From: Oxalicibacterium solurbis
GTDB taxonomy: Bacteria > Pseudomonadota > Gammaproteobacteria > Burkholderiales > Burkholderiaceae_D
DNA length: 64,000 bases
Reading direction: 5' to 3'
Assembly (NCBI RefSeq): GCF_014635845.1
Contig: NZ_BMDP01000001.1
Coordinates: 558,001 to 622,000 of the forward strand
Made by a program: the position numbers and the translations under genes. Numbering within the stretch: position 1 is the first letter of the stretch; every line of letters starts with the position of its first letter. The notes beneath the pieces are model-generated. The model saw only the letters and a list, made by a program, of their open reading frames with translations, searched no databases and was not told the origin of the DNA. Shown piece by piece: positions 1 to 64,000 of this stretch.

Positions 1-41
1 CGATCAACGGCCTGGCGGCAGGTCTGCGCAATACCGGTTGA
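1..41 (+). CDS. C-terminal end of an unidentified protein (partial)
   Basis: An open frame running in from the left edge ends at a TGA at 39-41; the last residues read INGLAAGLRNTG. Twelve residues are too few to name a family. The strong hairpin terminator that follows within 25 bases supports this being a real gene end on the plus strand. The gene converges on the response regulator that follows. Confidence 0.4.
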   Translation, partial: INGLAAGLRNTG

Positions 42-64
42 TCGCGCATGATGCGCACATGACA

Positions 65-92
65 AAAAAGGGAAGCCTCGGCTTCCCTTTTT
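65..92. terminator. Bidirectional intrinsic terminator
   Basis: Inverted repeat with arms AAAAAGGGAAGCC (65-77) and GGCTTCCCTTTTT (80-92). It has a T-run on the plus side and an A-run on the minus side, so it can end the partial plus-strand gene and the convergent algR-type gene alike. Confidence 0.85.
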
Positions 93-111
93 ATTTCAAC
101 CATCCCACCGA

Positions 112-906
112 CTAGCGCACCAGCGCCTTCACCGCCGGCCATTGGCGACGTGAAATCGGCAGGCGATCGTCGATGCCGCGCAACATCACCTGCCACGACT
201 CCTGCGACTTGCCATCGCTCTCTTCTTCCGCATCCGCCATTTGCACGCCACGTTCGACGCCGACGATTGCATCGCGCGCGACCAGCGCATTGCGATGCAC
301 GCGGATGAACTGCGCGGCGAACTCCTGCTCCAGCGCGGACAAGGCGCTTTCGATCAGGTACTCGCGCTCGCGCGTGCGCAAGGTCACGTATTTCGCTTCT
401 GCCTTCAGATACAGCACATCGGTCACCGGCACCAGCAGCAGGCGGCCGCGCTCCTGCACCGAAAAATGCCGGCGCGGCGCCTGCGATGTCGCAGCATCGG
501 CGATCGCCTGTTTCTGCATCCCTGCGCTTTGCCGCAATGCGACGACGCGCCGGATGGCATCGGCCAGACGCGCCGCACGCACCGGCTTCATCAGGTAGTC
601 CAGTGCATGCACTTCGAAGGCCTTCAGTGCATATTCGTCGTAAGCAGTCACGAAGACGATCGCCGGCGACGTTTCACGATGCTGCGCCAGATGCGCGGCC
701 AGTTCAATGCCCGTCATGCCGGGCATCTGCACATCCAGCAACACTACGTCAGGCGACAGTTCCGCGATGCGATCCAGTGCCTGTTGTGCCTGCTCCGCCT
801 CACCGACCAGCTGATGGGGGCATTCGGCCTCAATGTCGGACAGCAGTGTCGTCAGCCGCGCGCGCGCCGGCGCTTCGTCGTCGACGATCAGGATACGCGG
901 GATCAT
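112..906 (-). CDS. LytTR-family response regulator (AlgR/LytR type)
   Basis: Cytoplasmic response regulator of 264 residues. The N-terminal receiver domain (about 1-125) carries the acidic pair D9/D10, phosphoacceptor D58 in the LLDVQMPG context, and the K of the YLMKP motif. The C-terminal half (about 145-264) is a LytTR DNA-binding domain, recognisable from the VLYLKAEAKYV and FIRVHRNALV segments. Its start codon overlaps the stop of the upstream histidine kinase by four bases, so the two are translationally coupled. Family members of this kind in pseudomonads control alginate and motility; in betaproteobacteria the target genes are mostly unknown, and nothing here fixes them. The repeats in the argH/kinase intergenic region are candidate binding sites. 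Confidence 0.9.
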   Translation of the reverse strand: MIPRILIVDDEAPARARLTTLLSDIEAECPHQLVGEAEQAQQALDRIAELSPDVVLLDVQMPGMTGIELAAHLAQHRETSPAIVFVTAYDEYALKAFEVHALDYLMKPVRAARLADAIRRVVALRQSAGMQKQAIADAATSQAPRRHFSVQERGRLLLVPVTDVLYLKAEAKYVTLRTREREYLIESALSALEQEFAAQFIRVHRNALVARDAIVGVERGVQMADAEEESDGKSQESWQVMLRGIDDRLPISRRQWPAVKALVR

Positions 907-1979
907 GTGCCTGCCTTCCGGTACGGCAGCGACAGATGAACGGCAAACAAGCCGTTGCTGACGCCGGTGGTCAATTCGCCTTCGACGTCGTACAGCAAGG
1001 CGAGTCTTTCGCGGATGTTGTTCAAAGCCATGTGATTGCCGGTCGAGACGATATTTTCATGGAAGGGATTCGTGATCGCGATCTCGATACGGTCGCGCAC
1101 GCGACGCACACCCACGCGCACCAGGGCGCGTTGCGGCGACGGCTCCACCCCGTAGTGGATCGCGTTCTCCAGCAGCGGCTGCAGCAGCAATGCCGGTACC
1201 GTCGCACGCTGCAGCGTATCGCCGGAAATTTCATCCATATTCCATTCGACCTGCAGGCGCTCGCCAAGACGCACCTTCTCGATCGACAGGTACTGCATGC
1301 CGATACGCACCTCGTTGCCCAGTGTCGTCACATCGCGTGCATCGCGCATCAGGATGCGGTACAGGTCGGCCAGATCTTCCAGCGTGGTTTCGGCGCGGCG
1401 CGGTTCGGTACGGATCAGCGACAGAACGGCATTCAGGCTGTTGAACAGGAAATGCGGCCGTATGCGTGCCTGCAATGCCTGCAGGCGCGCTTCCGCCAAT
1501 GCCGGCGAAAACGCGCGCGTGCGCAATTCGAAATAATGTTGCAACACACCGCCGAATAGCGCCGCGCAGAGAATTCCTTCCGGCACGCCGACCCTGCTCA
1601 GGCTGACTGCAGCGCCGTTGTCGCTCAGCACGTAATGAATGATCAGCCCGGTGATGGCCGCTGGCACCAGCACACAGGCCAGCCGCTGCGCCCATGGCGG
1701 CACGGTGCGAATCAGCCGGCGCATGCCGCACAAGGCAAACAGCGATGTCAGGCAGGCCAGTTCGACCAGCATCGAGGCTTCGACAAAAGCCAGCATGCCC
1801 GCTTGCAGGCTGGCCGCCGATATCAGCATCGCCGCCAGTACTGCGCCGTTGACGAACAGCAGCGCCCTGACCATGATGCCGATATTGCAACAATCCGGAA
1901 TTACCAGCTCGAGTGGCACATCGGGGGGAGATGCCAGTGTCGATGCGGCGCGTTCCGGCTGCTTGGGCTGGGCTTTCAC
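903..1979 (-). CDS. LytS/AlgZ-type sensor histidine kinase
   Basis: Membrane histidine kinase of 358 residues if the GTG at 1977-1979 is the start. Residues about 36-118 contain four hydrophobic stretches and no large periplasmic domain. The phosphoacceptor region is the His_kinase (LytS) type: RIRPHFLFNSLNAV with H176, followed by a HATPase domain with ALLLQPLLENAIHYG. It is the partner of the overlapping LytTR regulator. No good ribosome-binding site precedes the GTG, and the next in-frame ATG (1872-1874) would remove the N-terminal 35 residues, so the start is uncertain. It is divergent from argH, with 127 bases between them. Confidence 0.88.
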   Translation of the reverse strand: MKAQPKQPERAASTLASPPDVPLELVIPDCCNIGIMVRALLFVNGAVLAAMLISAASLQAGMLAFVEASMLVELACLTSLFALCGMRRLIRTVPPWAQRLACVLVPAAITGLIIHYVLSDNGAAVSLSRVGVPEGILCAALFGGVLQHYFELRTRAFSPALAEARLQALQARIRPHFLFNSLNAVLSLIRTEPRRAETTLEDLADLYRILMRDARDVTTLGNEVRIGMQYLSIEKVRLGERLQVEWNMDEISGDTLQRATVPALLLQPLLENAIHYGVEPSPQRALVRVGVRRVRDRIEIAITNPFHENIVSTGNHMALNNIRERLALLYDVEGELTTGVSNGLFAVHLSLPYRKAGT

Positions 1980-2015
1980 GTCGTTTGCGAATTGGAGAAA
2001 TGTGCGTGGAAGTGG

Positions 2016-2083
2016 ATTACGTAATGCACATAATGCGTTACGTCCGACGTTACGTAATACGGTGGTTACGGTTGTTTTATAAT
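2016..2083 (+). promoter_or_regulatory. argH promoter with repeated TTACGT elements
   Basis: A perfect -10 hexamer TATAAT lies at 2078-2083, with an AGGA ribosome-binding site seven bases before the argH ATG. There is no convincing -35 at the right spacing. Instead the upstream 55 bases hold the palindrome ATTACGTAAT (2016-2025), the direct repeat CGTTACGT at 2036-2043 and 2048-2055, and a further GGTTACGG at 2064-2071. TTACGT begins at 2017, 2038 and 2050. The layout suggests an activator or an operator serving argH, the divergent kinase gene, or both. Confidence 0.55.
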
Positions 2084-2106
2084 CGCGTATTCCTCAGGAT
2101 TCCATT

Positions 2107-3501
2107 ATGACAGCACAACTCTCCAAGAAAAGCGAGGCCTGGTCGGCGCGTTTCAGCGAACCCGTATCCGATCTGGTCAAGCGCTACACCGCATCGGTCT
2201 TCTTCGACAAGCGTCTGGCCGACGTCGACATCCAGGGCTCGCTCGCGCATGCCGAGATGCTGGCGCATCAGAAAATCATCAGCCAGCAGGATCACGAAGC
2301 CATCCAGCGCGGCATGGCGCAGATTCGCGACGAGATCGCCTCCGGCAAGTTCGAATGGCTGCTGGATCTGGAAGACGTTCACCTGAACATCGAGAAGCGC
2401 CTGACCGAACTGGCAGGCGACGCCGGCAAGCGCCTGCACACCGGCCGCTCGCGCAACGATCAGGTCGCCACCGACATCCGCCTGTACATACGCGGCGCGA
2501 TCGACGACATCGTCGGCCTGCTGCGCGAATTCCGTCTCGCACTGCTCGATCTGGCCGAGCAGCACGCCGATACCATCCTGCCCGGCTTCACGCACATGCA
2601 GGTGGCGCAGCCGATCACCTTCGGCCATCACATGCTGGCCTACGTCGAGATGTTCAGCCGCGATGCCGAACGCATGCTGGATTGCCGCAAGCGCGTCAAC
2701 CGCCTGCCGCTGGGCGCCGCCGCGCTGGCCGGCACCACCTTCCCGATCGACCGTGAACGCGTGGCGAAGACGCTGGGTTTCGACGATGTCTGCCGCAATT
2801 CACTGGATGCCGTCTCCGACCGCGACTTCGCGATCGAATTCTGCGCCGCTGCCGCACTCGTGATGACGCACATCTCGCGCATGTCGGAAGAACTGGTGAT
2901 CTGGATGAGCCCGCGCGTCGGCTTCATCGACATCGCCGACCGCTTCTGCACCGGTTCGTCGATCATGCCGCAGAAGAAGAATCCGGACGTGCCCGAACTC
3001 GCGCGCGGCAAGACCGGCCGCGTCAACGGCCACCTGATCGCGCTGCTGACGCTGATGAAAGGCCAGCCGCTGGCCTACAACAAGGACAATCAGGAAGACA
3101 AGGAACCGCTGTTCGATGCGGTCGACACCGTCGTCGATACGCTGCGCATCTTCGCCGACATGGCGCGCGGCATCACCGTGAAGCCGGAGGCGATGCGCGC
3201 CGCTGCGCTGCAAGGCTATGCGACAGCCACCGATCTGGCCGATTACCTGGTCAAGAAAGGCCTGCCGTTCCGCGATGCGCACGAAGCCGTCGCGCATGCA
3301 GTGCGCACCTGCGTCGATCGTGACTGCGATCTCGGCGACCTGAAACTGGACGAACTGCGCGCCTTCTCGACGCTGATCGAGCAGGACGTATTCGACGTGC
3401 TGACGCTGGAAGGTTCGGTCGCTGCACGTGATCACATCGGCGGCACCGCGCCGGCGCAGGTTCGCGCAGCGATCGCAAGGCATCGCGCCGCACTAGGTTA
3501 A
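2107..3501 (+). CDS. argH: Argininosuccinate lyase
   Basis: Last enzyme of arginine biosynthesis: splits argininosuccinate into arginine and fumarate in the cytoplasm. The 464-residue protein matches the usual family length. It has the fumarase/aspartase superfamily signature [12 protein letters not shown] (283-294), the TGRSRNDQ substrate loop (112-119) and the THMQ catalytic-His motif (about 162-165). It is a single-gene unit: its own -10 box upstream, a GC-rich terminator 20 bases downstream, and a divergent two-component system on the other side. Confidence 0.97.
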
Positions 3502-3520
3502 ACACATAAGCTGCACACCG

Positions 3521-3545
3521 ATCCCGCCGCCGGCGGGATTTTTTT
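3521..3545 (+). terminator. argH terminator
   Basis: Hairpin with arms ATCCCGCC and GGCGGGAT directly followed by a run of T. It lies 20 bases after the argH stop. Confidence 0.88.
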
Positions 3546-3677
3546 GCCTGCCATCCATGCACGTGTCGGCAGTTTCCGACAGCAGAATGCGAAGAAACGG
3601 AACGCCCAGCGGTGCTACGATCCTCTTCGGTAGCTGCTGCAGCCACATCCAGTCACATCACTCACGCGGAGGTCATG

Positions 3678-4058
3678 ATGCAGGAGACGTTTCGCAAATT
3701 CTCGGTCAGGTGCGCCAATATGGTCGGCTCATCGTGGGCTTTCCTGCTGGCGCTCCTGGTGGTCGCCGCATGGCTGATCACCGGCCCCTTATTCCATTAT
3801 TCCGATACCTGGCAATTGCTGATCAATACCGGCACGACGATCGTCACCTTCCTGATGGTTTTCCTGATCCAGAATGCACAGAACAGGGAAGCACAATGCA
3901 CGCAATTGAAACTCGACGAACTGATCCGTGCCATTCACGGCGCGCGTACGCGTCTGGTCAATATGGAAGACCTGTCCGATGCCGATCTGCAAAAGCTGAA
4001 GGAAGAATTCAATCGTATCGGTCGTGCGACAGGACAGAAACCGCTGCCGCCCGAATGA
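3678..4058 (+). CDS. Low-affinity iron permease family small membrane protein
   Basis: About 126 residues. It resembles the bacterial low-affinity iron permease family (PF04120): an amphipathic N terminus (MQETFRKFS), two hydrophobic segments (about 18-37 and 50-65) separated by GPLFHYSDTWQL, then the conserved TIVTFLMVFLIQNAQNR stretch and a charged cytoplasmic tail. Transport of iron has not been established for most bacterial members, so the name is a family label. I chose the second of two consecutive ATGs because the GGAGG at 3668-3672 is then spaced five bases away. A start at 3675 is also possible. Monocistronic in appearance. Confidence 0.8.
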   Translation: MQETFRKFSVRCANMVGSSWAFLLALLVVAAWLITGPLFHYSDTWQLLINTGTTIVTFLMVFLIQNAQNREAQCTQLKLDELIRAIHGARTRLVNMEDLSDADLQKLKEEFNRIGRATGQKPLPPE

Positions 4059-4081
4059 AGCAAAAAAACAGGCATGAAAAA

Positions 4082-4107
4082 ACCCGCAGGGCTTGCGCGC
4101 TGCGGGT
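4082..4107 (-). terminator. Terminator of the TRAP receptor gene
   Basis: Arms ACCCGCAG (4082-4089) and CTGCGGGT (4100-4107). On the minus strand the stem is followed by a T-run, so it ends the minus-strand gene that stops at 4145. Confidence 0.8.
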
Positions 4108-4144
4108 CATACGGAAAACTGGAATCAGTCGTTTGTTCCGATGA

Positions 4145-5224
4145 TTACTTGCGTCCGATCATGAAGTTCTGGATCGGCGCCTCGGCAACCGAGTACCACT
4201 GGTTCTGATCCTGGCGGAAACGCTTCCACGGTTCGTAGATTTTCTTGAACTTCGGATTCTTCGCCGCTTCTTCGTTCATCACGTCGGTCGCTGCCTTGTA
4301 GCAGGCTTCCATGATCGGTTTCGAGAAGGCACGCAGCTTGACGCCGTTTTTCAGCAAACGCGCCAATGCAGCCGGATTGCGTGCATCGTATTGCGCCTGC
4401 ATCACGACGTGCGCGTCGTAAGAAGCCGCTTCGATGGCCGCCTGATAAGCCTTCGGCAGTTTTTCCCATTCCTTGATGCCGATGTAGAACGACAGTTGCA
4501 GGCTCGGCTCCCACCAGCCCGGCGTGTAGTAGAACGGTGCAACCTTGTTGAAACCGAGTTTTTCGTCGTCGTACGGACCGATCCATTCGGCCGCGTCGAT
4601 CGTGCCCTTTTCCAGCGCCGGGTAGATATCACCGCCGGCGATCTGCTGCGGCACCAGACCGAGGCGTTGCATCACCGCGCCGGCAAAGCCGCCGATGCGC
4701 ATCTTCAGGCCCTGCAGGTCATGGACTTCCTTGATCTCCTTGCGGAACCAGCCGCCCATCTGCGTGCCGGTATTGCCGCCGAGGAAGTTGACGACGCCGT
4801 AATCCTTGAAGAAGTCGCGGGTCAGTTCGCGTCCGCCGCCCTGGTCGAACCAGGCCGTCTGCTGGCGCGAAGTCAGGCCGAACGGCACGACCGCGTCGAA
4901 CGCGAAGGTCGGGTCCTTGCCGTAGTAGTAGTAGGAAGCCGAATGTCCCATTTCGACGGTGCCCGCCTGCACGGCATCCAGCACCTGCAGCGCCGGCACG
5001 ATCTCGCCGCCGGCGAACGGGCGGATATTGAATTTGCCGTCGGTCAGTTGCGATACGCGCTTGACGAAGGTATCTGCGGCACCGTAGATCGTGTCCAGCG
5101 ATTTCGGGAAGCTCGATGCGAGACGCCAGTTGAGCGCCGGGTTGGACTGTGCAAAGGTCGGTGCGGCAATGGCGCCGGCCGATGCACCGACGGCCGCTTT
5201 CTTTAGGAATGAACGACGTTCCAT
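4145..5224 (-). CDS. TRAP transporter solute-binding protein, DctP family
   Basis: Periplasmic receptor of a tripartite ATP-independent transporter, 359 residues. The N terminus MERRSFLKKAAVGAS is a twin-arginine signal (RRSFLKK), so export is probably folded via Tat. The mature part has DctP-family features such as QLTDGKFNIRPFAGGEIVPALQVLDAVQAG and a Trp/Tyr-rich ligand region. The chosen ATG has AGGAG six bases upstream; a longer frame starting 17 codons earlier would bury the Tat motif. Close relatives bind 2-oxo or mannitol-type carboxylates, but the ligand is not readable here. The membrane subunits (DctQ, DctM) are not adjacent, so this is an orphan receptor within the window. Confidence 0.88.
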   Translation of the reverse strand: MERRSFLKKAAVGASAGAIAAPTFAQSNPALNWRLASSFPKSLDTIYGAADTFVKRVSQLTDGKFNIRPFAGGEIVPALQVLDAVQAGTVEMGHSASYYYYGKDPTFAFDAVVPFGLTSRQQTAWFDQGGGRELTRDFFKDYGVVNFLGGNTGTQMGGWFRKEIKEVHDLQGLKMRIGGFAGAVMQRLGLVPQQIAGGDIYPALEKGTIDAAEWIGPYDDEKLGFNKVAPFYYTPGWWEPSLQLSFYIGIKEWEKLPKAYQAAIEAASYDAHVVMQAQYDARNPAALARLLKNGVKLRAFSKPIMEACYKAATDVMNEEAAKNPKFKKIYEPWKRFRQDQNQWYSVAEAPIQNFMIGRK

Positions 5225-5332
5225 TTTGTCTCCTGGTGGTTGGACAGCTCTTTTTGTCGCTTTGTATCGTGACATTCAATGCACGGCGGCATTGCATGCA
5301 ACAGGCATTACCTTACTACGAAATCGCGATTC

Positions 5333-6697
5333 TTAACTACCGGCAACCACCATATTTTCGATCAGGATCGAGCCGGTCTGCTTGGTGCCGCGCACCAGTG
5401 TATCGGCGCCGATGGCCGCGATCTGCATGAACATGTCCTTCATGTTGCCGGCGATCGTGATTTCCTCCACCGGATACTGGATCACGCCCTTCTCGACCCA
5501 GAAACCCGATGCGCCGCGCGAATAGTCGCCGGTCACGTAATTGACGCCCTGCCCCATCAGTTCGGTCACCAGCAGGCCGGTATCGAGCTTCTTCAGCATC
5601 GCCTTGAAATCGTCGGCCTGCTGCGTCAGCGACGACGTGATCGACAGGTTGTGCGAGCCGCCTGCATTGCCGGTCGTCTTCATGCCAAGCTTGCGCGCCG
5701 AATAGGTGGACAGGAAATAGCCCTGCACGATGCCGTCGCGCACCACGTCACGCCGCGCCGTACGCACGCCTTCCTCGTCGAACGGTGCGGAACCGACCGC
5801 GCCGATCACATGCGGCTCTTCGACGATCTGCACGTGCGGTGCAAACGCCTGTTTGCCCAGCGAATCGAGCAGAAAGGTGGATTTGCGATACAGCGCGCCG
5901 CCCGACACCGCCTGCACGAAGGCGCCCAGCAGACCCGCTGCCAACGGCGCCTCGAACAGTACCGGGCACTTGCGCGTATCCAGCTTGCGTGCATTCAGCC
6001 GCGCCAGCGCACGTTCCGCCGCATAGCGGCCGATCGCTTCCGGGCTGGCCAGCTTCTTCGGATCGCGCATCGACGAATACCAGTCGTCGCGCTGCATGTT
6101 GTTGCCCTTGCCAGCGATCGGCGCAACCGAAATCGTGTGGCGCGAATACGGGTAACCACCGATGAAGCCGCGCGAATTGGCGGCGACGAAATGCGACTGC
6201 TGCGCATAGACGCCCGCGCCCTCGCTGTTGGTGATGCGCTTGTCGACGTTCAGGGCTGCGGCCTCACCACGGCGCGCCAGTTCGACTGCTTCCTCGGTCG
6301 AGATCAGCCACGGATGGCACAGCTGCAGATCGCGCGGCTGGCGTTCCAGCATGTCTTCGTCCGGCAGGCCGGCGCAATCGTCCTCGGCGGTAAAGCGTGC
6401 GATGTTGTAGGCGGCTTCGACGGTATCGCGCAGCGCCTGCGGCGAGAAATCGGACGTGCTGGCGTTGCCGCGGCGGATATGCCCCTCTGCGCCGAGATAG
6501 ACGGTCACGCCCATCCCCTTGTCCTTGTTCTGCTCGATGGTTTCCACACTGCCCTTGCGCACGCTCACCGACAGGCCGTTGCCTTCGTTGATTTCCACCG
6601 CCGCGCCGGATGCACCCTTCTCCTTCGCATAACGCAATACGTCCTGCGCAAACTGCTTCAACTGGTCCTGGCTGTGGGTAAATACGGAGTCGCTCAT
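5333..6697 (-). CDS. pmbA: Metalloprotease PmbA/TldE
   Basis: Subunit of the TldD-TldE (PmbA) protease, known for maturing microcin B17 and degrading CcdA in E. coli. The heterodimer's zinc site lies in TldD, so this subunit alone is probably not catalytic. The protein is 454 residues with MSDSVFTHSQDQ as the preferred N terminus; an ATG 23 codons earlier exists but would leave almost no space for the divergent darP promoter. Family features include the early VEINEGNGLSVSVRKG segment and the glycine-rich C terminus with MGQGVNYVTGDYSRGASGFW. tldD is not in the window. It is divergent from darP, as in many proteobacteria. Confidence 0.93.
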   Translation of the reverse strand: MSDSVFTHSQDQLKQFAQDVLRYAKEKGASGAAVEINEGNGLSVSVRKGSVETIEQNKDKGMGVTVYLGAEGHIRRGNASTSDFSPQALRDTVEAAYNIARFTAEDDCAGLPDEDMLERQPRDLQLCHPWLISTEEAVELARRGEAAALNVDKRITNSEGAGVYAQQSHFVAANSRGFIGGYPYSRHTISVAPIAGKGNNMQRDDWYSSMRDPKKLASPEAIGRYAAERALARLNARKLDTRKCPVLFEAPLAAGLLGAFVQAVSGGALYRKSTFLLDSLGKQAFAPHVQIVEEPHVIGAVGSAPFDEEGVRTARRDVVRDGIVQGYFLSTYSARKLGMKTTGNAGGSHNLSITSSLTQQADDFKAMLKKLDTGLLVTELMGQGVNYVTGDYSRGASGFWVEKGVIQYPVEEITIAGNMKDMFMQIAAIGADTLVRGTKQTGSILIENMVVAGS

Positions 6698-6783
6698 CGG
6701 GTTCGTTTCTTCGGGAAAATCGCTAAAGCGGTTATCATAGCAGCCTGTCGTAAATTGGCTCGTCACCTCGAGAAAAACCCATC

Positions 6784-7374
6784 ATGCCCAACGCCAACCG
6801 CGGCTCCGTCGGCTTCAGTTCGAACGAATTCGAACAGGAGTACGAACGCCCGTCCAAATCCGAACTGAAGCGCCAGATGACGGCGCTGCAAAAACTCGGC
6901 GAAGAACTGGTCGCCGAACCGCGCGATCGCCTCAAACGCGTGCCGATGCCGGAAGACGTACGCGACGCGATTCTCGAATGCCAGAAGATCAAGGATCACG
7001 AAGGACGCCGCCGCCAGCTGCAATATGTCGGCAAGGTCATGCGTTCGCTGGAAGAAGACGAGATTGCCGCAATCCGCAAGGTGCTCGACAGCTGGAAGGG
7101 TGCGTCGAAGGCCGAAACCGCGGCACTCCATGCGATCGAACGCCAGCGCGAGAAACTGCTGGCAGACGACAAGGTATTGACGCAACTGCTGCAGATACAT
7201 CCGCAACTCGATGCACAGCAGCTGCGCACGCTGATCCGCAATGCGCGCAAGGAACAGGCCGAAAACAAGCCGCCCAAGGCCTACCGCGAAATCTTCCAGA
7301 TCCTGAAGCAATTGCAAGCGCCGACCGCACAACCTACCGACGAGGACGACGATGCCGACGAAGAACAATCCTGA
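6784..7374 (+). CDS. darP: Ribosome biogenesis factor DarP (YjgA, DUF615)
   Basis: 196-residue cytoplasmic protein of the DUF615 family, known in E. coli as YjgA/DarP, a late 50S subunit assembly factor. Recognisable segments are [18 protein letters not shown] near the start and the Arg/Gln-rich helix LHPQLD-type region (here [21 protein letters not shown]) near residue 150. The C terminus is strongly acidic (DEDDDADEE). It overlaps the start of mogA by 23 bases, so the two are co-transcribed. It is divergent from pmbA, and this pmbA/yjgA arrangement is widespread. Confidence 0.93.
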
Positions 7375-7966
7375 TGAACTGAAAATCGGCCTGGTGTCGA
7401 TTTCCGATCGCGCCTCCAGCGGCGTCTACCAGGATGAAGGCATTCCTGCGCTGCAGGCGTGGTTCACGGCCGCGCTGACCAGTCCATGGCAGGCCGTCAC
7501 GCGTCTGGTCCCGGACGAAAAGCCGGCGATCCAACAGGCATTGATCGAACTAGTCGACAGCGAACGCTGCGATCTCGTCATCACCACCGGCGGCACCGGC
7601 CCGGCACGACGCGATGTGACGCCGGAAGCGACGCTGGCCGTCGGCACCAAGGAAATGCCGGGCTTCGGCGAGCAGATGCGGCAAGTCAGCCTGCATTTCG
7701 TGCCGACCGCGATCCTGTCGCGCCAGGTGACCGTGATCCGCGAAACCGCCGATCACGCAGCACTGATCATGAATCTGCCCGGCCAGCCGAAGTCGATCAA
7801 GGAAACGCTGGAAGGCCTGAAGGATGCCGACGGCAAACAACTGGTCGGCGGCATCTTCGCCGCCGTGCCCTACTGCATTGACCTGATCGGCGGTCCCTAC
7901 GTCGAAACGAACGATGCCGTCTGCAAGGCATGGCGTCCCAAGCACGCGATCCGCGCAAAGCAATAA
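7352..7966 (+). CDS. mogA: Molybdopterin adenylyltransferase MogA
   Basis: Adenylates molybdopterin before molybdenum insertion in Moco biosynthesis. The 204-residue protein begins [20 protein letters not shown] and carries the MoaB/Mog signature [17 protein letters not shown], plus a conserved [11 protein letters not shown] segment near the C terminus. The ATG lies inside the last 23 bases of darP, with GAGGAC five bases upstream, so translation is probably coupled. No other Moco genes are in the window. Confidence 0.93.
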
Positions 7967-8040
7967 CGTACGCAGCGATAAATAGCCCGCACCATTTTCC
8001 GAACCTATCGAAAGTCCCCGGCCGCCGTGCCGCTAACATC

Positions 8041-8703
8041 ATGACTCTGAAAACCGTCGAACTGCAAACCTCACCGAATCCCGCCGTTTCCGTTATCTGG
8101 ATGCATGGCCTAGGCGCCGATGGCAACGATTTCGTGCCCATCGTCAAGGAACTGGATCTGGCCGGCTGCCCTGGCATCCGCTTCGTCTTCCCGCATGCGC
8201 CCATGCTGCCCGTCACCATCAACGGTGGCCGCATGATGCCGGCATGGTTCGACATCTGGTCGACCGAATTCGGCCGCGACGACGATGAAAAAACGCTGCG
8301 CGATTCGCAGGCCGACATCAACGCGCTGATCGAACGCGAGAAGGAACGCGGCATCGCCGCTGACAAGATCCTGCTGGCCGGCTTCTCGCAAGGTTGCGCG
8401 ATGACGCTGCAGACCGGCCTGCGCCACCCGGAAAAACTCGGCGGCTTCATCTGCCTGTCCGGCTATCTGCCGCTGGAAAATTCTTTCGAAGCCGAACGCA
8501 GCGAAGCGAACAAGGCCACGCCGATCTACTACGGGCATGGCCGCGGCGATCAGGTCATTCCGATCACGCGCGCGCAGCAATCGCTGGCGCTGCTGCAGAA
8601 ACACGGTTACGACGTCGAATGGCACGAATACGACATGCCGCATTCGGTCTGCATGGAAGAGATCAATGACATCAGCAACTTCCTGCAGCGCATCCTGAAA
8701 TAA
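8041..8703 (+). CDS. Carboxylesterase/phospholipase, alpha/beta-hydrolase
   Basis: 220-residue hydrolase of the small carboxylesterase family (Pseudomonas carboxylesterase II, acyl-protein thioesterase-like). The catalytic triad can be placed as S116 in GFSQGC, D170 in GHGRGDQV and H201 in DMPHSV. The oxyanion-hole motif is WMHGLGADGNDF near residue 20. No signal peptide is visible, so the enzyme should be cytoplasmic. The MTLKTVELQ start is preferred to an upstream in-frame ATG inside the mogA end. A strong terminator follows. Natural substrate unknown. Confidence 0.92.
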   Translation: MTLKTVELQTSPNPAVSVIWMHGLGADGNDFVPIVKELDLAGCPGIRFVFPHAPMLPVTINGGRMMPAWFDIWSTEFGRDDDEKTLRDSQADINALIEREKERGIAADKILLAGFSQGCAMTLQTGLRHPEKLGGFICLSGYLPLENSFEAERSEANKATPIYYGHGRGDQVIPITRAQQSLALLQKHGYDVEWHEYDMPHSVCMEEINDISNFLQRILK

Positions 8704-8746
8704 TCCTGCCGGCCTGCGGACGAGTCGCCGCAAATGGAAAGCACAT

Positions 8747-8783
8747 AAAAAAGCACGCAACCGTTTCCGGTGCGTGCTTTTTT
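8747..8783. terminator. Bidirectional terminator after the esterase gene
   Basis: Arms AAAAAAGCACGCA (8747-8759) and TGCGTGCTTTTTT (8771-8783) form a 13-bp stem with T-runs on both strands. Confidence 0.9.
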
Positions 8784-8834
8784 GTTGAGCAGCTGCGTCG
8801 TCTCAGGTTGCAAAATGCACAGAAACGATATCCG

Positions 8835-8858
8835 GGAGCCGCCGTGAATGGCGGTTCC
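8835..8858 (-). terminator. Hairpin downstream of the bactofilin gene
   Basis: GGAGCCGCC (8835-8843) and GGCGGTTCC (8850-8858) pair along nine positions with one G-U on one strand. It lies about 40 bases after the bactofilin stop but lacks a good T-run, so it may stabilise the mRNA end rather than terminate. The strong terminator further on (8747-8783) can finish the job. Confidence 0.4.
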
Positions 8859-8896
8859 TGAAATGACGAGCGGCAAGGCGGCCGCTCGCGCAAGCG

Positions 8897-9451
8897 TCAG
8901 ACGCTCTTGGCGACGGACAGATTTTTCGCTGCGGACGAACCCGCGCCTACCTGGACGTCACCAGCCAGCTGGCCGCCTTCTTCGATTACCACGTTGCCGT
9001 AGCGGATCTTGCCCGAGACCTTGCCCGACGCGTAGATCACCAGTTTCTGACGCACCGTCAGGTCGCCGTCGAATTCGCCATGGATCTCGGCGATGTCGAT
9101 GCCGGCCGAACCCTTGAACGAACCGTTCTTGGCGATCTGGATCACGCGCGAATCCATCGTCGCCTCGACGAAACCCTCGACAACCAGCGTATCGCAATCG
9201 GTGATTTCGACGCCCTTCAATTTGATGTTGGGTCCGACGATCAGTTTGCTGCCTACTTCATTGGTGGTCGATGTCGATTGCTGCTGTGCATTATTCAGGC
9301 CGCCCGACGACAGGGACGACGGTTTGTTGAAACTGTTGGCGCCAGCCGAACCGCCTGACGAATTCAATGACGAAGATGCGTGGGAGGAACCGAGTGGAGG
9401 ATTGGGCGAATTGGCATCGCGCTTGCCAAAAAGCGTATCGGAACGAAGCAT
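8897..9451 (-). CDS. Bactofilin (polymer-forming cytoskeletal protein)
   Basis: 184-residue protein with a Ser/Asn-rich flexible N terminus (about 1-65), then a compact beta-helical bactofilin core (DUF583, about 70-165) rich in Gly/Val: SKLIVGPNIKLKGVEITDCD, then GSFKGSAGIDIAEIHGEFDGDL and KVSGKIRYGNVVIEEGGQL. Bactofilins form membrane-associated filaments without nucleotide and help localise cell-wall or motility factors. The ATG at 9449-9451 has AGGAG six bases upstream; a longer frame to 9547 lacks this. No M23 peptidase partner, common beside bactofilins, is adjacent. Confidence 0.9.
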   Translation of the reverse strand: MLRSDTLFGKRDANSPNPPLGSSHASSSLNSSGGSAGANSFNKPSSLSSGGLNNAQQQSTSTTNEVGSKLIVGPNIKLKGVEITDCDTLVVEGFVEATMDSRVIQIAKNGSFKGSAGIDIAEIHGEFDGDLTVRQKLVIYASGKVSGKIRYGNVVIEEGGQLAGDVQVGAGSSAAKNLSVAKSV

Positions 9452-9876
9452 GAAGTCTCCTGAGTGATGTCGATGTGTCGCAATGACGAGATAAAGCAGA
9501 TCGCGCGTGCCCTGCAAAATTGTGTCGGCCACGCAGAACCGCCACACCGGAAGACAGGATATGCACGCATCGATTTTTGCACCATGGAAATGCGATGCAG
9601 GCGTGATTTTCCAGAGGGAAAATCACGCGCAACGCAAACCTTCGCTTGGTGTAGCTAAGCATGCGAAAGTTCGCATTTGTTACATTTTTTGTAAAATTTG
9701 TTCTGCCTAAACTTTAAGCAAGACACAAACACATTTATGTAATCGTGCCGCCGGGAAAATTTTTATAGCTCGCAGCAGGAACGACTCGCACATCCCATGC
9801 TTGTGGCTTGACAAGCGATTACCGGCAGGTAATGCTGCGCGGGCATCAAAACAAGAATAATTCTCAGGGAGCTCGC
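9452..9876. promoter_or_regulatory. Divergent regulatory region with three inverted repeats
   Basis: This 425-base gap between the divergent bactofilin and DUF898 genes holds no credible gene. It contains a perfect 12-bp inverted repeat (GCGTGATTTTCC at 9601-9612, GGAAAATCACGC at 9617-9628, four-base spacer), a second perfect one (ATGCGAA 9661-9667, TTCGCAT 9670-9676), and an AT-rich TTACA/TGTAA pair (9680-9694). None is followed by a terminator-like T-run in the right place, which favours protein-binding sites. The stretch from 9680 to 9775 is markedly AT-rich and is the likely promoter zone. Confidence 0.55.
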
Positions 9877-10959
9877 ATGATCGAACCGTCCGCTTCTGCC
9901 GTACCCGCATCCCCCTTTTCCGACGAACCGCAGCGTTTCACGTTCAGCGGCACCGGCAGCGAATATTTCCGCATCTGGATCGTCAACCTGCTGCTGTCCG
10001 TCGTCACGCTGGGGATCTATTCCGCGTGGGCCAAGGTGCGCCGCACCCGCTATTTCTACGGCAGCACACAGGTCGCCGGCAGCAGCTTCGAATACCACGG
10101 CAATGCGGTCGCCATCCTGAAGGGGCGCATCGTCGCCTTCGTCCTGATCGTGCTCTACAACATCGCTTTCGAGATTTCCGATCTGGTCGGCCTGCTGACG
10201 ATCGCTGCATTGCTTGTCGTCGCACCGTGGCTGATCTGGCGCAGCCTGCAATTCAAGCTATACAACACCAGCTATCGCGGTATCCGTTTCGGCTTTCGCG
10301 GCGAAGCGAAGGGCATCTATACCGTCTTCCTGCTGTGGCCGGCGCTGGCGATGATCACGCTTTACCTGACCGCGCCCTTCGCGCACCAGCGCATCAAAAA
10401 ATACCAGCACGAGCAAAGTCGCTTCGGCGCCACGCATTTCTCGTTCGACGGCACGGTCGGCCGCTTCTACATCGCCTACCTGATCGTGTTCGCGATCTGG
10501 CTGGCGGGCATCGTGGCCATTTCCGTGACACTCGGCGGCGCGCTGTTCGCCGCGATCGCCGGCGGACTCGATCGCGAATCCGCGTCGGGCGCAGGCAGCG
10601 TCACCATCTTCACCTTCCTGCTGGCGCTGTATGCGTGGATGTTCATCCTCATCCCCATCTTCGCCACACTGATCCAGAATCTGATCTGGAACCACACCCA
10701 GCTCGGCCCGCATCGTTTCACCAGCGAAATGAAATGGCCGCGCATGGCATTCATCGCCGTCACCAACATCATCGGCATCATTTGCACACTCGGCCTGTTC
10801 CTGCCGTTTGCGACGATCCGTGCGATGAAATACCGTGTCGAATCGATGACGCTGTTGCCCGACGGCAGTCTCGACCATTTCATCGCCGCCGAACAGGAAC
10901 AGGTTTCCGCCACCGGCGAAGGCATGGCCGACCTGCTCGATTTCGACCTTTCGCTGTAA
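9877..10959 (+). CDS. DUF898 (YjgN-type) multispanning membrane protein
   Basis: 360-residue integral membrane protein of the YjgN/DUF898 family, function unknown. The conserved opening FTFSGTGSEYFRIWIVNLLLSVVTLGIYSAWAKVRR-type segment (about 15-55, quoted in part) is diagnostic, and a second copy-like segment FDGTVGRFYIAYLIV occurs near residue 190. About six to eight hydrophobic spans are visible. The ATG has AGGGAG five bases upstream. The next gene, an M48 protease, starts 13 bases later, and this pairing recurs in other proteobacteria, suggesting that the protease acts on or with this membrane protein. Confidence 0.88.
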   Translation: MIEPSASAVPASPFSDEPQRFTFSGTGSEYFRIWIVNLLLSVVTLGIYSAWAKVRRTRYFYGSTQVAGSSFEYHGNAVAILKGRIVAFVLIVLYNIAFEISDLVGLLTIAALLVVAPWLIWRSLQFKLYNTSYRGIRFGFRGEAKGIYTVFLLWPALAMITLYLTAPFAHQRIKKYQHEQSRFGATHFSFDGTVGRFYIAYLIVFAIWLAGIVAISVTLGGALFAAIAGGLDRESASGAGSVTIFTFLLALYAWMFILIPIFATLIQNLIWNHTQLGPHRFTSEMKWPRMAFIAVTNIIGIICTLGLFLPFATIRAMKYRVESMTLLPDGSLDHFIAAEQEQVSATGEGMADLLDFDLSL

Positions 10960-10972
10960 TGATGGGATACAC

Positions 10973-11971
10973 GTGACAACGGCAATCCCGGCGCTCTACT
11001 TCGACGGCAGGACGTCGCGTGCACATCACGTGACGCTGTCCGTCGAAAGCGGCATCGCAGTCATCGACGGCGATGCCCAGCGCAGCTGCCCGCTCGCGGA
11101 ATTGCACGTTTCCGAACGCGTGCATCATGGGCCGCGCAAGGTGACCTTCCCGGACGATGCCTATCTGGAAATCCGGGACACGCAAGCCTTTGACGCGTTG
11201 CTGGCCGCCACCGGCCATCGCGATTCCGCCGTCGTGCGCATGCAGCAAAGCTGGCGCGGTGCACTGGCAGCTTTCGCCGCCACGGCCATCGTGCTGGTCC
11301 TGGCCTATCTGTACGGCCTGCCGCTGGCAGCCGAAGCCATCGCCAAGGTGCTTCCGGCCAGCACCGAGCAGGCAATCAGCCGCGGCATGCTGAGTTTCCT
11401 CGATCGCCGGCTCCTGGCACCGAGCAAGCTGCCGCCGGCACGCCAGGCTGCCATCGTCGCGCATTTCAAATCGCTGGTCGCACCGCAGGCCGGCGCCCCG
11501 GATTACACGATCGTCTTCCGCAAAAGCCGCATCGGGCCGAATGCCTTCGCTCTGCCGTCCGGCGAAATCGTGCTGACCGATGAATTGATTGCATTAATGG
11601 ACAACGACGAACAGATCGCCGGCATCCTCGCACACGAACTGGGGCATCTGCACGAACGTCACCTGATGCGCCGCGTGGTGCAGAGTTCGGCCATCGGTGC
11701 TGCGGCTACCGCCATCTTCGGCGATGCATCGGCCATCGTCGCCAACATTCCGACGCTGCTGCTGGACATGAAATATTCGCGCGACGCAGAGCGCGAAGCG
11801 GACGACTACGCGATCGCGATGATGAAGAAGAACGGGATTCCGCTGACGCAACTGGTCGGCGGCTTCGAGAAACTCCAGAAAGCGGCCGGCAACGGCGACG
11901 AAATATCACCTTACCTGTCCTCGCATCCGCCGACCGATGAACGCATTGCGCATATCGAAAATGCGCGCTGA
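10973..11971 (+). CDS. M48 family metalloprotease
   Basis: 332-residue membrane-bound zinc protease. The M48 motif HELGH lies at 221-225, with the downstream glutamate/aspartate motif E273-x3-D277 in DAEREADDYA. One hydrophobic span is at about 96-115, and the N-terminal 90 residues form a small soluble domain (YFDGRTSRAHHV start) seen in relatives paired with DUF898. The start is GTG with only a weak upstream purine run. It is co-oriented and close to the DUF898 gene. Likely a membrane-anchored quality-control protease with the active site outside the bilayer; the substrate is unknown. Confidence 0.88.
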   Translation: MTTAIPALYFDGRTSRAHHVTLSVESGIAVIDGDAQRSCPLAELHVSERVHHGPRKVTFPDDAYLEIRDTQAFDALLAATGHRDSAVVRMQQSWRGALAAFAATAIVLVLAYLYGLPLAAEAIAKVLPASTEQAISRGMLSFLDRRLLAPSKLPPARQAAIVAHFKSLVAPQAGAPDYTIVFRKSRIGPNAFALPSGEIVLTDELIALMDNDEQIAGILAHELGHLHERHLMRRVVQSSAIGAAATAIFGDASAIVANIPTLLLDMKYSRDAEREADDYAIAMMKKNGIPLTQLVGGFEKLQKAAGNGDEISPYLSSHPPTDERIAHIENAR

Positions 11972-12017
11972 ACTATCTTGTATCGCTCATTCGCGCATGC
12001 ACAAAAAATCGCGACAT

Positions 12018-12049
12018 AAAAAAACGCTGCCCTTGGGCAGCGTTTTTTT
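12018..12049. terminator. Bidirectional terminator shared by M48 protease and efp
   Basis: AAAAAAACGCTGCCC (12018-12032) and GGGCAGCGTTTTTTT (12035-12049) are perfect 15-base arms with a two-base spacer, lying between the two convergent genes. Confidence 0.95.
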
Positions 12050-12066
12050 GTTGCGACCGATGATGC

Positions 12067-12642
12067 TTAGTCGCGTACCACTTTCTTGTATTCGTTGGTA
12101 CGCGTATCGATTTCGATGACGTCGCCCTGATCGACGAACAGCGGCACCTGGACGATGTGCTGCTTGCCTTCGATGGCGTTCTCGATCTTGGCTTCCTTCA
12201 GCACGTTGCCCGAAGTGTTGCCCTTGACGGCCGGTTCCGAATAGATGATCTGACGCGCGATGATGGTCGGCAGTTCGACCGAGATCGCCTTGCCGTCGTA
12301 GAACACGGCTTCGCATTCCATGCCGTCCTTCAGGTAGTTCAGCGCCTCGCCGAGGTTTTCCTCTTCGATTTCGTACTGGTTGTACTCTTCATCCATGAAG
12401 ACGTACAGCGGATCGGCGAAGTACGAGTAGGTGACCGGCTTCTTGTCGAGCACGACGACGTCGAACTTGTCGTCGCCGCGGAACACGTTTTCCAGCGGCG
12501 CGCTGGTCAGAAGATTCTTCATCTTCCACTTGTAGGTGAAACCGGTACGGCTGGAGCCGTTGACGTCGGAACGCAGCACGATAAACGGCTTGCCTTCCAC
12601 CATGATGATGTTGCCAACGCGGACTTCTTTTGCGAATTTCAT
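12067..12642 (-). CDS. efp: Elongation factor P, Arg32 (rhamnosylated) type
   Basis: 191-residue translation factor that relieves ribosomes stalled on polyproline. It has the three beta-barrel domains of the family: KOW-like start [17 protein letters not shown], middle domain with [24 protein letters not shown]-terminal OB fold ending [12 protein letters not shown]. The modified loop reads [18 protein letters not shown]. Counting from Met1, the tip residue is R32, not the lysine used by the EpmA/EpmB route. This matches the EF-P subclass rhamnosylated on arginine by EarP, whose gene lies immediately upstream on the same strand. The gap to earP is 117 bases and may hold a separate efp promoter. 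Confidence 0.97.
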
Positions 12643-12759
12643 AGAAAGTGATCGTAAAAATGGGGTTGCATGAAGATCATCTGCCGCTACATGGCCAGAT
12701 GACAGGCCTGCGACGGCGCCATCAGCCCGACGTCTGACCGGACGTAAATTAACCGCGCA

Positions 12760-13941
12760 TTATACCTTGTTTTTGCCCGGCTCCGAGCGTAGAACGTCGG
12801 CAAATTTCAACAGATTCGTCGCCAGATCGCCGTTTGCCAGCACCTGCTGCAGCCAGTCCGCCGACCGTTTCTCCAGTTTCGGCATCGCGTCTTGAAAATT
12901 CGACCACAGTCGCGACCAATCGGCCGGCTCGGCAGCGGCGCCGTTCCAGTGCAGCCACAATGCGGAAAGATCTTCGATACCCGCCACATAACGCTGCAGG
13001 AAAGCACGCAGCTTCTTGTGATGCAAGTTTTCGTCCTGCGGATAGATATGCCAGACGAACGGCCGGCCGGCCCATTGCGCACGGACGAAGGAATCCTCGC
13101 CACGCACGAAGTTCAAATCGCAGGCCCACAGCAGGCGATCGTAATCCTGCTGCGAAACGAAAGGCAGCACGCGCACAGTCAGCGCACCGCGCGTGCGTGA
13201 CGTCCCCGGTTTGCCGTCCATGCCGAGAAATTCATGCACCGCGTCCGTAGCCACACCTTCCGGCACCAGACAGGTGACTGGCGTATTGCCGTTTTGCCAC
13301 GCATCGAACAACGCCGCGACCGGCGCATGCGGATAGCAGAACAGCGAAATCTTCAGCGCATGCTCTTCCTGCGCCGTCACGCCGAATCGTGCAAGAAACG
13401 CCTGTATGGCGGCGGCATCCGACTGGAAACGACGGCGTTGTTCTTCCAAATGTGCTTCGTGCAACAGGCCGCCCGTCTTGTCCGTGAAGCCGGGGAAGAA
13501 GAAATGTTTGGTCAGCGGCAGGCGTGGATGCATGGACGGCAATTGATGGCAACCTTCGACCCATTCTTCCGCCGTCAGCCCTTCCAGGTTCAGCCAGACC
13601 GGACGCGGCGTACATTGCGCCATGACTTCGATATAGCCAGGCGGAATGTCACAGGCAAAGAATTCGATGACGATATCGGCCACGTCGTCCGGAGCGAACA
13701 CGTCCTGCTGGTCGCGCCAGTGACGCACCGCCACGCCAGCGACCTGCTGAACATCCGCCTCTGCCGCGATATCAGGACAGATCCGCCGGAAGCTGCGCAG
13801 ATCGTCCACCCACAGCGTGACGGCGATGCCATGCTCGGCATGCAACTGCCGTGCAAGACGCCAGCAAATGCCGATGTCGCCATAGTTGTCGACGACCTTG
13901 CAGAACAGCGCGAGCGACGTCGCCTTCTTTTCAACCACCAT
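12760..13941 (-). CDS. earP: EF-P arginine rhamnosyltransferase EarP
   Basis: 393-residue inverting GT-B glycosyltransferase (formerly DUF2331) that transfers rhamnose from dTDP-L-rhamnose to Arg32 of EF-P. The N-terminal motif VVDNYGDIGICWRLA contains the expected catalytic/structural aspartates D18 and D22. The C-terminal nucleotide-sugar site has FVRGEDSFVRAQWAG with E282, followed by PFVWHIYPQ. The signature LNLEGLTAEEWVEGCHQLPS is also present. The ATG overlaps the emrB stop by one base (TGATG), so translation is probably coupled to the efflux operon. dTDP-rhamnose synthesis genes are not in the window. Confidence 0.96.
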   Translation of the reverse strand: MVVEKKATSLALFCKVVDNYGDIGICWRLARQLHAEHGIAVTLWVDDLRSFRRICPDIAAEADVQQVAGVAVRHWRDQQDVFAPDDVADIVIEFFACDIPPGYIEVMAQCTPRPVWLNLEGLTAEEWVEGCHQLPSMHPRLPLTKHFFFPGFTDKTGGLLHEAHLEEQRRRFQSDAAAIQAFLARFGVTAQEEHALKISLFCYPHAPVAALFDAWQNGNTPVTCLVPEGVATDAVHEFLGMDGKPGTSRTRGALTVRVLPFVSQQDYDRLLWACDLNFVRGEDSFVRAQWAGRPFVWHIYPQDENLHHKKLRAFLQRYVAGIEDLSALWLHWNGAAAEPADWSRLWSNFQDAMPKLEKRSADWLQQVLANGDLATNLLKFADVLRSEPGKNKV

Positions 13942-15500
13942 CAGTGCGCGCCTCCCGCATCGACCGGCGCAGCCGACTTGCTCGGCTTGGTCAGCCAGAC
14001 AAAACCGATCAGCACCACGAACAGGATTCCAGAAATCCAGAATATATCGGTCGCACCCAATGTGCTGGCCTGCACCGTCATCGTTCGCTCCACCACAGCC
14101 CAGGCTTCCTGTTGCGACATGCCGCGCGCCATCAGGCCGTTGACTGCCTGCGTGAACGCAAGATTGTGCGCGCCCGTGTATTCGGCCAGTTGTGCATGGT
14201 GCAGGATCGAGCGGTCGTCCCACATCGTCGAGATGATCGAGGTACCCATGCCGCCGAACATGATGCGCACGAAGTTCGACAAACCCGCCGCTGCCGGAAT
14301 CTTCTCAGACGGCTGGCCGGACAGGATGATGGACGTCAGCGGAATGAAGAACATCGCCATCGCCGCACCCTGGATCACCGTCGGCACCATCAGCGTATAG
14401 AAATCGACGTTCTCGTTGAATTGCGCGCGCATGAAAAACACCACTGCGAAGATCAGGAAGGCCATTGTTGCGACGATGCGTGCATCGACCTTCGGCAGCA
14501 TCTTGCCGACGATGGGCGACATGATGATCGCGAGAACGCCGACTGGCGCCATCACCTTGCCTGCTTCGGTCGCCGTGTAGCCAAGCTGCGTCTGCAGCCA
14601 CAAGGGCAGGATCACGAGACTGCCGAAGAACAGGCCATAGCCGACCGAGATCGCCACCACGCCGCCGCTGAAATTGCGGCCGGCGAACAGCGACAGATCG
14701 ACCACCGGATGCTTCTCGCCCAGTTCCCAGATCACGAAGTAGATGAAGGCGACGACGGCGATCACCGCCAGCGCAATCACGATACCGGAGTTGAACCAGT
14801 CGAGTTCCTTGCCTTTATCGAGCATGACTTGCAGCGAACCGACCCATATCACCAGCAGGCCCAGGCCAACCTTATCGATTGGCAGCTTGACCGTCTTGCC
14901 TTCGCGATGCTTGTAGATCGACCACGTGGCCCAGGCCGCAAACAGGCCGATCGGGATGTTGATGTAAAAGATCCACGGCCACGTGTAATTGTCCGAGATC
15001 CAGCCACCAAGCAGCGGCCCGGCGACCGGCGCGACCAGCGTGGTCATCCCCCAGAACGCCAGCGCCATCCCGCTCTTGGCCGGCGGATAGCTGGCCAGCA
15101 GCAAAGCCTGCGACAGCGGGATCATCGGACCTGCAACCGCGCCCTGCAGCACGCGCGCAGCGATCAGGATGCCGATGCTGGGCGCCAGTCCGCACAATGC
15201 CGATGCAATGATGAACAGGATGATCGACGACACGAACAGCTTCACCGGGCCGAAACGCATCGTCAGCCAGCCGGTCAGCGGTACCGAGATCGCATTCGAC
15301 ACCGCAAACGATGTGATGACCCACGTACCCTGCTGCGGCGACACGCCGAGGTCGCCGGAAATTGCCGGGATCGACACGTTGGCGATCGACGAATCGAGCA
15401 CGTTCATGAACACTGCCAGCGACAGCGCCAGCGTGCCCAGTACCAGCGGCGTGCCGGAAAGCGGCGGCAAGCCGCCGGTTTTATTGGGTGTGGCGCTCAT
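13941..15500 (-). CDS. emrB: EmrB/QacA-family drug efflux MFS transporter (DHA2)
   Basis: 519-residue inner-membrane proton/drug antiporter with about 14 predicted spans. The DHA2 signature LDSSIANVSIPAI occurs in span 1, and motif A-like GWLTMRFGP follows. It starts two bases after the emrA stop. Together with the membrane-fusion protein and the outer-membrane factor it makes an EmrAB-TolC-like tripartite pump. Substrate range cannot be read from sequence. Expression is probably controlled by the MarR regulator at the head of the cassette. Confidence 0.94.
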   Translation of the reverse strand: MSATPNKTGGLPPLSGTPLVLGTLALSLAVFMNVLDSSIANVSIPAISGDLGVSPQQGTWVITSFAVSNAISVPLTGWLTMRFGPVKLFVSSIILFIIASALCGLAPSIGILIAARVLQGAVAGPMIPLSQALLLASYPPAKSGMALAFWGMTTLVAPVAGPLLGGWISDNYTWPWIFYINIPIGLFAAWATWSIYKHREGKTVKLPIDKVGLGLLVIWVGSLQVMLDKGKELDWFNSGIVIALAVIAVVAFIYFVIWELGEKHPVVDLSLFAGRNFSGGVVAISVGYGLFFGSLVILPLWLQTQLGYTATEAGKVMAPVGVLAIIMSPIVGKMLPKVDARIVATMAFLIFAVVFFMRAQFNENVDFYTLMVPTVIQGAAMAMFFIPLTSIILSGQPSEKIPAAAGLSNFVRIMFGGMGTSIISTMWDDRSILHHAQLAEYTGAHNLAFTQAVNGLMARGMSQQEAWAVVERTMTVQASTLGATDIFWISGILFVVLIGFVWLTKPSKSAAPVDAGGAH

Positions 15501-15502
15501 GG

Positions 15503-16795
15503 TCAGTGTGCGGCTTGATTGGTCTCGTTGGATTTTGCGGCAGGCGCAGGCTTGGCTGCATTCGTGGCGCTCGCGGCACTTGCACCCGCCTCGCCGTTTG
15601 CATTGGCGGCGATGATTTGCGCCACGCGCGCTTCGGCTTCCTTGCCGAGATTGTCGAACACGGCGGTTTCATATGCCGGCTCACTGCGCACCGGTTCGGT
15701 CGAAGTCAGCGACGTGCCTTCCGAATGCGAGACATCCACCGTCACCAGCATCGACAGGCCCACGCGCAACGGCTTGTCCTGCAACTCCTTCGGATCGAGC
15801 GCGATACGCACCGGGATGCGCTGCACGACCTTGATCCAGTTGCCGCTGGCATTCTGCGTCGGCAGCAACGCAAACGCCGCACCGGTGCCGGCCGACAGGC
15901 CGACCACCTTGCCGTGGTATTCCACCTTGCCGCCATAGACGTCGGATTCCAGCGTCACCGGCTGGCCGATACGCATCTTCGCCACCTGCACTTCCTTGAA
16001 GTTGGCATCGACCCACAGCGAATTCAGCGGCACGATCGCCAACAGCGGCGTACCGGGCGCTACACGCTGGCCGACCTGCACCGAACGCTTGGCGACATAG
16101 CCGGTGATCGGCGCCGGCAATGTGGTGCGCGCATAAGCCAGATAGGCAGCCTGCACCTGCGCTGCTGCGGCCTGGACATTTGGATGCTGGGCAACCGTCG
16201 TGTGATCGGTCAACGCCTGGTTCGATGCCAGTTGCTTGCGCGTGGCCTGCAGCGAGGATTCAGCAGCTTCCAGCGCGGCGCGCGCGTGCTCGAGTTCTTC
16301 CTTCGAAACAGCTCCGGTGCCGGCCAGTTGCTGGCGGCGCGTCAGGTCGGCACGCGCACGTTCGACTTCAGTGCTGCGCTGCGCGATGTTGGCGTTCAGC
16401 GTGGCATTGTCGACGAACAGCTTGCGCACTTCGCGCACGGTCTGTCCCAGTTGTGCCTCGGCCTGTTCCAGCGCCACCCTGGCATCGCTGCGATCCAGAT
16501 CGACCAGCGGCTTGCCCGCCTGCACCAGCTCGGTGTCGTCGGCATGAATCGCAACAACAGTGCCGCCGACCTGCGGCGTTACCTGCACGATGTTGCCGGC
16601 GACATACGCATCGTCGGTATCCTCGAAATGGCGCGCATAAAGGAACCACCATGCGCCGTAGGCAATTGCCAATAGCGCCAGCACAACCGTCACAATGATC
16701 AGCTGGCGGCGACGCTTGCCGTTTCCATTTTCGCTGCCGCTGCCATTTCCACTTTGGCTATCGACTTTTTGGGCTTCCTGATTGGTCGTATTCAT
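15503..16795 (-). CDS. emrA: EmrA-type membrane fusion (HlyD family) protein
   Basis: 430-residue periplasmic adaptor: cytoplasmic Ser/Gly/Asn-rich N terminus (1-30), one transmembrane span (about 32-52), lipoyl half-motif DDAYVAGNIVQVTPQVGGTV, a long coiled-coil hairpin (about 100-215), second lipoyl half, then beta-barrel domain. The C-terminal 40 residues are Ala-rich and low-complexity (GEAGASAASATNAAKPAPAA). It overlaps the outer-membrane factor gene by four bases and is followed by emrB, a typical order for MFS tripartite pumps. Confidence 0.93.
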   Translation of the reverse strand: MNTTNQEAQKVDSQSGNGSGSENGNGKRRRQLIIVTVVLALLAIAYGAWWFLYARHFEDTDDAYVAGNIVQVTPQVGGTVVAIHADDTELVQAGKPLVDLDRSDARVALEQAEAQLGQTVREVRKLFVDNATLNANIAQRSTEVERARADLTRRQQLAGTGAVSKEELEHARAALEAAESSLQATRKQLASNQALTDHTTVAQHPNVQAAAAQVQAAYLAYARTTLPAPITGYVAKRSVQVGQRVAPGTPLLAIVPLNSLWVDANFKEVQVAKMRIGQPVTLESDVYGGKVEYHGKVVGLSAGTGAAFALLPTQNASGNWIKVVQRIPVRIALDPKELQDKPLRVGLSMLVTVDVSHSEGTSLTSTEPVRSEPAYETAVFDNLGKEAEARVAQIIAANANGEAGASAASATNAAKPAPAAKSNETNQAAH

Positions 16796-18321
16796 GATGC
16801 ATTGCTCACTGAGGGAGAATCATTGTTCGAAGAAGAATTGTTGTCATGCGCGTCATGTATCAAGCCCTGCGCCTGTGAGTCGAAACCGCCGCCCAGCGCC
16901 TTGATCAGCGCGATGTGCATTTCGCTGCGGCGCGCCTGCGAATCGAGATCGATACGTTTCTGGAACAGGTAGAACAGCTGCGATTGCAGCACCGGCAGCA
17001 TGTTGGTGGTGCCGACGCGTTCGCGATCGCGCGCCAGTTGCAGCGTGTTGGCAGCGGCTTGCGTCGCCAGTTCCTGCTGACGACTCTGTGCAATTGCCGA
17101 CTGCAGCGATTTCACCTGATCCGCCACATCGTGCAGCGCTTCTGTCAGCGTCTGGTTGTAGGTCGCGACCTGCGCGTCGTAGGTCGCAACGCGTTGCTTC
17201 AAGCCGCCGCGCAAGCGCGTACTGTCGAGAATCGGCACGCTGATCGCAGGACCGATGCCGGCAACGCGGCTGCCGCTTTCCAGCAGGTTGTCGAGACCGA
17301 TTGCGGAAAAACCGGCGAAAGCCACCAGATTCACATTCGGATAAAAAGCCGTCTTGGCCGCATCGATATCGCCCTGCGCGGCCTCCACGCGCCAGCGCGC
17401 GGCAGTGATGTCGGGACGGCGGCCCAGCAACGTCAGCGGCAACTCGTCCGGCAACGCAATCGCCTCTTCCACCGGTAACGTCGGCCGTGGAATACGCAAG
17501 CCGCGATCCGGTCCCTGGCCCATCAACGCAGCCAGCTGATTGCGCGTCAGCACGATCGCTTCATCCAGTTGCGCCTGTGTGGCGCGCAGGCTGGCTATCA
17601 ATTGCTTGATCTGTTCTTCGTCGCTCTTCGCATCCAGTCCGGCGTCGTAGCGCAGGCGTGCCAGCTTCTGCAGTTTCTCGCCTACTTCCAGCTGCTGCTG
17701 GTTCAGATCACGCTGTTCGTATTGCTGCGCCAGTTGCACCCAGGCACGCGCCACCGCCGTCGAAATCACCAGACGTGCGTTGTACTGTTCGGCCTGCGCC
17801 GCCTTGTCCTGCGAAATGGCACTGCGGAACTCGGCAGCATGCCGCCCCCAGAAATCGAAGTCGTAGGAGAAATTCAGCGCAAGCTGGCTGTCGGTCTTGT
17901 ACGAACCGGCCAGCGGCGGCGGAATGATGCCGTTTTCGGTATAGCGCTGGTAAGTCGCATCGAAGGTCGCCGACCACACCGGATCGCCGTTGGCGCCAGC
18001 CACTTCTGCCGCCGCCTTGGCAGCCGCCACGCGCGCCTGCGCCACCTGCAGGCCCGGATTGCCCGCCAGCGCTTCATCGATCAGCGACTGCAGAGGCTCG
18101 CCGCCGAGCGCACGCGCCCACGATGCATCCGGCCATTGGCCATGTTGCCCCGGCAGCGATTCGGCCGCTGCATAGTTCGCCGGCTGCTGCAGTTGCGACG
18201 ACGGCGCAATACCGTCGAAGCTGGCGCAGGCCGTCAGCAGCACGGCAGCGCAACTGGCTGTCAGCAGGCCGCGGAAAGAACGGGCCGGGCCCGGCACTGG
18301 ATTGGATAAAGAATGGTTCAT
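16792..18321 (-). CDS. NodT-family outer-membrane efflux lipoprotein
   Basis: 509-residue TolC-like channel. The N terminus has a signal sequence and lipobox (AVLLTACASF), then the duplicated OEP domain with long helices (LQVAQARVAAAKAAAEVAGANG and equivalent in the second half) and the typical VEAAQGDIDAAKTAFYPNVNL segment (quoted in short pieces). The C terminus carries an odd Ser/Asn/His-rich tail (HDNNSSSNNDSPS). First structural gene of the efflux cassette, 19 bases after the marR stop. Confidence 0.92.
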   Translation of the reverse strand: MNHSLSNPVPGPARSFRGLLTASCAAVLLTACASFDGIAPSSQLQQPANYAAAESLPGQHGQWPDASWARALGGEPLQSLIDEALAGNPGLQVAQARVAAAKAAAEVAGANGDPVWSATFDATYQRYTENGIIPPPLAGSYKTDSQLALNFSYDFDFWGRHAAEFRSAISQDKAAQAEQYNARLVISTAVARAWVQLAQQYEQRDLNQQQLEVGEKLQKLARLRYDAGLDAKSDEEQIKQLIASLRATQAQLDEAIVLTRNQLAALMGQGPDRGLRIPRPTLPVEEAIALPDELPLTLLGRRPDITAARWRVEAAQGDIDAAKTAFYPNVNLVAFAGFSAIGLDNLLESGSRVAGIGPAISVPILDSTRLRGGLKQRVATYDAQVATYNQTLTEALHDVADQVKSLQSAIAQSRQQELATQAAANTLQLARDRERVGTTNMLPVLQSQLFYLFQKRIDLDSQARRSEMHIALIKALGGGFDSQAQGLIHDAHDNNSSSNNDSPSVSNAS

Positions 18322-18340
18322 CTTGCGTTCCCGCCTGTGA

Positions 18341-18823
18341 TTACTTCACGTCCTTGCCAGCCTCGGCCGGCACTTCCGTCGCCAGAAACTTGCGCAGCAA
18401 GGTCTTCAACAAGGCCACTTCCTCGGCGCTGAAATCGACGAAATTCCTGCTCAGCACCGCGCCGTACAGATTCGGCAGTTGATCGGCCAGCTTGTTGCCC
18501 TCGTCCGACAGCTTCAGATTGATGACGCGGCGATCGTCGCTGCACGGCATGCGCACGATCAGGCCGCGCTTTTCCAGCCGGTCCAGCATGCGTGTGATCG
18601 ATGCGGAATCGATGTAAAGCTCGCGCGCCAGTTCGGCTGCGGTCGAATAATGTCCGGAATGCAACATCAGGACGATGCTGCCTTGCGCATGCGTGATGTC
18701 ATGCGACGCCAGCACGATATCGACGGCCTTGGCCAGCTTGATCTGCGAGCGCTTCAGCAGGTAGCCGACGCTTTCATCCACGCACCAGGCCCCGGAGGGA
18801 AACATTTTCTTGAAATCGGTCAT
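18341..18823 (-). CDS. MarR-family transcriptional regulator
   Basis: 160-residue winged-helix repressor. The winged-helix region is recognisable from STAAELARELYIDSASITRMLDRLEKRGLI and the wing SDDRRVINLKLSDEG (parts quoted). I chose the MTDFKKMF start because AAGG lies upstream; nine codons of extra frame precede it. The gene heads the efflux operon and has a perfect inverted repeat about 30-50 bases upstream, so autorepression with release by phenolic or drug-like ligands is the natural model. Confidence 0.92.
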   Translation of the reverse strand: MTDFKKMFPSGAWCVDESVGYLLKRSQIKLAKAVDIVLASHDITHAQGSIVLMLHSGHYSTAAELARELYIDSASITRMLDRLEKRGLIVRMPCSDDRRVINLKLSDEGNKLADQLPNLYGAVLSRNFVDFSAEEVALLKTLLRKFLATEVPAEAGKDVK

Positions 18824-18852
18824 GATATTTGCCTTATCAATAACTACCATGC

Positions 18853-18876
18853 CAGTAATTACCTGAGCAATTACTG
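18853..18876 (-). promoter_or_regulatory. Probable MarR operator
   Basis: CAGTAATT (18853-18860) and AATTACTG (18869-18876) are perfect 8-bp inverted arms around an 8-base spacer, 30 bases upstream of the marR start. MarR dimers bind palindromes of this size, so this is the likely autoregulatory site for the efflux cassette. Confidence 0.6.
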
Positions 18877-19037
18877 CTTAGGCAGCAATATAGCAGCTTT
18901 TCCGGATTTGCACAGGCCGATGCCGAAAAGTGCGGCAATTTCGCTACGACCGGACAGCCGCAGGAACATTTCCGTTCACCTGCCCTCAACAAAAAGAGAA
19001 CCGCAATCGACGCGCTGCAGAACACACGGAGACCGCC

Positions 19038-20015
19038 ATGGCATCACCTACGTCGACACGTACCGGCATTTCGGGCTGGCGCTACGCCGGCTGGCGCAAT
19101 GCCTTCTATCCGCCGCAATTGCCGCAAGCGCATGAACTCGCCTTTGCATCGCGCGCATTGCAGACGATAGAAATCAACGGCTCCCACTACGCATTGCAGA
19201 CGCCGGCCAGCTATCAGTCCTGGTATGCGGTCACACCGCCGCATTTCATGTTCAGCGTGAAGGCGCCGCGCTTCGTGACGCATATCCTGCGGCTGCGCGG
19301 CGAACGGTCGGCGACGGCGATCGCCAACTTCCTCGCTTCCGGCCTTTTCAACCTGCGCGAGAAGCTGGGCCCCATCCTGTGGCAGTTTCCGCCCAGCCTG
19401 CGCTTCGATCCCGACTTGTTCGAAGCCTTCCTGCAAGGATTGCCGCACGACACCGAAACCGCCGTCGAAGTCGCGAAGCATCACGACGCACACATCAAGC
19501 ATGTCTGCCTGAAAACCGATCGCAAGCGCCCGCTGCATCACGCCATCGAAATCCGCCATCCGAGTTTTTGCGACGAAACGTTCATTCAGATGCTGCGCAA
19601 ATACCGCGCCGCATTGGTGTTTTCCGATTCGACGGCGAACTGGCCTTATGCCGAAGACGTCACCGCCGATTTCATCTACATGCGGCTGCACGGCACCGAA
19701 ACGCTGTACAGCGGCGCCTATTCCGACAACGCACTCGATTGCTGGGCCAAACGCATCAGGACATGGGAAAACGGCAGCGAACCGCGCGATGCACAGCGCA
19801 TCGCAGGCGCACCGTCATGCAGAAAGGCAGCAAAGAAACCGCGCGACGTCTTCTGCTACTTCGATAACGACCAGAAGGTACGCGCTCCTTTCGATGCCGC
19901 ACGACTGGCAAGCCGCCTGCGCGGCAGCGCGGTGGAAAACGACATGAAGGGATTGCAGCATTCGCTGTGGAATGCCGCCGAAGTCAGCGACCTGCTGACA
20001 AAGAAACGGCGCTGA
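19038..20015 (+). CDS. DUF72 domain protein (YecE-like)
   Basis: 325-residue TIM-barrel-like protein of the DUF72/YecE family, biochemical role not established. Recognisable features are TGISGWRYAGWRNAFYPPQL at the start, the EINGSHYALQTPASYQSW segment, FSVKAPRFVTH, and the ending region DVFCYFDNDQKVRAPFDA. The start at ATG 19038 has CGGAGA upstream. It is convergent with nrdR; a 3 x 16-bp repeat sits between them in place of an obvious terminator. Confidence 0.9.
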   Translation: MASPTSTRTGISGWRYAGWRNAFYPPQLPQAHELAFASRALQTIEINGSHYALQTPASYQSWYAVTPPHFMFSVKAPRFVTHILRLRGERSATAIANFLASGLFNLREKLGPILWQFPPSLRFDPDLFEAFLQGLPHDTETAVEVAKHHDAHIKHVCLKTDRKRPLHHAIEIRHPSFCDETFIQMLRKYRAALVFSDSTANWPYAEDVTADFIYMRLHGTETLYSGAYSDNALDCWAKRIRTWENGSEPRDAQRIAGAPSCRKAAKKPRDVFCYFDNDQKVRAPFDAARLASRLRGSAVENDMKGLQHSLWNAAEVSDLLTKKRR

Positions 20016-20032
20016 AGACAGAGCCGATCATC

Positions 20033-20080
20033 GTTGATTGAAACCGTTGTTGATTGAAACCGTTGTTGATTGAAACCGTT
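20033..20080. repeat. Perfect 3 x 16-bp tandem repeat
   Basis: GTTGATTGAAACCGTT occurs three times head to tail at 20033-20048, 20049-20064 and 20065-20080 without a mismatch. It is intergenic between the convergent DUF72 and nrdR genes. There are no spacers, so it is not a CRISPR array. Confidence 0.95.
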
Positions 20081-20102
20081 TCGCAGGTTCCGAACGCTCC
20101 CG

Positions 20103-20576
20103 TCAGGACGGCGACTTCGGCTTGCGTTCGCTGCCGATCTCGGCAATTGCATCCTGGAATTCGGCCACGTCCTCGAAGCTCTTGTAGACCGATGCAAAGC
20201 GGATGTAGGCCACTTTGTCCAATCGCTGCAGTTCGCGCATCACCAGTTCGCCGATCTGGCCGGACAACACCTCGCGCGCGCCGCTGGACAGCAGCTTCTG
20301 CTCGATGCGATGAATGGCGGCATCGACCGCCTCGGCCGGCACCGGCCGCTTGCGCAATGCCAGCTGCAGGCTTCCGCGCAACTTTCCCGGATCGAAATCG
20401 ATGCGGCTGCCGTTTTTCTTGACGACCACCGGCATCGTCAGCTCGACGCGCTCGTAAGTCGTGAAACGCTTGTCGCACTGTGCGCAACGGCGGCGGCGGC
20501 GAATGCTGTCGCCCTCCTCCGATACGCGCGTATCGAGAACCTGGGTATCTTCGCTCTGGCAAAAAGGGCACTTCAT
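20103..20576 (-). CDS. nrdR: Transcriptional repressor NrdR
   Basis: 157-residue repressor of ribonucleotide reductase genes. The N-terminal zinc ribbon uses C3, C6, C31 and C34 (MKCPFC, CAQC); the ATP-cone domain follows (about 46-136), starting [19 protein letters not shown]. It binds NrdR boxes when loaded with dATP/ATP. The ATG at 20574-20576 is supported by the conserved MKCPFC start and an upstream AAGGTGGG. Downstream of glyA on the same strand, a common pairing in betaproteobacteria; a hairpin lies between them. Confidence 0.96.
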
Positions 20577-20638
20577 GGCAACCCACCTTGAGGTATCACA
20601 CCACGATCGACGAGGGCGTACTCCCTCGACCATCCCAA

Positions 20639-20674
20639 AATGGCCTTGCCGAACACCGTTCGCACAAGGCCATT
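20639..20674 (-). terminator. Two-tier hairpin between glyA and nrdR
   Basis: Outer arms AATGGCCTTG (20639-20648) and CAAGGCCATT (20665-20674) enclose an inner stem CGAAC/GTTCG (20650-20654 and 20658-20662). On the minus strand it is followed by only a short TT run, so it is more likely a partial terminator or stabiliser that lowers nrdR expression relative to glyA. Confidence 0.5.
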
Positions 20675-20720
20675 CCTTACTGCTGCTGATGCGATGCGCC
20701 AGGCATCGCGTACTGCTTCG

Positions 20721-21965
20721 TCAACCGTACACCGGGAAAGCGTCGGTCAGCTTCTGGACCTCGGCTTTCACACGTGCGATCGTCGCTTCGTCGTTCGGAT
20801 TGTCCAGCACATCGGCGATCAGGTCGCCGACCTTGGTCGCTTCCGCTTCCTTGAAGCCACGCGTCGTCATCGCGGGGCTGCCGAGGCGGATGCCGGAAGT
20901 AACGAACGGTTTTTCCGGATCGTTCGGGATCGCATTCTTGTTGCAGGTGATGTGCGCACGACCGAGCAAGGCTTCCGCATCCTTGCCGGTGATCTTCTTC
21001 GCGCGCAGGTCGACCAGCATCACGTGCGCTTCGGTGCGATGTGACACGATGCGCAAACCGCGCGCGATCAATGCCTTCGCCAACGCATCTGCATTCTTCA
21101 CGACTTGCTGCTGGTACGTCTTGAATTCCGGCGCCAGCGCTTCCTTGAACGCAGTCGCCTTGCCGGCGATCACGTGCATCAGCGGACCGCCCTGCAGGCC
21201 GGGGAAGATCGCCGAATTGATGATCTTCTCGTGCTCGGCCTTCATCAGGATGAAGCCGCCGCGCGGGCCGCGCAGCGATTTGTGCGTAGTCGACGTGACG
21301 AAGTCGGCGAACGGCACCGGGTTCGGATATTCGCCGGCGGCGATCAGGCCGGCATAGTGCGCCATGTCGACCATGAAGTAGGCGCCGATTTCCTTGGCAA
21401 CCTTCGCGAAGCGCTCGAAGTCGATGCGCAGCGCGTAAGCCGATGCACCGGCGATGATCAGCTTCGGCTTGTGCTCGCGCGCCAGACGTTCCATCTGCTC
21501 GTAATCGATTTCTTCCTTGTCGTTCAAGCCGTAGGAGACGACGTTGAACCACTTGCCCGACATGTTCAGTGCCATGCCGTGCGTCAGGTGGCCGCCTTCG
21601 GCCAGCGACATGCCCATGATGGTATCGCCCGGCTTCAGCACAGCGAGGAACACACCCTGGTTCGCCTGCGAACCCGAGTTCGGTTGCACGTTGGCAGCTT
21701 CTGCGCCATAGAGTTGCTTGACGCGATCGATCGCCAGCTGCTCGACGATGTCCACGTATTCGCAACCGCCGTAGTAGCGCTTGCCCGGATAACCTTCCGC
21801 ATACTTGTTGGTCAACTGCGAACCTTGCGCCTCCATCACGGCCGGCGACGTATAGTTCTCCGACGCAATCAGTTCGATGTGCTGCTGCTGGCGGGTATTT
21901 TCCTTCTGGATCGCATCCCACAATTCCGCATCGACTTTCGCGAGGGTTTGGTCTTTCGAAAACAT
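20721..21965 (-). CDS. glyA: Serine hydroxymethyltransferase
   Basis: 414-residue PLP enzyme interconverting serine plus tetrahydrofolate and glycine plus methylene-THF, the main one-carbon source. The N terminus [23 protein letters not shown] and the PLP lysine K229 in [14 protein letters not shown] are all in place. The longer upstream frame is non-conserved. It is followed by nrdR, so one-carbon supply and dNTP regulation are in one unit. Confidence 0.97.
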
Positions 21966-22319
21966 GCAATGACTCCAATCGTTCAAAATGGTCCGAGACG
22001 CGACCGAGGGCGCGTACAATGGACAGCGACACAATGCTGACGGATCGAGTGAGGGACGGACAACATGCGACAGCCTCAGTCTTGCCTGCCATTCGGCTGC
22101 CCAGGCGCACGGCGGATCTGATCTCACGCTTCACGGTGTGCTTCCACCTTTTCGGTGCGATCTTCCGGCAACATTCGGGAAAATCGACCGATTTTCGCCA
22201 GTTACGTGAGACGAAATGGTGCAAGGATTCTACGGGAAGGCCGTCCGTTCAGCAAGTCGCCGCCCGCCGGAAACCAGGCCTGGACGGCCGTCGGCAAATA
22301 GCGTTTCGAGAGATGCAAA
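21966..22319. promoter_or_regulatory. glyA / haemoglobin divergent intergenic region
   Basis: About 354 bases with no credible gene. The most distinct element is a perfect inverted repeat GAAAATCG (22179-22186) and CGATTTTC (22189-22196) with a two-base spacer. On the minus strand the glyA transcript could have a long leader from here. I looked for a glycine or tetrahydrofolate riboswitch and did not find one I could support. The haemoglobin gene begins right at the right edge. Confidence 0.4.
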
Positions 22320-22724
22320 ATGATTTCACCTGAACTCTGCACGGACGAGGAAGTCGCCGATTTCGTCCGCAAGTTTTACGCCAAGGTCCGGCGCGACGAC
22401 CTGATCGGCCCGATCTTCAATGCGCGCATCGAGGATTGGGACCATCACCTCGCGCTGCTGACCGATTTCTGGACTTCCATCCTGCGCGGCACCGGCCGCT
22501 ATTCGGGCACGCCGATGCAGAAGCACGTCGCATTGCCCGAGCTGAGCCCCGCGATGTTCGAGCGCTGGCTGTCGCTGTTCGACGAAACGCTGGCGGCACA
22601 ACCCAATGCAGCGCTGCGCGAACGCGCCAAAGGAGCGGCACAACGCATTGCGCAAAGCCTGTGGTACGCGTGGCAGATGGGCAATCGTCCGGACAAACTG
22701 CCTACCGATCTGCCGCGCACCTGA
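22320..22724 (+). CDS. Group III truncated haemoglobin
   Basis: 134-residue 2-on-2 globin. Likely haem contacts by family alignment are tyrosine B10 (Y20), distal His region (HH42-43), proximal His H69 in PMQKHVAL, and W83 in FERWLSLF. The motif FWTSILRGTGRYSGTPM is typical of group III (class P) bacterial globins. Relatives such as Campylobacter Ctb are linked to oxygen or NO handling. Upstream, it is divergent from glyA; 136 bases downstream is exonuclease III. Confidence 0.9.
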   Translation: MISPELCTDEEVADFVRKFYAKVRRDDLIGPIFNARIEDWDHHLALLTDFWTSILRGTGRYSGTPMQKHVALPELSPAMFERWLSLFDETLAAQPNAALRERAKGAAQRIAQSLWYAWQMGNRPDKLPTDLPRT

Positions 22725-22860
22725 AACCGCGCTCTGCAACGCCGGATCGCCCCGCATTCCAATAAAATCGGCAACTGCCCGTCGGCCCCGGATAACCGGA
22801 CGATACGACACACACGATACGCATCCGCAAGCATTTGAAAAACAAGGAATTCTCCATCAC

Positions 22861-23625
22861 ATGAAGATTGCCACCTGGAACGTCAACTCCCTCAAGGTCC
22901 GCCTGCCGCACGTCCTCAAATGGCTGGAAGAAAATCCGGTCGACATCCTGTGCCTGCAGGAACTCAAGCTCACCGACGACAAATTCCCGCTCGCCGAAAT
23001 CGAGGCTGCCGGCTATCACGCTGTCTTCTCCGGCCAGAAGACCTATAACGGTGTTGCCATCCTGTCGCGTCATCCGATTGCCGACGTGGTGAAGAACAAC
23101 CCGCTGTTCCCGGACGATCATCAACGCATCATCGCCGCGACCATCGAAGGGATGCGCATCGTTTGCGTCTACATCCCGAACGGCCAGTCGCTGGATTCGG
23201 AAAAATTCACCTACAAGATGCAATGGCTGAAGGCGTTGCACGACTGGCTGAAAGTCGAATGCGAGAAGCATCCGCAACTGGCGCTGCTGGGCGACTACAA
23301 CATCGCGCCGGAAGATCGCGACGTCTGCGATCCTGCAGCATGGGAAGGACAGACGCACGTATCCGAACCGGAACGCAACGCCTTCCGCGATCTGCTGTCG
23401 CTGGAGATGAAGGATGCCTTCCGCATGTTCGAGCAGCCGGAAAAGCTCTACAGCTGGTGGGACTACCGCCAGATGGCCTTCCGCCGCAACATGGGCTTGC
23501 GCATCGATCACATTCTGCTGACGCAGCCGCTGGCGGCACGCTGTACCGCCTGCGTAATCGACAAGGTACCCCGCAAATGGGAACAGCCTTCCGACCATGC
23601 ACCGGTGATCGCAACCATTCAATAA
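22861..23625 (+). CDS. xth: Exodeoxyribonuclease III
   Basis: 254-residue AP endonuclease/3'-5' exonuclease of base-excision repair. Motifs: TWNVNSLKVRLPH at the N terminus, metal-binding E34 in CLQELKLTD, GDYNIAPEDRDV in the middle, and the C-terminal PSDHAPV with the catalytic His. The ATG of MKIATWN is strongly conserved; longer frames come from the globin region. Monocistronic or weakly linked to the Pqi operon, which starts 25 bases later. Confidence 0.96.
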   Translation: MKIATWNVNSLKVRLPHVLKWLEENPVDILCLQELKLTDDKFPLAEIEAAGYHAVFSGQKTYNGVAILSRHPIADVVKNNPLFPDDHQRIIAATIEGMRIVCVYIPNGQSLDSEKFTYKMQWLKALHDWLKVECEKHPQLALLGDYNIAPEDRDVCDPAAWEGQTHVSEPERNAFRDLLSLEMKDAFRMFEQPEKLYSWWDYRQMAFRRNMGLRIDHILLTQPLAARCTACVIDKVPRKWEQPSDHAPVIATIQ

Positions 23626-23650
23626 ACAGGCACCGCTCCGCAACGGCATC

Positions 23651-24280
23651 ATGAAAAGCTTTCCCGACCTGATCGTTTGCGAACATTGCGATAGCGTGTA
23701 CCGGCGCAGACATCTGGCGCCGACGGAGGTCGCTCGTTGTGCGCGGTGCGCGGCGGTGCTCTATCGCGCGAACCGTCTCACCGTCGACCGGTGGCTGGCG
23801 CTTACCGTCGCCGCAGCCATCGTATTCGTGATCGCCAATGCATACCCGGTGGTCCGCATCAGCCTGCAAGGACAGCACAACGAAGCCACACTGTGGCAGT
23901 CGGCCGCCGCGCTGGCGCACGGGCCAATTGCCCTCATTGCCGTGCCGACCGCGCTATCCATTATCGTGGTGCCGTTCATGCAGATAAGCCTGCTGGCATG
24001 GGTGCTGGGCTATGCCCGCATTGGCCGCCGTGCACCGGGCTTTGCGCAGGCGATGCGGATGCTGGTTACGCTGCGGCCGTGGAGCATGATCGAAGTCGGC
24101 CTGCTCGGCATCCTGGTGGCCATCATCAAGCTTTCCAGTTTTCTGCAAGTGGCGCCGGGCGCCGGCATCTGGGCCACGGCCGGGCTGATGATACTCATCA
24201 CGCTGATCGCCAACCGCGATATCCACTGGCTGTGGGAATTGACCGAACACAAGCCTTTCCGCCATGAGGCTCGCGCATGA
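23651..24280 (+). CDS. pqiA1: PqiA-type membrane protein, first half
   Basis: 209-residue inner-membrane protein with one PqiA domain: a zinc-ribbon-like N terminus with CxxC pairs (C10/C13 in CEHC, C30/C33 in CARC) and about four transmembrane spans. In E. coli PqiA has two such domains in one chain; here they are two adjacent genes. Together with PqiB (MCE) and PqiC it belongs to an envelope lipid-transport system. It overlaps the next gene by four bases (ATGA). Confidence 0.88.
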   Translation: MKSFPDLIVCEHCDSVYRRRHLAPTEVARCARCAAVLYRANRLTVDRWLALTVAAAIVFVIANAYPVVRISLQGQHNEATLWQSAAALAHGPIALIAVPTALSIIVVPFMQISLLAWVLGYARIGRRAPGFAQAMRMLVTLRPWSMIEVGLLGILVAIIKLSSFLQVAPGAGIWATAGLMILITLIANRDIHWLWELTEHKPFRHEARA

Positions 24281-24900
24281 ACGGCCCGCCCCGTGCACGC
24301 GAATTGGGCATCGTCGGCTGCCATGCCTGCGGGCTGGCCTGCGAGGATACGCTCGCCGAAACCGGACACGCCCGCTGCCCGCGTTGCGGAACGATGCTGC
24401 ATCGCCGCCGCCGCAACAGCCTCGCACGCGCCTGGGCCTTGCTGATCGCCGGCATAATCTTTTACATTCCGGCCAACGTATTGCCGGTCATGTACACCAG
24501 TTTGCTCGGCAGCGGCAGCGACAGTACCATCATGCGCGGTGTCATCGAGTTCTGGAAAACCGGTTCGTACGGCATCGCCCTGGTGATTTTCATCGCCAGC
24601 GTGGCAGTACCATGCACCAAATTCCTGGTTCTCGGCCTGCTGCTGACGACTGTCGGACGCCGCAGCCGCTGGGCCATGCGCGAACGCGCCAGACTTTACC
24701 GGCTGGTCGAACTGATCGGCTACTGGTCGATGCTCGATGTGCTGGTGGTGGCGGTCGTCGCGGCGCTGGTCAAGTTCCAGTTGCTGAGCGACATCGAGCC
24801 GCGCATCGGCATCCTTTTCTTCGGCATGGTGGTCATTCTCACCATGCTCTCGGCCATGCATTTTGATCCCCGCCTGATCTGGGACAGTGAGGAACAATGA
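24277..24900 (+). CDS. pqiA2: PqiA-type membrane protein, second half
   Basis: 207-residue second PqiA-domain protein. The zinc-ribbon-like start has C15, C18, C22, C34 and C37 (GCHACGLAC, CPRCGTM), then four spans. It overlaps both neighbours by four bases, so the Pqi set is translated as a coupled block. The two PqiA halves probably assemble to do the job of one double-domain PqiA; I infer this from the order and lengths. Confidence 0.88.
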   Translation: MNGPPRARELGIVGCHACGLACEDTLAETGHARCPRCGTMLHRRRRNSLARAWALLIAGIIFYIPANVLPVMYTSLLGSGSDSTIMRGVIEFWKTGSYGIALVIFIASVAVPCTKFLVLGLLLTTVGRRSRWAMRERARLYRLVELIGYWSMLDVLVVAVVAALVKFQLLSDIEPRIGILFFGMVVILTMLSAMHFDPRLIWDSEEQ

Positions 24901-26555
24901 GCGACACACCCGAACACGTATCCACTCCCGGCGATCCGCTGGTCACCCGCCACCGCTGGAGAATATCGCTGGTATGGCTGGTGCCGGCCGTGGCCGCCCT
25001 GATCGGGCTGTCGATGCTGCTGCACGCGTGGCTGTCGGCAGGACCGGAGATCACCATCGCGTTCCGCACCGCCACCGGGCTGGAAGCCGGCAAGACACCG
25101 GTCAAGTACAAGGACGTAACGGTAGGCGCGGTATCCGATATCGCGCTGAGCGACGATGGCTCTCACGTGATCGTCACGGTGTCGCTGGCCAAGAGTTCAG
25201 CGAGCCTGACACGCAAGGACACGCGCTTCTGGGTCGTGCGTCCGCGCATCGGCATCGGCGGCGTATCGGGTGTCGATACGCTGCTCTCCGGCGCCTATAT
25301 CGCGGTGGACGCCGGCACCGCCAAGGAATCGGCCAGATCGTTCACCGGACTCGAAACACCGCCCACGGTCATCAGCGGCACGCCCGGCAAGTCTTTCGTC
25401 CTGCATACCGAAGACCTGGGATCGCTGGACATCGGTTCGCCGATTTACTACCGGCGCATCCAGGTTGGCCGCGTGACGGCCTACAAGCTCGACGAAGACG
25501 GCAAACGCGTCAACGTGCAAATCTTCATCAACGCCCCCTATGACCGCTTCGTCACCGCCGACACGCGATTCTGGAATGCCAGCGGCGTGGACGTCTCGCT
25601 GGGTGCAGACGGGCTCAAGCTGAAGACGCAATCCATGACCACGATCGTCGCGGGAGGCATCGCCTTCGCCACGCCCGTACGCAGCCGGGGCGAAGCCGCT
25701 CCCGAACATGCGCAATTCACCCTGATGCAGGATCAGGCAAGCGCCATGGCGCCGCCGGACGGTCCGGCGCAGTACATCCAGTTGCGCTTCGATCAATCGC
25801 TGCGCGGCCTGTCCATCGGGGCGCCGGTGCAATTCTCCGGCGTGGATCTGGGCAAGGTCGTATCGATAAATCTGGACTACGATCCGGTCCGACGCCGCTT
25901 TCCCACCGTGGTCGGCATCGTCGTGTATCCGCAGCGCCTCGGCCGGGTGCTGGACAAACTGCCCAAGCTCGAAGGCGACCAGCAGCAACAGGCGGCCCGC
26001 TTCCTGCGCGGCATGGTCAAACACGGCCTGCGCGCGCAAGCCCGCTCAGGCAATCTGCTGACCAGGCAACTCTATATCTCGCTGGATTTCGTGCCCCATG
26101 CGCCGGAAGTGGCGTTCGACCTGTCCGCACGGCCGATTACGATCCCCACCGTCAACGGCAGCTTCGACCAATTGCAGGAACAGGTGGCCAGCATCGTCAG
26201 CAAGATCGAGAAGATGCCGCTCGACTCCATTGGACGCAATCTCGACACCACGCTGACGGACCTGAACCAGACCTTGAAGCAGATCAATGGGCAGGTGCTG
26301 CCCGAAACCACGCAAACCCTGCAACAGGCGCGACAGACACTCGGGACCGCGCAAGGCGCGCTGGCGACAGATGCGCCATTGCAGGAAAACCTGGGGCAGA
26401 CGCTTCAGGAAGTGCAGCGTGCCGCCCGCTCGTTGCGTACACTGACCGATATGCTCGGACGCCATCCGGAAGCGCTGCTGCGCGGACGTCCGGACGATGC
26501 TGCACCTGCAATCGAACCTTCCACGCCAATCACTTCGCAGGAGTCTTCGCGATGA
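24897..26555 (+). CDS. pqiB: MCE-domain protein PqiB
   Basis: 552-residue periplasmic tunnel protein anchored by one span (about 22-42). Three MCE (MlaD) domains are visible: starting near ITIAFRTATGLEAGKTPVKYKDV, HTEDLGSLDIGSPIYYRRIQVG and QLRFDQSLRGLSIGAPVQFSGVDLG (quoted in part). The C terminus (about 425-530) is helical and likely coiled coil, as in E. coli PqiB where hexamers make a syringe-like lipid conduit. Length matches PqiB rather than the seven-MCE YebT/LetB. Confidence 0.94.
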   Translation: MSDTPEHVSTPGDPLVTRHRWRISLVWLVPAVAALIGLSMLLHAWLSAGPEITIAFRTATGLEAGKTPVKYKDVTVGAVSDIALSDDGSHVIVTVSLAKSSASLTRKDTRFWVVRPRIGIGGVSGVDTLLSGAYIAVDAGTAKESARSFTGLETPPTVISGTPGKSFVLHTEDLGSLDIGSPIYYRRIQVGRVTAYKLDEDGKRVNVQIFINAPYDRFVTADTRFWNASGVDVSLGADGLKLKTQSMTTIVAGGIAFATPVRSRGEAAPEHAQFTLMQDQASAMAPPDGPAQYIQLRFDQSLRGLSIGAPVQFSGVDLGKVVSINLDYDPVRRRFPTVVGIVVYPQRLGRVLDKLPKLEGDQQQQAARFLRGMVKHGLRAQARSGNLLTRQLYISLDFVPHAPEVAFDLSARPITIPTVNGSFDQLQEQVASIVSKIEKMPLDSIGRNLDTTLTDLNQTLKQINGQVLPETTQTLQQARQTLGTAQGALATDAPLQENLGQTLQEVQRAARSLRTLTDMLGRHPEALLRGRPDDAAPAIEPSTPITSQESSR

Positions 26556-27220
26556 AGCTTTCCATTCGCCCCGGCCTGGCCGCAACCATCGTGCTGATCG
26601 CCGGATTGACCGCCTGCTCTTCCGCGCCACCGGTCCGCTATCACACGCTGCTTGCTCCCGCCGCGCAAACGATTGCGCATGGAGAGCCGGCAGCGTTCCT
26701 GATCGACGTACTGCCGGTAGGCATTCCGGCCCAGCTCGACCAGCCGCAACTGGTTGTGCGCGCAGGCGACAGCAGCCTGGCCCTGCTCGACGGCGAACGC
26801 TGGGCCGGACCGCTGAGCGACGAATTGCGCAATGCGTTGTCGGCCCAGCTGACGCGCAAACTGGACACGCTGGATATCGCCGGTCTACCCCGATCGACGG
26901 ACAAACCCGTGCTGAGAATAAAACTGCAGGTTCGCCGCTTCGATGCATGGCCCGGACAACGCGTGCGTCTCGATGCCGACTGGAGCCTGGGATTGGCGGA
27001 TGAAACAGGAAACGCGCGCTTGATATGCCACGGCCAATTCGATGAACCCGTATCGGGCAACTATCCGGAACTGGTGCAGGCCCAGCAGCGCGCGCTGGCA
27101 GCACTGGCCGACAGAATAGCCACCGATGCCAGAAGCTGGATGGGTTCGCGCCAATCGGATTGCACGACGACCGGCGCCGTTACATCAAAAGACACACTCA
27201 ACAGCCGCACGACTCCATAA
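26552..27220 (+). CDS. pqiC: PqiC outer-membrane lipoprotein
   Basis: 222-residue lipoprotein: signal peptide and lipobox LTACSS with the lipidated Cys at about residue 22, then an ABC-type YmbA/PqiC fold with RYHTLLAP and FLIDVLPVGIPAQLDQPQLVVR (quoted in part). It docks the PqiB tube to the outer membrane. Four-base overlap with pqiB. The last gene of the operon; a terminator lies about 150 bases downstream. Confidence 0.9.
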   Translation: MKLSIRPGLAATIVLIAGLTACSSAPPVRYHTLLAPAAQTIAHGEPAAFLIDVLPVGIPAQLDQPQLVVRAGDSSLALLDGERWAGPLSDELRNALSAQLTRKLDTLDIAGLPRSTDKPVLRIKLQVRRFDAWPGQRVRLDADWSLGLADETGNARLICHGQFDEPVSGNYPELVQAQQRALAALADRIATDARSWMGSRQSDCTTTGAVTSKDTLNSRTTP

Positions 27221-27374
27221 CGCCGGGATCATGCAGAACGGATTGGCACAAGCTGCTCCGTACCGGCCTGCATGGATATCGCGCAATGGTAGAAGGATGA
27301 TTCAACGTTACAAGGATGCAAAAAGCCGACGGCATGTCATCGCGCCGTTTTCAATCTAGCCCTTCCGCGTTGCC

Positions 27375-27410
27375 AATAAAAAAGCCCGTCACGAAGACGG
27401 GCTTTTTATT
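27375..27410. terminator. Bidirectional terminator between pqi operon and Bug receptor gene
   Basis: AATAAAAAAGCCCGTC (27375-27390) and GACGGGCTTTTTATT (27396-27410) around a five-base loop; T-runs on both strands. The 150 bases before it (27221-27374) hold no visible gene. Confidence 0.92.
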
Positions 27411-27429
27411 TGCTTTTGGAGCAGTTGGA

Positions 27430-28410
27430 TCAGTCGACCGTCGCACCGCTTTCCTTGACGACCTTCGACCACTTCACCGACTCTTCCTTGACGAACTTGG
27501 CGAAATTTTCCGGCGTATCTCCGACATAGTCCGAGCCGGTATCGGCCAGGATGCGCTGGAATTCCGGTGCTTTCATCGCCTTCAGCGTTTCGGCATTGAT
27601 CTTGTCGATGATGGGCTTCGGCGTGCCGGCTGGCGCAAAGAAGCCGTACCAGGCATACGACACCACCTGCGGCAGTCCCGATTCGGCGAAGGTCGGCACG
27701 TCAGGCAGCAGCGGCGAACGCTTGTCGCCGGAAATCGCGATTGCCTTCACCTTGCCGCTCTTGATGTGCGGCATGATGGCAATCATGCTGTCGAACATGA
27801 TGGGCACATGGCCGCCCAGCAGATCGGAAATCGCCGGCGCCGAACCCTTGTACGGCACGTGCGTCATGTCGAGATGCGTGACGCTCTTGAACAGTTCGCC
27901 CGTCATGTGCTGCGGCGTGCCCGAGCCGGCCGAAGCGTACGAGAAATCGCCCTTCTTCGACTGGATGTAGGCCATCAGTTCCTTCAGGTTGTTGGCCGGC
28001 ACTGCCGGATTGGCCACCAGCACCAGCGGCACGCGCAGCAGGTTGGTGATCGGCGTCAGCTCCTTCGCCGGATCGAACGGCATCTTCTTGTACAGGCTCG
28101 GATTGATGACGATAGGCGCACTGGACGTGATCAGCAGCGTGTTGCCATCCGGATGGGCGCGTGCCACGACGGCACTGCCGATATTGCCGCCGCCGCCGCC
28201 GCGGTTGTCGATGACGAACGGCTGGCCCAGATCTTCCGTCAGGCGCTTGGCGATCGGACGTGCTGCGATGTCCGACGGGCCGCCCGGCGGCCAGGGAACG
28301 ACGACGGTAACGGTGGAATGCGGCCAGCTCTGCGCCAGGGCACTGGCGGAAAAACTGGCTGCCGCCAGGGCACAAAGAAGAAGTTTGCTGCCGCGGGATG
28401 CTTGTCTCAT
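27430..28410 (-). CDS. Bug/TctC-family tripartite tricarboxylate transporter receptor
   Basis: 326-residue periplasmic solute-binding protein of the Bug superfamily, strongly expanded in betaproteobacteria. A Sec signal peptide (KLLLCALAAASFSASALAQS) is followed by VTVVVPWPPGGPSDIAARPIA, the hallmark ligand loop region, and VDNRGGGGGNIGSAVVA. TctA/TctB membrane components are not nearby, so it is an orphan receptor as most Bug proteins are. Ligands in the family are di- or tricarboxylates, amino acids or nicotinate; not predictable here. Confidence 0.92.
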   Translation of the reverse strand: MRQASRGSKLLLCALAAASFSASALAQSWPHSTVTVVVPWPPGGPSDIAARPIAKRLTEDLGQPFVIDNRGGGGGNIGSAVVARAHPDGNTLLITSSAPIVINPSLYKKMPFDPAKELTPITNLLRVPLVLVANPAVPANNLKELMAYIQSKKGDFSYASAGSGTPQHMTGELFKSVTHLDMTHVPYKGSAPAISDLLGGHVPIMFDSMIAIMPHIKSGKVKAIAISGDKRSPLLPDVPTFAESGLPQVVSYAWYGFFAPAGTPKPIIDKINAETLKAMKAPEFQRILADTGSDYVGDTPENFAKFVKEESVKWSKVVKESGATVD

Positions 28411-28551
28411 GTTCTGTCCTTGTAAAAGTGAATCACTCTTCAGGCTTCGGAATATTCAAAGATACATTCAGGACACGTACACGGCACCGAAGTGCGGCGA
28501 TGTGACCGTGGCTGAAGCATACCGTATCCGGCAGCCGATGTCGGCAGCGCG

Positions 28552-28884
28552 TTACGCTGAGGTGTCCGCATACGCTGAACCGAGCGGCCCGAAACGCAGC
28601 CGGTAGCCTGCCTCGTCCAGCATTTCGCGCGCCTGCTCCAGGAAGGCACGCGCCTCTGTATCGGGTTCGTGGATGCAGCGCAGCACGATGGCGAACTCGC
28701 CATCGGCAGCATCGGGATGGGAAAGAAACAGTTCGCCGCTTTCGATCGTCCGCAGGCAGAGATTGATGCGCTGCTGCAAATCGTACAGATGCTGCGCATC
28801 CCAGGGCAGATGGTCGATCAGCGTCAGCACACATTCGCCGGATGCGCGATCAAGGGCAATCGTATCGAAACCCTGCTGTTCCAT
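28552..28884 (-). CDS. Small hypothetical protein, DUF6572-like
   Basis: 110-residue soluble protein. The layout TIALDRASGECVLTLIDHLPWD then HLYDLQQRINLCLRTIESGEL (parts) and a Cys-containing beta strand IVLRCIHEPD resembles DUF6572 proteins (a WD-containing beta start, then helix with ELQ.K.N); I recall this from family patterns and cannot verify it. It starts seven bases after the stop of the 88-residue gene, so it is in one unit with it, the methyltransferase and perhaps cysB. Confidence 0.7.
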   Translation of the reverse strand: MEQQGFDTIALDRASGECVLTLIDHLPWDAQHLYDLQQRINLCLRTIESGELFLSHPDAADGEFAIVLRCIHEPDTEARAFLEQAREMLDEAGYRLRFGPLGSAYADTSA

Positions 28885-28891
28885 CGATTGC

Positions 28892-29158
28892 TTACTTATC
28901 GGCCACCTGCTTCTTGACCAGCTGTTTTTCGAAAGCGAGGTCGGACTTCGTCGCCTTGCGCGGTTTCTGCGGGCCGAACGTTTTGACGAAGGTGACGAAT
29001 TCTTCGAGCGGCAACCGCTCGCTCACAACCTGTTCCTGTTCTGCCGAACGATCGACCAGATAGAACAGGCTGTCGCCGGTCATCACCATCGCATAGTGTT
29101 CGTTGCCGCTGCGTTCCTTCAACCGCTCGACGGCGGCCGTGGCCTTGGTGGATCTCAT
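28892..29158 (-). CDS. Small hypothetical protein (88 aa)
   Basis: Unrecognised 88-residue soluble protein: MRSTKATAAVERLKERSGNEH, a beta segment YAMVMTGDSLFYLVDRS, helix LEEFVTFVKTF and a Lys-rich tail (KPRKATKSD, QLVKKQ). The start is fixed by AGGAG five bases upstream; a long frame continuing to 29671 only shadows the methyltransferase gene. Seventeen bases separate it from the methyltransferase stop. Role unknown; the MTGDSLFYLVD strand pair suggests a compact alpha/beta fold. Confidence 0.75.
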   Translation of the reverse strand: MRSTKATAAVERLKERSGNEHYAMVMTGDSLFYLVDRSAEQEQVVSERLPLEEFVTFVKTFGPQKPRKATKSDLAFEKQLVKKQVADK

Positions 29159-29175
29159 GCCTGCTCCTTTGCCGC

Positions 29176-29829
29176 CTATTTCAGTCTGGCGGTCAACATC
29201 CAGTAATGATCGTAACGATGCACGCGCATATCGCGCAGCAACGGCCCCAGCCGTTTGCGCAGCGTACTGTCGGTATGATAATTCTTGACGATCTCGTAGC
29301 GTTCGCCGCCCGGCACGGTATGGATCTGGTAGGTATTGCCTTCCGCATCGGTGCGCGCGATCACGGTTTCGCCTTCGATGAAAGAATTGTCGACCAGTAC
29401 CAGCAAGCCTCCCTTGCCGACGACCTTGGTCAAGCATGCAATCACATCGGCCTGATCCTGCCGCCGCACGTGCGACCACCAGAAGCCGGCAAAGCACGCA
29501 GTAAAGCTGCCATCCACCTGCGGATCGCGCGCATCGGCGACGGCGAACTGCACGACTTCCTCGGGAAGTTCGCGCGTCTTCGCCAGTTCCAGCAAATTCG
29601 GATTGATGTCGGTCGCCAGCACCGATTCCGCATATTCGGCCAGTTCGTCTGTCCAGTAGCCGTCGCCGCAAGCCAGTTCCAGCACGCGTTGGCCGGTCAT
29701 CAGTTCGCGCAGGCGTTCCATGATTTCGTCCAGCGCATCCATCGCGTCGGGATTCTCGACATCCTCTTCATCGAAGTTGTCGCGCCGCGCGTAGTACTCG
29801 GCCATATCGGTCTTGACCGTCTCGCTCAT
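29176..29829 (-). CDS. Class I SAM-dependent methyltransferase
   Basis: 217-residue Rossmann methyltransferase. Motif I is VLELACGDGYWT, motif II acidic residue in VLATDINPNLLELA, motif IV-like ADARD and CFAGFWWSHV. The N terminus is acidic (ARRDNFDEEDVENPDAMDA). Substrate unknown; relatives are annotated only as class I methyltransferases. It is the first of three genes after cysB with 24 bases between, so co-expression with the sulfur regulator is possible. Confidence 0.85.
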   Translation of the reverse strand: MSETVKTDMAEYYARRDNFDEEDVENPDAMDALDEIMERLRELMTGQRVLELACGDGYWTDELAEYAESVLATDINPNLLELAKTRELPEEVVQFAVADARDPQVDGSFTACFAGFWWSHVRRQDQADVIACLTKVVGKGGLLVLVDNSFIEGETVIARTDAEGNTYQIHTVPGGERYEIVKNYHTDSTLRKRLGPLLRDMRVHRYDHYWMLTARLK

Positions 29830-29853
29830 CTCTTTCCTTCACAACGGTCGTGG

Positions 29854-30795
29854 TTAAAGCTCATATACATCCTTTTTCCCGCTCAACACCTGCTCCACCA
29901 GCTTGCGATTCAATGTCGGCGCCAGCAATTCGATGAAAGTAAATACATAGCCGCGCAAGTAGGCGCCCTGCTTCAACGCCAGCCGCGATACGTTGGTACC
30001 GAACAGATGGCCGACCGGGATTGCACACAGGTTCTTGTCGCGTTCCGCATCGAAGGCCATGCCGGCGATGATGCCGACGCCCAGATTCAATTCCACATAG
30101 GTCTTGATGACGTCAGCGTCGATCGCTTCCAGCAGAATGTCCGGTTTCAGGCCGCGCAACTGGAACGCATGGTCGATCTTGTTGCGGCCGGTGAAGGCAT
30201 TGTCGTAGGTGATCAGCGGATAGGCGGCGATTTCCTCCAGCGTCACCGATTTCGATTTCAGCAGCGGATGATCGGGCGGCACGACGACCAGATGCTCCCA
30301 CTGATAGCACGGCAGCGAAATCAGCCCGTCGACATCGGCGATCGATTCGGTCGCGATTGCCAGATCGGCCTGATCCATCAGCACCATGTCGGCCACCTGT
30401 TTCGGATTGCCTTGCAACAGCGACAACCGCACTTTCGGGAATTTCTGCGAAAAAGCCTGCACCACCTTGGGCAGCGAGTAGCGCGCCTGGGTATGCGTGG
30501 TGGCGATCGTGAAGCTGCCGCTGTCGTGCGCAGCGAATTCGTTGCCGATGCGCTTCAGGCCGTCGACTTCCTGCATGATGGTCTCGACCGATTTCAACAC
30601 CGCGCGGCCAGGCTCGGTCAAGCCACGAATACGTTTGCCGTGACGTGTAAAAATATCAACACCGAGCTCTTCTTCGAGTTCGATGATGGCCTTGGACACG
30701 CCCGGCTGCGATGTAAACAGCGCCTTGGCGGCTTCGGTCAGGTTGAAATTCTGGCGCACCGCCTCGCGGACGAAACGTAGTTGATGAAGATTCAC
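29854..30795 (-). CDS. cysB: CysB-family LysR regulator of sulfur assimilation
   Basis: 313-residue LysR-type regulator. The N-terminal winged helix reads MNLHQLRFVREAVRQNFNLTEAAKALFTSQPGVSKAIIELE in part, with the CysB/Cbl-specific LGVDIFTRHGKRI. The effector domain has ATTHTQARYSLP and PLITYDNAFTGR, typical of CysB (N-acetylserine/sulfate site). It is divergent from the complete sulfate-assimilation operon, with a perfect T-N11-A dyad in the gap, so it very probably activates that operon and controls itself. Confidence 0.95.
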   Translation of the reverse strand: MNLHQLRFVREAVRQNFNLTEAAKALFTSQPGVSKAIIELEEELGVDIFTRHGKRIRGLTEPGRAVLKSVETIMQEVDGLKRIGNEFAAHDSGSFTIATTHTQARYSLPKVVQAFSQKFPKVRLSLLQGNPKQVADMVLMDQADLAIATESIADVDGLISLPCYQWEHLVVVPPDHPLLKSKSVTLEEIAAYPLITYDNAFTGRNKIDHAFQLRGLKPDILLEAIDADVIKTYVELNLGVGIIAGMAFDAERDKNLCAIPVGHLFGTNVSRLALKQGAYLRGYVFTFIELLAPTLNRKLVEQVLSGKKDVYEL

Positions 30796-30836
30796 GATTT
30801 TCCTCCCGGCATCTTCCGCATCGTCGTTTTCCGTGG

Positions 30837-30865
30837 TTGCTTATAAACAAATCGCATATAAGCAA
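30837..30865. promoter_or_regulatory. LysR-type dyad in the cysB/tauE intergenic region
   Basis: TTGCTTATA (30837-30845) and TATAAGCAA (30857-30865) form perfect 9-bp arms separated by 11 bases, giving the T-N11-A arrangement of LysR-type regulators. The centre is about 56 bases upstream of the cysB start and 83 bases upstream of the sulfate operon. The surrounding 90 bases are clearly AT-rich. Probably a CysB site. Confidence 0.65.
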
Positions 30866-30933
30866 ATAATTAGTATGTAGTTTGGAATAAGACATAAGTT
30901 TATTACCATTCGCCCTACTTTGCGCGAGGTCTT

Positions 30934-31707
30934 ATGTCTGTTTCTTATATGGTTTCCGGATTCGCCGTCGGCCTGCTGGTCGGTCTGACGGGCGTGGGCG
31001 GCGGGTCGCTGATGACGCCGCTGCTGACGCTGCTGTTCGGCGTTTCGCCGTCGGTCGCGGTCGGTACCGACCTCGCCTTCGCATCCGTGACCAAGATCGC
31101 CGGCACCGCCGCGCACCGTTCCAAGGGCAATGTGCACTGGAACATCGTCAAGCTGCTGTGCCTGGGCGCGCTGCCGGCCGCCGTCGTGACCACCTTCGCG
31201 CTCAAGCATTTCGGCGGCCTCGGCGACGAAGCCGCGCATATCATCCGCTACTCGATCGCCGGCTCGGTATTCCTGACCGTGATCGCGCTGATCTTCCGCA
31301 CGCGCCTGCAGAACTGGATGGCGCAGCATCCGAATCGCCAGCTGCACGGCGGCAAACTGGTGTTCGCGACGATTCTTTCTGGCGCGATTCTCGGCACATT
31401 GGTTACAATCTCGTCGATCGGCGCCGGTGCCATCGGCGCGACGATTCTGGTTCTGCTTTATCCCCGCCTGACACCGGCAGAAATCGCCGGTACCGATATC
31501 GCGTATGCCGTGCCCTTGACCGCCATTGCGGCGCTGGGCCACTGGTGGCTCGGATCCATCGATTGGGTATTGCTGGCAACCCTGCTCGTGGGCTCGGTGC
31601 CGGGCATTACGCTGGGTTCGCTGGTATCGCGGGCGATACCGGAAAAAATCCTGCGCGTCCTGTTGGCCACCACGCTGACGACCGTCGCTATCAAGCTCGT
31701 TTTTTGA
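30934..31707 (+). CDS. TauE/SafE-family sulfite/anion transporter
   Basis: 257-residue membrane protein with about eight spans. TauE/SafE hallmarks are GLTGVGGGSLMTPLL near residue 20 and the mirrored ISSIGAGAIGATILVLLYP in the second half, the two-fold repeat of the family. As first gene of the sulfate operon it most likely exports excess sulfite or moves another sulfur anion. Ten bases separate it from cysI. Confidence 0.9.
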   Translation: MSVSYMVSGFAVGLLVGLTGVGGGSLMTPLLTLLFGVSPSVAVGTDLAFASVTKIAGTAAHRSKGNVHWNIVKLLCLGALPAAVVTTFALKHFGGLGDEAAHIIRYSIAGSVFLTVIALIFRTRLQNWMAQHPNRQLHGGKLVFATILSGAILGTLVTISSIGAGAIGATILVLLYPRLTPAEIAGTDIAYAVPLTAIAALGHWWLGSIDWVLLATLLVGSVPGITLGSLVSRAIPEKILRVLLATTLTTVAIKLVF

Positions 31708-31717
31708 GGACATCAAG

Positions 31718-33412
31718 ATGTATCGCTACGACCAATACGACCATCAAATCGTCAAGGAGCGCGTCGCGCAGTTTCGCGATCAGGTGCGCCGCCGCATTGC
31801 GGATGAATTGACGGAAGAGGAATTCCTGCCGCTACGCCTGCAGAACGGCCTGTACATGCAACGCCATGCGTACATGCTGCGCATCGCAGTGCCGTACGGC
31901 CTGCTGGCATCGAAGCAGATGCGCATGTTCGCGCATATCGCACGCGCCTACGACCGCGGCTACGGCCATTTCACGACGCGCCAGAACATCCAGTTCAACT
32001 GGATCGAGCTGGAAAAGACACCGGATATCCTCGAACATCTCGCCTCCGTCGAGATGCACGCGATCCAGACTTCGGGTAACGACGTGCGCAACACCACCGC
32101 CGACGAATTCTGCGGCGTGGCGCCGGACGAACTGGTCGATCCGCGTCCATATGCCGAGCTGGTACGTCAGTGGAGCACCTTCCATCCGGAATTCGCCTAC
32201 CTGCCGCGCAAGTTCAAGATCGCCTTCAACGCCGCTGCCGAAGACCGTGCCGCGACTGCGATGCATGACATCGGTATCACCGTCGTCAAGAACGAACAGG
32301 GTGAACTCGGTTTCCGCGTGATGGTCGGCGGCGGTCTCGGTCGCACTCCGATTCTGGGCAGCGTGATCCGCGAATTCCTGCCGTGGCAGCACCTGCTGAC
32401 CTATATCGAAGCTGTCCTGCGCGTCTACAACCAGTACGGCCGCCGCGACAACAAATACAAGGCGCGTATCAAGATCCTCGTCAAGGCAATCGGACCGGAA
32501 GAATTCGCCAGCAAGGTCGAAGCCGAATGGGCCGATCTGGCCGATGGTCCGGGCACGCTGACGGCAGACGAAGTCGCGCGTATCTCTACCTACTTCGCAC
32601 CGCCATCGTATGCCGTACTGGCAAACGAAGACGCCTTGCTGCAGCAACAGCGCAGCGAGCACAAGGGCTTTGACAACTGGATGAAGCGCAACGTCAAGCC
32701 CCACAAGGTGCCAGGCTATGCAGCCGTCGTGCTGTCGCTGAAAAAACCGGGCGTGCCGCCGGGCGATGCCACCGCCGAGCAGATGGACTTCGTCGCCGAT
32801 CTGGCTGACCGTTACAGCTTCGGCGAACTGCGCGTCACGCACGAGCAGAACCTGGTGCTGGCCGACGTGCGCCAGGCCGACCTGTTTACCGTGTGGCAGG
32901 AAGCGAAGTCGCACCAGCTCGCCACGCCGAACATCGGCCTGCTGACCGACATCATCTGCTGCCCTGGCGGCGATTTCTGCTCGCTGGCGAATGCCAAGTC
33001 GCTGCCGATCGCTGCAGCGATTACCGAACGCTTCGAGAACATCGACTTCCAGCACGACATCGGCGAAATCGAACTGAACATGTCAGGCTGCATCAATGCC
33101 TGCGGCCATCACCATATCGGCAATATCGGCATTCTCGGCGTCGACAAAGACGGTTCCGAGTGGTACCAGATTTCGCTGGGCGGCGCGCAAGGCAATGAAA
33201 GCGCGATCGGCAAGATCATCGGCCCGTCGTTCTCGGCGCAACAGGTGCCGGAAGTCATCGGCCGCCTGCTGCAGACCTATGTGACGAACCGTGTCGACGG
33301 CGAACGCTTCATCGACACCGTGCGCCGCGTCGGCGTCGAACCGTTCAAGACGCACGTCTACGCCACCCCGATCAATATTCAACAGAACGCCGGCGAGGAT
33401 GCATATGCGTGA
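31718..33412 (+). CDS. cysI: Assimilatory sulfite (nitrite/sulfite) reductase haemoprotein
   Basis: 564-residue sirohaem/[4Fe-4S] reductase that converts sulfite to sulfide with six electrons. The N-terminal ferredoxin-like half-domain has HFTTRQNIQFNWIEL and SGNDVRNTT; the cluster ligands are in CCPGGDFC and SGCINACGHHH. It starts MYRYDQYDHQIVKERV. No CysJ-type flavoprotein is encoded next to it; DUF934 follows, overlapping by eight bases. Electron donor is therefore open: ferredoxin or an unlinked reductase. Confidence 0.93.
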   Translation: MYRYDQYDHQIVKERVAQFRDQVRRRIADELTEEEFLPLRLQNGLYMQRHAYMLRIAVPYGLLASKQMRMFAHIARAYDRGYGHFTTRQNIQFNWIELEKTPDILEHLASVEMHAIQTSGNDVRNTTADEFCGVAPDELVDPRPYAELVRQWSTFHPEFAYLPRKFKIAFNAAAEDRAATAMHDIGITVVKNEQGELGFRVMVGGGLGRTPILGSVIREFLPWQHLLTYIEAVLRVYNQYGRRDNKYKARIKILVKAIGPEEFASKVEAEWADLADGPGTLTADEVARISTYFAPPSYAVLANEDALLQQQRSEHKGFDNWMKRNVKPHKVPGYAAVVLSLKKPGVPPGDATAEQMDFVADLADRYSFGELRVTHEQNLVLADVRQADLFTVWQEAKSHQLATPNIGLLTDIICCPGGDFCSLANAKSLPIAAAITERFENIDFQHDIGEIELNMSGCINACGHHHIGNIGILGVDKDGSEWYQISLGGAQGNESAIGKIIGPSFSAQQVPEVIGRLLQTYVTNRVDGERFIDTVRRVGVEPFKTHVYATPINIQQNAGEDAYA

Positions 33413-33929
33413 AATCATCAAGGACAAGGTCATCGTCAATGACGATTGGCAAGTACTGCGTCTGGCCGAAGGCGAAACGCCGGAAGGCGTAAGCGTCCCG
33501 AACGGAAAGATCATCGTGCCGCTGGTGGTATGGCAGACGCAGCGCGAGGCGCTGCAGGGCCGCGCTGAAATCGGTGTGTGGATCGCCAGCGACGAACGTC
33601 CGGAAGAATTGAAAGGCGAAGTCGAAAAATTCGCGGTGATCGCTGTCGATTTCCCGAAATTCTCGGACGGCCGCGGCTATTCGATCGCCTACAACCTGCG
33701 CACGCGCCTCGGTTACGAAGGCGAACTGCGCGCGATCGGCGATGTGCTGCGCGACCAGATGTTCTACATGCAGCGCGTCGGCTTCAATGCCTTCGCAACG
33801 CGCCCGGACCGTAACATTCACGACGCGCTGAAAGCGCTGACCGATTTTTCCGAGGCTTACCAGATCTCGGTGGATCGGAAGTCGCCCTTGTTCCGCCGCG
33901 TCGATCGCCAGGCTGTGGCACCGAAATGA
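33405..33929 (+). CDS. DUF934 protein, sulfite-reduction accessory
   Basis: 174-residue soluble protein of the DUF934 family, which recurs between cysI and cysH in betaproteobacteria and pseudomonads and is labelled as probably involved in sulfite reduction. Conserved segments: VPLVVWQTQREAL, KFAVIAVDFPKFSDGRGYSIAYNLR and GDVLRDQMFYMQRVGFNAF (in part). There is no cysteine motif for an iron-sulfur cluster and no flavin fold that I can recognise. The ATG at 33405 is preferred for its spacing from AGGA; it overlaps cysI by eight bases and cysH by four. An electron-transfer or assembly role is inference. Confidence 0.88.
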   Translation: MREIIKDKVIVNDDWQVLRLAEGETPEGVSVPNGKIIVPLVVWQTQREALQGRAEIGVWIASDERPEELKGEVEKFAVIAVDFPKFSDGRGYSIAYNLRTRLGYEGELRAIGDVLRDQMFYMQRVGFNAFATRPDRNIHDALKALTDFSEAYQISVDRKSPLFRRVDRQAVAPK

Positions 33930-34684
33930 TAAACGACGCATCCACTGCCGCGCACAGCGTCGATTTCGATGCCCTGGTAGCGAAAACCGTCGAGACGCTG
34001 CAACGCGTCGCCGATCAATTCGCGCCGGCCGTGCTGGCATCCAGCCTGGCCGCGGAAGACCAGGTGCTGACCGATATCGTGCTGCGTCACAACCTGCAGG
34101 ACCGCATCGGCATCTTCACGCTGGAAACCGGCCGCCTGCACGCGGAAACGCTCGCCGTGATCGACAAGATCAAGGAAACCTACGGTTACGACGTCGAACT
34201 GTATCGTCCGCAGCCGGAAGCCGTCGACGCGTATGTCAAGAACAAAGGCCTGAACGCCTTCTACGACAGCGTGGAACTGCGCAAGGAATGCTGCCACATC
34301 CGCAAGGTCGAGCCGCTGAACCGCGCATTGCAAGGCAAGCGCGCCTGGATCACCGGTCAGCGCCGCGCGCAATCGACGACACGTGCGGAACTGAACGTGC
34401 AGGAGCATGACGATGCGCACGCGATGGAAAAATTCAACCCGCTGGCGGACTGGTCGGAAGAAGACGTCTGGCATTACATCCGCAGCAACAACGTGCCGTA
34501 CAACGCTCTGCACGATCGCGGCTATCCGTCGATCGGTTGCGAACCCTGCACACGCGCCATCCAGCCCGGCGAGGATGTTCGCGCCGGCCGCTGGTGGTGG
34601 GAAAACGCGGACTCGAAAGAATGCGGCCTGCACGTCGTCGACGGCAAGCTGATCCGCATTAAATCGGTTTCACCCTCTGCTTAA
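33926..34684 (+). CDS. cysH: Adenylyl-sulfate (APS) reductase, iron-sulfur type
   Basis: 252-residue CysH-family enzyme producing sulfite with thioredoxin. It has the [4Fe-4S] ligands of APS reductases, C122-C123 in RKECCHIRK and C205/C208 in GCEPCTR, plus the nucleophile C233 in KECGLH. E. coli PAPS reductase lacks the first four cysteines, so this one should use APS directly. Consistent with that, no cysC (APS kinase) is in the operon and CysN carries no CysC fusion. Coupled to DUF934 by a four-base overlap. Confidence 0.94.
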   Translation: MINDASTAAHSVDFDALVAKTVETLQRVADQFAPAVLASSLAAEDQVLTDIVLRHNLQDRIGIFTLETGRLHAETLAVIDKIKETYGYDVELYRPQPEAVDAYVKNKGLNAFYDSVELRKECCHIRKVEPLNRALQGKRAWITGQRRAQSTTRAELNVQEHDDAHAMEKFNPLADWSEEDVWHYIRSNNVPYNALHDRGYPSIGCEPCTRAIQPGEDVRAGRWWWENADSKECGLHVVDGKLIRIKSVSPSA

Positions 34685-34701
34685 TTTTTGTTGAGAATCT
34701 C

Positions 34702-35637
34702 ATGAACACTGCAGTCGACAAACACTTTCTCGACGCCGCCAGCAGCAAGCATCTGGACTGGCTGGAGTCGGAAGCGATCCACATCATGCGCGAGGTCGCC
34801 GCTGAATGCTCGAACCCTGCGCTGCTGTTTTCCGGCGGCAAGGATTCGGTCGTCCTGCTGCGTCTGGCCGAAAAGGCTTTCCGTCCGGGCAAATTCCCGT
34901 TCCCGCTGGTGCACATCGATACCGGCCACAACTTCGACGAAGTGATCCAGTTCCGTGACAAGCGCGTGGCAGAACTCGGCGAGCGCCTGATCGTCGGTCA
35001 TGTCGAGGATTCGATGAAGCGCGGCACCGTGCGCCTGCGCAATCCGCAGACCGATTCGCGCAATGCGGCGCAGGCCGTCACGCTGCTGGAAACCATCGCC
35101 GAACACAAGTTCGATGCCTGCATCGGCGGCGCACGCCGCGATGAAGAGAAGGCACGCGCGAAGGAACGCATCTTCTCGTTCCGCGACGAATTCGGCCAAT
35201 GGAATCCGAAGGCACAACGTCCCGAACTGTGGGATCTGTATAACACCCGCGTCCATCCGGGCGAAAACATGCGCGTGTTCCCGATCTCGAACTGGACCGA
35301 ACTCGACGTCTGGCAATACATCGCCCGCGAAAAACTGGAACTGCCGTCGATCTACTTCGCGCATCAGCGTCAGGTGATTCCGCGCAACGGCCTGCTGGTA
35401 CCGCTGACACCGCTGACGCCAGCCAGAGAAGGCGAAACGGTCGAGACGCAAACCGTGCGTTTCCGTACTGTCGGCGACATCTCGTGCACCTGCCCGGTTT
35501 CGTCGGATGCGGATTCGGTCTCGGCCATCATCGCCGAAACCGCCGTCACGCAAATCACCGAGCGCGGCGCAACCCGCATGGACGACCAGACTTCCGAAGC
35601 ATCGATGGAAAAACGTAAAAAAGAAGGATATTTCTGA
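34702..35637 (+). CDS. cysD: Sulfate adenylyltransferase subunit 2
   Basis: 311-residue ATP-sulfurylase small subunit. The PP-loop is SGGKDSVVLLRLAEKAF at 44-60; the segments LVHIDTGHNFDEVI and GGARRDEEKARAKERIFSFR are diagnostic (parts quoted). Makes APS from sulfate and ATP with CysN. Its TGA overlaps the cysN ATG by one base. Confidence 0.97.
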   Translation: MNTAVDKHFLDAASSKHLDWLESEAIHIMREVAAECSNPALLFSGGKDSVVLLRLAEKAFRPGKFPFPLVHIDTGHNFDEVIQFRDKRVAELGERLIVGHVEDSMKRGTVRLRNPQTDSRNAAQAVTLLETIAEHKFDACIGGARRDEEKARAKERIFSFRDEFGQWNPKAQRPELWDLYNTRVHPGENMRVFPISNWTELDVWQYIAREKLELPSIYFAHQRQVIPRNGLLVPLTPLTPAREGETVETQTVRFRTVGDISCTCPVSSDADSVSAIIAETAVTQITERGATRMDDQTSEASMEKRKKEGYF

Positions 35638-36956
35638 TGAGCGCCCAATTGAACACCGCCGTGGCGGAACACCAATCGGCCGAGCGCGGCCTGCTGCGCT
35701 TCATCACCGCCGGCTCCGTCGACGACGGCAAGAGCACGCTGATCGGCCGCCTGCTGTTCGACAGCAAGGGTATCTTCGCCGACCAGTTGGCCGCTGTTTC
35801 GCGTGCCAAGAACAAACGCACCGTCGGCGACACGATCGACTTGTCGCTCTTGACCGACGGCCTGGAAGCGGAGCGCGAGCAAGGCATCACGATCGACGTC
35901 GCCTATCGCTATTTCGCCACGCCGAAGCGCAAGTTCATCATCGCCGACACGCCGGGACACGAGCAGTACACGCGCAACATGGTGACCGGGGCCTCGACCG
36001 CCGACGCCGTCATCATCCTGATCGACGTGTCGAAGGTGAAGCTGAATGACGACGGCAGCGTGGACCTGCTGATCCAGACCAAGCGCCACTCGACCATTGC
36101 GCACCTGCTGCAGATCGAGCACGTGATCGTCGCCGTCAACAAGATGGATCTGGTCAACTACGATCAGAGCGTTTACGACCGTATCGTTGCCGCCTACACG
36201 GAATTCGCCAACACGCTGGGCCTGAAGGACATCCGCCCGATTCCGCTGTCGGCCCTGGCCGGCGACAACGTCGTCGTCAGCGGCGACAACCTGCCGTGGT
36301 ACAAGGGCCCGACACTGATCGAGCTGCTGGAATCGCTGTCCGTCTACGACGAAGACTGCGGTGAGCCGTTCCGCTTCCCGGTGCAACTGGTCGCGCGCCA
36401 CAACGGCCATGAAGCCAACGACTTCCGCGGCTACATGGGCCGCATCGAAGCCGGCCGCATCGCCAAGGGCAACAAGATCGTCGTGCAGCCGGGCGGCCAG
36501 AGCGCCACGGTCAAGGAAATCCAGAGCTTCGACGGCACGCTGAACGAAGCGACCGCCGGTCAATCGGTCACGCTGCTGCTGGACGAATACGTGGACATCT
36601 CGCGTGGCGACATGCTGGCAGAAGCCGCACGTCCGGCCACACTGCTGAAGAACGTCACTGCGGAAATCTGCTGGCTGTCCGAAGAACCGCTGGACCTGCG
36701 TCGCAAGTACTGGCTCAAGCACACGACGCGCCAGGTCGCCGCACGCGTATCGAAGATCGAATCGCTGCTCGACATCAATACGCAGCAGCGCCACGCTGCC
36801 GACGAAGTCAAGCTGAACGGTATCGCAACCGTCTCGATCAACGTGCAGCAGCCGCTGGCAGCCGATGCCTACGATGCCAGCCGTTCGACCGGCGCCTTCA
36901 TCCTGATCGATGAAGTCACGCATCAGACGGTGGCAGCAGGCATGATCCGCCTCTGA
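35637..36956 (+). CDS. cysN: Sulfate adenylyltransferase subunit 1 (GTPase)
   Basis: 439-residue EF-Tu-like GTPase that drives APS formation by GTP hydrolysis. G1 is AGSVDDGKSTLIG (about 25-37), G3 is DTPGHEQYTRNM, G4 is NKMD. The chain ends after domain III without the APS kinase (CysC) fusion found in some organisms, in keeping with the direct-APS route implied by cysH. Confidence 0.96.
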   Translation: MSAQLNTAVAEHQSAERGLLRFITAGSVDDGKSTLIGRLLFDSKGIFADQLAAVSRAKNKRTVGDTIDLSLLTDGLEAEREQGITIDVAYRYFATPKRKFIIADTPGHEQYTRNMVTGASTADAVIILIDVSKVKLNDDGSVDLLIQTKRHSTIAHLLQIEHVIVAVNKMDLVNYDQSVYDRIVAAYTEFANTLGLKDIRPIPLSALAGDNVVVSGDNLPWYKGPTLIELLESLSVYDEDCGEPFRFPVQLVARHNGHEANDFRGYMGRIEAGRIAKGNKIVVQPGGQSATVKEIQSFDGTLNEATAGQSVTLLLDEYVDISRGDMLAEAARPATLLKNVTAEICWLSEEPLDLRRKYWLKHTTRQVAARVSKIESLLDINTQQRHAADEVKLNGIATVSINVQQPLAADAYDASRSTGAFILIDEVTHQTVAAGMIRL

Positions 36957-36986
36957 TCGATCGCTGATCGCCATCGGCAGCACATC

Positions 36987-37742
36987 ATGACGCAGCACAC
37001 GGCGGCGCCCGAAACCGGCAAGGTCTATCTTATCGGCGCCGGTCCCGGCGCCGCCGATCTTTTGACGGTACGCGCAGTACGCATCCTGGCGCAAGCCGAT
37101 GTCGTTCTGTACGACGCACTCGTCACGCAAGAGGTACTTGCACTATGCGCGCAGGCGGAACAGATTGCCGTCGGCAAGCGCAGCGGACAGCGTTCGACGG
37201 CACAGATTGCCATCAACGAATTGCTGATCGACTGCGCACGCAAATACAAACTGATCGTGCGATTGAAAGGCGGCGATCCCATGCTGTTCGGCCGCGCCGA
37301 TGAAGAACTGACGGCGCTTGAATCGCACGGCATCGCCATCGAAGTGATTCCCGGCATCACCACAGCATTCGCCGCTGCCGCTTCCACGCTGCAGCCGCTG
37401 ACCAAACGCGGCATCGCTCGCAGCATCGCCTTCTTTACCTCCGCCACGGCACCGGGCGAACCCGATCTGCTGACGCTGCCGAGCACCGACACGCTGATTC
37501 AATACATGGGGGGCCGTGAGGCTGTCGTCACTGCAAAGAAATTATTGGAACAGGGACGTTCACCAATGCTGCCGGTCGTCATCGTCGAGAACTGCAGCCT
37601 GCCGAACGAACGCATTTCGCGCATGACCTTGCACGATCTGGAACAGGGATTGGGAGAAAGACAGGGGCCGGTGCTGGTGATGATAGGTGCAGCGATGGCA
37701 GAACGCGAAACGTCACCGTACAAAAAGTCCCGGCAATCCTGA
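36987..37742 (+). CDS. cobA: Uroporphyrinogen-III C-methyltransferase
   Basis: 251-residue SUMT that doubly methylates uroporphyrinogen III to precorrin-2, the branch to sirohaem needed by CysI. The SAM motif GAGPGAADLLTVRAVRILAQ-type start (parts: IGAGPGAADLLTV), DVVLYDALV, RLKGGDPMLFGRADEE and GITTAFAAAA are clear. It is the single-domain form and lacks the CysG N-terminal dehydrogenase/ferrochelatase. It ends the sulfate operon and is convergent with cbiX, with only 31 bases between. Confidence 0.95.
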   Translation: MTQHTAAPETGKVYLIGAGPGAADLLTVRAVRILAQADVVLYDALVTQEVLALCAQAEQIAVGKRSGQRSTAQIAINELLIDCARKYKLIVRLKGGDPMLFGRADEELTALESHGIAIEVIPGITTAFAAAASTLQPLTKRGIARSIAFFTSATAPGEPDLLTLPSTDTLIQYMGGREAVVTAKKLLEQGRSPMLPVVIVENCSLPNERISRMTLHDLEQGLGERQGPVLVMIGAAMAERETSPYKKSRQS

Positions 37743-37773
37743 GAAGTCGGTTGGCTTCCTGCAAAAAGTATCT

Positions 37774-38151
37774 TCAGTCCTGGATCGACTGCAGGCAGTA
37801 AGCTGCCATCGCCTGCAGCACGCTGTCGTCCTCGCCGACGGCGCCTGCCACGTGGAATTGCATGCCGGCATGCGTACGTTGCAGCTCCTCGACGATGCCC
37901 GGCAAATCCCGCATCACATGACCGCCCTGACCGAGGAAGACGGGCACGATCGTCACATCTGTCACGCCCTGCCCCGCCAGCGCCATCGTCAGTTCCGGCA
38001 AACGCGGTGACATCAATTCGAGAAAAGCCAGTTCGACGACCAGTTTCGGCGAATGCGCCTGTACGATATTCTGCAGACGGCGAAAAGGCTCCGCCCAGCG
38101 CTGATCGCGCGCACCATGCGCAAACAGCACCAGCGCGCGCCGGCCGTCCAT
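37774..38151 (-). CDS. cbiX: CbiX-like sirohydrochlorin chelatase
   Basis: 125-residue single-domain chelatase (CbiX-S/SirB-like). The N-terminal ALVLFAHGARDQRWAEPF contains the metal-site His (HG) and the second half has VTIVPVFLGQGGHVMRDLP with its His. Probably inserts iron into sirohydrochlorin for sirohaem. The ATG overlaps the lptG stop by one base (TGATG), so this cofactor gene is translated from the lptF-lptG transcript while facing the sulfate operon tail to tail. Confidence 0.88.
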   Translation of the reverse strand: MDGRRALVLFAHGARDQRWAEPFRRLQNIVQAHSPKLVVELAFLELMSPRLPELTMALAGQGVTDVTIVPVFLGQGGHVMRDLPGIVEELQRTHAGMQFHVAGAVGEDDSVLQAMAAYCLQSIQD

Positions 38152-39299
38152 CAGTGACGCTCCACCCACATCAATGCCGCAATCGCCGTCAGCATGAACA
38201 GCAAACTGGGGATGATCGCCGTCGCGAATGGCGGCCAGGTATTCAGCAAGCCAAGATGCGAGAACAAGCTGTTGATCATCTGGAAGCTGACACCAATCAT
38301 GATGCCGGTAAAAATCTTCAGGCTGACACCGCCCGAACGGAAATGCAGATAGGCGAACGGCAGCGCCAGCGCCATCATCACGAATGCCGCAAATGGGTAG
38401 ACGATTTTTTTCCAGAAGGCTATTTCGTAACGCACCGTATCGCGCTTGTTCTCGGAAAGGTATTTCGTATAGCTGACCAGATCGATTGCCGACATGCGTT
38501 CCGGGTCGGAAAAGCCCACCGACAGGATTTCCGGCGTGACTTCCGAAACCATCTTCCTGCTGTCGAATTTGGATGTCGAGATGGCTGTCGTCAGCTCGGC
38601 TGCGGTCGTCACGTTCTGTAATTCGTTTTCGGCGAACCGTGCCTCGGCGCCGTTCAACAACTCCCACGTGTTGTTGCCCCGATATTCGGCCTGCGCGGCG
38701 GTGATCAGCGAAAGCAGATGGAAATTGTTGTTGAATTCGTAGATCTTGATGCCGCTCATCTGGCCGTTCGGCTTCACCGTGCGGATGTTCAGGAAACGCG
38801 AGCCGATCTGTTCTCCGGTAAGCCCGTCGGTGCGGATCACGTCCTTGGTCCACAGACCGGAACGGAATTCCTGCGACACCGACCGTCCCATTCCTTCCAG
38901 ACGCACTCTTTCTGCTGCCGTCGCTGTATAGGGAACGACAAACTCGCCCAGCACGAATGTCGCCAGCGCGAACACTACGCCGATCTTCACCAGGATCATG
39001 CCGGCCATGCCGGTCGACATGCTGGAGGCGCGCATGATCGTGAATTCGGAACGCGCCGCGAACTGCGACAGCGCCCAGATCGAACCGATCAACGCAGCAA
39101 TCGGCATCAATTCGTAGGCGTAACCGGGCAATCCCAGCAACACGTAAAAAGTCGCCTGCTGCAAGGTGTAACCGCCGCGCCCGATCGACTTCAGTTCGTT
39201 GACCATGTCGAAGAAGGCGAACAGCGCGAGGAAGGCGATCAGCACGAACAGGACGTTGCGGCCGATCTCTTGCGCAAAGTAACGCTGCAGTATCTTCAT
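38151..39299 (-). CDS. lptG: LPS export permease LptG
   Basis: 382-residue inner-membrane half of the LptB2FG transporter that extracts lipopolysaccharide. Six spans: three N-terminal after MKILQRYFAQEIGRNVL, a large periplasmic beta-jellyroll (about 100-280), three C-terminal ending LTAIAALMWVE. Stop overlaps the cbiX start; start overlaps lptF by four bases. Confidence 0.95.
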   Translation of the reverse strand: MKILQRYFAQEIGRNVLFVLIAFLALFAFFDMVNELKSIGRGGYTLQQATFYVLLGLPGYAYELMPIAALIGSIWALSQFAARSEFTIMRASSMSTGMAGMILVKIGVVFALATFVLGEFVVPYTATAAERVRLEGMGRSVSQEFRSGLWTKDVIRTDGLTGEQIGSRFLNIRTVKPNGQMSGIKIYEFNNNFHLLSLITAAQAEYRGNNTWELLNGAEARFAENELQNVTTAAELTTAISTSKFDSRKMVSEVTPEILSVGFSDPERMSAIDLVSYTKYLSENKRDTVRYEIAFWKKIVYPFAAFVMMALALPFAYLHFRSGGVSLKIFTGIMIGVSFQMINSLFSHLGLLNTWPPFATAIIPSLLFMLTAIAALMWVERH

Positions 39300-40426
39300 G
39301 CCGCCATCCTCCGGCCGAGCAACGCACGCTTGAACTTCGACCAGACCGCAAGCGGATGCCAGCGGCTATTGACCTTCAGACGCCAGAGGAAGAACACCGT
39401 GATCACGATGCCGGCGACCAGATGCACCGGCCACCATGCAAACAGGAAGGTCGATTTCTGCTGCACCACGGTTGCCTGCGCATAGTTCAGCATGTTGCTG
39501 TAGAAGACGAACAGGAACAGCGCAATCAGCAGGTTGGCGGAACGCCCGCCGCGAGGATTGACGAAACCCAGCGGAATCGCCAGCAGCATCAGCAACGCGC
39601 CCATCAGCGGCAGCGACATGCGCCACAGCAGTTCGCCGTCGTTGAAGTTGGAACGATTGCGGATCAGCTCGATGGTCGGCAGTGCACGTGCCGACGTATC
39701 GCCGACCGTAGCCTGCGACTGACGGCCGACCAGCACGCCGTAGCGGTCGAACTCCATCAATTCGAAATCGGATTGCGTCGGCACGCCGTCGTAGCGGCGG
39801 CCCTTGCTCATGACTAGAAACTTGTCGCCGTTCTTGTCGACCTCGACCGTGCCTTCCTTCGCCACCACCACGCTGGTCTTGCCGTTGCGCTGGCTGCTGA
39901 CGAAGACATTCTTGACGCGCGTCGAATCGCCGGTCACGCCTTCGACGAAGAACACGCGATCGGCCGACGACGATTCCTGAAACTTGCCGGGCGACACGCG
40001 CGCGATGTCTTCACGATTCGCATAGCGTTCCTTGTAGATCGCGCTCTGCTGGTTGGACCATGGCGTGAGGAAAAAACTGAGTGCGGCAGTCGTCGCCACC
40101 AGCGGCAGAGAAAACATCAGCACCGGCTTGATCCAGCGCGACAGGCTGAGGCCGGAAGCGAACCAGACCACCATTTCCGAATCCTGGTAGCTGCGCGTGA
40201 CGACCAGCAACACGGCGACGAAGCCGGTCAGGTTCAGGATGATGGGCAGATAGTTGAGTGCGGAGAAACCGAGCAGCGCGACGACGTCTCCCGATGCAAT
40301 CTTGCCGCCCGCGGCCTGGCCCAGAATCCGGATCAGCGTGATCGTGATCGTGATCGTGAAGAGTGTGGTGAAGACGGCGCCAGCGGTACTAAGCAAGTCG
40401 CGTCGGAGCGCGCGCTGAAAAATCAT
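39296..40426 (-). CDS. lptF: LPS export permease LptF
   Basis: 376-residue LptF partner with the same 3+3 span topology and periplasmic jellyroll; the start MIFQRALRRDLLSTAG and the GFVNPRGGRSANLL loop are family features. Essential in most Gram-negative bacteria. Divergent from pepA with only 40 bases between start codons, the usual lptF/pepA arrangement. Confidence 0.95.
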   Translation of the reverse strand: MIFQRALRRDLLSTAGAVFTTLFTITITITLIRILGQAAGGKIASGDVVALLGFSALNYLPIILNLTGFVAVLLVVTRSYQDSEMVVWFASGLSLSRWIKPVLMFSLPLVATTAALSFFLTPWSNQQSAIYKERYANREDIARVSPGKFQESSSADRVFFVEGVTGDSTRVKNVFVSSQRNGKTSVVVAKEGTVEVDKNGDKFLVMSKGRRYDGVPTQSDFELMEFDRYGVLVGRQSQATVGDTSARALPTIELIRNRSNFNDGELLWRMSLPLMGALLMLLAIPLGFVNPRGGRSANLLIALFLFVFYSNMLNYAQATVVQQKSTFLFAWWPVHLVAGIVITVFFLWRLKVNSRWHPLAVWSKFKRALLGRRMAA

Positions 40427-40434
40427 CGGAAGGC

Positions 40435-40440
40435 TATAAT
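40435..40440 (+). promoter_or_regulatory. pepA -10 box
   Basis: A perfect TATAAT, 26 bases upstream of the pepA ATG. No clear -35; the position where it would fall lies inside the start of lptF. The tight 40-base divergent gap means the two promoters overlap the opposing genes. Confidence 0.5.
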
Positions 40441-40466
40441 CGAGGTATCGTCAAGGAGAGCAACGC

Positions 40467-41990
40467 ATGGACTTTAGCATAAAACCATTGGACGCAAAAA
40501 GCGGCTTCGCCAGTCTGAAAACGGGCTGCATCGCCGTTGCCGTCTTCGAAAACAAGATCATCTCTTCCGCTGCCCGTGCCCTCGACGGCAAGGGTGAAAT
40601 CAGCGCCGCGCTGAAGTCCGGCGACATCACCGGCAAGGCCGGTTCCACCCTGCTTCTACGCAACCTCTCAGGTGCGAATGCCGAACGCGTGCTGCTGGTC
40701 GGCCTCGGCAAGGAAGACGGCGTGACGGAAAAGGATTTTCTGTCATCGCTGCAAGCCGTTGCGCGTACGTTTTCCGCGCTGGGCGCCGGCGATGCGACGC
40801 TGGCGCTGCCGTTCGACGTCGTCAAGACGCGCGACACGGCATGGGCCGTGCGCAGCTACGTACTGGCCGCACGCGAAGCCGCCTACCGCTTCGATACGCT
40901 GAAGAGCAAGAAGGAACCTGCGCCGGCCGGCGTCGGCAAGGTTGCCTTCGCCGTGCCGGCAGCGCAGGCCGATGCCGCCAAGGCAGCCATCGCGCAAGCC
41001 ACCGCCGTCGCCAACGGCATGGATCTGACGAAGGATCTCGGCAACCTGCCGGCCAACGTCTGCACGCCGACCTATCTGGCGAATACAGCGAAAAAGATCG
41101 CCAAGGAATTCAAGCTGGAAGTCGAAATCCTCGATCGCAAACAGCTCGAAGCACTGAAGATGGGCAGCTTCCTGTCCGTCACCAACGGCAGCGTGCAGCC
41201 GCCGAAGTTCATCGTGCTGAAGCACAAGGGTGGCAAATCCAAGGATGCGCCCATCGTGCTGGTCGGCAAGGGCATCACCTTCGATTCCGGCGGCATTTCG
41301 CTGAAGCCGGGTGCGGCGATGGACGAGATGAAATACGACATGGGCGGCGCCGCTTCCGTGCTCGGCACGATGCGCACGATCGCCGAGATGAAGCTGAAGC
41401 TGAACGTCTTCATGCTGATCCCGTCCTGCGAAAACCTGCCGTCCGGCAGCGCCACCAAGCCGGGCGACATCGTCACCTCGATGTCCGGCCAGACCATCGA
41501 GATCCTGAACACCGACGCCGAAGGCCGCCTCGTGCTGTGCGACGCGCTGACCTATGCGGAACGCTTCAAGCCGGCCGCCGTGATCGACGTCGCCACGCTG
41601 ACCGGCGCCTGCATCACCGCGCTCGGCCATCACAATTCCGGCCTGTTCACGCGCAGCGACGACGCGCACGATGCATTGGCGAACGAACTGCTGGCCGCCG
41701 GCAAGCAGGCGGGCGACACCGCATGGCGCATGCCGATCGAGGACAGCTATCAGGAACAGCTGAAATCCAACTTCGCCGACATGGCCAACATCGGCGGCCC
41801 GCCAGCCGGTGCCGTCACTGCGGCCTGCTTCCTCGAGCGTTACACGAAGAAATACACGTGGGCGCATCTGGACATCGCCGGCACCGCATGGAAGAGCGGC
41901 GCTGCAAAAGGCTCGACCGGCCGTCCGGTGCCGCTGCTGACGACCTTCCTGATCAACCGCGCGCAATCGGATAACAAACCGACACGCTGA
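40467..41990 (+). CDS. pepA: Leucyl aminopeptidase PepA
   Basis: 507-residue M17 dinuclear zinc exopeptidase; also a DNA-binding accessory factor in E. coli. The signature NTDAEGRL lies at about 348-355, and the catalytic-lysine segment [23 protein letters not shown] around 270-290 (in part). Leader of a single gene unit; holC and valS, common neighbours elsewhere, are missing here and an SDR gene follows. Confidence 0.97.
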
Positions 41991-42000
41991 TCCGACACAA

Positions 42001-42030
42001 CGGCCGCGCCAGACGCGGCCGGTTTCATTT
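42001..42030 (+). terminator. Probable pepA terminator
   Basis: Arms CGGCCGCG (42001-42008) and CGCGGCCG (42014-42021) followed by GTTTCATTTT. The T-run is interrupted, so termination may be incomplete and the SDR gene may be partly co-transcribed. Confidence 0.6.
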
Positions 42031-42044
42031 TGCAGGGGAAAACC

Positions 42045-42800
42045 ATGATCGTTCTCGTCACCGGCGCCACCTCCGGTTTCGGCGCCGAAATGGCGCGCAA
42101 ATTCGCCCGTCACGGCCACCGCGTGATCGCTGCTGGCCGCCGCAAGGACAGGCTGGATGCGCTGGCCGCCGAAATCGGTCCAGCGCTGCTGCCGGTTGTC
42201 ATGGACGTCACCGATCGCACGTCCATCCAGTCCGCGCTCGACAAGCTGCCGGCCGACTGGAAAGAGATCGACGTGCTGATCAACAATGCCGGCCTCGCGC
42301 TCGGTGTGGCGCCGGCACAGCAGGCTTCGCTGGAAGAATGGGAAACCATGATCGCCACCAACTGCAAGGGGCTGGTCACGATCACACGCTTCCTGCTGCC
42401 CGGCATGCTGGAACGCGGCCGCGGCCACATCATCAACATCAGCTCGGGCGCCGGCGCGCACCCTTACCCCGGCGGCAACGTCTACGGCGCAACCAAGGCT
42501 TTCGTCGACCAGTTTTCGCGCAACCTGCGCGCCGATCTGGTCGGCACGCCGGTACGCTCGTCGAATATCGCGCCGGGTCTGGCCGGCGGCACCGAATTTT
42601 CGAACGTGCGCCTGAAAGACGACGCGGCTGCCGCCAAGGTCTATGAAGGCACGACACCGCTGTCGGCCGCCGACATCGCCGAAACCGCCTATTGGATCGC
42701 CACGCTGCCGTCGCACGTCAACGTCAATCACATCGAGGTGATGCCGACCTGCCAGGGCTTCGGGCCGATGAACATCAAACGTACGCCTTCGGCGAACTGA
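42045..42800 (+). CDS. ydfG: YdfG-like short-chain dehydrogenase
   Basis: 251-residue classical SDR. Cofactor motif TGATSGFGAEMA, NNAG at about 86-89, catalytic Ser in ISSGAGAHPYPGG, and YGATK with the active Tyr/Lys. It resembles E. coli YdfG (NADP-dependent 3-hydroxy acid/serine dehydrogenase), including the C-terminal HVNVNHIEVMPT. Start at ATG 42045 with AGGGGA six bases upstream. Confidence 0.88.
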   Translation: MIVLVTGATSGFGAEMARKFARHGHRVIAAGRRKDRLDALAAEIGPALLPVVMDVTDRTSIQSALDKLPADWKEIDVLINNAGLALGVAPAQQASLEEWETMIATNCKGLVTITRFLLPGMLERGRGHIINISSGAGAHPYPGGNVYGATKAFVDQFSRNLRADLVGTPVRSSNIAPGLAGGTEFSNVRLKDDAAAAKVYEGTTPLSAADIAETAYWIATLPSHVNVNHIEVMPTCQGFGPMNIKRTPSAN

Positions 42801-42823
42801 ACCTGACTCCTGCACCTAATACC

Positions 42824-43246
42824 ATGCCCGATTTCACGTGGACCATCCGCGTCTACTATGAAGATACCGACGCCGGCGGCGTCGTCTTCTACGCCAACTA
42901 CCTGAAATTCTTCGAACGTGCGCGCACCGAATGGCTGCGCGCCGCCGGCATCAGCCAGCAGATCATGACCGCGACCCACGGCGCGATGTTCGTCGTCAAG
43001 AGCACCGCGCTCGATTATCACGCGCCGGCGCGGCTGGACGATGAACTGAAATTGACTGTCGTAGTCGAAAAGATGGGTCGCGCCTCGGTGCAGTTCGTCC
43101 AGCAGGCTTTTCGCCTTGTGGACGGCCGCGAAGAACTGCTTGCCACCGGACGCATCAAAGTGGGCTGTGTGGATGCGCAGCGCTTCCGGCCCAGCGAAAT
43201 TCCGGCGGAGGTACTCGCAGCCATCCAACAGCTTGACCGTCCGTAA
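42824..43246 (+). CDS. ybgC: Acyl-CoA thioesterase YbgC (Tol-Pal associated)
   Basis: 140-residue hotdog-fold thioesterase. The active-site signature RVYYEDTDAGGVVFYANYLKFFERAR (quoted in part) holds the catalytic Asp. First gene of the Tol-Pal cluster in most proteobacteria; here 206 bases separate it from tolQ, an unusually wide gap with a 14-bp palindrome, so tolQ may have its own promoter. Confidence 0.94.
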   Translation: MPDFTWTIRVYYEDTDAGGVVFYANYLKFFERARTEWLRAAGISQQIMTATHGAMFVVKSTALDYHAPARLDDELKLTVVVEKMGRASVQFVQQAFRLVDGREELLATGRIKVGCVDAQRFRPSEIPAEVLAAIQQLDRP

Positions 43247-43319
43247 GAAGCATTGCCACGGTACGCACCGGCATGGCGCAAGACAAAATCACGCCTGTCA
43301 ACCAGTACGCATGCGAATA

Positions 43320-43333
43320 CGTTGCCGGCAACG
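43320..43333. promoter_or_regulatory. 14-bp palindrome upstream of tolQ
   Basis: CGTTGCCGGCAACG is a perfect palindrome 120 bases upstream of the tolQ ATG, followed closely by a -10-like TAGAAT (43336-43341). No -35 at good spacing. Could be an operator for the tol genes. Confidence 0.3.
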
Positions 43334-43452
43334 CGTAGAATGGCGGTTTGACCGCATCCGGCCGGCATCGGCCACGACAGGCATCACGATACACAGTACA
43401 ACACGCGCAGTACAACATCATTGACGACCAACATCGACCTCGCAAGCACAAC

Positions 43453-44139
43453 ATGACCGTCACCCAAGACCTCTCCTTCGTCCATCTCATCACCAACGCC
43501 TCGGTGCTCGTGCAGCTCGTCATGGTGCTTCTGCTCGGCGTCTCCGTCATGAGCTGGACCTACATCTTCCGCAAGATGTTCACGATCAAGAATGCACAAG
43601 CGCAGACCGAGGAATTCGAACGCGCCTTCTGGTCCGGCGGCAACCTGAACGCGCTATATGCCGAAGCCACGTCATCGCGCCGCCGCAGCGACAATGGTGC
43701 ACTGGAGCGCATCTTCGAATCCGGCATGAGCGAATTCAACAAGGCGCGCGCCTCGACCGATACGCTCAATGCCAGCGCCCGCCTCGACGGCGCCCGCCGC
43801 GCGATGCGCGCCGCCTACCAGCGCGAAATGGATGCGCTGGAATCGCACCTTGCCTTTCTGGCCTCGGTCGGTTCGGTCTCGCCTTATGTCGGCCTGTTCG
43901 GTACGGTCTGGGGCATCATGAACGCCTTCCGCGGCCTGGCCAACGTGCAGTCGGCCACGCTGGCGGCCGTCGCACCCGGCATCGCCGAAGCGCTGATCGC
44001 CACCGCGATCGGCCTGTTCGCCGCGATCCCGGCCGTAGTCGCCTACAACCGCTATTCGCACGACATCGACCGGCTCTCGATCCGCTTCGAGACCTTCGTC
44101 GAGGAATTCCTGAACATCCTGCAGCGGCAGGCGCGGTAA
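43453..44139 (+). CDS. tolQ: Tol-Pal system protein TolQ
   Basis: 228-residue MotA/TolQ/ExbB protein with three spans, forming the proton channel with TolR that energises outer-membrane constriction at division. Span 2/3 region SVSPYVGLFGTVWGIMNAFRGL and ATAIGLFAAIPAVVAYNR are conserved (parts quoted). The ATG of MTVTQDLSFVHL is preferred to an upstream frame of low-complexity residues. Confidence 0.96.
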   Translation: MTVTQDLSFVHLITNASVLVQLVMVLLLGVSVMSWTYIFRKMFTIKNAQAQTEEFERAFWSGGNLNALYAEATSSRRRSDNGALERIFESGMSEFNKARASTDTLNASARLDGARRAMRAAYQREMDALESHLAFLASVGSVSPYVGLFGTVWGIMNAFRGLANVQSATLAAVAPGIAEALIATAIGLFAAIPAVVAYNRYSHDIDRLSIRFETFVEEFLNILQRQAR

Positions 44140-44148
44140 GGAGCGGCC

Positions 44149-44586
44149 ATGTCACTTTCCTCCGGAGGCCTGCGCGGCGGACGCACACGCAAATTCAAGT
44201 CGGAAATCAACGTCGTCCCCTACATCGACGTGATGCTGGTGCTGCTGATCATCTTCATGGTCTCCGCCCCAATGAAGGATCCGGGCGAGATCCAGCTGCC
44301 GAACGCCGCACAATCGACGCAGCCGCCGACCGAATACATCCGCATCGACCTGAAGCCGGATGCATCGGCAACCATGGTGATCGCCGGCGGCAAGGGCGCG
44401 CCACGCAAGGAAACCGCCTCCAACCGTGCCGAGCTTGCGCAAAAACTGCAGGCACTGCACGCCGACCATCCCGAGATGCCCGTCATGATCGCCGCCGACA
44501 AGGAGATCAAGTACGACGAAGTGATCCAGGCCATCTCGGAAGCAAAAAAAATTGGAATCGATCGTGTCGGACTCGCTACCCGATGA
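44149..44586 (+). CDS. tolR: Tol-Pal system protein TolR
   Basis: 145-residue ExbD/TolR protein: cytoplasmic start, one span with the key Asp in VVPYIDVMLVLLIIFMV, then a periplasmic domain ending AKKIGIDRVGLAT. Nine bases after tolQ. Confidence 0.95.
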   Translation: MSLSSGGLRGGRTRKFKSEINVVPYIDVMLVLLIIFMVSAPMKDPGEIQLPNAAQSTQPPTEYIRIDLKPDASATMVIAGGKGAPRKETASNRAELAQKLQALHADHPEMPVMIAADKEIKYDEVIQAISEAKKIGIDRVGLATR

Positions 44587-44608
44587 ACTGACTCGATGAA
44601 CTGCCTTC

Positions 44609-45481
44609 ATGACTGACCGCGACAAGCCTTACTCCGTACCGAAAGAACCCGGCCGCTGGCGTGCCATCACGCTGGCCGCCGCCGTCCATTTCGCATTGCT
44701 GCTGTTCTTCTGGATCGGCATCGACTGGCAGAGCGAAACGCCGCAAGCCATCAAGGCCGAGATCTGGGACATGCAGGCGCGCGAAGCCGCGCCGCTGCCG
44801 CCCGCACCGGAACCAAAGCCGGAACCCAAACCCGAACCGAAACCGGTCGTGAAGGAAACGCCGAAACCGGAACCCAAGCCGGTGACGCCGCCTCCACCGA
44901 AAGTCGATATCGCGCTGGAACAGGAAAAAAAGCGCAAGGAACAGGAACGCAAGGATCAGCTCGCCAAGCAGGAAAAACTCGAAAAAGAGAAGAAACAGAA
45001 GGAAGAGCAGGAGCGCAAGCTGGCCGAGGAAAAGAAAAAGGCTGACGAAAAGAAAAAAGCCGAGCTGGAGAAAAAGAAAAAGCAGGACGCGATTGACGCC
45101 AAGCTGCGCGAGCAGGCGCGCGCCGAGGAAATGAAGCGTCTGAGTGGCGCCGTCGGCAGCGGCGGCACCGGCCAGGCCGCGAAGTCGACCGGCAGCGGCC
45201 GCGCCGACGCCAGCTACATGCAAAAGATCGCTGCGATAATTCGCAACAACACGACATTCAACGTGCCGGAAAACCTGAACGGGAATCCTGCGGTGGAATT
45301 CGATGTCGAACTGCTGCCCGACGGTTCGCTGCGCGGCCTTACCATGCGCAAATCGTCCGGCATTCCCGGTTTCGACGAGGCGGTCAAGCGCGCAATCGAA
45401 CGTTCGCAACCTTTCCCTAAAGACCAGTCGGGCAACAGACCCAGCCGTCTGACCGTTGTTCACAAACCCAAAGACCAGTGA
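44609..45481 (+). CDS. tolA: Tol-Pal system protein TolA
   Basis: 290-residue transperiplasmic protein: one span near residues 18-38, a Pro/Lys/Glu stretch (EPKPEPKPEPKPV), a long Lys/Glu/Ala/Gln helix (about 100-185), and a C-terminal TonB-like domain (NNTTFNVPENLNGNPAVEF onward) that touches Pal/TolB. The repetitive middle is normal for the family. It ends four bases before the preferred tolB ATG. Confidence 0.93.
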   Translation: MTDRDKPYSVPKEPGRWRAITLAAAVHFALLLFFWIGIDWQSETPQAIKAEIWDMQAREAAPLPPAPEPKPEPKPEPKPVVKETPKPEPKPVTPPPPKVDIALEQEKKRKEQERKDQLAKQEKLEKEKKQKEEQERKLAEEKKKADEKKKAELEKKKKQDAIDAKLREQARAEEMKRLSGAVGSGGTGQAAKSTGSGRADASYMQKIAAIIRNNTTFNVPENLNGNPAVEFDVELLPDGSLRGLTMRKSSGIPGFDEAVKRAIERSQPFPKDQSGNRPSRLTVVHKPKDQ

Positions 45482-45486
45482 GACCC

Positions 45487-46782
45487 ATGACACATCTCTC
45501 CATCACACGCATGTTCCCTCGCCTGTTCGCCATCATGGCTGTCCTGGCCGGCCTGCTCGCCGGCAATCTTGCGCATGCACAACTGCGTGTGGAAATCGCT
45601 GGCGTGGGCGCCAACCAGATTCCGATCGCCATCGCCGCCTTCGGCAACGAATCGATCGCACCGCAACAGGTCAGCGCCATCATCAAGGCCGATCTGCAAC
45701 GCAGCGGCTATTTCCGCATCATCGATACGAATGCGGTGCTGACCGAAAATTCGCAGGTCGATCTTGCCGACTGGAAATCGCGCGGCGCGGATGCCGTGGT
45801 GGTCGGCAGCGTGCAGAAACTGGCCGACGGCCGCTTCGATGTCCGCTATCGCCTGTTCGACACGGTCAAGGCTGCGCAACTGTCTTCGCTGGCGCTGGCT
45901 GCACCGTCGCAATTCCTGCGCGTCTCCGCCCACAAGGTCGCCGACGACATCTATGAAAAGCTGACCGGCATTCCCGGCATCTTCGCGACTCGCATCGCTT
46001 ACGTTTCGCGCAACGGCCGCGAATATCATCTGGAAGTCGCGGATTCCGACGGTCAGGGCATGCAGGTCGCCCTGCGCTCGAACGAGCCGATCATCTCGCC
46101 GGCCTGGTCGCCTGACGGCACCAAGGTCGCCTACGTATCGTTCGAAAACCGCAAGCCGGTCGTCTATGTGCAGAATCTGGTCACGCGCCAGCGCAGCGTC
46201 GCCGCCAACTACAAGGGCAGCAATTCGGCACCGGCCTGGTCGCCCGACGGCAGCAAGCTGGCAGTCGCCCTGTCGCGCGGCGGCCTGACGCAAATCTACG
46301 TGGTCAACACCGACGGTACCGGGCTGCGCCGCCTCAGCAATTCGTCCGGTATCGATACCGAGCCGCAATTCTCGGCGGACGGCCAGAGCATCTACTTCAC
46401 CAGCGACCGCAGCGGCGGCCCGCAGATCTACCGCATGAGCGCCAGCGGCGGCGATGCCCGTCGCGTCACCTTCAACGGCAACTACAACATCAGCCCGCGC
46501 ATCTCGTCCGACGGCAAGTCGCTGGCTTACATTTCCCGCCGCGACGGCAAGTTCCAGCTCTATCTTCTGGACCTGACCAACGGCCAGGAACAGCGCCTGT
46601 CCGATACCGTCCAGGATGAATCGCCAAGTTTCGCGCCGAACGGAAAATACCTGCTGTACGCTACCAAATCCGGCGGCCGCGGCACCCTGGGCGTGGTCTC
46701 TGTGGATGGCCGTGTCAAACAGACGCTAACGATGCAGGCAGGCGACATCCAGGAGCCCACTTGGGGCCCGTTTATGAAATAA
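45487..46782 (+). CDS. tolB: Tol-Pal system beta-propeller protein TolB
   Basis: 431-residue periplasmic protein: Sec signal ending LAHAQ, an N-terminal alpha/beta domain (QLRVEIAGVGANQIPIAIAAFG), then a six-bladed WD40-like propeller with repeated SPDGTKVAYVS, SPDGSKLAVALS, SADGQSIYFTSDR motifs. An in-frame GTG at 45478 would overlap the tolA stop; the ATG at 45487 gives a normal signal peptide and I prefer it. Confidence 0.95.
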   Translation: MTHLSITRMFPRLFAIMAVLAGLLAGNLAHAQLRVEIAGVGANQIPIAIAAFGNESIAPQQVSAIIKADLQRSGYFRIIDTNAVLTENSQVDLADWKSRGADAVVVGSVQKLADGRFDVRYRLFDTVKAAQLSSLALAAPSQFLRVSAHKVADDIYEKLTGIPGIFATRIAYVSRNGREYHLEVADSDGQGMQVALRSNEPIISPAWSPDGTKVAYVSFENRKPVVYVQNLVTRQRSVAANYKGSNSAPAWSPDGSKLAVALSRGGLTQIYVVNTDGTGLRRLSNSSGIDTEPQFSADGQSIYFTSDRSGGPQIYRMSASGGDARRVTFNGNYNISPRISSDGKSLAYISRRDGKFQLYLLDLTNGQEQRLSDTVQDESPSFAPNGKYLLYATKSGGRGTLGVVSVDGRVKQTLTMQAGDIQEPTWGPFMK

Positions 46783-46830
46783 TGCGATTGTTTTTCTTAC
46801 ACACAAACACTTCCATTTAAGGGGTACACC

Positions 46831-47328
46831 ATGCGCGCAATTTCTTCCGTTCTGATCCTGTCCAGCGCTATGCTGCTGGCAGCCTGCTCGTCCACCAAAC
46901 TGGACGACAAAGCCCCTGTCGAGGACCGCGCCGGCGCGGATGCCCGATCGGTCGGCACCGTCAACGCTTCCGCCGATCCGCTGAACGATCCGCAAGGCGT
47001 CCTGGCCAAACGCAGCGTCTACTTCGACTTCGACAGCTACTCGGTCAAGGGCGAATATCAGCCGGTCGTCGAGAACCACGCGTCCTACCTGAAATCGCAC
47101 AAGGATCGCAAGGTCATCATCCAAGGCAACACCGACGAACGCGGCGGTGCGGAATACAACCTGGCACTCGGTCAGAAGCGTGCAGAAGCCGTACGCAAAT
47201 CGATGTCGCTGCTGGGCGTAGCGGAGTCGCAGATGGAAGCCGTTTCGCTGGGCAAGGAAAAGCCGAAGGCACTGGGCCACGACGAATCCTCGTGGGCTGA
47301 AAACCGTCGTGCCGACATCGTTTATTAA
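46831..47328 (+). CDS. pal: Peptidoglycan-associated lipoprotein Pal
   Basis: 165-residue outer-membrane lipoprotein. Lipobox LLAACSS with C19; the OmpA-like peptidoglycan-binding domain has VYFDFDSYSVKGEYQPVV and NTDERGGAEYNLALGQKRAEAV (parts). AAGGGG precedes the ATG. Confidence 0.97.
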   Translation: MRAISSVLILSSAMLLAACSSTKLDDKAPVEDRAGADARSVGTVNASADPLNDPQGVLAKRSVYFDFDSYSVKGEYQPVVENHASYLKSHKDRKVIIQGNTDERGGAEYNLALGQKRAEAVRKSMSLLGVAESQMEAVSLGKEKPKALGHDESSWAENRRADIVY

Positions 47329-47340
47329 TCTCTGTTTCCG

Positions 47341-48060
47341 ATGATTAAAAACATCCTTTCTGCGGCCTTCGTGGCCGCATTTTCTTTGGCGTCGCTGTCA
47401 GCGCATGCAGCGCTGTTCGGCGACGACGAGGCACGTCGTGCCATCCTCGAAGTCCGTACCAAGCTGGATACCAAGGCAGATGCTTCCGCCCTGCTCGATC
47501 TCGCCAATCAGAACGAACAGTTGCGCCGCGAAATTGCGCGACTGAACGGACAGATCGAAGTGCTGACCAATGAATTGTCCACTGCACAGCAACGGCAAAA
47601 GGACTTCTATACCGATCTCGACAATCGTCTGCGCAAGCTCGAACCGCAAACCGTGACCGTCGACGGTCAGGATGCGCTGGTCGGCCAGTCCGAACAGAAG
47701 GATTACGACGCTGCGCTCACGCTGTTCAAGGGCGGCGACTACAAGAAGTCCGGTGCTGCCTTCTCCGATTTCATCCAGCGCTATCCGCAATCGGCCTATG
47801 CGCCGTCTGCCCAGTACTGGATCGGCAATGCGCTGTATGCACAACGCGATTATCGTGATGCGATTTCGGCACAACAGACGCTGCTAAAAAAATATCCGGA
47901 CAATCCGAAGGCCGCCGATGCGATGCTGAACATCGCCAGCTCCTACATGGAACTGAAGGACCGCGCCGCAGCGAAAAAGACTTTGCAATCGCTGGTATCG
48001 AAGTATCCGAATGCACCGTCCGCACAGACTGCAAAGGAACGGCTGGATCTGCTCAAGTAA
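47341..48060 (+). CDS. cpoB: Cell division coordinator CpoB (YbgF)
   Basis: 239-residue periplasmic protein that links peptidoglycan synthesis with Tol constriction. Signal peptide (ending SAHAALFG), a coiled-coil trimerisation region (about 45-95: LRREIARLNGQIEVLTNEL, in part), then TPR repeats (DYDAALTLFKGGDYKKSGAAF, DAISAQQTLLKKYPDNPKAA). Last gene of the Tol-Pal operon, 12 bases after pal; a terminator follows. Confidence 0.95.
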   Translation: MIKNILSAAFVAAFSLASLSAHAALFGDDEARRAILEVRTKLDTKADASALLDLANQNEQLRREIARLNGQIEVLTNELSTAQQRQKDFYTDLDNRLRKLEPQTVTVDGQDALVGQSEQKDYDAALTLFKGGDYKKSGAAFSDFIQRYPQSAYAPSAQYWIGNALYAQRDYRDAISAQQTLLKKYPDNPKAADAMLNIASSYMELKDRAAAKKTLQSLVSKYPNAPSAQTAKERLDLLK

Positions 48061-48146
48061 GCGTGGACTTCCTCGCTATCGAGTCACAACAGGGTTCGTA
48101 AAATCGCAACGGAATTCCTGGCGAAATGGATGACAGCAAAATAAAT

Positions 48147-48175
48147 AAATCGCCCTTTGCCGGGCGATTTTGTTT
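48147..48175 (+). terminator. Tol-Pal operon terminator
   Basis: AAATCGCCC (48147-48155) and GGGCGATTT (48162-48170) followed by TGTTTT. Confidence 0.82.
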
Positions 48176-48252
48176 TGGCCAGCATTTTTCCGCTACACAG
48201 AGAAGGCAGCACAAAGGACCGAAAAAGTTTTGAAGAAAAAGTGGGGAGGTGA

Positions 48253-48282
48253 TTGACACCAAGGATATTGCTTCTCTATAAT
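48253..48282 (+). promoter_or_regulatory. Consensus sigma-70 promoter of tRNA-Lys
   Basis: TTGACA (48253-48258) and TATAAT (48277-48282) with an 18-base spacer, 12 bases before the tRNA 5' end. This is the closest match to the sigma-70 consensus in the window. Confidence 0.88.
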
Positions 48283-48293
48283 AGCTGTCTTTC

Positions 48294-48369
48294 GGGTCGT
48301 TAGCTCAGTTGGTAGAGCAGCGGACTTTTAATCCGTTGGTCGCGTGTTCGAGCCACGCACGGCCTACCA
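48294..48369 (+). tRNA. tRNA-Lys (anticodon UUU)
   Basis: A complete 76-base cloverleaf: acceptor GGGTCGT/ACGGCCT, D-arm GCTC..GAGC, anticodon loop CTTTTAA with anticodon TTT at 48327-48329, T-loop GTTCGAGCC, and an encoded CCA at 48367-48369. Single tRNA with its own promoter and terminator. The anticodon reads AAA/AAG lysine codons. Confidence 0.97.
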
Positions 48370-48376
48370 AATACAG

Positions 48377-48407
48377 AGGGTCTGGATCACAAGTCCAGGC
48401 CCTTTTT
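48377..48407 (+). terminator. tRNA-Lys terminator
   Basis: AGGGTCTGGA (48377-48386) and TCCAGGCCCT (48394-48403) pair with one T-G, followed by TTTTG. Confidence 0.85.
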
Positions 48408-48471
48408 GTTTTCACGCATGCCGTTCGTGCATGCCGCATTTCCTCCAGATCGTGCTCCTGCGCTTTCCGAA

Positions 48472-48508
48472 GAGAATTATTCTCAATCCCCGGAATCAGG
48501 ATTAGAAT
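48472..48508 (+). promoter_or_regulatory. Fur-box-like palindrome over a promoter
   Basis: GAGAAT-T-ATTCTC (48472-48484) is a perfect 6-1-6 inverted repeat of the Fur-box form. It overlaps a candidate -35 (TTCTCA, 48480-48485) spaced 17 bases from a -10 (TAGAAT, 48503-48508). The next gene starts at 48540. Iron-responsive repression is a reasonable guess. Confidence 0.5.
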
Positions 48509-48539
48509 GTTTTTCCCACACTTCGGTCGGAGAATCGCA

Positions 48540-48755
48540 ATGAGCGCAGCTACCGTGGAAGAACTGGCACAGGAAGTCACGCGAATGAATCGCGCCATCG
48601 TTCGATGTCTGAACTATCTGGCCGAGGAAATTCCCGAGTCGCGCCGCGGCGATTACATGGTGCTGCTCAACGATGTGCACATCAAGCAGGCCAGACTGGC
48701 AAATGCACTGAACACGGAAGAAGCGCACGGCAAAACCCACGCAGTCGTGCAATAG
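48540..48755 (+). CDS. Small hypothetical protein (71 aa), possibly iron-regulated
   Basis: Unrecognised 71-residue soluble helical protein: MSAATVEELAQEVTRMNRAIV, CLNYLAEEIPESRRGDYMVLL, HIKQARLANALNTEE (parts). One cysteine. The ATG is preceded by CGGAGA. A longer frame reaching back into the tRNA is a shadow. The Fur-box-like site 56 bases upstream suggests an iron or metal stress role, but this is context only. Confidence 0.65.
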   Translation: MSAATVEELAQEVTRMNRAIVRCLNYLAEEIPESRRGDYMVLLNDVHIKQARLANALNTEEAHGKTHAVVQ

Positions 48756-48822
48756 CAACGCTCCAGCCGCTCAGGAATCATTCCTCCTTTCCGTTGTCCG
48801 ACTATGACAAACGGAGGGCTCC

Positions 48823-49074
48823 ATGGCAAACAGGAAAATCACACCGTTCGAAGCCGAAATGCAGCAGCGTTTCGAAGCGCTGGTCGCATGGGCGTTGGAG
48901 AACTGGCCGGACAAGACACGCCCGCTCGCCCACTCCGATTTCGACAAGATCCGGAAGGACCTGGCAGCGCTGGCGGAAGGTGACGCCGACATCGGCGAAC
49001 GCAATGCCGAAATTCCCGAACCATCGGAAAACGGCCCGCAATACGTCAACAGCAATCCCGCCCCTTGGCCCTAA
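48823..49074 (+). CDS. Small hypothetical protein (83 aa)
   Basis: Unrecognised 83-residue soluble protein, acidic with Trp in the first half (FEALVAWALENWPDK), a helix (HSDFDKIRKDLAALAEGD) and a Pro-rich C terminus (EIPEPSENGPQ). GGAGG lies five bases before the ATG, the best evidence that it is real. It is 67 bases after the 71-residue gene, same strand. Confidence 0.65.
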   Translation: MANRKITPFEAEMQQRFEALVAWALENWPDKTRPLAHSDFDKIRKDLAALAEGDADIGERNAEIPEPSENGPQYVNSNPAPWP

Positions 49075-49222
49075 TCCCTGCCCCCACAAAAGTGAACTTT
49101 TAGGCAAGAAAATGCCCTAAAGGAATGCTGTTGCCCGATTCCAATCCGAACGGCAGCACACTCCCCGTCGGGATCAAAGAGAGGCCACCGCACACTTCGT
49201 TCAACTTGAAAGGAAAATCATC

Positions 49223-49357
49223 ATGAAAAAAATCATTTCCCTCATGTGCGTTCTTGCAATGGGTTTTACGCTCACTGCCTGCAACACCGTTCATGGTTTC
49301 GGCAAGGATGTGGAACGGGGCGGTGAAAAAGTGCAGGATGCCGCCAACGGTAATTAA
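49223..49357 (+). CDS. Entericidin-type small lipoprotein
   Basis: 44-residue lipoprotein in the entericidin A/B style: MKKIISLMCVLAMGF signal, lipobox LTAC (C20), then NTVHGFGKDVERGGEKVQDA. The NTxxGxGKDxxxxGxxxxxAA pattern is diagnostic. Entericidins are a small envelope lipoprotein pair linked with stationary-phase lysis in E. coli; here only one member is visible. AAAGGAA precedes the ATG and a perfect terminator follows within 15 bases. Confidence 0.9.
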   Translation: MKKIISLMCVLAMGFTLTACNTVHGFGKDVERGGEKVQDAANGN

Positions 49358-49371
49358 GCCAGCCGAATGTA

Positions 49372-49400
49372 AAAAGGGCGTGACATGGTCACGCCCTTTT
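49372..49400. terminator. Entericidin gene terminator
   Basis: AAAAGGGCGTGAC (49372-49384) and GTCACGCCCTTTT (49388-49400) are perfect 13-base arms with a three-base loop; works on both strands and so may also end the BON gene. Confidence 0.9.
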
Positions 49401-49486
49401 AATTTCTGCAGTTTCACAGCTCGCTTGTAGAGCCAGGCGCATCAGACCTCATATGGCCGATGCGCAGCTAGCTCTGCTTTCGATTT

Positions 49487-49927
49487 TTACTTCTTGATCG
49501 ACAGGTTGTTGACGACGGATTTGACGTCTGCCACTTCACCTGCGATCTTGCCCGCACGATCGATCTGCGCTTGGTTGGAGACTTCGCCCTTCAACGTCAC
49601 CACGCCTTGCGAAGTATCGACGTTCACATCCAACCCCTTGATGTCGGAGTCGGCCAGCAACGCCGTTTTTACCTTGGTCGTGATCACCGTGTCGTCGATA
49701 ACGGCGCCGGCAGACTTGCTTTCCTCTCCTGCAGGAGCCGTATCAGCCGGCATCGGAGATGGCGCAGCCGGTGCGGTTTCCGGTGTCGCGGCAGGCGCAG
49801 CCGGACTGCTGCTGCCCATGGTGTCTGCCGGCGCTTCCGTACGGCGTTCGCAACCGCTTGCAAACAACACAGCCAGCAACGCAGCACCGATGGCGATCTT
49901 CGAATTGTTCGGCAATGTTTTGATCAT
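49487..49927 (-). CDS. BON-domain lipoprotein
   Basis: 146-residue envelope protein. Signal with lipobox LFASGC (lipidated Cys at about 26), an Ala/Pro/Thr-rich linker (about 35-75), then one BON domain: DDTVITTKVKTALLADSDIKG, VDTSQGVVTLKGEVSNQAQ, VADVKSVVNNL. Similar to OsmY/DolP halves; likely binds phospholipid and stabilises the envelope under osmotic stress. Start at MIKTLPNN. About 250 bases separate it from dusA upstream; I see no gene in that gap. Confidence 0.88.
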   Translation of the reverse strand: MIKTLPNNSKIAIGAALLAVLFASGCERRTEAPADTMGSSSPAAPAATPETAPAAPSPMPADTAPAGEESKSAGAVIDDTVITTKVKTALLADSDIKGLDVNVDTSQGVVTLKGEVSNQAQIDRAGKIAGEVADVKSVVNNLSIKK

Positions 49928-50181
49928 GATTTTTCCTTTCTTGGCAAAGAGGATTCTCAAGCCCGAACCGAAATACCCGGCCCGCACATTGAATCGCAAT
50001 CCGATTTGGCCTGATGCAACATGCCCAAAATCAAATCGGTTATCTTCTTGACCACACTTTTTTCAGAAGGTTCGAAAGGAAATTCCGCACGGAGAAACAT
50101 TTGACATGCCGGCGGTAAAACTTACATGGCGCGGAAAATTTTACAGTCAGGAAACACCGTATACGGCAGGAATACTTGGCA

Positions 50182-51198
50182 TCAGGCCGCCAGCGGCTGC
50201 ATTCTCTGTAGGGCTTGCAGCAATAAATCCGGATCGCCCAGCGCAAGCTGCCTGGAATCGGATAAGGTCTGGCGGAAACCACGTGCATGCGGCAAACCGG
50301 ACATCAAGCCCAACATATGGCGCGTGATGCTATTGAGTTTCAATCCACCGCCCTTTTCGCCTTTGCTTCCGTATCGAGCCAGTTGCTCGCGAATATAAGG
50401 AATCATGGCCTGAATCACATCGCTACGCGAACGTGGCGATGCGTCGTCACCGTAATAACGTGCGTCGAATTCCGCCATCAGGTAAGGGTTGTGATAGGCC
50501 TCACGGCCCAACATCACACCATCTACATGCGCCAAATGCGTGTCGACTTCCTGCAATGTCTTGATGCCGCCGTTGACGATGATTTCCAGTTCAGGAAAAT
50601 CCTGTTTCAGCCGATAGGCGAATTCGTAACGCAGCGGAGGAATTTCGCGATTTTCTTTCGGGCTCAAACCTTGCAGGATCGCATTGCGCGCATGGACGAT
50701 AAAGGTTTCGCAACCGGCATCCGCTACCGTACCGACGAAATCACGCATGAAATCGTAGGACGTCACATCATCCACGCCGATACGATGCTTGACAGTGACA
50801 TCGACCTGCACCGCATCACGCATCGCCTTCACGCAATCCGCCACCAGCGTCGACTCTTTCATCAGACAGGCGCCGAATGCGCCCTTCTGCACACGCTCCG
50901 ACGGACAGCCGCAGTTCAGATTGATCTCATCGTAGCCCCACTGCTCGCCCAGCTTTGCGCTCTTTGCCAGATCGGCCGGTTCGCTGCCGCCAAGCTGCAA
51001 TGCAACCGGATGTTCTTCGTCGCTGAAATCCAGATGGCGTGGTACGTCGCCGTGCAGCAGCGCACCGGTCGTCACCATTTCGGTGTAGAGCCAGGTATGG
51101 CGCGTAATCTGCCGATGAAACATGCGGCAATGCCGATCCGTCCAATCCATCATCGGAGCGACGGAAAGGCGGCGCGACAATTTCTTTTCTTGTTTCAT
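50182..51198 (-). CDS. dusA: tRNA-dihydrouridine(20/20a) synthase DusA
   Basis: 338-residue flavin enzyme reducing U20/U20a in tRNA D-loops. TIM-barrel FMN features: RRLSVAPMMDWTDRHCR, NLNCGCPSERVQKGAFGACLM with the catalytic Cys, KHRIGVDD, IVNGGIKT. DusA subtype from the N-terminal MMDWTDRHCRMFHR segment. The ATG at 51196-51198 is chosen because the earlier frame overlaps the opposite gene's start. Divergent from the aminotransferase. Confidence 0.95.
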   Translation of the reverse strand: MKQEKKLSRRLSVAPMMDWTDRHCRMFHRQITRHTWLYTEMVTTGALLHGDVPRHLDFSDEEHPVALQLGGSEPADLAKSAKLGEQWGYDEINLNCGCPSERVQKGAFGACLMKESTLVADCVKAMRDAVQVDVTVKHRIGVDDVTSYDFMRDFVGTVADAGCETFIVHARNAILQGLSPKENREIPPLRYEFAYRLKQDFPELEIIVNGGIKTLQEVDTHLAHVDGVMLGREAYHNPYLMAEFDARYYGDDASPRSRSDVIQAMIPYIREQLARYGSKGEKGGGLKLNSITRHMLGLMSGLPHARGFRQTLSDSRQLALGDPDLLLQALQRMQPLAA

Positions 51199-51292
51199 GC
51201 AACAGATTCCATTCGATAAAACACCATGAACCAGACGGCTCGAGTACAGGCCGAAGTATACGCAAGATGGCCCATCGATGTCGCCTGCCCGC

Positions 51293-51316
51293 TGCAATTT
51301 CAACCCTGTAATTGCA
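51293..51316. promoter_or_regulatory. Inverted repeat between dusA and the aminotransferase gene
   Basis: TGCAATT (51293-51299) and AATTGCA (51310-51316), perfect 7-bp arms with a 10-base spacer, inside a 190-base divergent gap. Size suits a dimeric regulator. No regulator gene is adjacent. Confidence 0.35.
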
Positions 51317-51388
51317 AACTCTGCAACAGTCCCGGAGGCCGTCAAATCATAATAAGATTGTTCATCTTTCCACTTTGCGGCCCATGCA

Positions 51389-52711
51389 ATGACCCAACCC
51401 ATCAACACCGATCATCTGTGGATGCCGTTCACCGCCAATCGCCAGTTCAAGGACAAACCCCGCCAACTGGTTTCTGCGTCCGGCATGTATTACACGACGG
51501 ATGACGGCCGCAAGATCCTCGACGGTACTGCCGGGCTGTGGTGCGTCAATGCCGGGCATTGCCACCCGAAAATCGTACAGGCAATACAGCAGCAAGCTGC
51601 CAAACTGGATTACGCTCCGCTATTCCAGATGGGTCATCCGGACGCCTTTGCTGCAGCCAGCGCATTGACGGCCATCACACCGCCGGCACTGAATCGCGTG
51701 TTTTTCTGCAATGATGGCTCCGAAGGCGTCGATACGGCACTGAAGATTGCACTCGCCTACCACCGTGCGCGCGGCGAAGCCGGCCGCACGCGCCTGATCG
51801 GCCGCGAACGCGCCTACCACGGCGTCGGCTTCGGCGGCATCGCGGTAGGCGGCATCGCCGGCAATCGCAAACAATTCGGTGCGTCGCTGGCGACGGCGGA
51901 TCATCTGCGTCATCCGCTCGATCTTTCTCGCAATGCCTTTTCGCGCGGGCTGCCGCCATATGGTGCCGAGATGGCCGATGAGCTGGAACAGCGTCTGCTG
52001 ACGCTGCATGACCCGTCAACCGTCGCCGCTGTCATCGTCGAACCGGTACAAGGCTCCACCGGCGCTATCATGCCGCCGCGCGGCTATCTGGAAAAAATTC
52101 GCGCCACCTGCGACAAATACGGCATCCTGCTGATCTTCGACGAAGTCATCACCGGCTTCGGCCGCCTCGGTGCGCCTTTCGCCGCACAGTATTTCGGTAT
52201 CGAGCCGGACATGATCGTCTGCGCCAAGGGAATGACGAACGCTGCCGTTCCGATGGGTGCCGTCGTCATCCGCCAGGACATCCACGATACCTTCATGCAT
52301 GCCGCGCCGGAAAACGCGATCGAATTCGCGCACGGTTATACCTATTCCGGCCATCCGCTCGCCGCGGCCGCCCTGCTGGCAACACTGCAAGTCTACCGGG
52401 AAGAAAGCCTGTTCCAGCGCGCCGCTGAAATGGCATCTCACTTCGAAGACGCCGCGCACAGCCTGAAAGGCCTGCCCTTCGTCAAGGACATCCGCAACCT
52501 GGGCTTAGTGTGCGGCATCGAACTGGAAAGCATCGCAGGCAAGCCCGGCGCGCGCGCCTATGAAGTCTTCAGCAAGGCATTCTGGGAAAAAGGTCTGCTG
52601 ATTCGCACGACGGGCGACATCATCGCCCTATCGCCACCGTTGATCATCAGCAAGGAACAGATAGCCGAACTGTTCGGCAGTCTGGCCGATATTCTGAAGA
52701 CGCTGAAGTAA
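51389..52711 (+). CDS. Class III omega-amino acid:pyruvate aminotransferase
   Basis: 440-residue PLP class III aminotransferase. It starts INTDHLWMPFTANRQFK, the hallmark of beta-alanine/omega-amino acid:pyruvate aminotransferases; the PLP region includes FFCNDGSEGVDTALKIAL, IFDEVITGFGRLG and the Schiff-base lysine K280 in CAKGMTNAAVPMG. Likely moves the amino group of beta-alanine or a similar omega-amine to pyruvate; the exact donor is not fixed. A clean terminator follows. Confidence 0.9.
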   Translation: MTQPINTDHLWMPFTANRQFKDKPRQLVSASGMYYTTDDGRKILDGTAGLWCVNAGHCHPKIVQAIQQQAAKLDYAPLFQMGHPDAFAAASALTAITPPALNRVFFCNDGSEGVDTALKIALAYHRARGEAGRTRLIGRERAYHGVGFGGIAVGGIAGNRKQFGASLATADHLRHPLDLSRNAFSRGLPPYGAEMADELEQRLLTLHDPSTVAAVIVEPVQGSTGAIMPPRGYLEKIRATCDKYGILLIFDEVITGFGRLGAPFAAQYFGIEPDMIVCAKGMTNAAVPMGAVVIRQDIHDTFMHAAPENAIEFAHGYTYSGHPLAAAALLATLQVYREESLFQRAAEMASHFEDAAHSLKGLPFVKDIRNLGLVCGIELESIAGKPGARAYEVFSKAFWEKGLLIRTTGDIIALSPPLIISKEQIAELFGSLADILKTLK

Positions 52712-52739
52712 TTCGATGCACTACTGCCTGCCTGAATGA

Positions 52740-52767
52740 AAAAGACCGCTGCTGCCAGCGGTCTTTT
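52740..52767. terminator. Terminator between aminotransferase and typA
   Basis: AAAAGACCGCTG (52740-52751) and CAGCGGTCTTTT (52756-52767), a perfect 12-bp stem, bidirectional between convergent genes. Confidence 0.92.
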
Positions 52768-52814
52768 CTTATCGGGGGCGACGGTATCTCGCCGCCGCTC
52801 ATGGCTATGACGGC

Positions 52815-54653
52815 TTACGCTGCGTCGCGGCTTGCCTTCTTGCGTTCGTGCTCTTTCAGGAAGCGCTTGCGCAAACGAATGCTCTTCGGCGTGACTTCCA
52901 CCAGTTCGTCATCGTCGATGAACTCGACCGCGTATTCCAGCGACAGCTCGATCGGCGGCACCAGGCGCACGGCTTCATCGGTACCGGATGCACGGACGTT
53001 GGTCAATTGCTTGCCCTTGATCGGATTGACGACCAGATCGTTCTCGCGCGAGTGAATGCCGATGATCATGCCTTCGTAGACCGGATCGTTGTGGTTGACG
53101 AACATGCGGCCGCGATCCTGCAGTTTCCAGATCGCGTAGGCAACAGCAGTGCCGTCATCCTGTGAAATCAGCACGCCGTTGCGACGACCGCCCAATTCGC
53201 CTTTGCTGTTATCGACCGGTGCGTATGTATCGAACACGTGGCTCATCAAGCCGGTGCCGCGCGTCAGCGTCATGAACTCACCCTGGAAACCGATCAGGCC
53301 ACGCGCCGGAATACGATATTCGAGGCGAACACGTCCCTTGCCGTCCGACTCCATGTTTTGCAGATCGCCACGACGACGACCGAGTTCTTCCATCACGCCG
53401 CCCTGGTTGGCTTCTTCGACGTCAACGGTCAGGTTTTCGTATGGCTCATGACGCACGCCATCGACCATCTTGAAGACCACGCGCGGACGCGAAACAGCCA
53501 TCTCGAAACCTTCACGGCGCATGTTTTCGATCAGGATCGTCAAATGCAATTCACCACGGCCCGATACTTCATACGTCGAGTCGTCGTCCGGCGATTGCAG
53601 CACGCGCAACGCCATGTTCGATTTCAATTCCTTTTCCAGACGATCGCGGATCTGGCGCGTCGTCACGAACTTGCCTTCGCGGCCAGCCAGCGGTGAGCTG
53701 TTCACCATGAAATTCATGGTCAGCGTCGGTTCGTCGATCTTGAGCATCGGCAAGCCTTCGGGCGTGTCCGGTGCGCAAATCGTGCTGCCGATGCCAATGT
53801 CTTCGATACCGTTGATCAGCACGATGTCACCAGCCAAGGCTTCGTCGACAACGACGCGATCCAGACCTTTGAAAGTCAAAACCTGATTGATACGCGCCTT
53901 GGTCGGTTTGTCTTCAGGGCCGTTCATCCAGACGACGTCTTGCAGCGCCTTTATACGACCGCGCAGGATACGACCAACACCGATCTTGCCGACATACGAC
54001 GAATATTCCAGCGATGTGATCTGCAATTGCAGGGGACCATCCGGATCATCTTCACGTGCAGGAACGTGTTCCAGAATCGCGTCAAACAGCGGCTCCATGT
54101 TGCCTTCGCGCACGGAATCTTCCAGACCTGCATAGCCTTTGAAACCCGATGCGTACACAATCGGAAAATCCAGTTGTTCGTCGGTTGCGCCGAGCTTGTC
54201 GAACAGCTCGAAAGTCGCGTTGACCGCTTTTTGCGGATCGGCGTTTTCACGATCGATCTTGTTGACGACAACGATCGGCTTCAAACCCAGTGCCAGTGCT
54301 TTACGTGTCACGAAACGCGTTTGCGGCATCGGACCTTCCTGCGCATCGACCAGCAGCAGCACGCTGTCGACCATCGACAGCACACGCTCCACTTCGCCAC
54401 CGAAATCCGCGTGGCCCGGGGTATCGACGATGTTGATGTGCGTACCCTTGTACTCGACCGCACAGTTCTTGGAAAGAATCGTGATGCCACGTTCCTTTTC
54501 AATGTCGTTCGAATCCATCACGCGCGTATCGACCTGCTGGTTTTCGCGGAAGGTACCCGACTGGCGCAGCAGTTGATCGACGAGTGTGGTCTTGCCATGG
54601 TCGACGTGAGCGATGATGGCAATGTTGCGGATGGCGCGTTTGGAATTGGACAT
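52815..54653 (-). CDS. typA: Ribosome-associated GTPase TypA/BipA
   Basis: 612-residue translational GTPase used in 50S assembly and stress. G1 [16 protein letters not shown]3 [17 protein letters not shown]4 NKIDRE, then domains II, III, V and the BipA-specific C-terminal domain ending [14 protein letters not shown]. Monocistronic, with a -10 box about 40 bases upstream and a terminator downstream. Confidence 0.96.
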
Positions 54654-54689
54654 GATTGGTTCGTGAAGCCTGAATGCGGGAAACCGAAA

Positions 54690-54695
54690 ATTATA
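54690..54695 (-). promoter_or_regulatory. typA -10 box
   Basis: TATAAT on the minus strand, 37 bases upstream of the typA start. The -35 position reads TTAATT, a weak match at 17-base spacing. Confidence 0.5.
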
Positions 54696-54846
54696 GCATG
54701 CCCGCCTGTTTGAATTAAGAAAATCCTTGGAATTTCAAAGGCTTGCCATGCATTGAATGCCAACTTGGTGACATGTCGATGACATTCTGCAAACCCGGCC
54801 GGCTTGCGGACAAAAATGCAACGATGACAATGGGAAAATCGGCGGT

Positions 54847-55779
54847 TCAGATGCCCGCAGTAGCAATCAGCCGTTCCGGCGCCAGCACACCCCACGTCTG
54901 CATCAGGCCAGTCCCCAACAGTGCATTGTCCTGCTGCCGATAGACACGCACCCGGCCACCGCCTTCCGGATAGGCAACGTTTTCCTTGCCGAGCGCCAGA
55001 CGCTGTCCGTGCAGGAAGCGCTTGGCGAGCGCCTCCGGTAATTGCACTGAAGGAAACGATGTCAACAAGGCATCGACCGGTGCCAGTGTTGTCGTTCTTT
55101 CCTGCTCCGATTTCTCCGCAAGACCGTCCAGCGTCATCGCCGTATCGATCGTCAGGTTACCGACCTGTATGCGCCTCAAGGCCTGCAAATGCGCGCCGCA
55201 ACCCAATGCCGCGCCGATGTCTTCGCCCAGCACGCGAATATACGTGCCCTTGCTGCAGCACACGCGCAGCTTCAGATACGGCGTTTGCCAATCGAGCAAT
55301 TGCAGTTCATGAATCGTGACGGCGCGCGCTTCGCGTTCCAGCGTGATACCGGCCCGTGCATATTCGTACAAGGGTTTACCGTCGCGCTTGAGCGCCGAGT
55401 GCATGGGAGGCACTTGCTCGATGTTGCCGACAAAACGCGAAAGCACTTCCGCGATACGTTCGCGATCGACATCGACGTTGCGCGTCTCGATCACTTCGCC
55501 TTCCGTATCTCCGGTCGTCGTCGTCACGCCAAGATGAACGACTGTCTCGTAGGTCTTGTCCGCATCGAGCAGATCCTGCGCGAATTTGGTCGCCTCGCCG
55601 AAACACAGTGGCAACAAGCCAGTGGCAAACGGATCGAGCGTACCGGTATGGCCGGCTTTTTCCGCATTCAACAGGCGTTTCGCCTTAATCAGCGCATCGT
55701 TGCTAGACAGGCCGGCCGGCTTGTCCAGCAACAATACGCCGTGCACCGGCACCCGCTTGCGTTTGGGAGAGGAAGACAT
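54847..55779 (-). CDS. truB: tRNA pseudouridine(55) synthase TruB
   Basis: 310-residue enzyme making Psi55 in tRNA. Catalytic D49 in GHTGTLDPFATGLLPL; KPAGLSSNDALIKAKRL upstream; the C-terminal PUA-like domain ends near LLGTGLMQTWGVLAPERLI. Follows rbfA at 76 bases, completing the infB-rbfA-truB ribosome/tRNA block. Confidence 0.96.
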   Translation of the reverse strand: MSSSPKRKRVPVHGVLLLDKPAGLSSNDALIKAKRLLNAEKAGHTGTLDPFATGLLPLCFGEATKFAQDLLDADKTYETVVHLGVTTTTGDTEGEVIETRNVDVDRERIAEVLSRFVGNIEQVPPMHSALKRDGKPLYEYARAGITLEREARAVTIHELQLLDWQTPYLKLRVCCSKGTYIRVLGEDIGAALGCGAHLQALRRIQVGNLTIDTAMTLDGLAEKSEQERTTTLAPVDALLTSFPSVQLPEALAKRFLHGQRLALGKENVAYPEGGGRVRVYRQQDNALLGTGLMQTWGVLAPERLIATAGI

Positions 55780-55855
55780 GGAATGAATGTAAAAAACGAC
55801 GCACCGCCGTCGGCATCACGCTCGATGCGAAACGACAGGAGTGAATGAAAAACAG

Positions 55856-56242
55856 TTAGTCTTCCGCGTCGCGCGCACGCGTTGCGTTAGCCTCGTCGAT
55901 CAGCTTTGACATTTCGATGCCGCGCGCCGTCGACGTGTCGTGCACGAAATGCAGCTCCGGCAAGGTATGGATCGTCAGGCGACGGCCAAGCTGATTGCGC
56001 AGGAAACCGGATGCCGCGGACAGGCCGGCGATCGTATTGCGAATTGCTTCCTTGTCGTCGACCAGCGTCGTGAAGAAAATTTTCGCATGCGCATAGTCCG
56101 GCGTCACCTGCACTTCGGTGAGTGTGACCATGCCGACGCGAGGATCCTTCAACTCGAAGGCAATCAGTTCGGCCAGGTCGCGCTGAATCTGATCGGCGAC
56201 GCGCAAGCCGCGTCCGGGAATGGATTTGCTGTGTCTGGCCAT
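55856..56242 (-). CDS. rbfA: Ribosome-binding factor A
   Basis: 128-residue KH-fold 30S maturation factor acting on the 16S 5' end helix. [28 protein letters not shown] and [15 protein letters not shown] are diagnostic (parts). Start at MARHSKS, six codons inside the open frame. Two hairpins separate it from infB. Confidence 0.95.
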
Positions 56243-56261
56243 GATATGCCCCAGAAGCAAA

Positions 56262-56281
56262 GCGGCGCATCAATGCGCCGC
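56262..56281 (-). terminator. GC-rich hairpin between infB and rbfA
   Basis: GCGGCGCAT (56262-56270) and ATGCGCCGC (56273-56281) with a two-base spacer, 20 bases upstream of the rbfA ATG. On the minus strand it is followed by TTTGCTT. So close to rbfA it may instead affect rbfA translation. Confidence 0.45.
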
Positions 56282-56299
56282 CCTTGTGAAAAATAATCG

Positions 56300-56335
56300 C
56301 TGATCGGCAAGCGAAACGAATCGCTTGCCGATCAG
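56300..56335 (-). terminator. 15-bp perfect hairpin after infB
   Basis: CTGATCGGCAAGCGA (56300-56314) and TCGCTTGCCGATCAG (56321-56335) pair perfectly over a six-base loop, five bases after the infB stop. On the minus strand it is followed after a few bases by ATTATTTTT. It could be a leaky terminator or an RNase III processing site inside the operon. Confidence 0.6.
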
Positions 56336-56340
56336 AATGC

Positions 56341-59121
56341 TTACAGCGTCCGTGCCACTTCCTGCACTTCGAACACTTCCAGCTGATCGCCTTCCTTGAT
56401 GTCGTTGAAGTTCTTCAACGTCAGACCGCATTCGAAGCCGGACTTCACTTCTTTCACGTCATCCTTGAAGCGCTTCAGCGAATCGAGCTCGCCGGTCCAG
56501 ACCACGACGTTGTCGCGTAGCAGGCGGACCGATGCGCCACGACGCACCAGACCTTCCAGCACGTAGCAACCTGCGATCGCACCGACCTTGCTGACCAGGA
56601 TAACCTGGCGAATCTCGACCAGGCCCAATGCCTGTTCGCGTTTCTCCGGTGCCAGCATGCCGGACATCGCCGCCTTGATCTCGTCTACTGCATCGTAAAT
56701 GATGTTGTAGTAACGGATGTCGACGCCGTTGGCTTCCGCCAGCTTGCGTGCCGAAGCGTCGGCGCGCGCATTGAAGCCGATGATGACGGCTTTCGATGCA
56801 ACTGCCAGATTGACGTCCGACTCGCTGATGCCACCGACCGCAGCATGCACAACCTGCACGCGCACTTCGCTGGTCGACAGTTTCTGCAGCGAACCGACCA
56901 GTGCTTCCTGCGAACCCTGCACATCGGTCTTGATGATCATCGGCAGGTTCTTGACTTCGCCTTCACCCATGTTTTCGAACATGTTTTCCAGCTTGGCCGC
57001 CTGTTGTTTTGCAAGCTTCACGTCACGGAATTTACCCTGACGGAACAGGCCGATCTCACGCGCCTTGCGTTCGTCTGCCATGACCATGACTTCTTCACCA
57101 GCATTCGGCACTTCGGTCAAACCTTGAATCTCGACTGGAATCGATGGACCGGCTTCTGCAATATTCTTGCCGTTCTCATCCAGCATTGCACGCACGCGAC
57201 CGTAGGCAGAACCTGCCAACACGACGTCGCCGCGTTTCAACGTACCGGATTGAACCAGGATCGTGGCAACCGGGCCACGCCCCTTGTCGAGCTTGGCCTC
57301 GACAACAAGACCGCGGGCAGGCGCTTCGACCGGCGCTTTCAATTCCAGCACCTCTGCCTGCAACAACACCTGTTCGAGCAAGGCATCGATACCTTCACCG
57401 GTTTTCGCCGATACCGGCACGAATGGCGATTCACCGCCGTATTCTTCCGGCACAACTTGCTCTGCAATCAACTCCTGCTTGACGCGGTCCATGTTGGCGC
57501 CAGGTTTGTCGATCTTGTTGATTGCAACGACGAGTGGCACACCGGCAGCTTTCGCATGCGCGATCGCTTCCTTCGTCTGCGGCATCACGCCATCGTCAGC
57601 AGCGACCACCAGAATCACGATATCGGTTGCCTTCGCGCCACGTGCACGCATCGCGGTAAACGCTTCGTGGCCCGGCGTATCGAGGAAGGTGATCATGCCG
57701 CGCGGCGTTTCGACGTGATAGGCGCCGATATGCTGCGTAATGCCGCCCGCTTCGCCGGACGCCACCTTGGCACGACGGATATAGTCGAGCAACGAGGTCT
57801 TGCCGTGGTCGACGTGGCCCATCACGGTCACCACCGGCGCACGCGGCAGTTGTTCGGCATCGGTATGCTCTTCGCCGCCGGCAACGAGCAGCGCTTCCGG
57901 ATCATCCAGCTTGGCCGCATGTGCGGTGTGGCCCATTTCTTCCACCACGATCATCGCGGTTTCCTGATCCAGCACCTGGTTGATTGTGACCATCTGTCCG
58001 AGCTTCATCAATTGCTTGATTACTTCGGAAGCCTTGACGGCCATCTGGTGTGCAAGCTCGGCCACCGTAATAGTTTCCGGCACGTAGATGTCGCGTACGA
58101 TCGCTTCGGTCGGCACTTGGAAGTTGCTTTCACGGTCGTCCGAATGCGAGTGACGACGTCCTTTCGGACCCGCACGCCAGCCGTCACGACCACCACCGGC
58201 CGGACCACCACGTGTCTTCAGGCCACCGCTGCGCTTCTTTGCATCGTCTTGCCAGGTCGACGACACATTGGCCGACTTGATCGATTTCTTGTCGCCCGGT
58301 TTCTTGTCGTCCTTCTTCTCACCCGGCTTCTTGTCAGCCGGTTTGTGCAACGTTCCTTCCGCCGATTTGGCGGCAGGCGCTGCCGGCTCCGGCGCCTTGA
58401 TCGCGCGGCGCGGCGCATTCATCATGGCCTTGATCTGGGCAACTTCGTCGGCAACCGCTTTGCGCGCGGCTTCAGCTGCCGCTGCGCGTTCGCTCGCTTC
58501 GCGCGCAGCATCCTTGGCGGCCTTCTTGCTGGCCTCTTCCTCTTCCAGACGTTTCTTTTCTTCCTGCGCGGTTTCGTCCGCCTTCACCTTGGCCGACTGC
58601 TCGGCTGCCTTCTCTGCCTCTTCGGCTACTTTCAAGGCTTTGGCCTGCTCTTCCTTCTCGGCTTCCAGCTTGGCAAGCCGATCCTGCTTCTCGCGCAGAT
58701 CGGCTTCCTGGCGCGCGATCAGTTCAGCCTGACGGCGCGCCTCTTCGGCGCGGCGTTCCTGTTCGGCCTCATCGATGACCGGAGCCGCTGCCGGCTTGGC
58801 CGTTTCCTCGGCGATATCGTCGCGTTTGACGAAAGTGCGCTTCTTGCGCACCTCGACCTGGATCGTGCGCGATTTACCGGTGGCATCCGCCTGCTTGATC
58901 TCGGTCGTTTCCTTGCGGGTCAGCGTGATCTTTCTTTTCTCGCCTTCAGGCGCAGCGCCATGCGCGCGACGCAGATGATCAAGGAGCTTGTCCTTGTCCG
59001 CCTTGGACAATTCATCGGACGCCGAGCTCTTCTCCACGCCAGCATCGCGCAATTGCGTCAACAGCACGTCTGCAGGCATTTTGAGCTCGGTGGCAAATTG
59101 GGCTACGTTGTTACTCGCCAT
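56341..59121 (-). CDS. infB: Translation initiation factor IF-2
   Basis: 926-residue GTPase that delivers fMet-tRNA to the 30S subunit. The N-terminal IF2_N domain ([19 protein letters not shown]) is followed by a long Lys/Glu/Ala helix (about 120-230), a Gly/Lys/Arg basic stretch, a second IF2_N copy (about 343-400), the G domain ([25 protein letters not shown]) and domains II-IV ending [17 protein letters not shown]. Forty-six bases downstream of nusA. Confidence 0.97.
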
Positions 59122-59167
59122 TCAGTCCTCTTTTCTATGTGACACGTTGGATGAAAATCGCCGCGGA

Positions 59168-61209
<2,042 letters not shown>

Positions 61210-61284
61210 GGAAGCTCTCCGAAAACAACGATCACGGCTTCGCACAGAAAACCTGATCGCAATACAGTACACAAACTGTTTAAC

Positions 61285-61309
61285 AAAAAAAAAATGGGCA
61301 TCTGCCCAT
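61285..61309 (-). terminator. Intrinsic terminator in the rimP leader (possible attenuator)
   Basis: On the minus strand, ATGGGCA and TGCCCAT (plus positions 61303-61309 and 61294-61300) pair across a two-base loop, followed by ten T. It stands 76 bases upstream of rimP and downstream of a credible promoter, so it may attenuate rimP-nusA-infB; alternatively it simply ends rluB transcription. Confidence 0.75.
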
Positions 61310-61332
61310 CTTTTTTATCGTTCTGACAACCG

Positions 61333-61371
61333 GATCGCCACCAAGAATATATGCGTCCCGGGTGGCCGATC
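61333..61371 (-). ncRNA. Leader stem-loop upstream of the rimP terminator
   Basis: On the plus strand GATCGCCACC (61333-61342) pairs with GGTGGCCGATC (61361-61371) with one bulged base and an 18-base loop. It would be the first structure in a transcript started at the -10 at 61387-61392 and would sit directly before the terminator hairpin. Together they look like an RNA leader of about 95 nt. I know of no named family that matches. Confidence 0.35.
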
Positions 61372-61386
61372 TTTATCAACTGTCAA

Positions 61387-61415
61387 ATTATAGTCGATTA
61401 CCGCAGTCACCGCAA
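61387..61415 (-). promoter_or_regulatory. Promoter upstream of rimP
   Basis: Minus-strand -10 TATAAT (61387-61392) spaced 17 bases from a TTGCGG (61410-61415) -35. Transcription would begin near 61380 and pass through the stem-loop and terminator before rimP. Confidence 0.55.
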
Positions 61416-61503
61416 TGTCGAGAGACTGGCGAAGCAGGTAGAAACAACGAAAAAGCCTAGAAAAACATTCACTTAGGCCGCTTCGGCTAGCAAAACAAGG
61501 AAA

Positions 61504-63075
61504 TCAGACCTTCGAACGCCGGCGCATTCCGCCGCCCATGCCATTTCCTCGTGCCGGGCCGCCCCCGCCTGACCGTCCTTGACCACCGCCGTTCCGGCGG
61601 GGCTGTCCCATGCCCGGGAAACCAAGTGCCGTCTGCAACGGATCCGGCTGGCGGCTACGAGATTGTTGCGGGCGCCCCGTCTTGCCGGAATTCTGTCCTT
61701 GCGAACGCCCCTGCCCCTGGCCCATGTTCTGCCACTGGCTTGGGCTTTGCGGCTGACCGAGTCCGTTATCGAAACGGGGTGCACGGTTGCCGTTCTGGCG
61801 CCCACCGGATGCAGCATTACGTTTCTTGCCGCTATCGCCTGCCTGCTTTTCCAGTCCGCTCATTGTCATCAGCGCACGCACGCCATGCTCGTCCATTTCT
61901 TCCCAGCGGCCGCGCTTCAAACTGCTCGGCAACGTCATCGAGCCGTAACGCGTACGGATCAGCCGCGACACGGTCAGGCCGATCGCCTCGAACATGCGGC
62001 GCACTTCGCGATTGCGACCTTCGCCGATCGTCACGCGATACCATTTATTGACGCCTTCGCCACCGCCGTCCGCGATACGCGAAAATTGTGCAAGGCCGTC
62101 TTCCAGCTCGACACCCGCCAGCAGTTTCTGCCGCATGCCTTCTTCCAATTCGCCCAGCGTACGCACCGCGTATTCGCGATCGATACCGTAACGCGGATGC
62201 ATCAGTCGATTCGCCAGATCACCGGAAGTCGTGAACAGCAACAATCCCTCGGTATTGAAATCCAGACGTCCTACGGCCAGCCATTTTCCGGTCTTCATTG
62301 TCGGCAGCCGATCGAATACCGACGGACGGCCTTCCGGATCATTGGTGCTGACGATCTCGCCGGCCGGCTTGTGATAAACCAGCACGCGCGGCGGGCGCTT
62401 GCTGATCTTGCGCTGAATCAGCTTGCCGTTGATGCGCACCTGATCGGTCGGCAAAATGCGCTGACCGATATGCGCAGGCTCGCCATTGACCGATACGCGA
62501 CCGGCAATGATCAACTCTTCCATGTCGCGACGCGATCCCAATCCGGCCTCAGCCAGCACCTTGTGCAATTTCGGTGCATCGTCTTCTGCCGTCAAATCGC
62601 GGCGGACATTTTTCTGCTCATGACGACGCTTGCTGCCATGTTCGTCGCCACCGGCCATCGCATCGAAGGCCTCGGATGTCACGAAGGAAAATACATCGTC
62701 GGCATCGCTCTTTTTCGCATGCCTGCCGCTACCGGCGTTCTGATTCTGACGTCCTTGCTTGGCGGATTTACTCTGTTCCTGACGACCTGCACGCTTCTGT
62801 GGCGCCTCGCCTTGCGCATCGCTACGCGCACCATCACCACCTTCAACGGGCGGCGCGGCATCGATACTCTGGTCTTTCTCTGCGTTGTTCTTACGTGACG
62901 CATGACGCGCACGACGCAAACTGCGCGGACCGCGCAAGCCACGTTTTGCCGGCTTTGCGCCGGCTTCGTCTGTCGTCATGGTTTGTGCGTTTTCGCCTCG
63001 GCCCTGACCTTCCGACGAAAAGGTGTCATCGGAAGGCGCATCGGACGGATTATTTTTCGTTGGGCGATTCATCAT
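61504..63075 (-). CDS. rluB: 23S rRNA pseudouridine(2605) synthase RluB
   Basis: About 523 residues, much longer than E. coli RluB because of tails. The core (about 165-420) has an S4 domain ([21 protein letters not shown]), the catalytic Asp in [15 protein letters not shown], and [15 protein letters not shown]. The first 160 residues are low-complexity and rich in Lys/Arg/Asp/Gln; the last 90 are Gly/Gln/Asn/Arg-rich ([23 protein letters not shown]). Start is uncertain: the ATGs at 63075 and 63072 lie within the end of scpB; a later one is at 62979. Confidence 0.9.
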
Positions 63076-63961
63076 TCGGTTCTTCGTTGTATTGACCTTG
63101 TACGTCAATGATCGTGTCGGCCACCACGCTGGCGGTCTCTTCGGCATCGGCAGGCAGTGCCTCTTCGATTACCGCATTGTCTTGTTGGTGTTGTTCCTGG
63201 TCCAGACCGTCGCCAGTCATGGAAAGTTCTTCGGCGACGCCAATCGCGACAGCAACCTCATCGGCTGCCGCCATATCAGCGGACCGTTCTGCAGATTCGT
63301 CACTGTCTTGTTCTTCGCCTGCCTCTGCCAAATCCATGACTTCCTGTCCCAACTGGGCGGCAGCGAAACCCGCTTCAAGTCCCTGGATTTCCAGAAGCGC
63401 ATCGCCCTGCATCTCGCCTTTTTCGACTTGCTGCAACGGCGGCAATTGATCCAGCGACGTCAGTCCCAGATCGTCCAGGAACTGCTTGGTCGTGGCAAAC
63501 AATGACGGGCGTCCAGGCACATCGCGATGACCGATGCTTTCGATCCAGCCACGATCCTCGAGCATCTTGATGGTCTGCGAATTGACGGTGACGCCGCGGA
63601 TTTCCTCGATGTCACCACGGGTGACCGGTTGGCGATAAGCGATGATAGCCAGCGTTTCCAGCGTGGCGCGCGAATACTTTGGCGGTTTCTCCGGATTCAG
63701 ACGCTCCAGATAGATCTTCATTTCCGGGCGGCTCTGAAAACGCCAGCCGGTAGACAGATTGACTACTTCGATACCCTTGCCTGCCCAATCGTTGTGCAAT
63801 TCATCCAGCATCTGGCGGATATCCTCGGCGCCGATCACGCCTTCGGCGCCTTCCCCGCCTTCGACCTCGACATAAAGCTTCTTCATGTCGTTGATGGATA
63901 ATGGCTCGTGCGCGCAAAGCAGCGCTGTCTCGAGGACTTTCTTGGCCTCAGCGATGTTCAT
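63050..63961 (-). CDS. scpB: Segregation and condensation protein B
   Basis: 303-residue kleisin-associated winged-helix protein of the Smc-ScpAB condensin. Core (about 1-190): [49 protein letters not shown] (in part), [18 protein letters not shown]. The last 110 residues are an acidic Glu/Asp/Ala tail ([18 protein letters not shown]), longer than in many homologues. Overlaps the preferred rluB start by 26 bases. scpA is expected beyond the right edge; 39 bases remain there with no gene visible. Confidence 0.94.
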
Positions 63962-64000
63962 TTACGATATGGACGGCTATAGGTTGTAATTGCAGAGCTT

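Follow-up and report, generated by a model that had tools for sequence, protein, structure and literature searches.

NusA and IF2 belong to the core factors, and the way in which their level is maintained is a basic question. In Oxalicibacterium solurbis the rimP-nusA-infB operon, which encodes both, is preceded by an intrinsic terminator that lies downstream of a promoter, and the question is what a terminator does in that position. We consider it likely that the element is the rimP-leader attenuator of this operon, probably serving a negative feedback by NusA. Coordinates refer to the window, that is the whole 64,000-nucleotide stretch of DNA that was analysed, and features lie on the minus strand unless stated otherwise. 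Downstream (3') of the terminator rimP (60727..61209; NCBIfam NF000929, 215 bits, cut-off 147), nusA (59168..60727; TIGR01953, 402.6 bits) and infB, encoding IF-2 (56341..59121; TIGR00487, 865.7 bits), follow in that order, while rluB (61504-63147) is located upstream of the leader promoter. The identities of RimP, NusA, IF2 and RluB in the window were all confirmed by NCBIfam profiles. The start of rimP is probably the TTG at 61209, where a preliminary description of the locus had also placed it, as relatives match from that residue on and a GGAG lies upstream. The read-through part of the leader (61210..61284), which carries AAC..TT-like bases also seen in relatives, leaves a gap of 75 bases between the end of the T run and this codon. 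A tRNA search of the leader returned no tRNA gene, in agreement with the preliminary description.

The minus-strand promoter noted earlier is present, with a -35 box TTGCGG (61410..61415) and a -10 box TATAAT (61387..61392) separated by a 17-base spacer. The -35 box retains 3 of the 6 consensus bases, and the leader promoter was therefore missed by a consensus promoter scan of the window. For comparison 117 rimP upstream regions were gathered, window included, which collapsed to 104 distinct leaders after removal of duplicates. Eighty-two of these were counted as Oxalobacteraceae by family label or by genus or title, following genus-to-family assignments that we take to be correct, and 22 belong to other Burkholderiales; two leaders whose titles say only Burkholderiales (L041 and L045) were placed in Oxalobacteraceae by a RimP identity of 80-81%. 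A -10 box (TATAAT, TACAAT or TATACT) is found ahead of the terminator in 79 of the 82 family leaders and TTGC occupies the -35 place in 78 of those 79, a TTGC...TATAAT-type promoter being located 46-195 nt before the terminator in 78 of the 82. The family leaders dropping out of the promoter count are L025, in which promoter and terminator are present but a C stands ahead of the T run, L095, with a candidate -10 only far upstream, and L096, with no -10 candidate. The distance from the -10 box to GGGC has a median of 77 (range 46-195) and falls between 66 and 94 in 72 of the 79 leaders; an AG lies within bases 4-8 past the -10 box in 72 of 79. In the window the AG at 61380..61381, 6-7 nt past the -10 box, is the predicted transcription start, which by the usual -10 to +1 spacing would presumably be 61381 or 61380. 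Sequence and conservation together thus argue for a promoter upstream of the terminator. A -10-like hexamer (one of six) occurs between terminator and rimP in only 1 of the 82 Oxalobacteraceae leaders and, with a promoter upstream in 78 of the 82, leader transcripts most likely pass the terminator. Weaker promoters 3' of the terminator may nevertheless exist in the window; this and the weak -35 box count against the attenuator reading.

The terminator itself (61285..61309) is recognized by its sequence, its fold, its conservation and its tie to rimP. It consists of the hairpin AUGGGC-AGAU-GCCCAU (61309-61294), with the core GGGCAGATGCCC, and a run of ten T (61294-61285). The preliminary description was right about the terminator and its ten T, and its 7-bp stem is corrected here to six pairs, since a seventh would leave a two-base loop. 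Directly 5' of the hairpin lies the A-rich flank AACGATAAAAAAG (61310..61322), with GAAGAT or AAAGAT preceding GGGC in 61 of 79 leaders. Because of this flank the plus strand also looks terminator-like in the terminator scan, at 61294-61316 with six T; G is frequent at this place in relatives. The terminator pattern is found upstream of rimP in 101 of the 104 distinct Burkholderiales leaders, window included, and the other three (L102, L108 and L112) carry looser forms by eye, with a longer loop or a shorter T run. The T run numbers exactly ten in 70 of 79 leaders and nine to eleven across all 79. In 60 genomes the pattern GGGCN2-6GCCCATTTTTT has 54 exact matches, 47 of them less than 400 nt upstream of rimP on the same strand; rimP was hit in 57 genomes, and 47 of these have such a match. 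Seven matches remain, of which that in G022 reads an already counted site on the opposite strand and that in G041 comes from a genome where no rimP hit was obtained. The reversed control pattern gave 2 matches in the 60 genomes. The terminator sequence is therefore nearly specific to rimP in these 60 genomes and is not a generic terminator.

These data also bear on the plain alternative named in the preliminary description, namely that the terminator ends the rluB transcript, rimP being served by another promoter and no attenuation taking place. The gene order fits such a role: in 55 of 60 named loci rluB precedes the leader on the same strand, and transcripts reading through from rluB would stop at the leader terminator too. 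Three of the five remaining loci have too little flank, but L058 and L091 have 3 kb of flank, and the terminator is kept with rimP at loci that gave no rluB within 3 kb (L058/L025 and L091). Similarly, the terminator is still there in L107 and L110, two genomes of the order that have 5S rRNA at most ~350 nt upstream of rimP. The promoter of the window sits between rluB and the terminator, the stretch between terminator and rimP is, as noted above, almost devoid of -10-like boxes in the family, and a motif with 47 of its 54 exact matches just upstream of rimP is hardly the terminator of rluB. A terminator-like hairpin past rluB (61479-61449) has a z of -0.9, no better than chance, and is of no real help either way. 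The assignment to rluB is thus disfavoured and we regard it as very improbable.

Leaders of a more minimal form are present elsewhere in the order. A TATAAT box followed after 8-34 bases by the terminator was detected in 49 of 300 genomes of Burkholderiales, and the reversed control pattern had no match in the same 300 genomes. Twenty of the 49 minimal sites (L128-L147) were inspected and all 20 lie before rimP (E 2.3e-25 or better), with rimP starting 15-143 nt past the terminator and 9-34 bases separating the -10 box from GGGC. With a start about 7 bases past the -10 box, the terminator of the shortest leaders would be almost the first thing transcribed. Because the minimal leaders have the terminator with almost no leader, the sequences suggest that the terminator alone is the core device and that the domain of Oxalobacteraceae is an addition. 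The same terminator thus occurs with almost no leader in some Burkholderiales or with a folded domain in Oxalobacteraceae, a natural series that lets one ask what the terminator does alone and what the added RNA domain changes.

The upstream structured RNA domain of the window (61323..61381) is supported by its fold and by compensatory changes in an alignment of the Herminiimonas group. The 107-nt RNA 61386-61280 folds at -43 kcal/mol, compared with a mean of -23.5 for its shuffles (z -6.2; 0 of 200 shuffles as good). Its main hairpin comprises 10 bp with one bulge (61371-61333), confirming the stem-loop of the preliminary description, to which the fold adds an outer stem (61386-61377 / 61332-61323). 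Part of this drawn outer stem (61386-61377) lies before the expected start at 61381/61380 and would be left out of the RNA. The upstream domain alone is not unusually stable everywhere: across 68 distinct leaders its median z is -1.3, with values below -2 in 19 and above 0 in 5, and that of the window is -2.7. Covariation was run on 40 of the 68 distinct leaders (26 + 14), the other 28, from mixed genera and some of very different length, e.g. L092, being left out. For the Herminiimonas/Oxalicibacterium group with its near relatives (14 leaders) the alignment shows the domain closed by an 8-bp helix, with 91.0% of cells paired against 84.0% in shuffles. Five of its 8 pairs have changed on both sides, a number attained by 13 of 500 shuffles. 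The covariation score, 0.505, compares with 0.351 for shuffled alignments, of which 0 of 500 attain it; these values are to be read with shuffles that ignore kinship and a structure taken from the same alignment. When the helix is slid the score falls to 0.07-0.22. The window copy of the domain has diverged; folded by itself, it forms a stronger hairpin in a shifted position. In the 26 leaders of the Janthinobacterium/Duganella group a 12-pair helix is 93.4% paired, with one-sided variation at 8 pairs and two-sided variation at 1. The apical helix of four pairs is 78.0% paired and has changed on both sides at all four, but some slid versions have as many such pairs. A fuller structure drawn by hand for this group has 89.9% paired cells against 88.3% in shuffles, and RNAalifold on the same alignment retains upstream only a 4-bp outer helix without compensatory changes. 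The alignments therefore support a folded domain in both groups, more firmly in the Herminiimonas group, and not one structure throughout the family. The core of the terminator stem is invariant in both alignments (26 + 14) and provides no covariation evidence.

The domain 5' of the terminator differs strongly between genera, and in other families of the order many leaders are too short to contain it. For that reason it is probably an accessory, with a role in stabilising the leader RNA or in tuning pausing. The same variability, the lack of room in minimal leaders and the tie of the element to rimP count against the view that the RNA of ~95 nt, with a promoter and a terminator of its own, works chiefly in trans as a small RNA, for instance as a client of a ProQ/FinO-domain protein. 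The predicted RNA would suit such a client in having a stable 5' hairpin as well as an A-rich flank and ten U; a ProQ-domain protein is encoded in the O. solurbis genome, as judged by gene presence only, and a rimP leader is listed among attenuator-derived ProQ-associated RNAs in the part of the literature available. As a main function this is quite unlikely, and a small-RNA role is in any case compatible with attenuation.

A competing pairing of the terminator arm is absent in the window, where GGGC of the truncated RNA has a probability of 0.07 of pairing upstream, as compared with 0.73 for shuffled sequences. The absence of a visible antiterminator, a property of the published rimP-leader, does not extend to all relatives. 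Over the 68 distinct leaders GGGC pairs with upstream sequence at a mean of 0.65, the shuffled value being 0.70. An antiterminator in the window and the Herminiimonas group was considered and rejected, the partners changing from species to species. In the Janthinobacterium/Duganella leaders (L028, L056 and L059-L090) the truncated RNA of 18 of 24 distinct leaders folds so that a 5' GCC is paired to GGC of the terminator arm, and in 15 of these 18 this is accompanied by a CAUCU-AGAUG pairing (AGAUGGGC of the terminator 5' arm); these 24 leaders are related and not independent. The terminator arm hardly varies, and covariation consequently cannot probe the GCC/CAUCU pairing. The predicted pairing is a candidate antiterminator and serves as a lead. 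It would allow a more elaborate arrangement, in which Oxalobacteraceae inserted a lineage-specific RNA domain between promoter and terminator as a regulated switch, GCC and CAUCU of Janthinobacterium/Duganella pairing with AGAUGGGC to the exclusion of both the leader helix and the terminator. Together with the NusA brake this would make a two-input attenuator, of which the window version would be locked towards termination. We hold this extension to be possible and rather doubtful. The window, being without a competing pairing, agrees with the published proposal of a protein, probably NusA, that acts directly on the terminator.

The attenuator reading then proposes that RNA polymerase would start near 61381, copy the folded 5' domain and reach the short GGGC/GCCC terminator with its ten U. 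Some polymerases would stop there and free an RNA of about 95 nt, and others would continue into rimP. Most likely NusA would stimulate termination at the leader site, so that high NusA would lower its own synthesis. NusA-stimulated premature termination is the best reading by analogy, the role of NusA being drawn from other bacteria. In passages of Naville & Gautheret 2010 (PMC2965389) the rimP-leader is described as a proposed attenuator with a GGGc...gCCC terminator and with NusA as the best effector candidate. Like the window element, it stands before rimP-nusA-infB and combines GGGc...gCCC and a T stretch in a rimP-specific motif with no visible antiterminator; its terminator lies 4-130 nt from the gene start, compared with 75 nt in the window. 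The attenuator layout claimed in the preliminary description is supported: the order of promoter, structure, terminator and gene is conserved in the family, the terminator is close to rimP-specific and the same element has been published. The B. subtilis nusA-operon leader resembles the window, by description, in having an intrinsic terminator in the 5' leader, and for B. subtilis the available text of PMC12288461 reports NusA-stimulated termination. In the S. agalactiae rimP leader RNA-seq places termination 31 nt past the start, with a short terminated RNA and a long transcript from one start site, as in the reading of the window, and the authors suggest NusA feedback in the sections available (PMC4448216); the 31 nt resemble the minimal Burkholderiales leaders, unlike the about 95 nt of the window. 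The E. coli metY-nusA-infB leader similarly has terminators upstream of rimP, and NusA affects its own operon there by feedback, but it differs from the window in containing metY, several promoters and RNase III sites (PMC6511841, in part), the window having no tRNA at this place.

An attenuator with an effector other than NusA would behave alike: cold-shock proteins could melt the terminator, RimP itself could act, or constitutive partial termination could fix the level. The conservation of the terminator stem as sequence fits any binding protein, RimP is also named as a hypothetical effector in PMC2965389, and cold-shock antitermination was proposed for the E. coli operon, as mentioned in PMC6511841. 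The data that this 2019 E. coli study presents in its accessible text do not fit cold-shock antitermination, which counts against it, and the effector reported for B. subtilis is NusA (PMC12288461). A non-NusA effector is on these grounds unlikely, and NusA remains the preferred effector. The E. coli study also saw no indication that relevant read-through underlies the cold induction, an observation that counts against the attenuator reading as such.

The window adds to the published form a folded domain of ~60 nt between promoter and terminator; in the passages of PMC2965389 on the rimP-leader no larger conserved element is reported for the general form, and an extra hairpin between promoter and terminator does not appear. 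What is new here is this extra folded domain, the partial covariation support for it and the very short leaders in sister families. The supplementary species lists of PMC2965389 may already include terminators from Burkholderiales. A literature search by title or start of abstract, with most subscription journals outside its scope, found no paper on the leader in Oxalobacteraceae or other Burkholderiales. Rfam RF01770 (rimP), called a gammaproteobacterial rimP leader in the relevant passage of PMC5955585, is a 102-position model with the same gene context by name. Searched against the genome, its covariance model produced 32 matches with E values up to 10, none of them at the locus, which counts against the attenuator reading; annotation relying on RF01770 would thus miss the window leader. 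An Rfam scan of 56000-64000 returned sub-threshold matches only. RF02420 (Bp1_162) was rejected as an identity: it matches both strands of the terminator at 26.7 and 25.3 bits against a gathering threshold of 50, and three other loci. A plasmid collection contained no DNA match.

Individual leaders display further variation. In L092, where 195 nt separate the -10 box from GGGC, promoter and terminator are both intact, and the stretch between them contains a long inverted repeat (AAGGGCACTTCGAAAAACC and its complement) that may be an inserted small mobile element. L018 (1311-1444) carries a second, imperfect terminator hairpin, ATGGGCGGATGCC, directly ahead of the usual one. The bases right past the T run (window 61271-61284; GTTRAACAGTTTG or similar) are alike across Oxalobacteraceae, unlike the rest of the stretch to rimP, which is variable, and AAC..TT-like bases occur at most 14 nt past the T run in 68 of 81 leaders. 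Other families frequently have ATTTGTGG or GTTTGTGG right past the T run.
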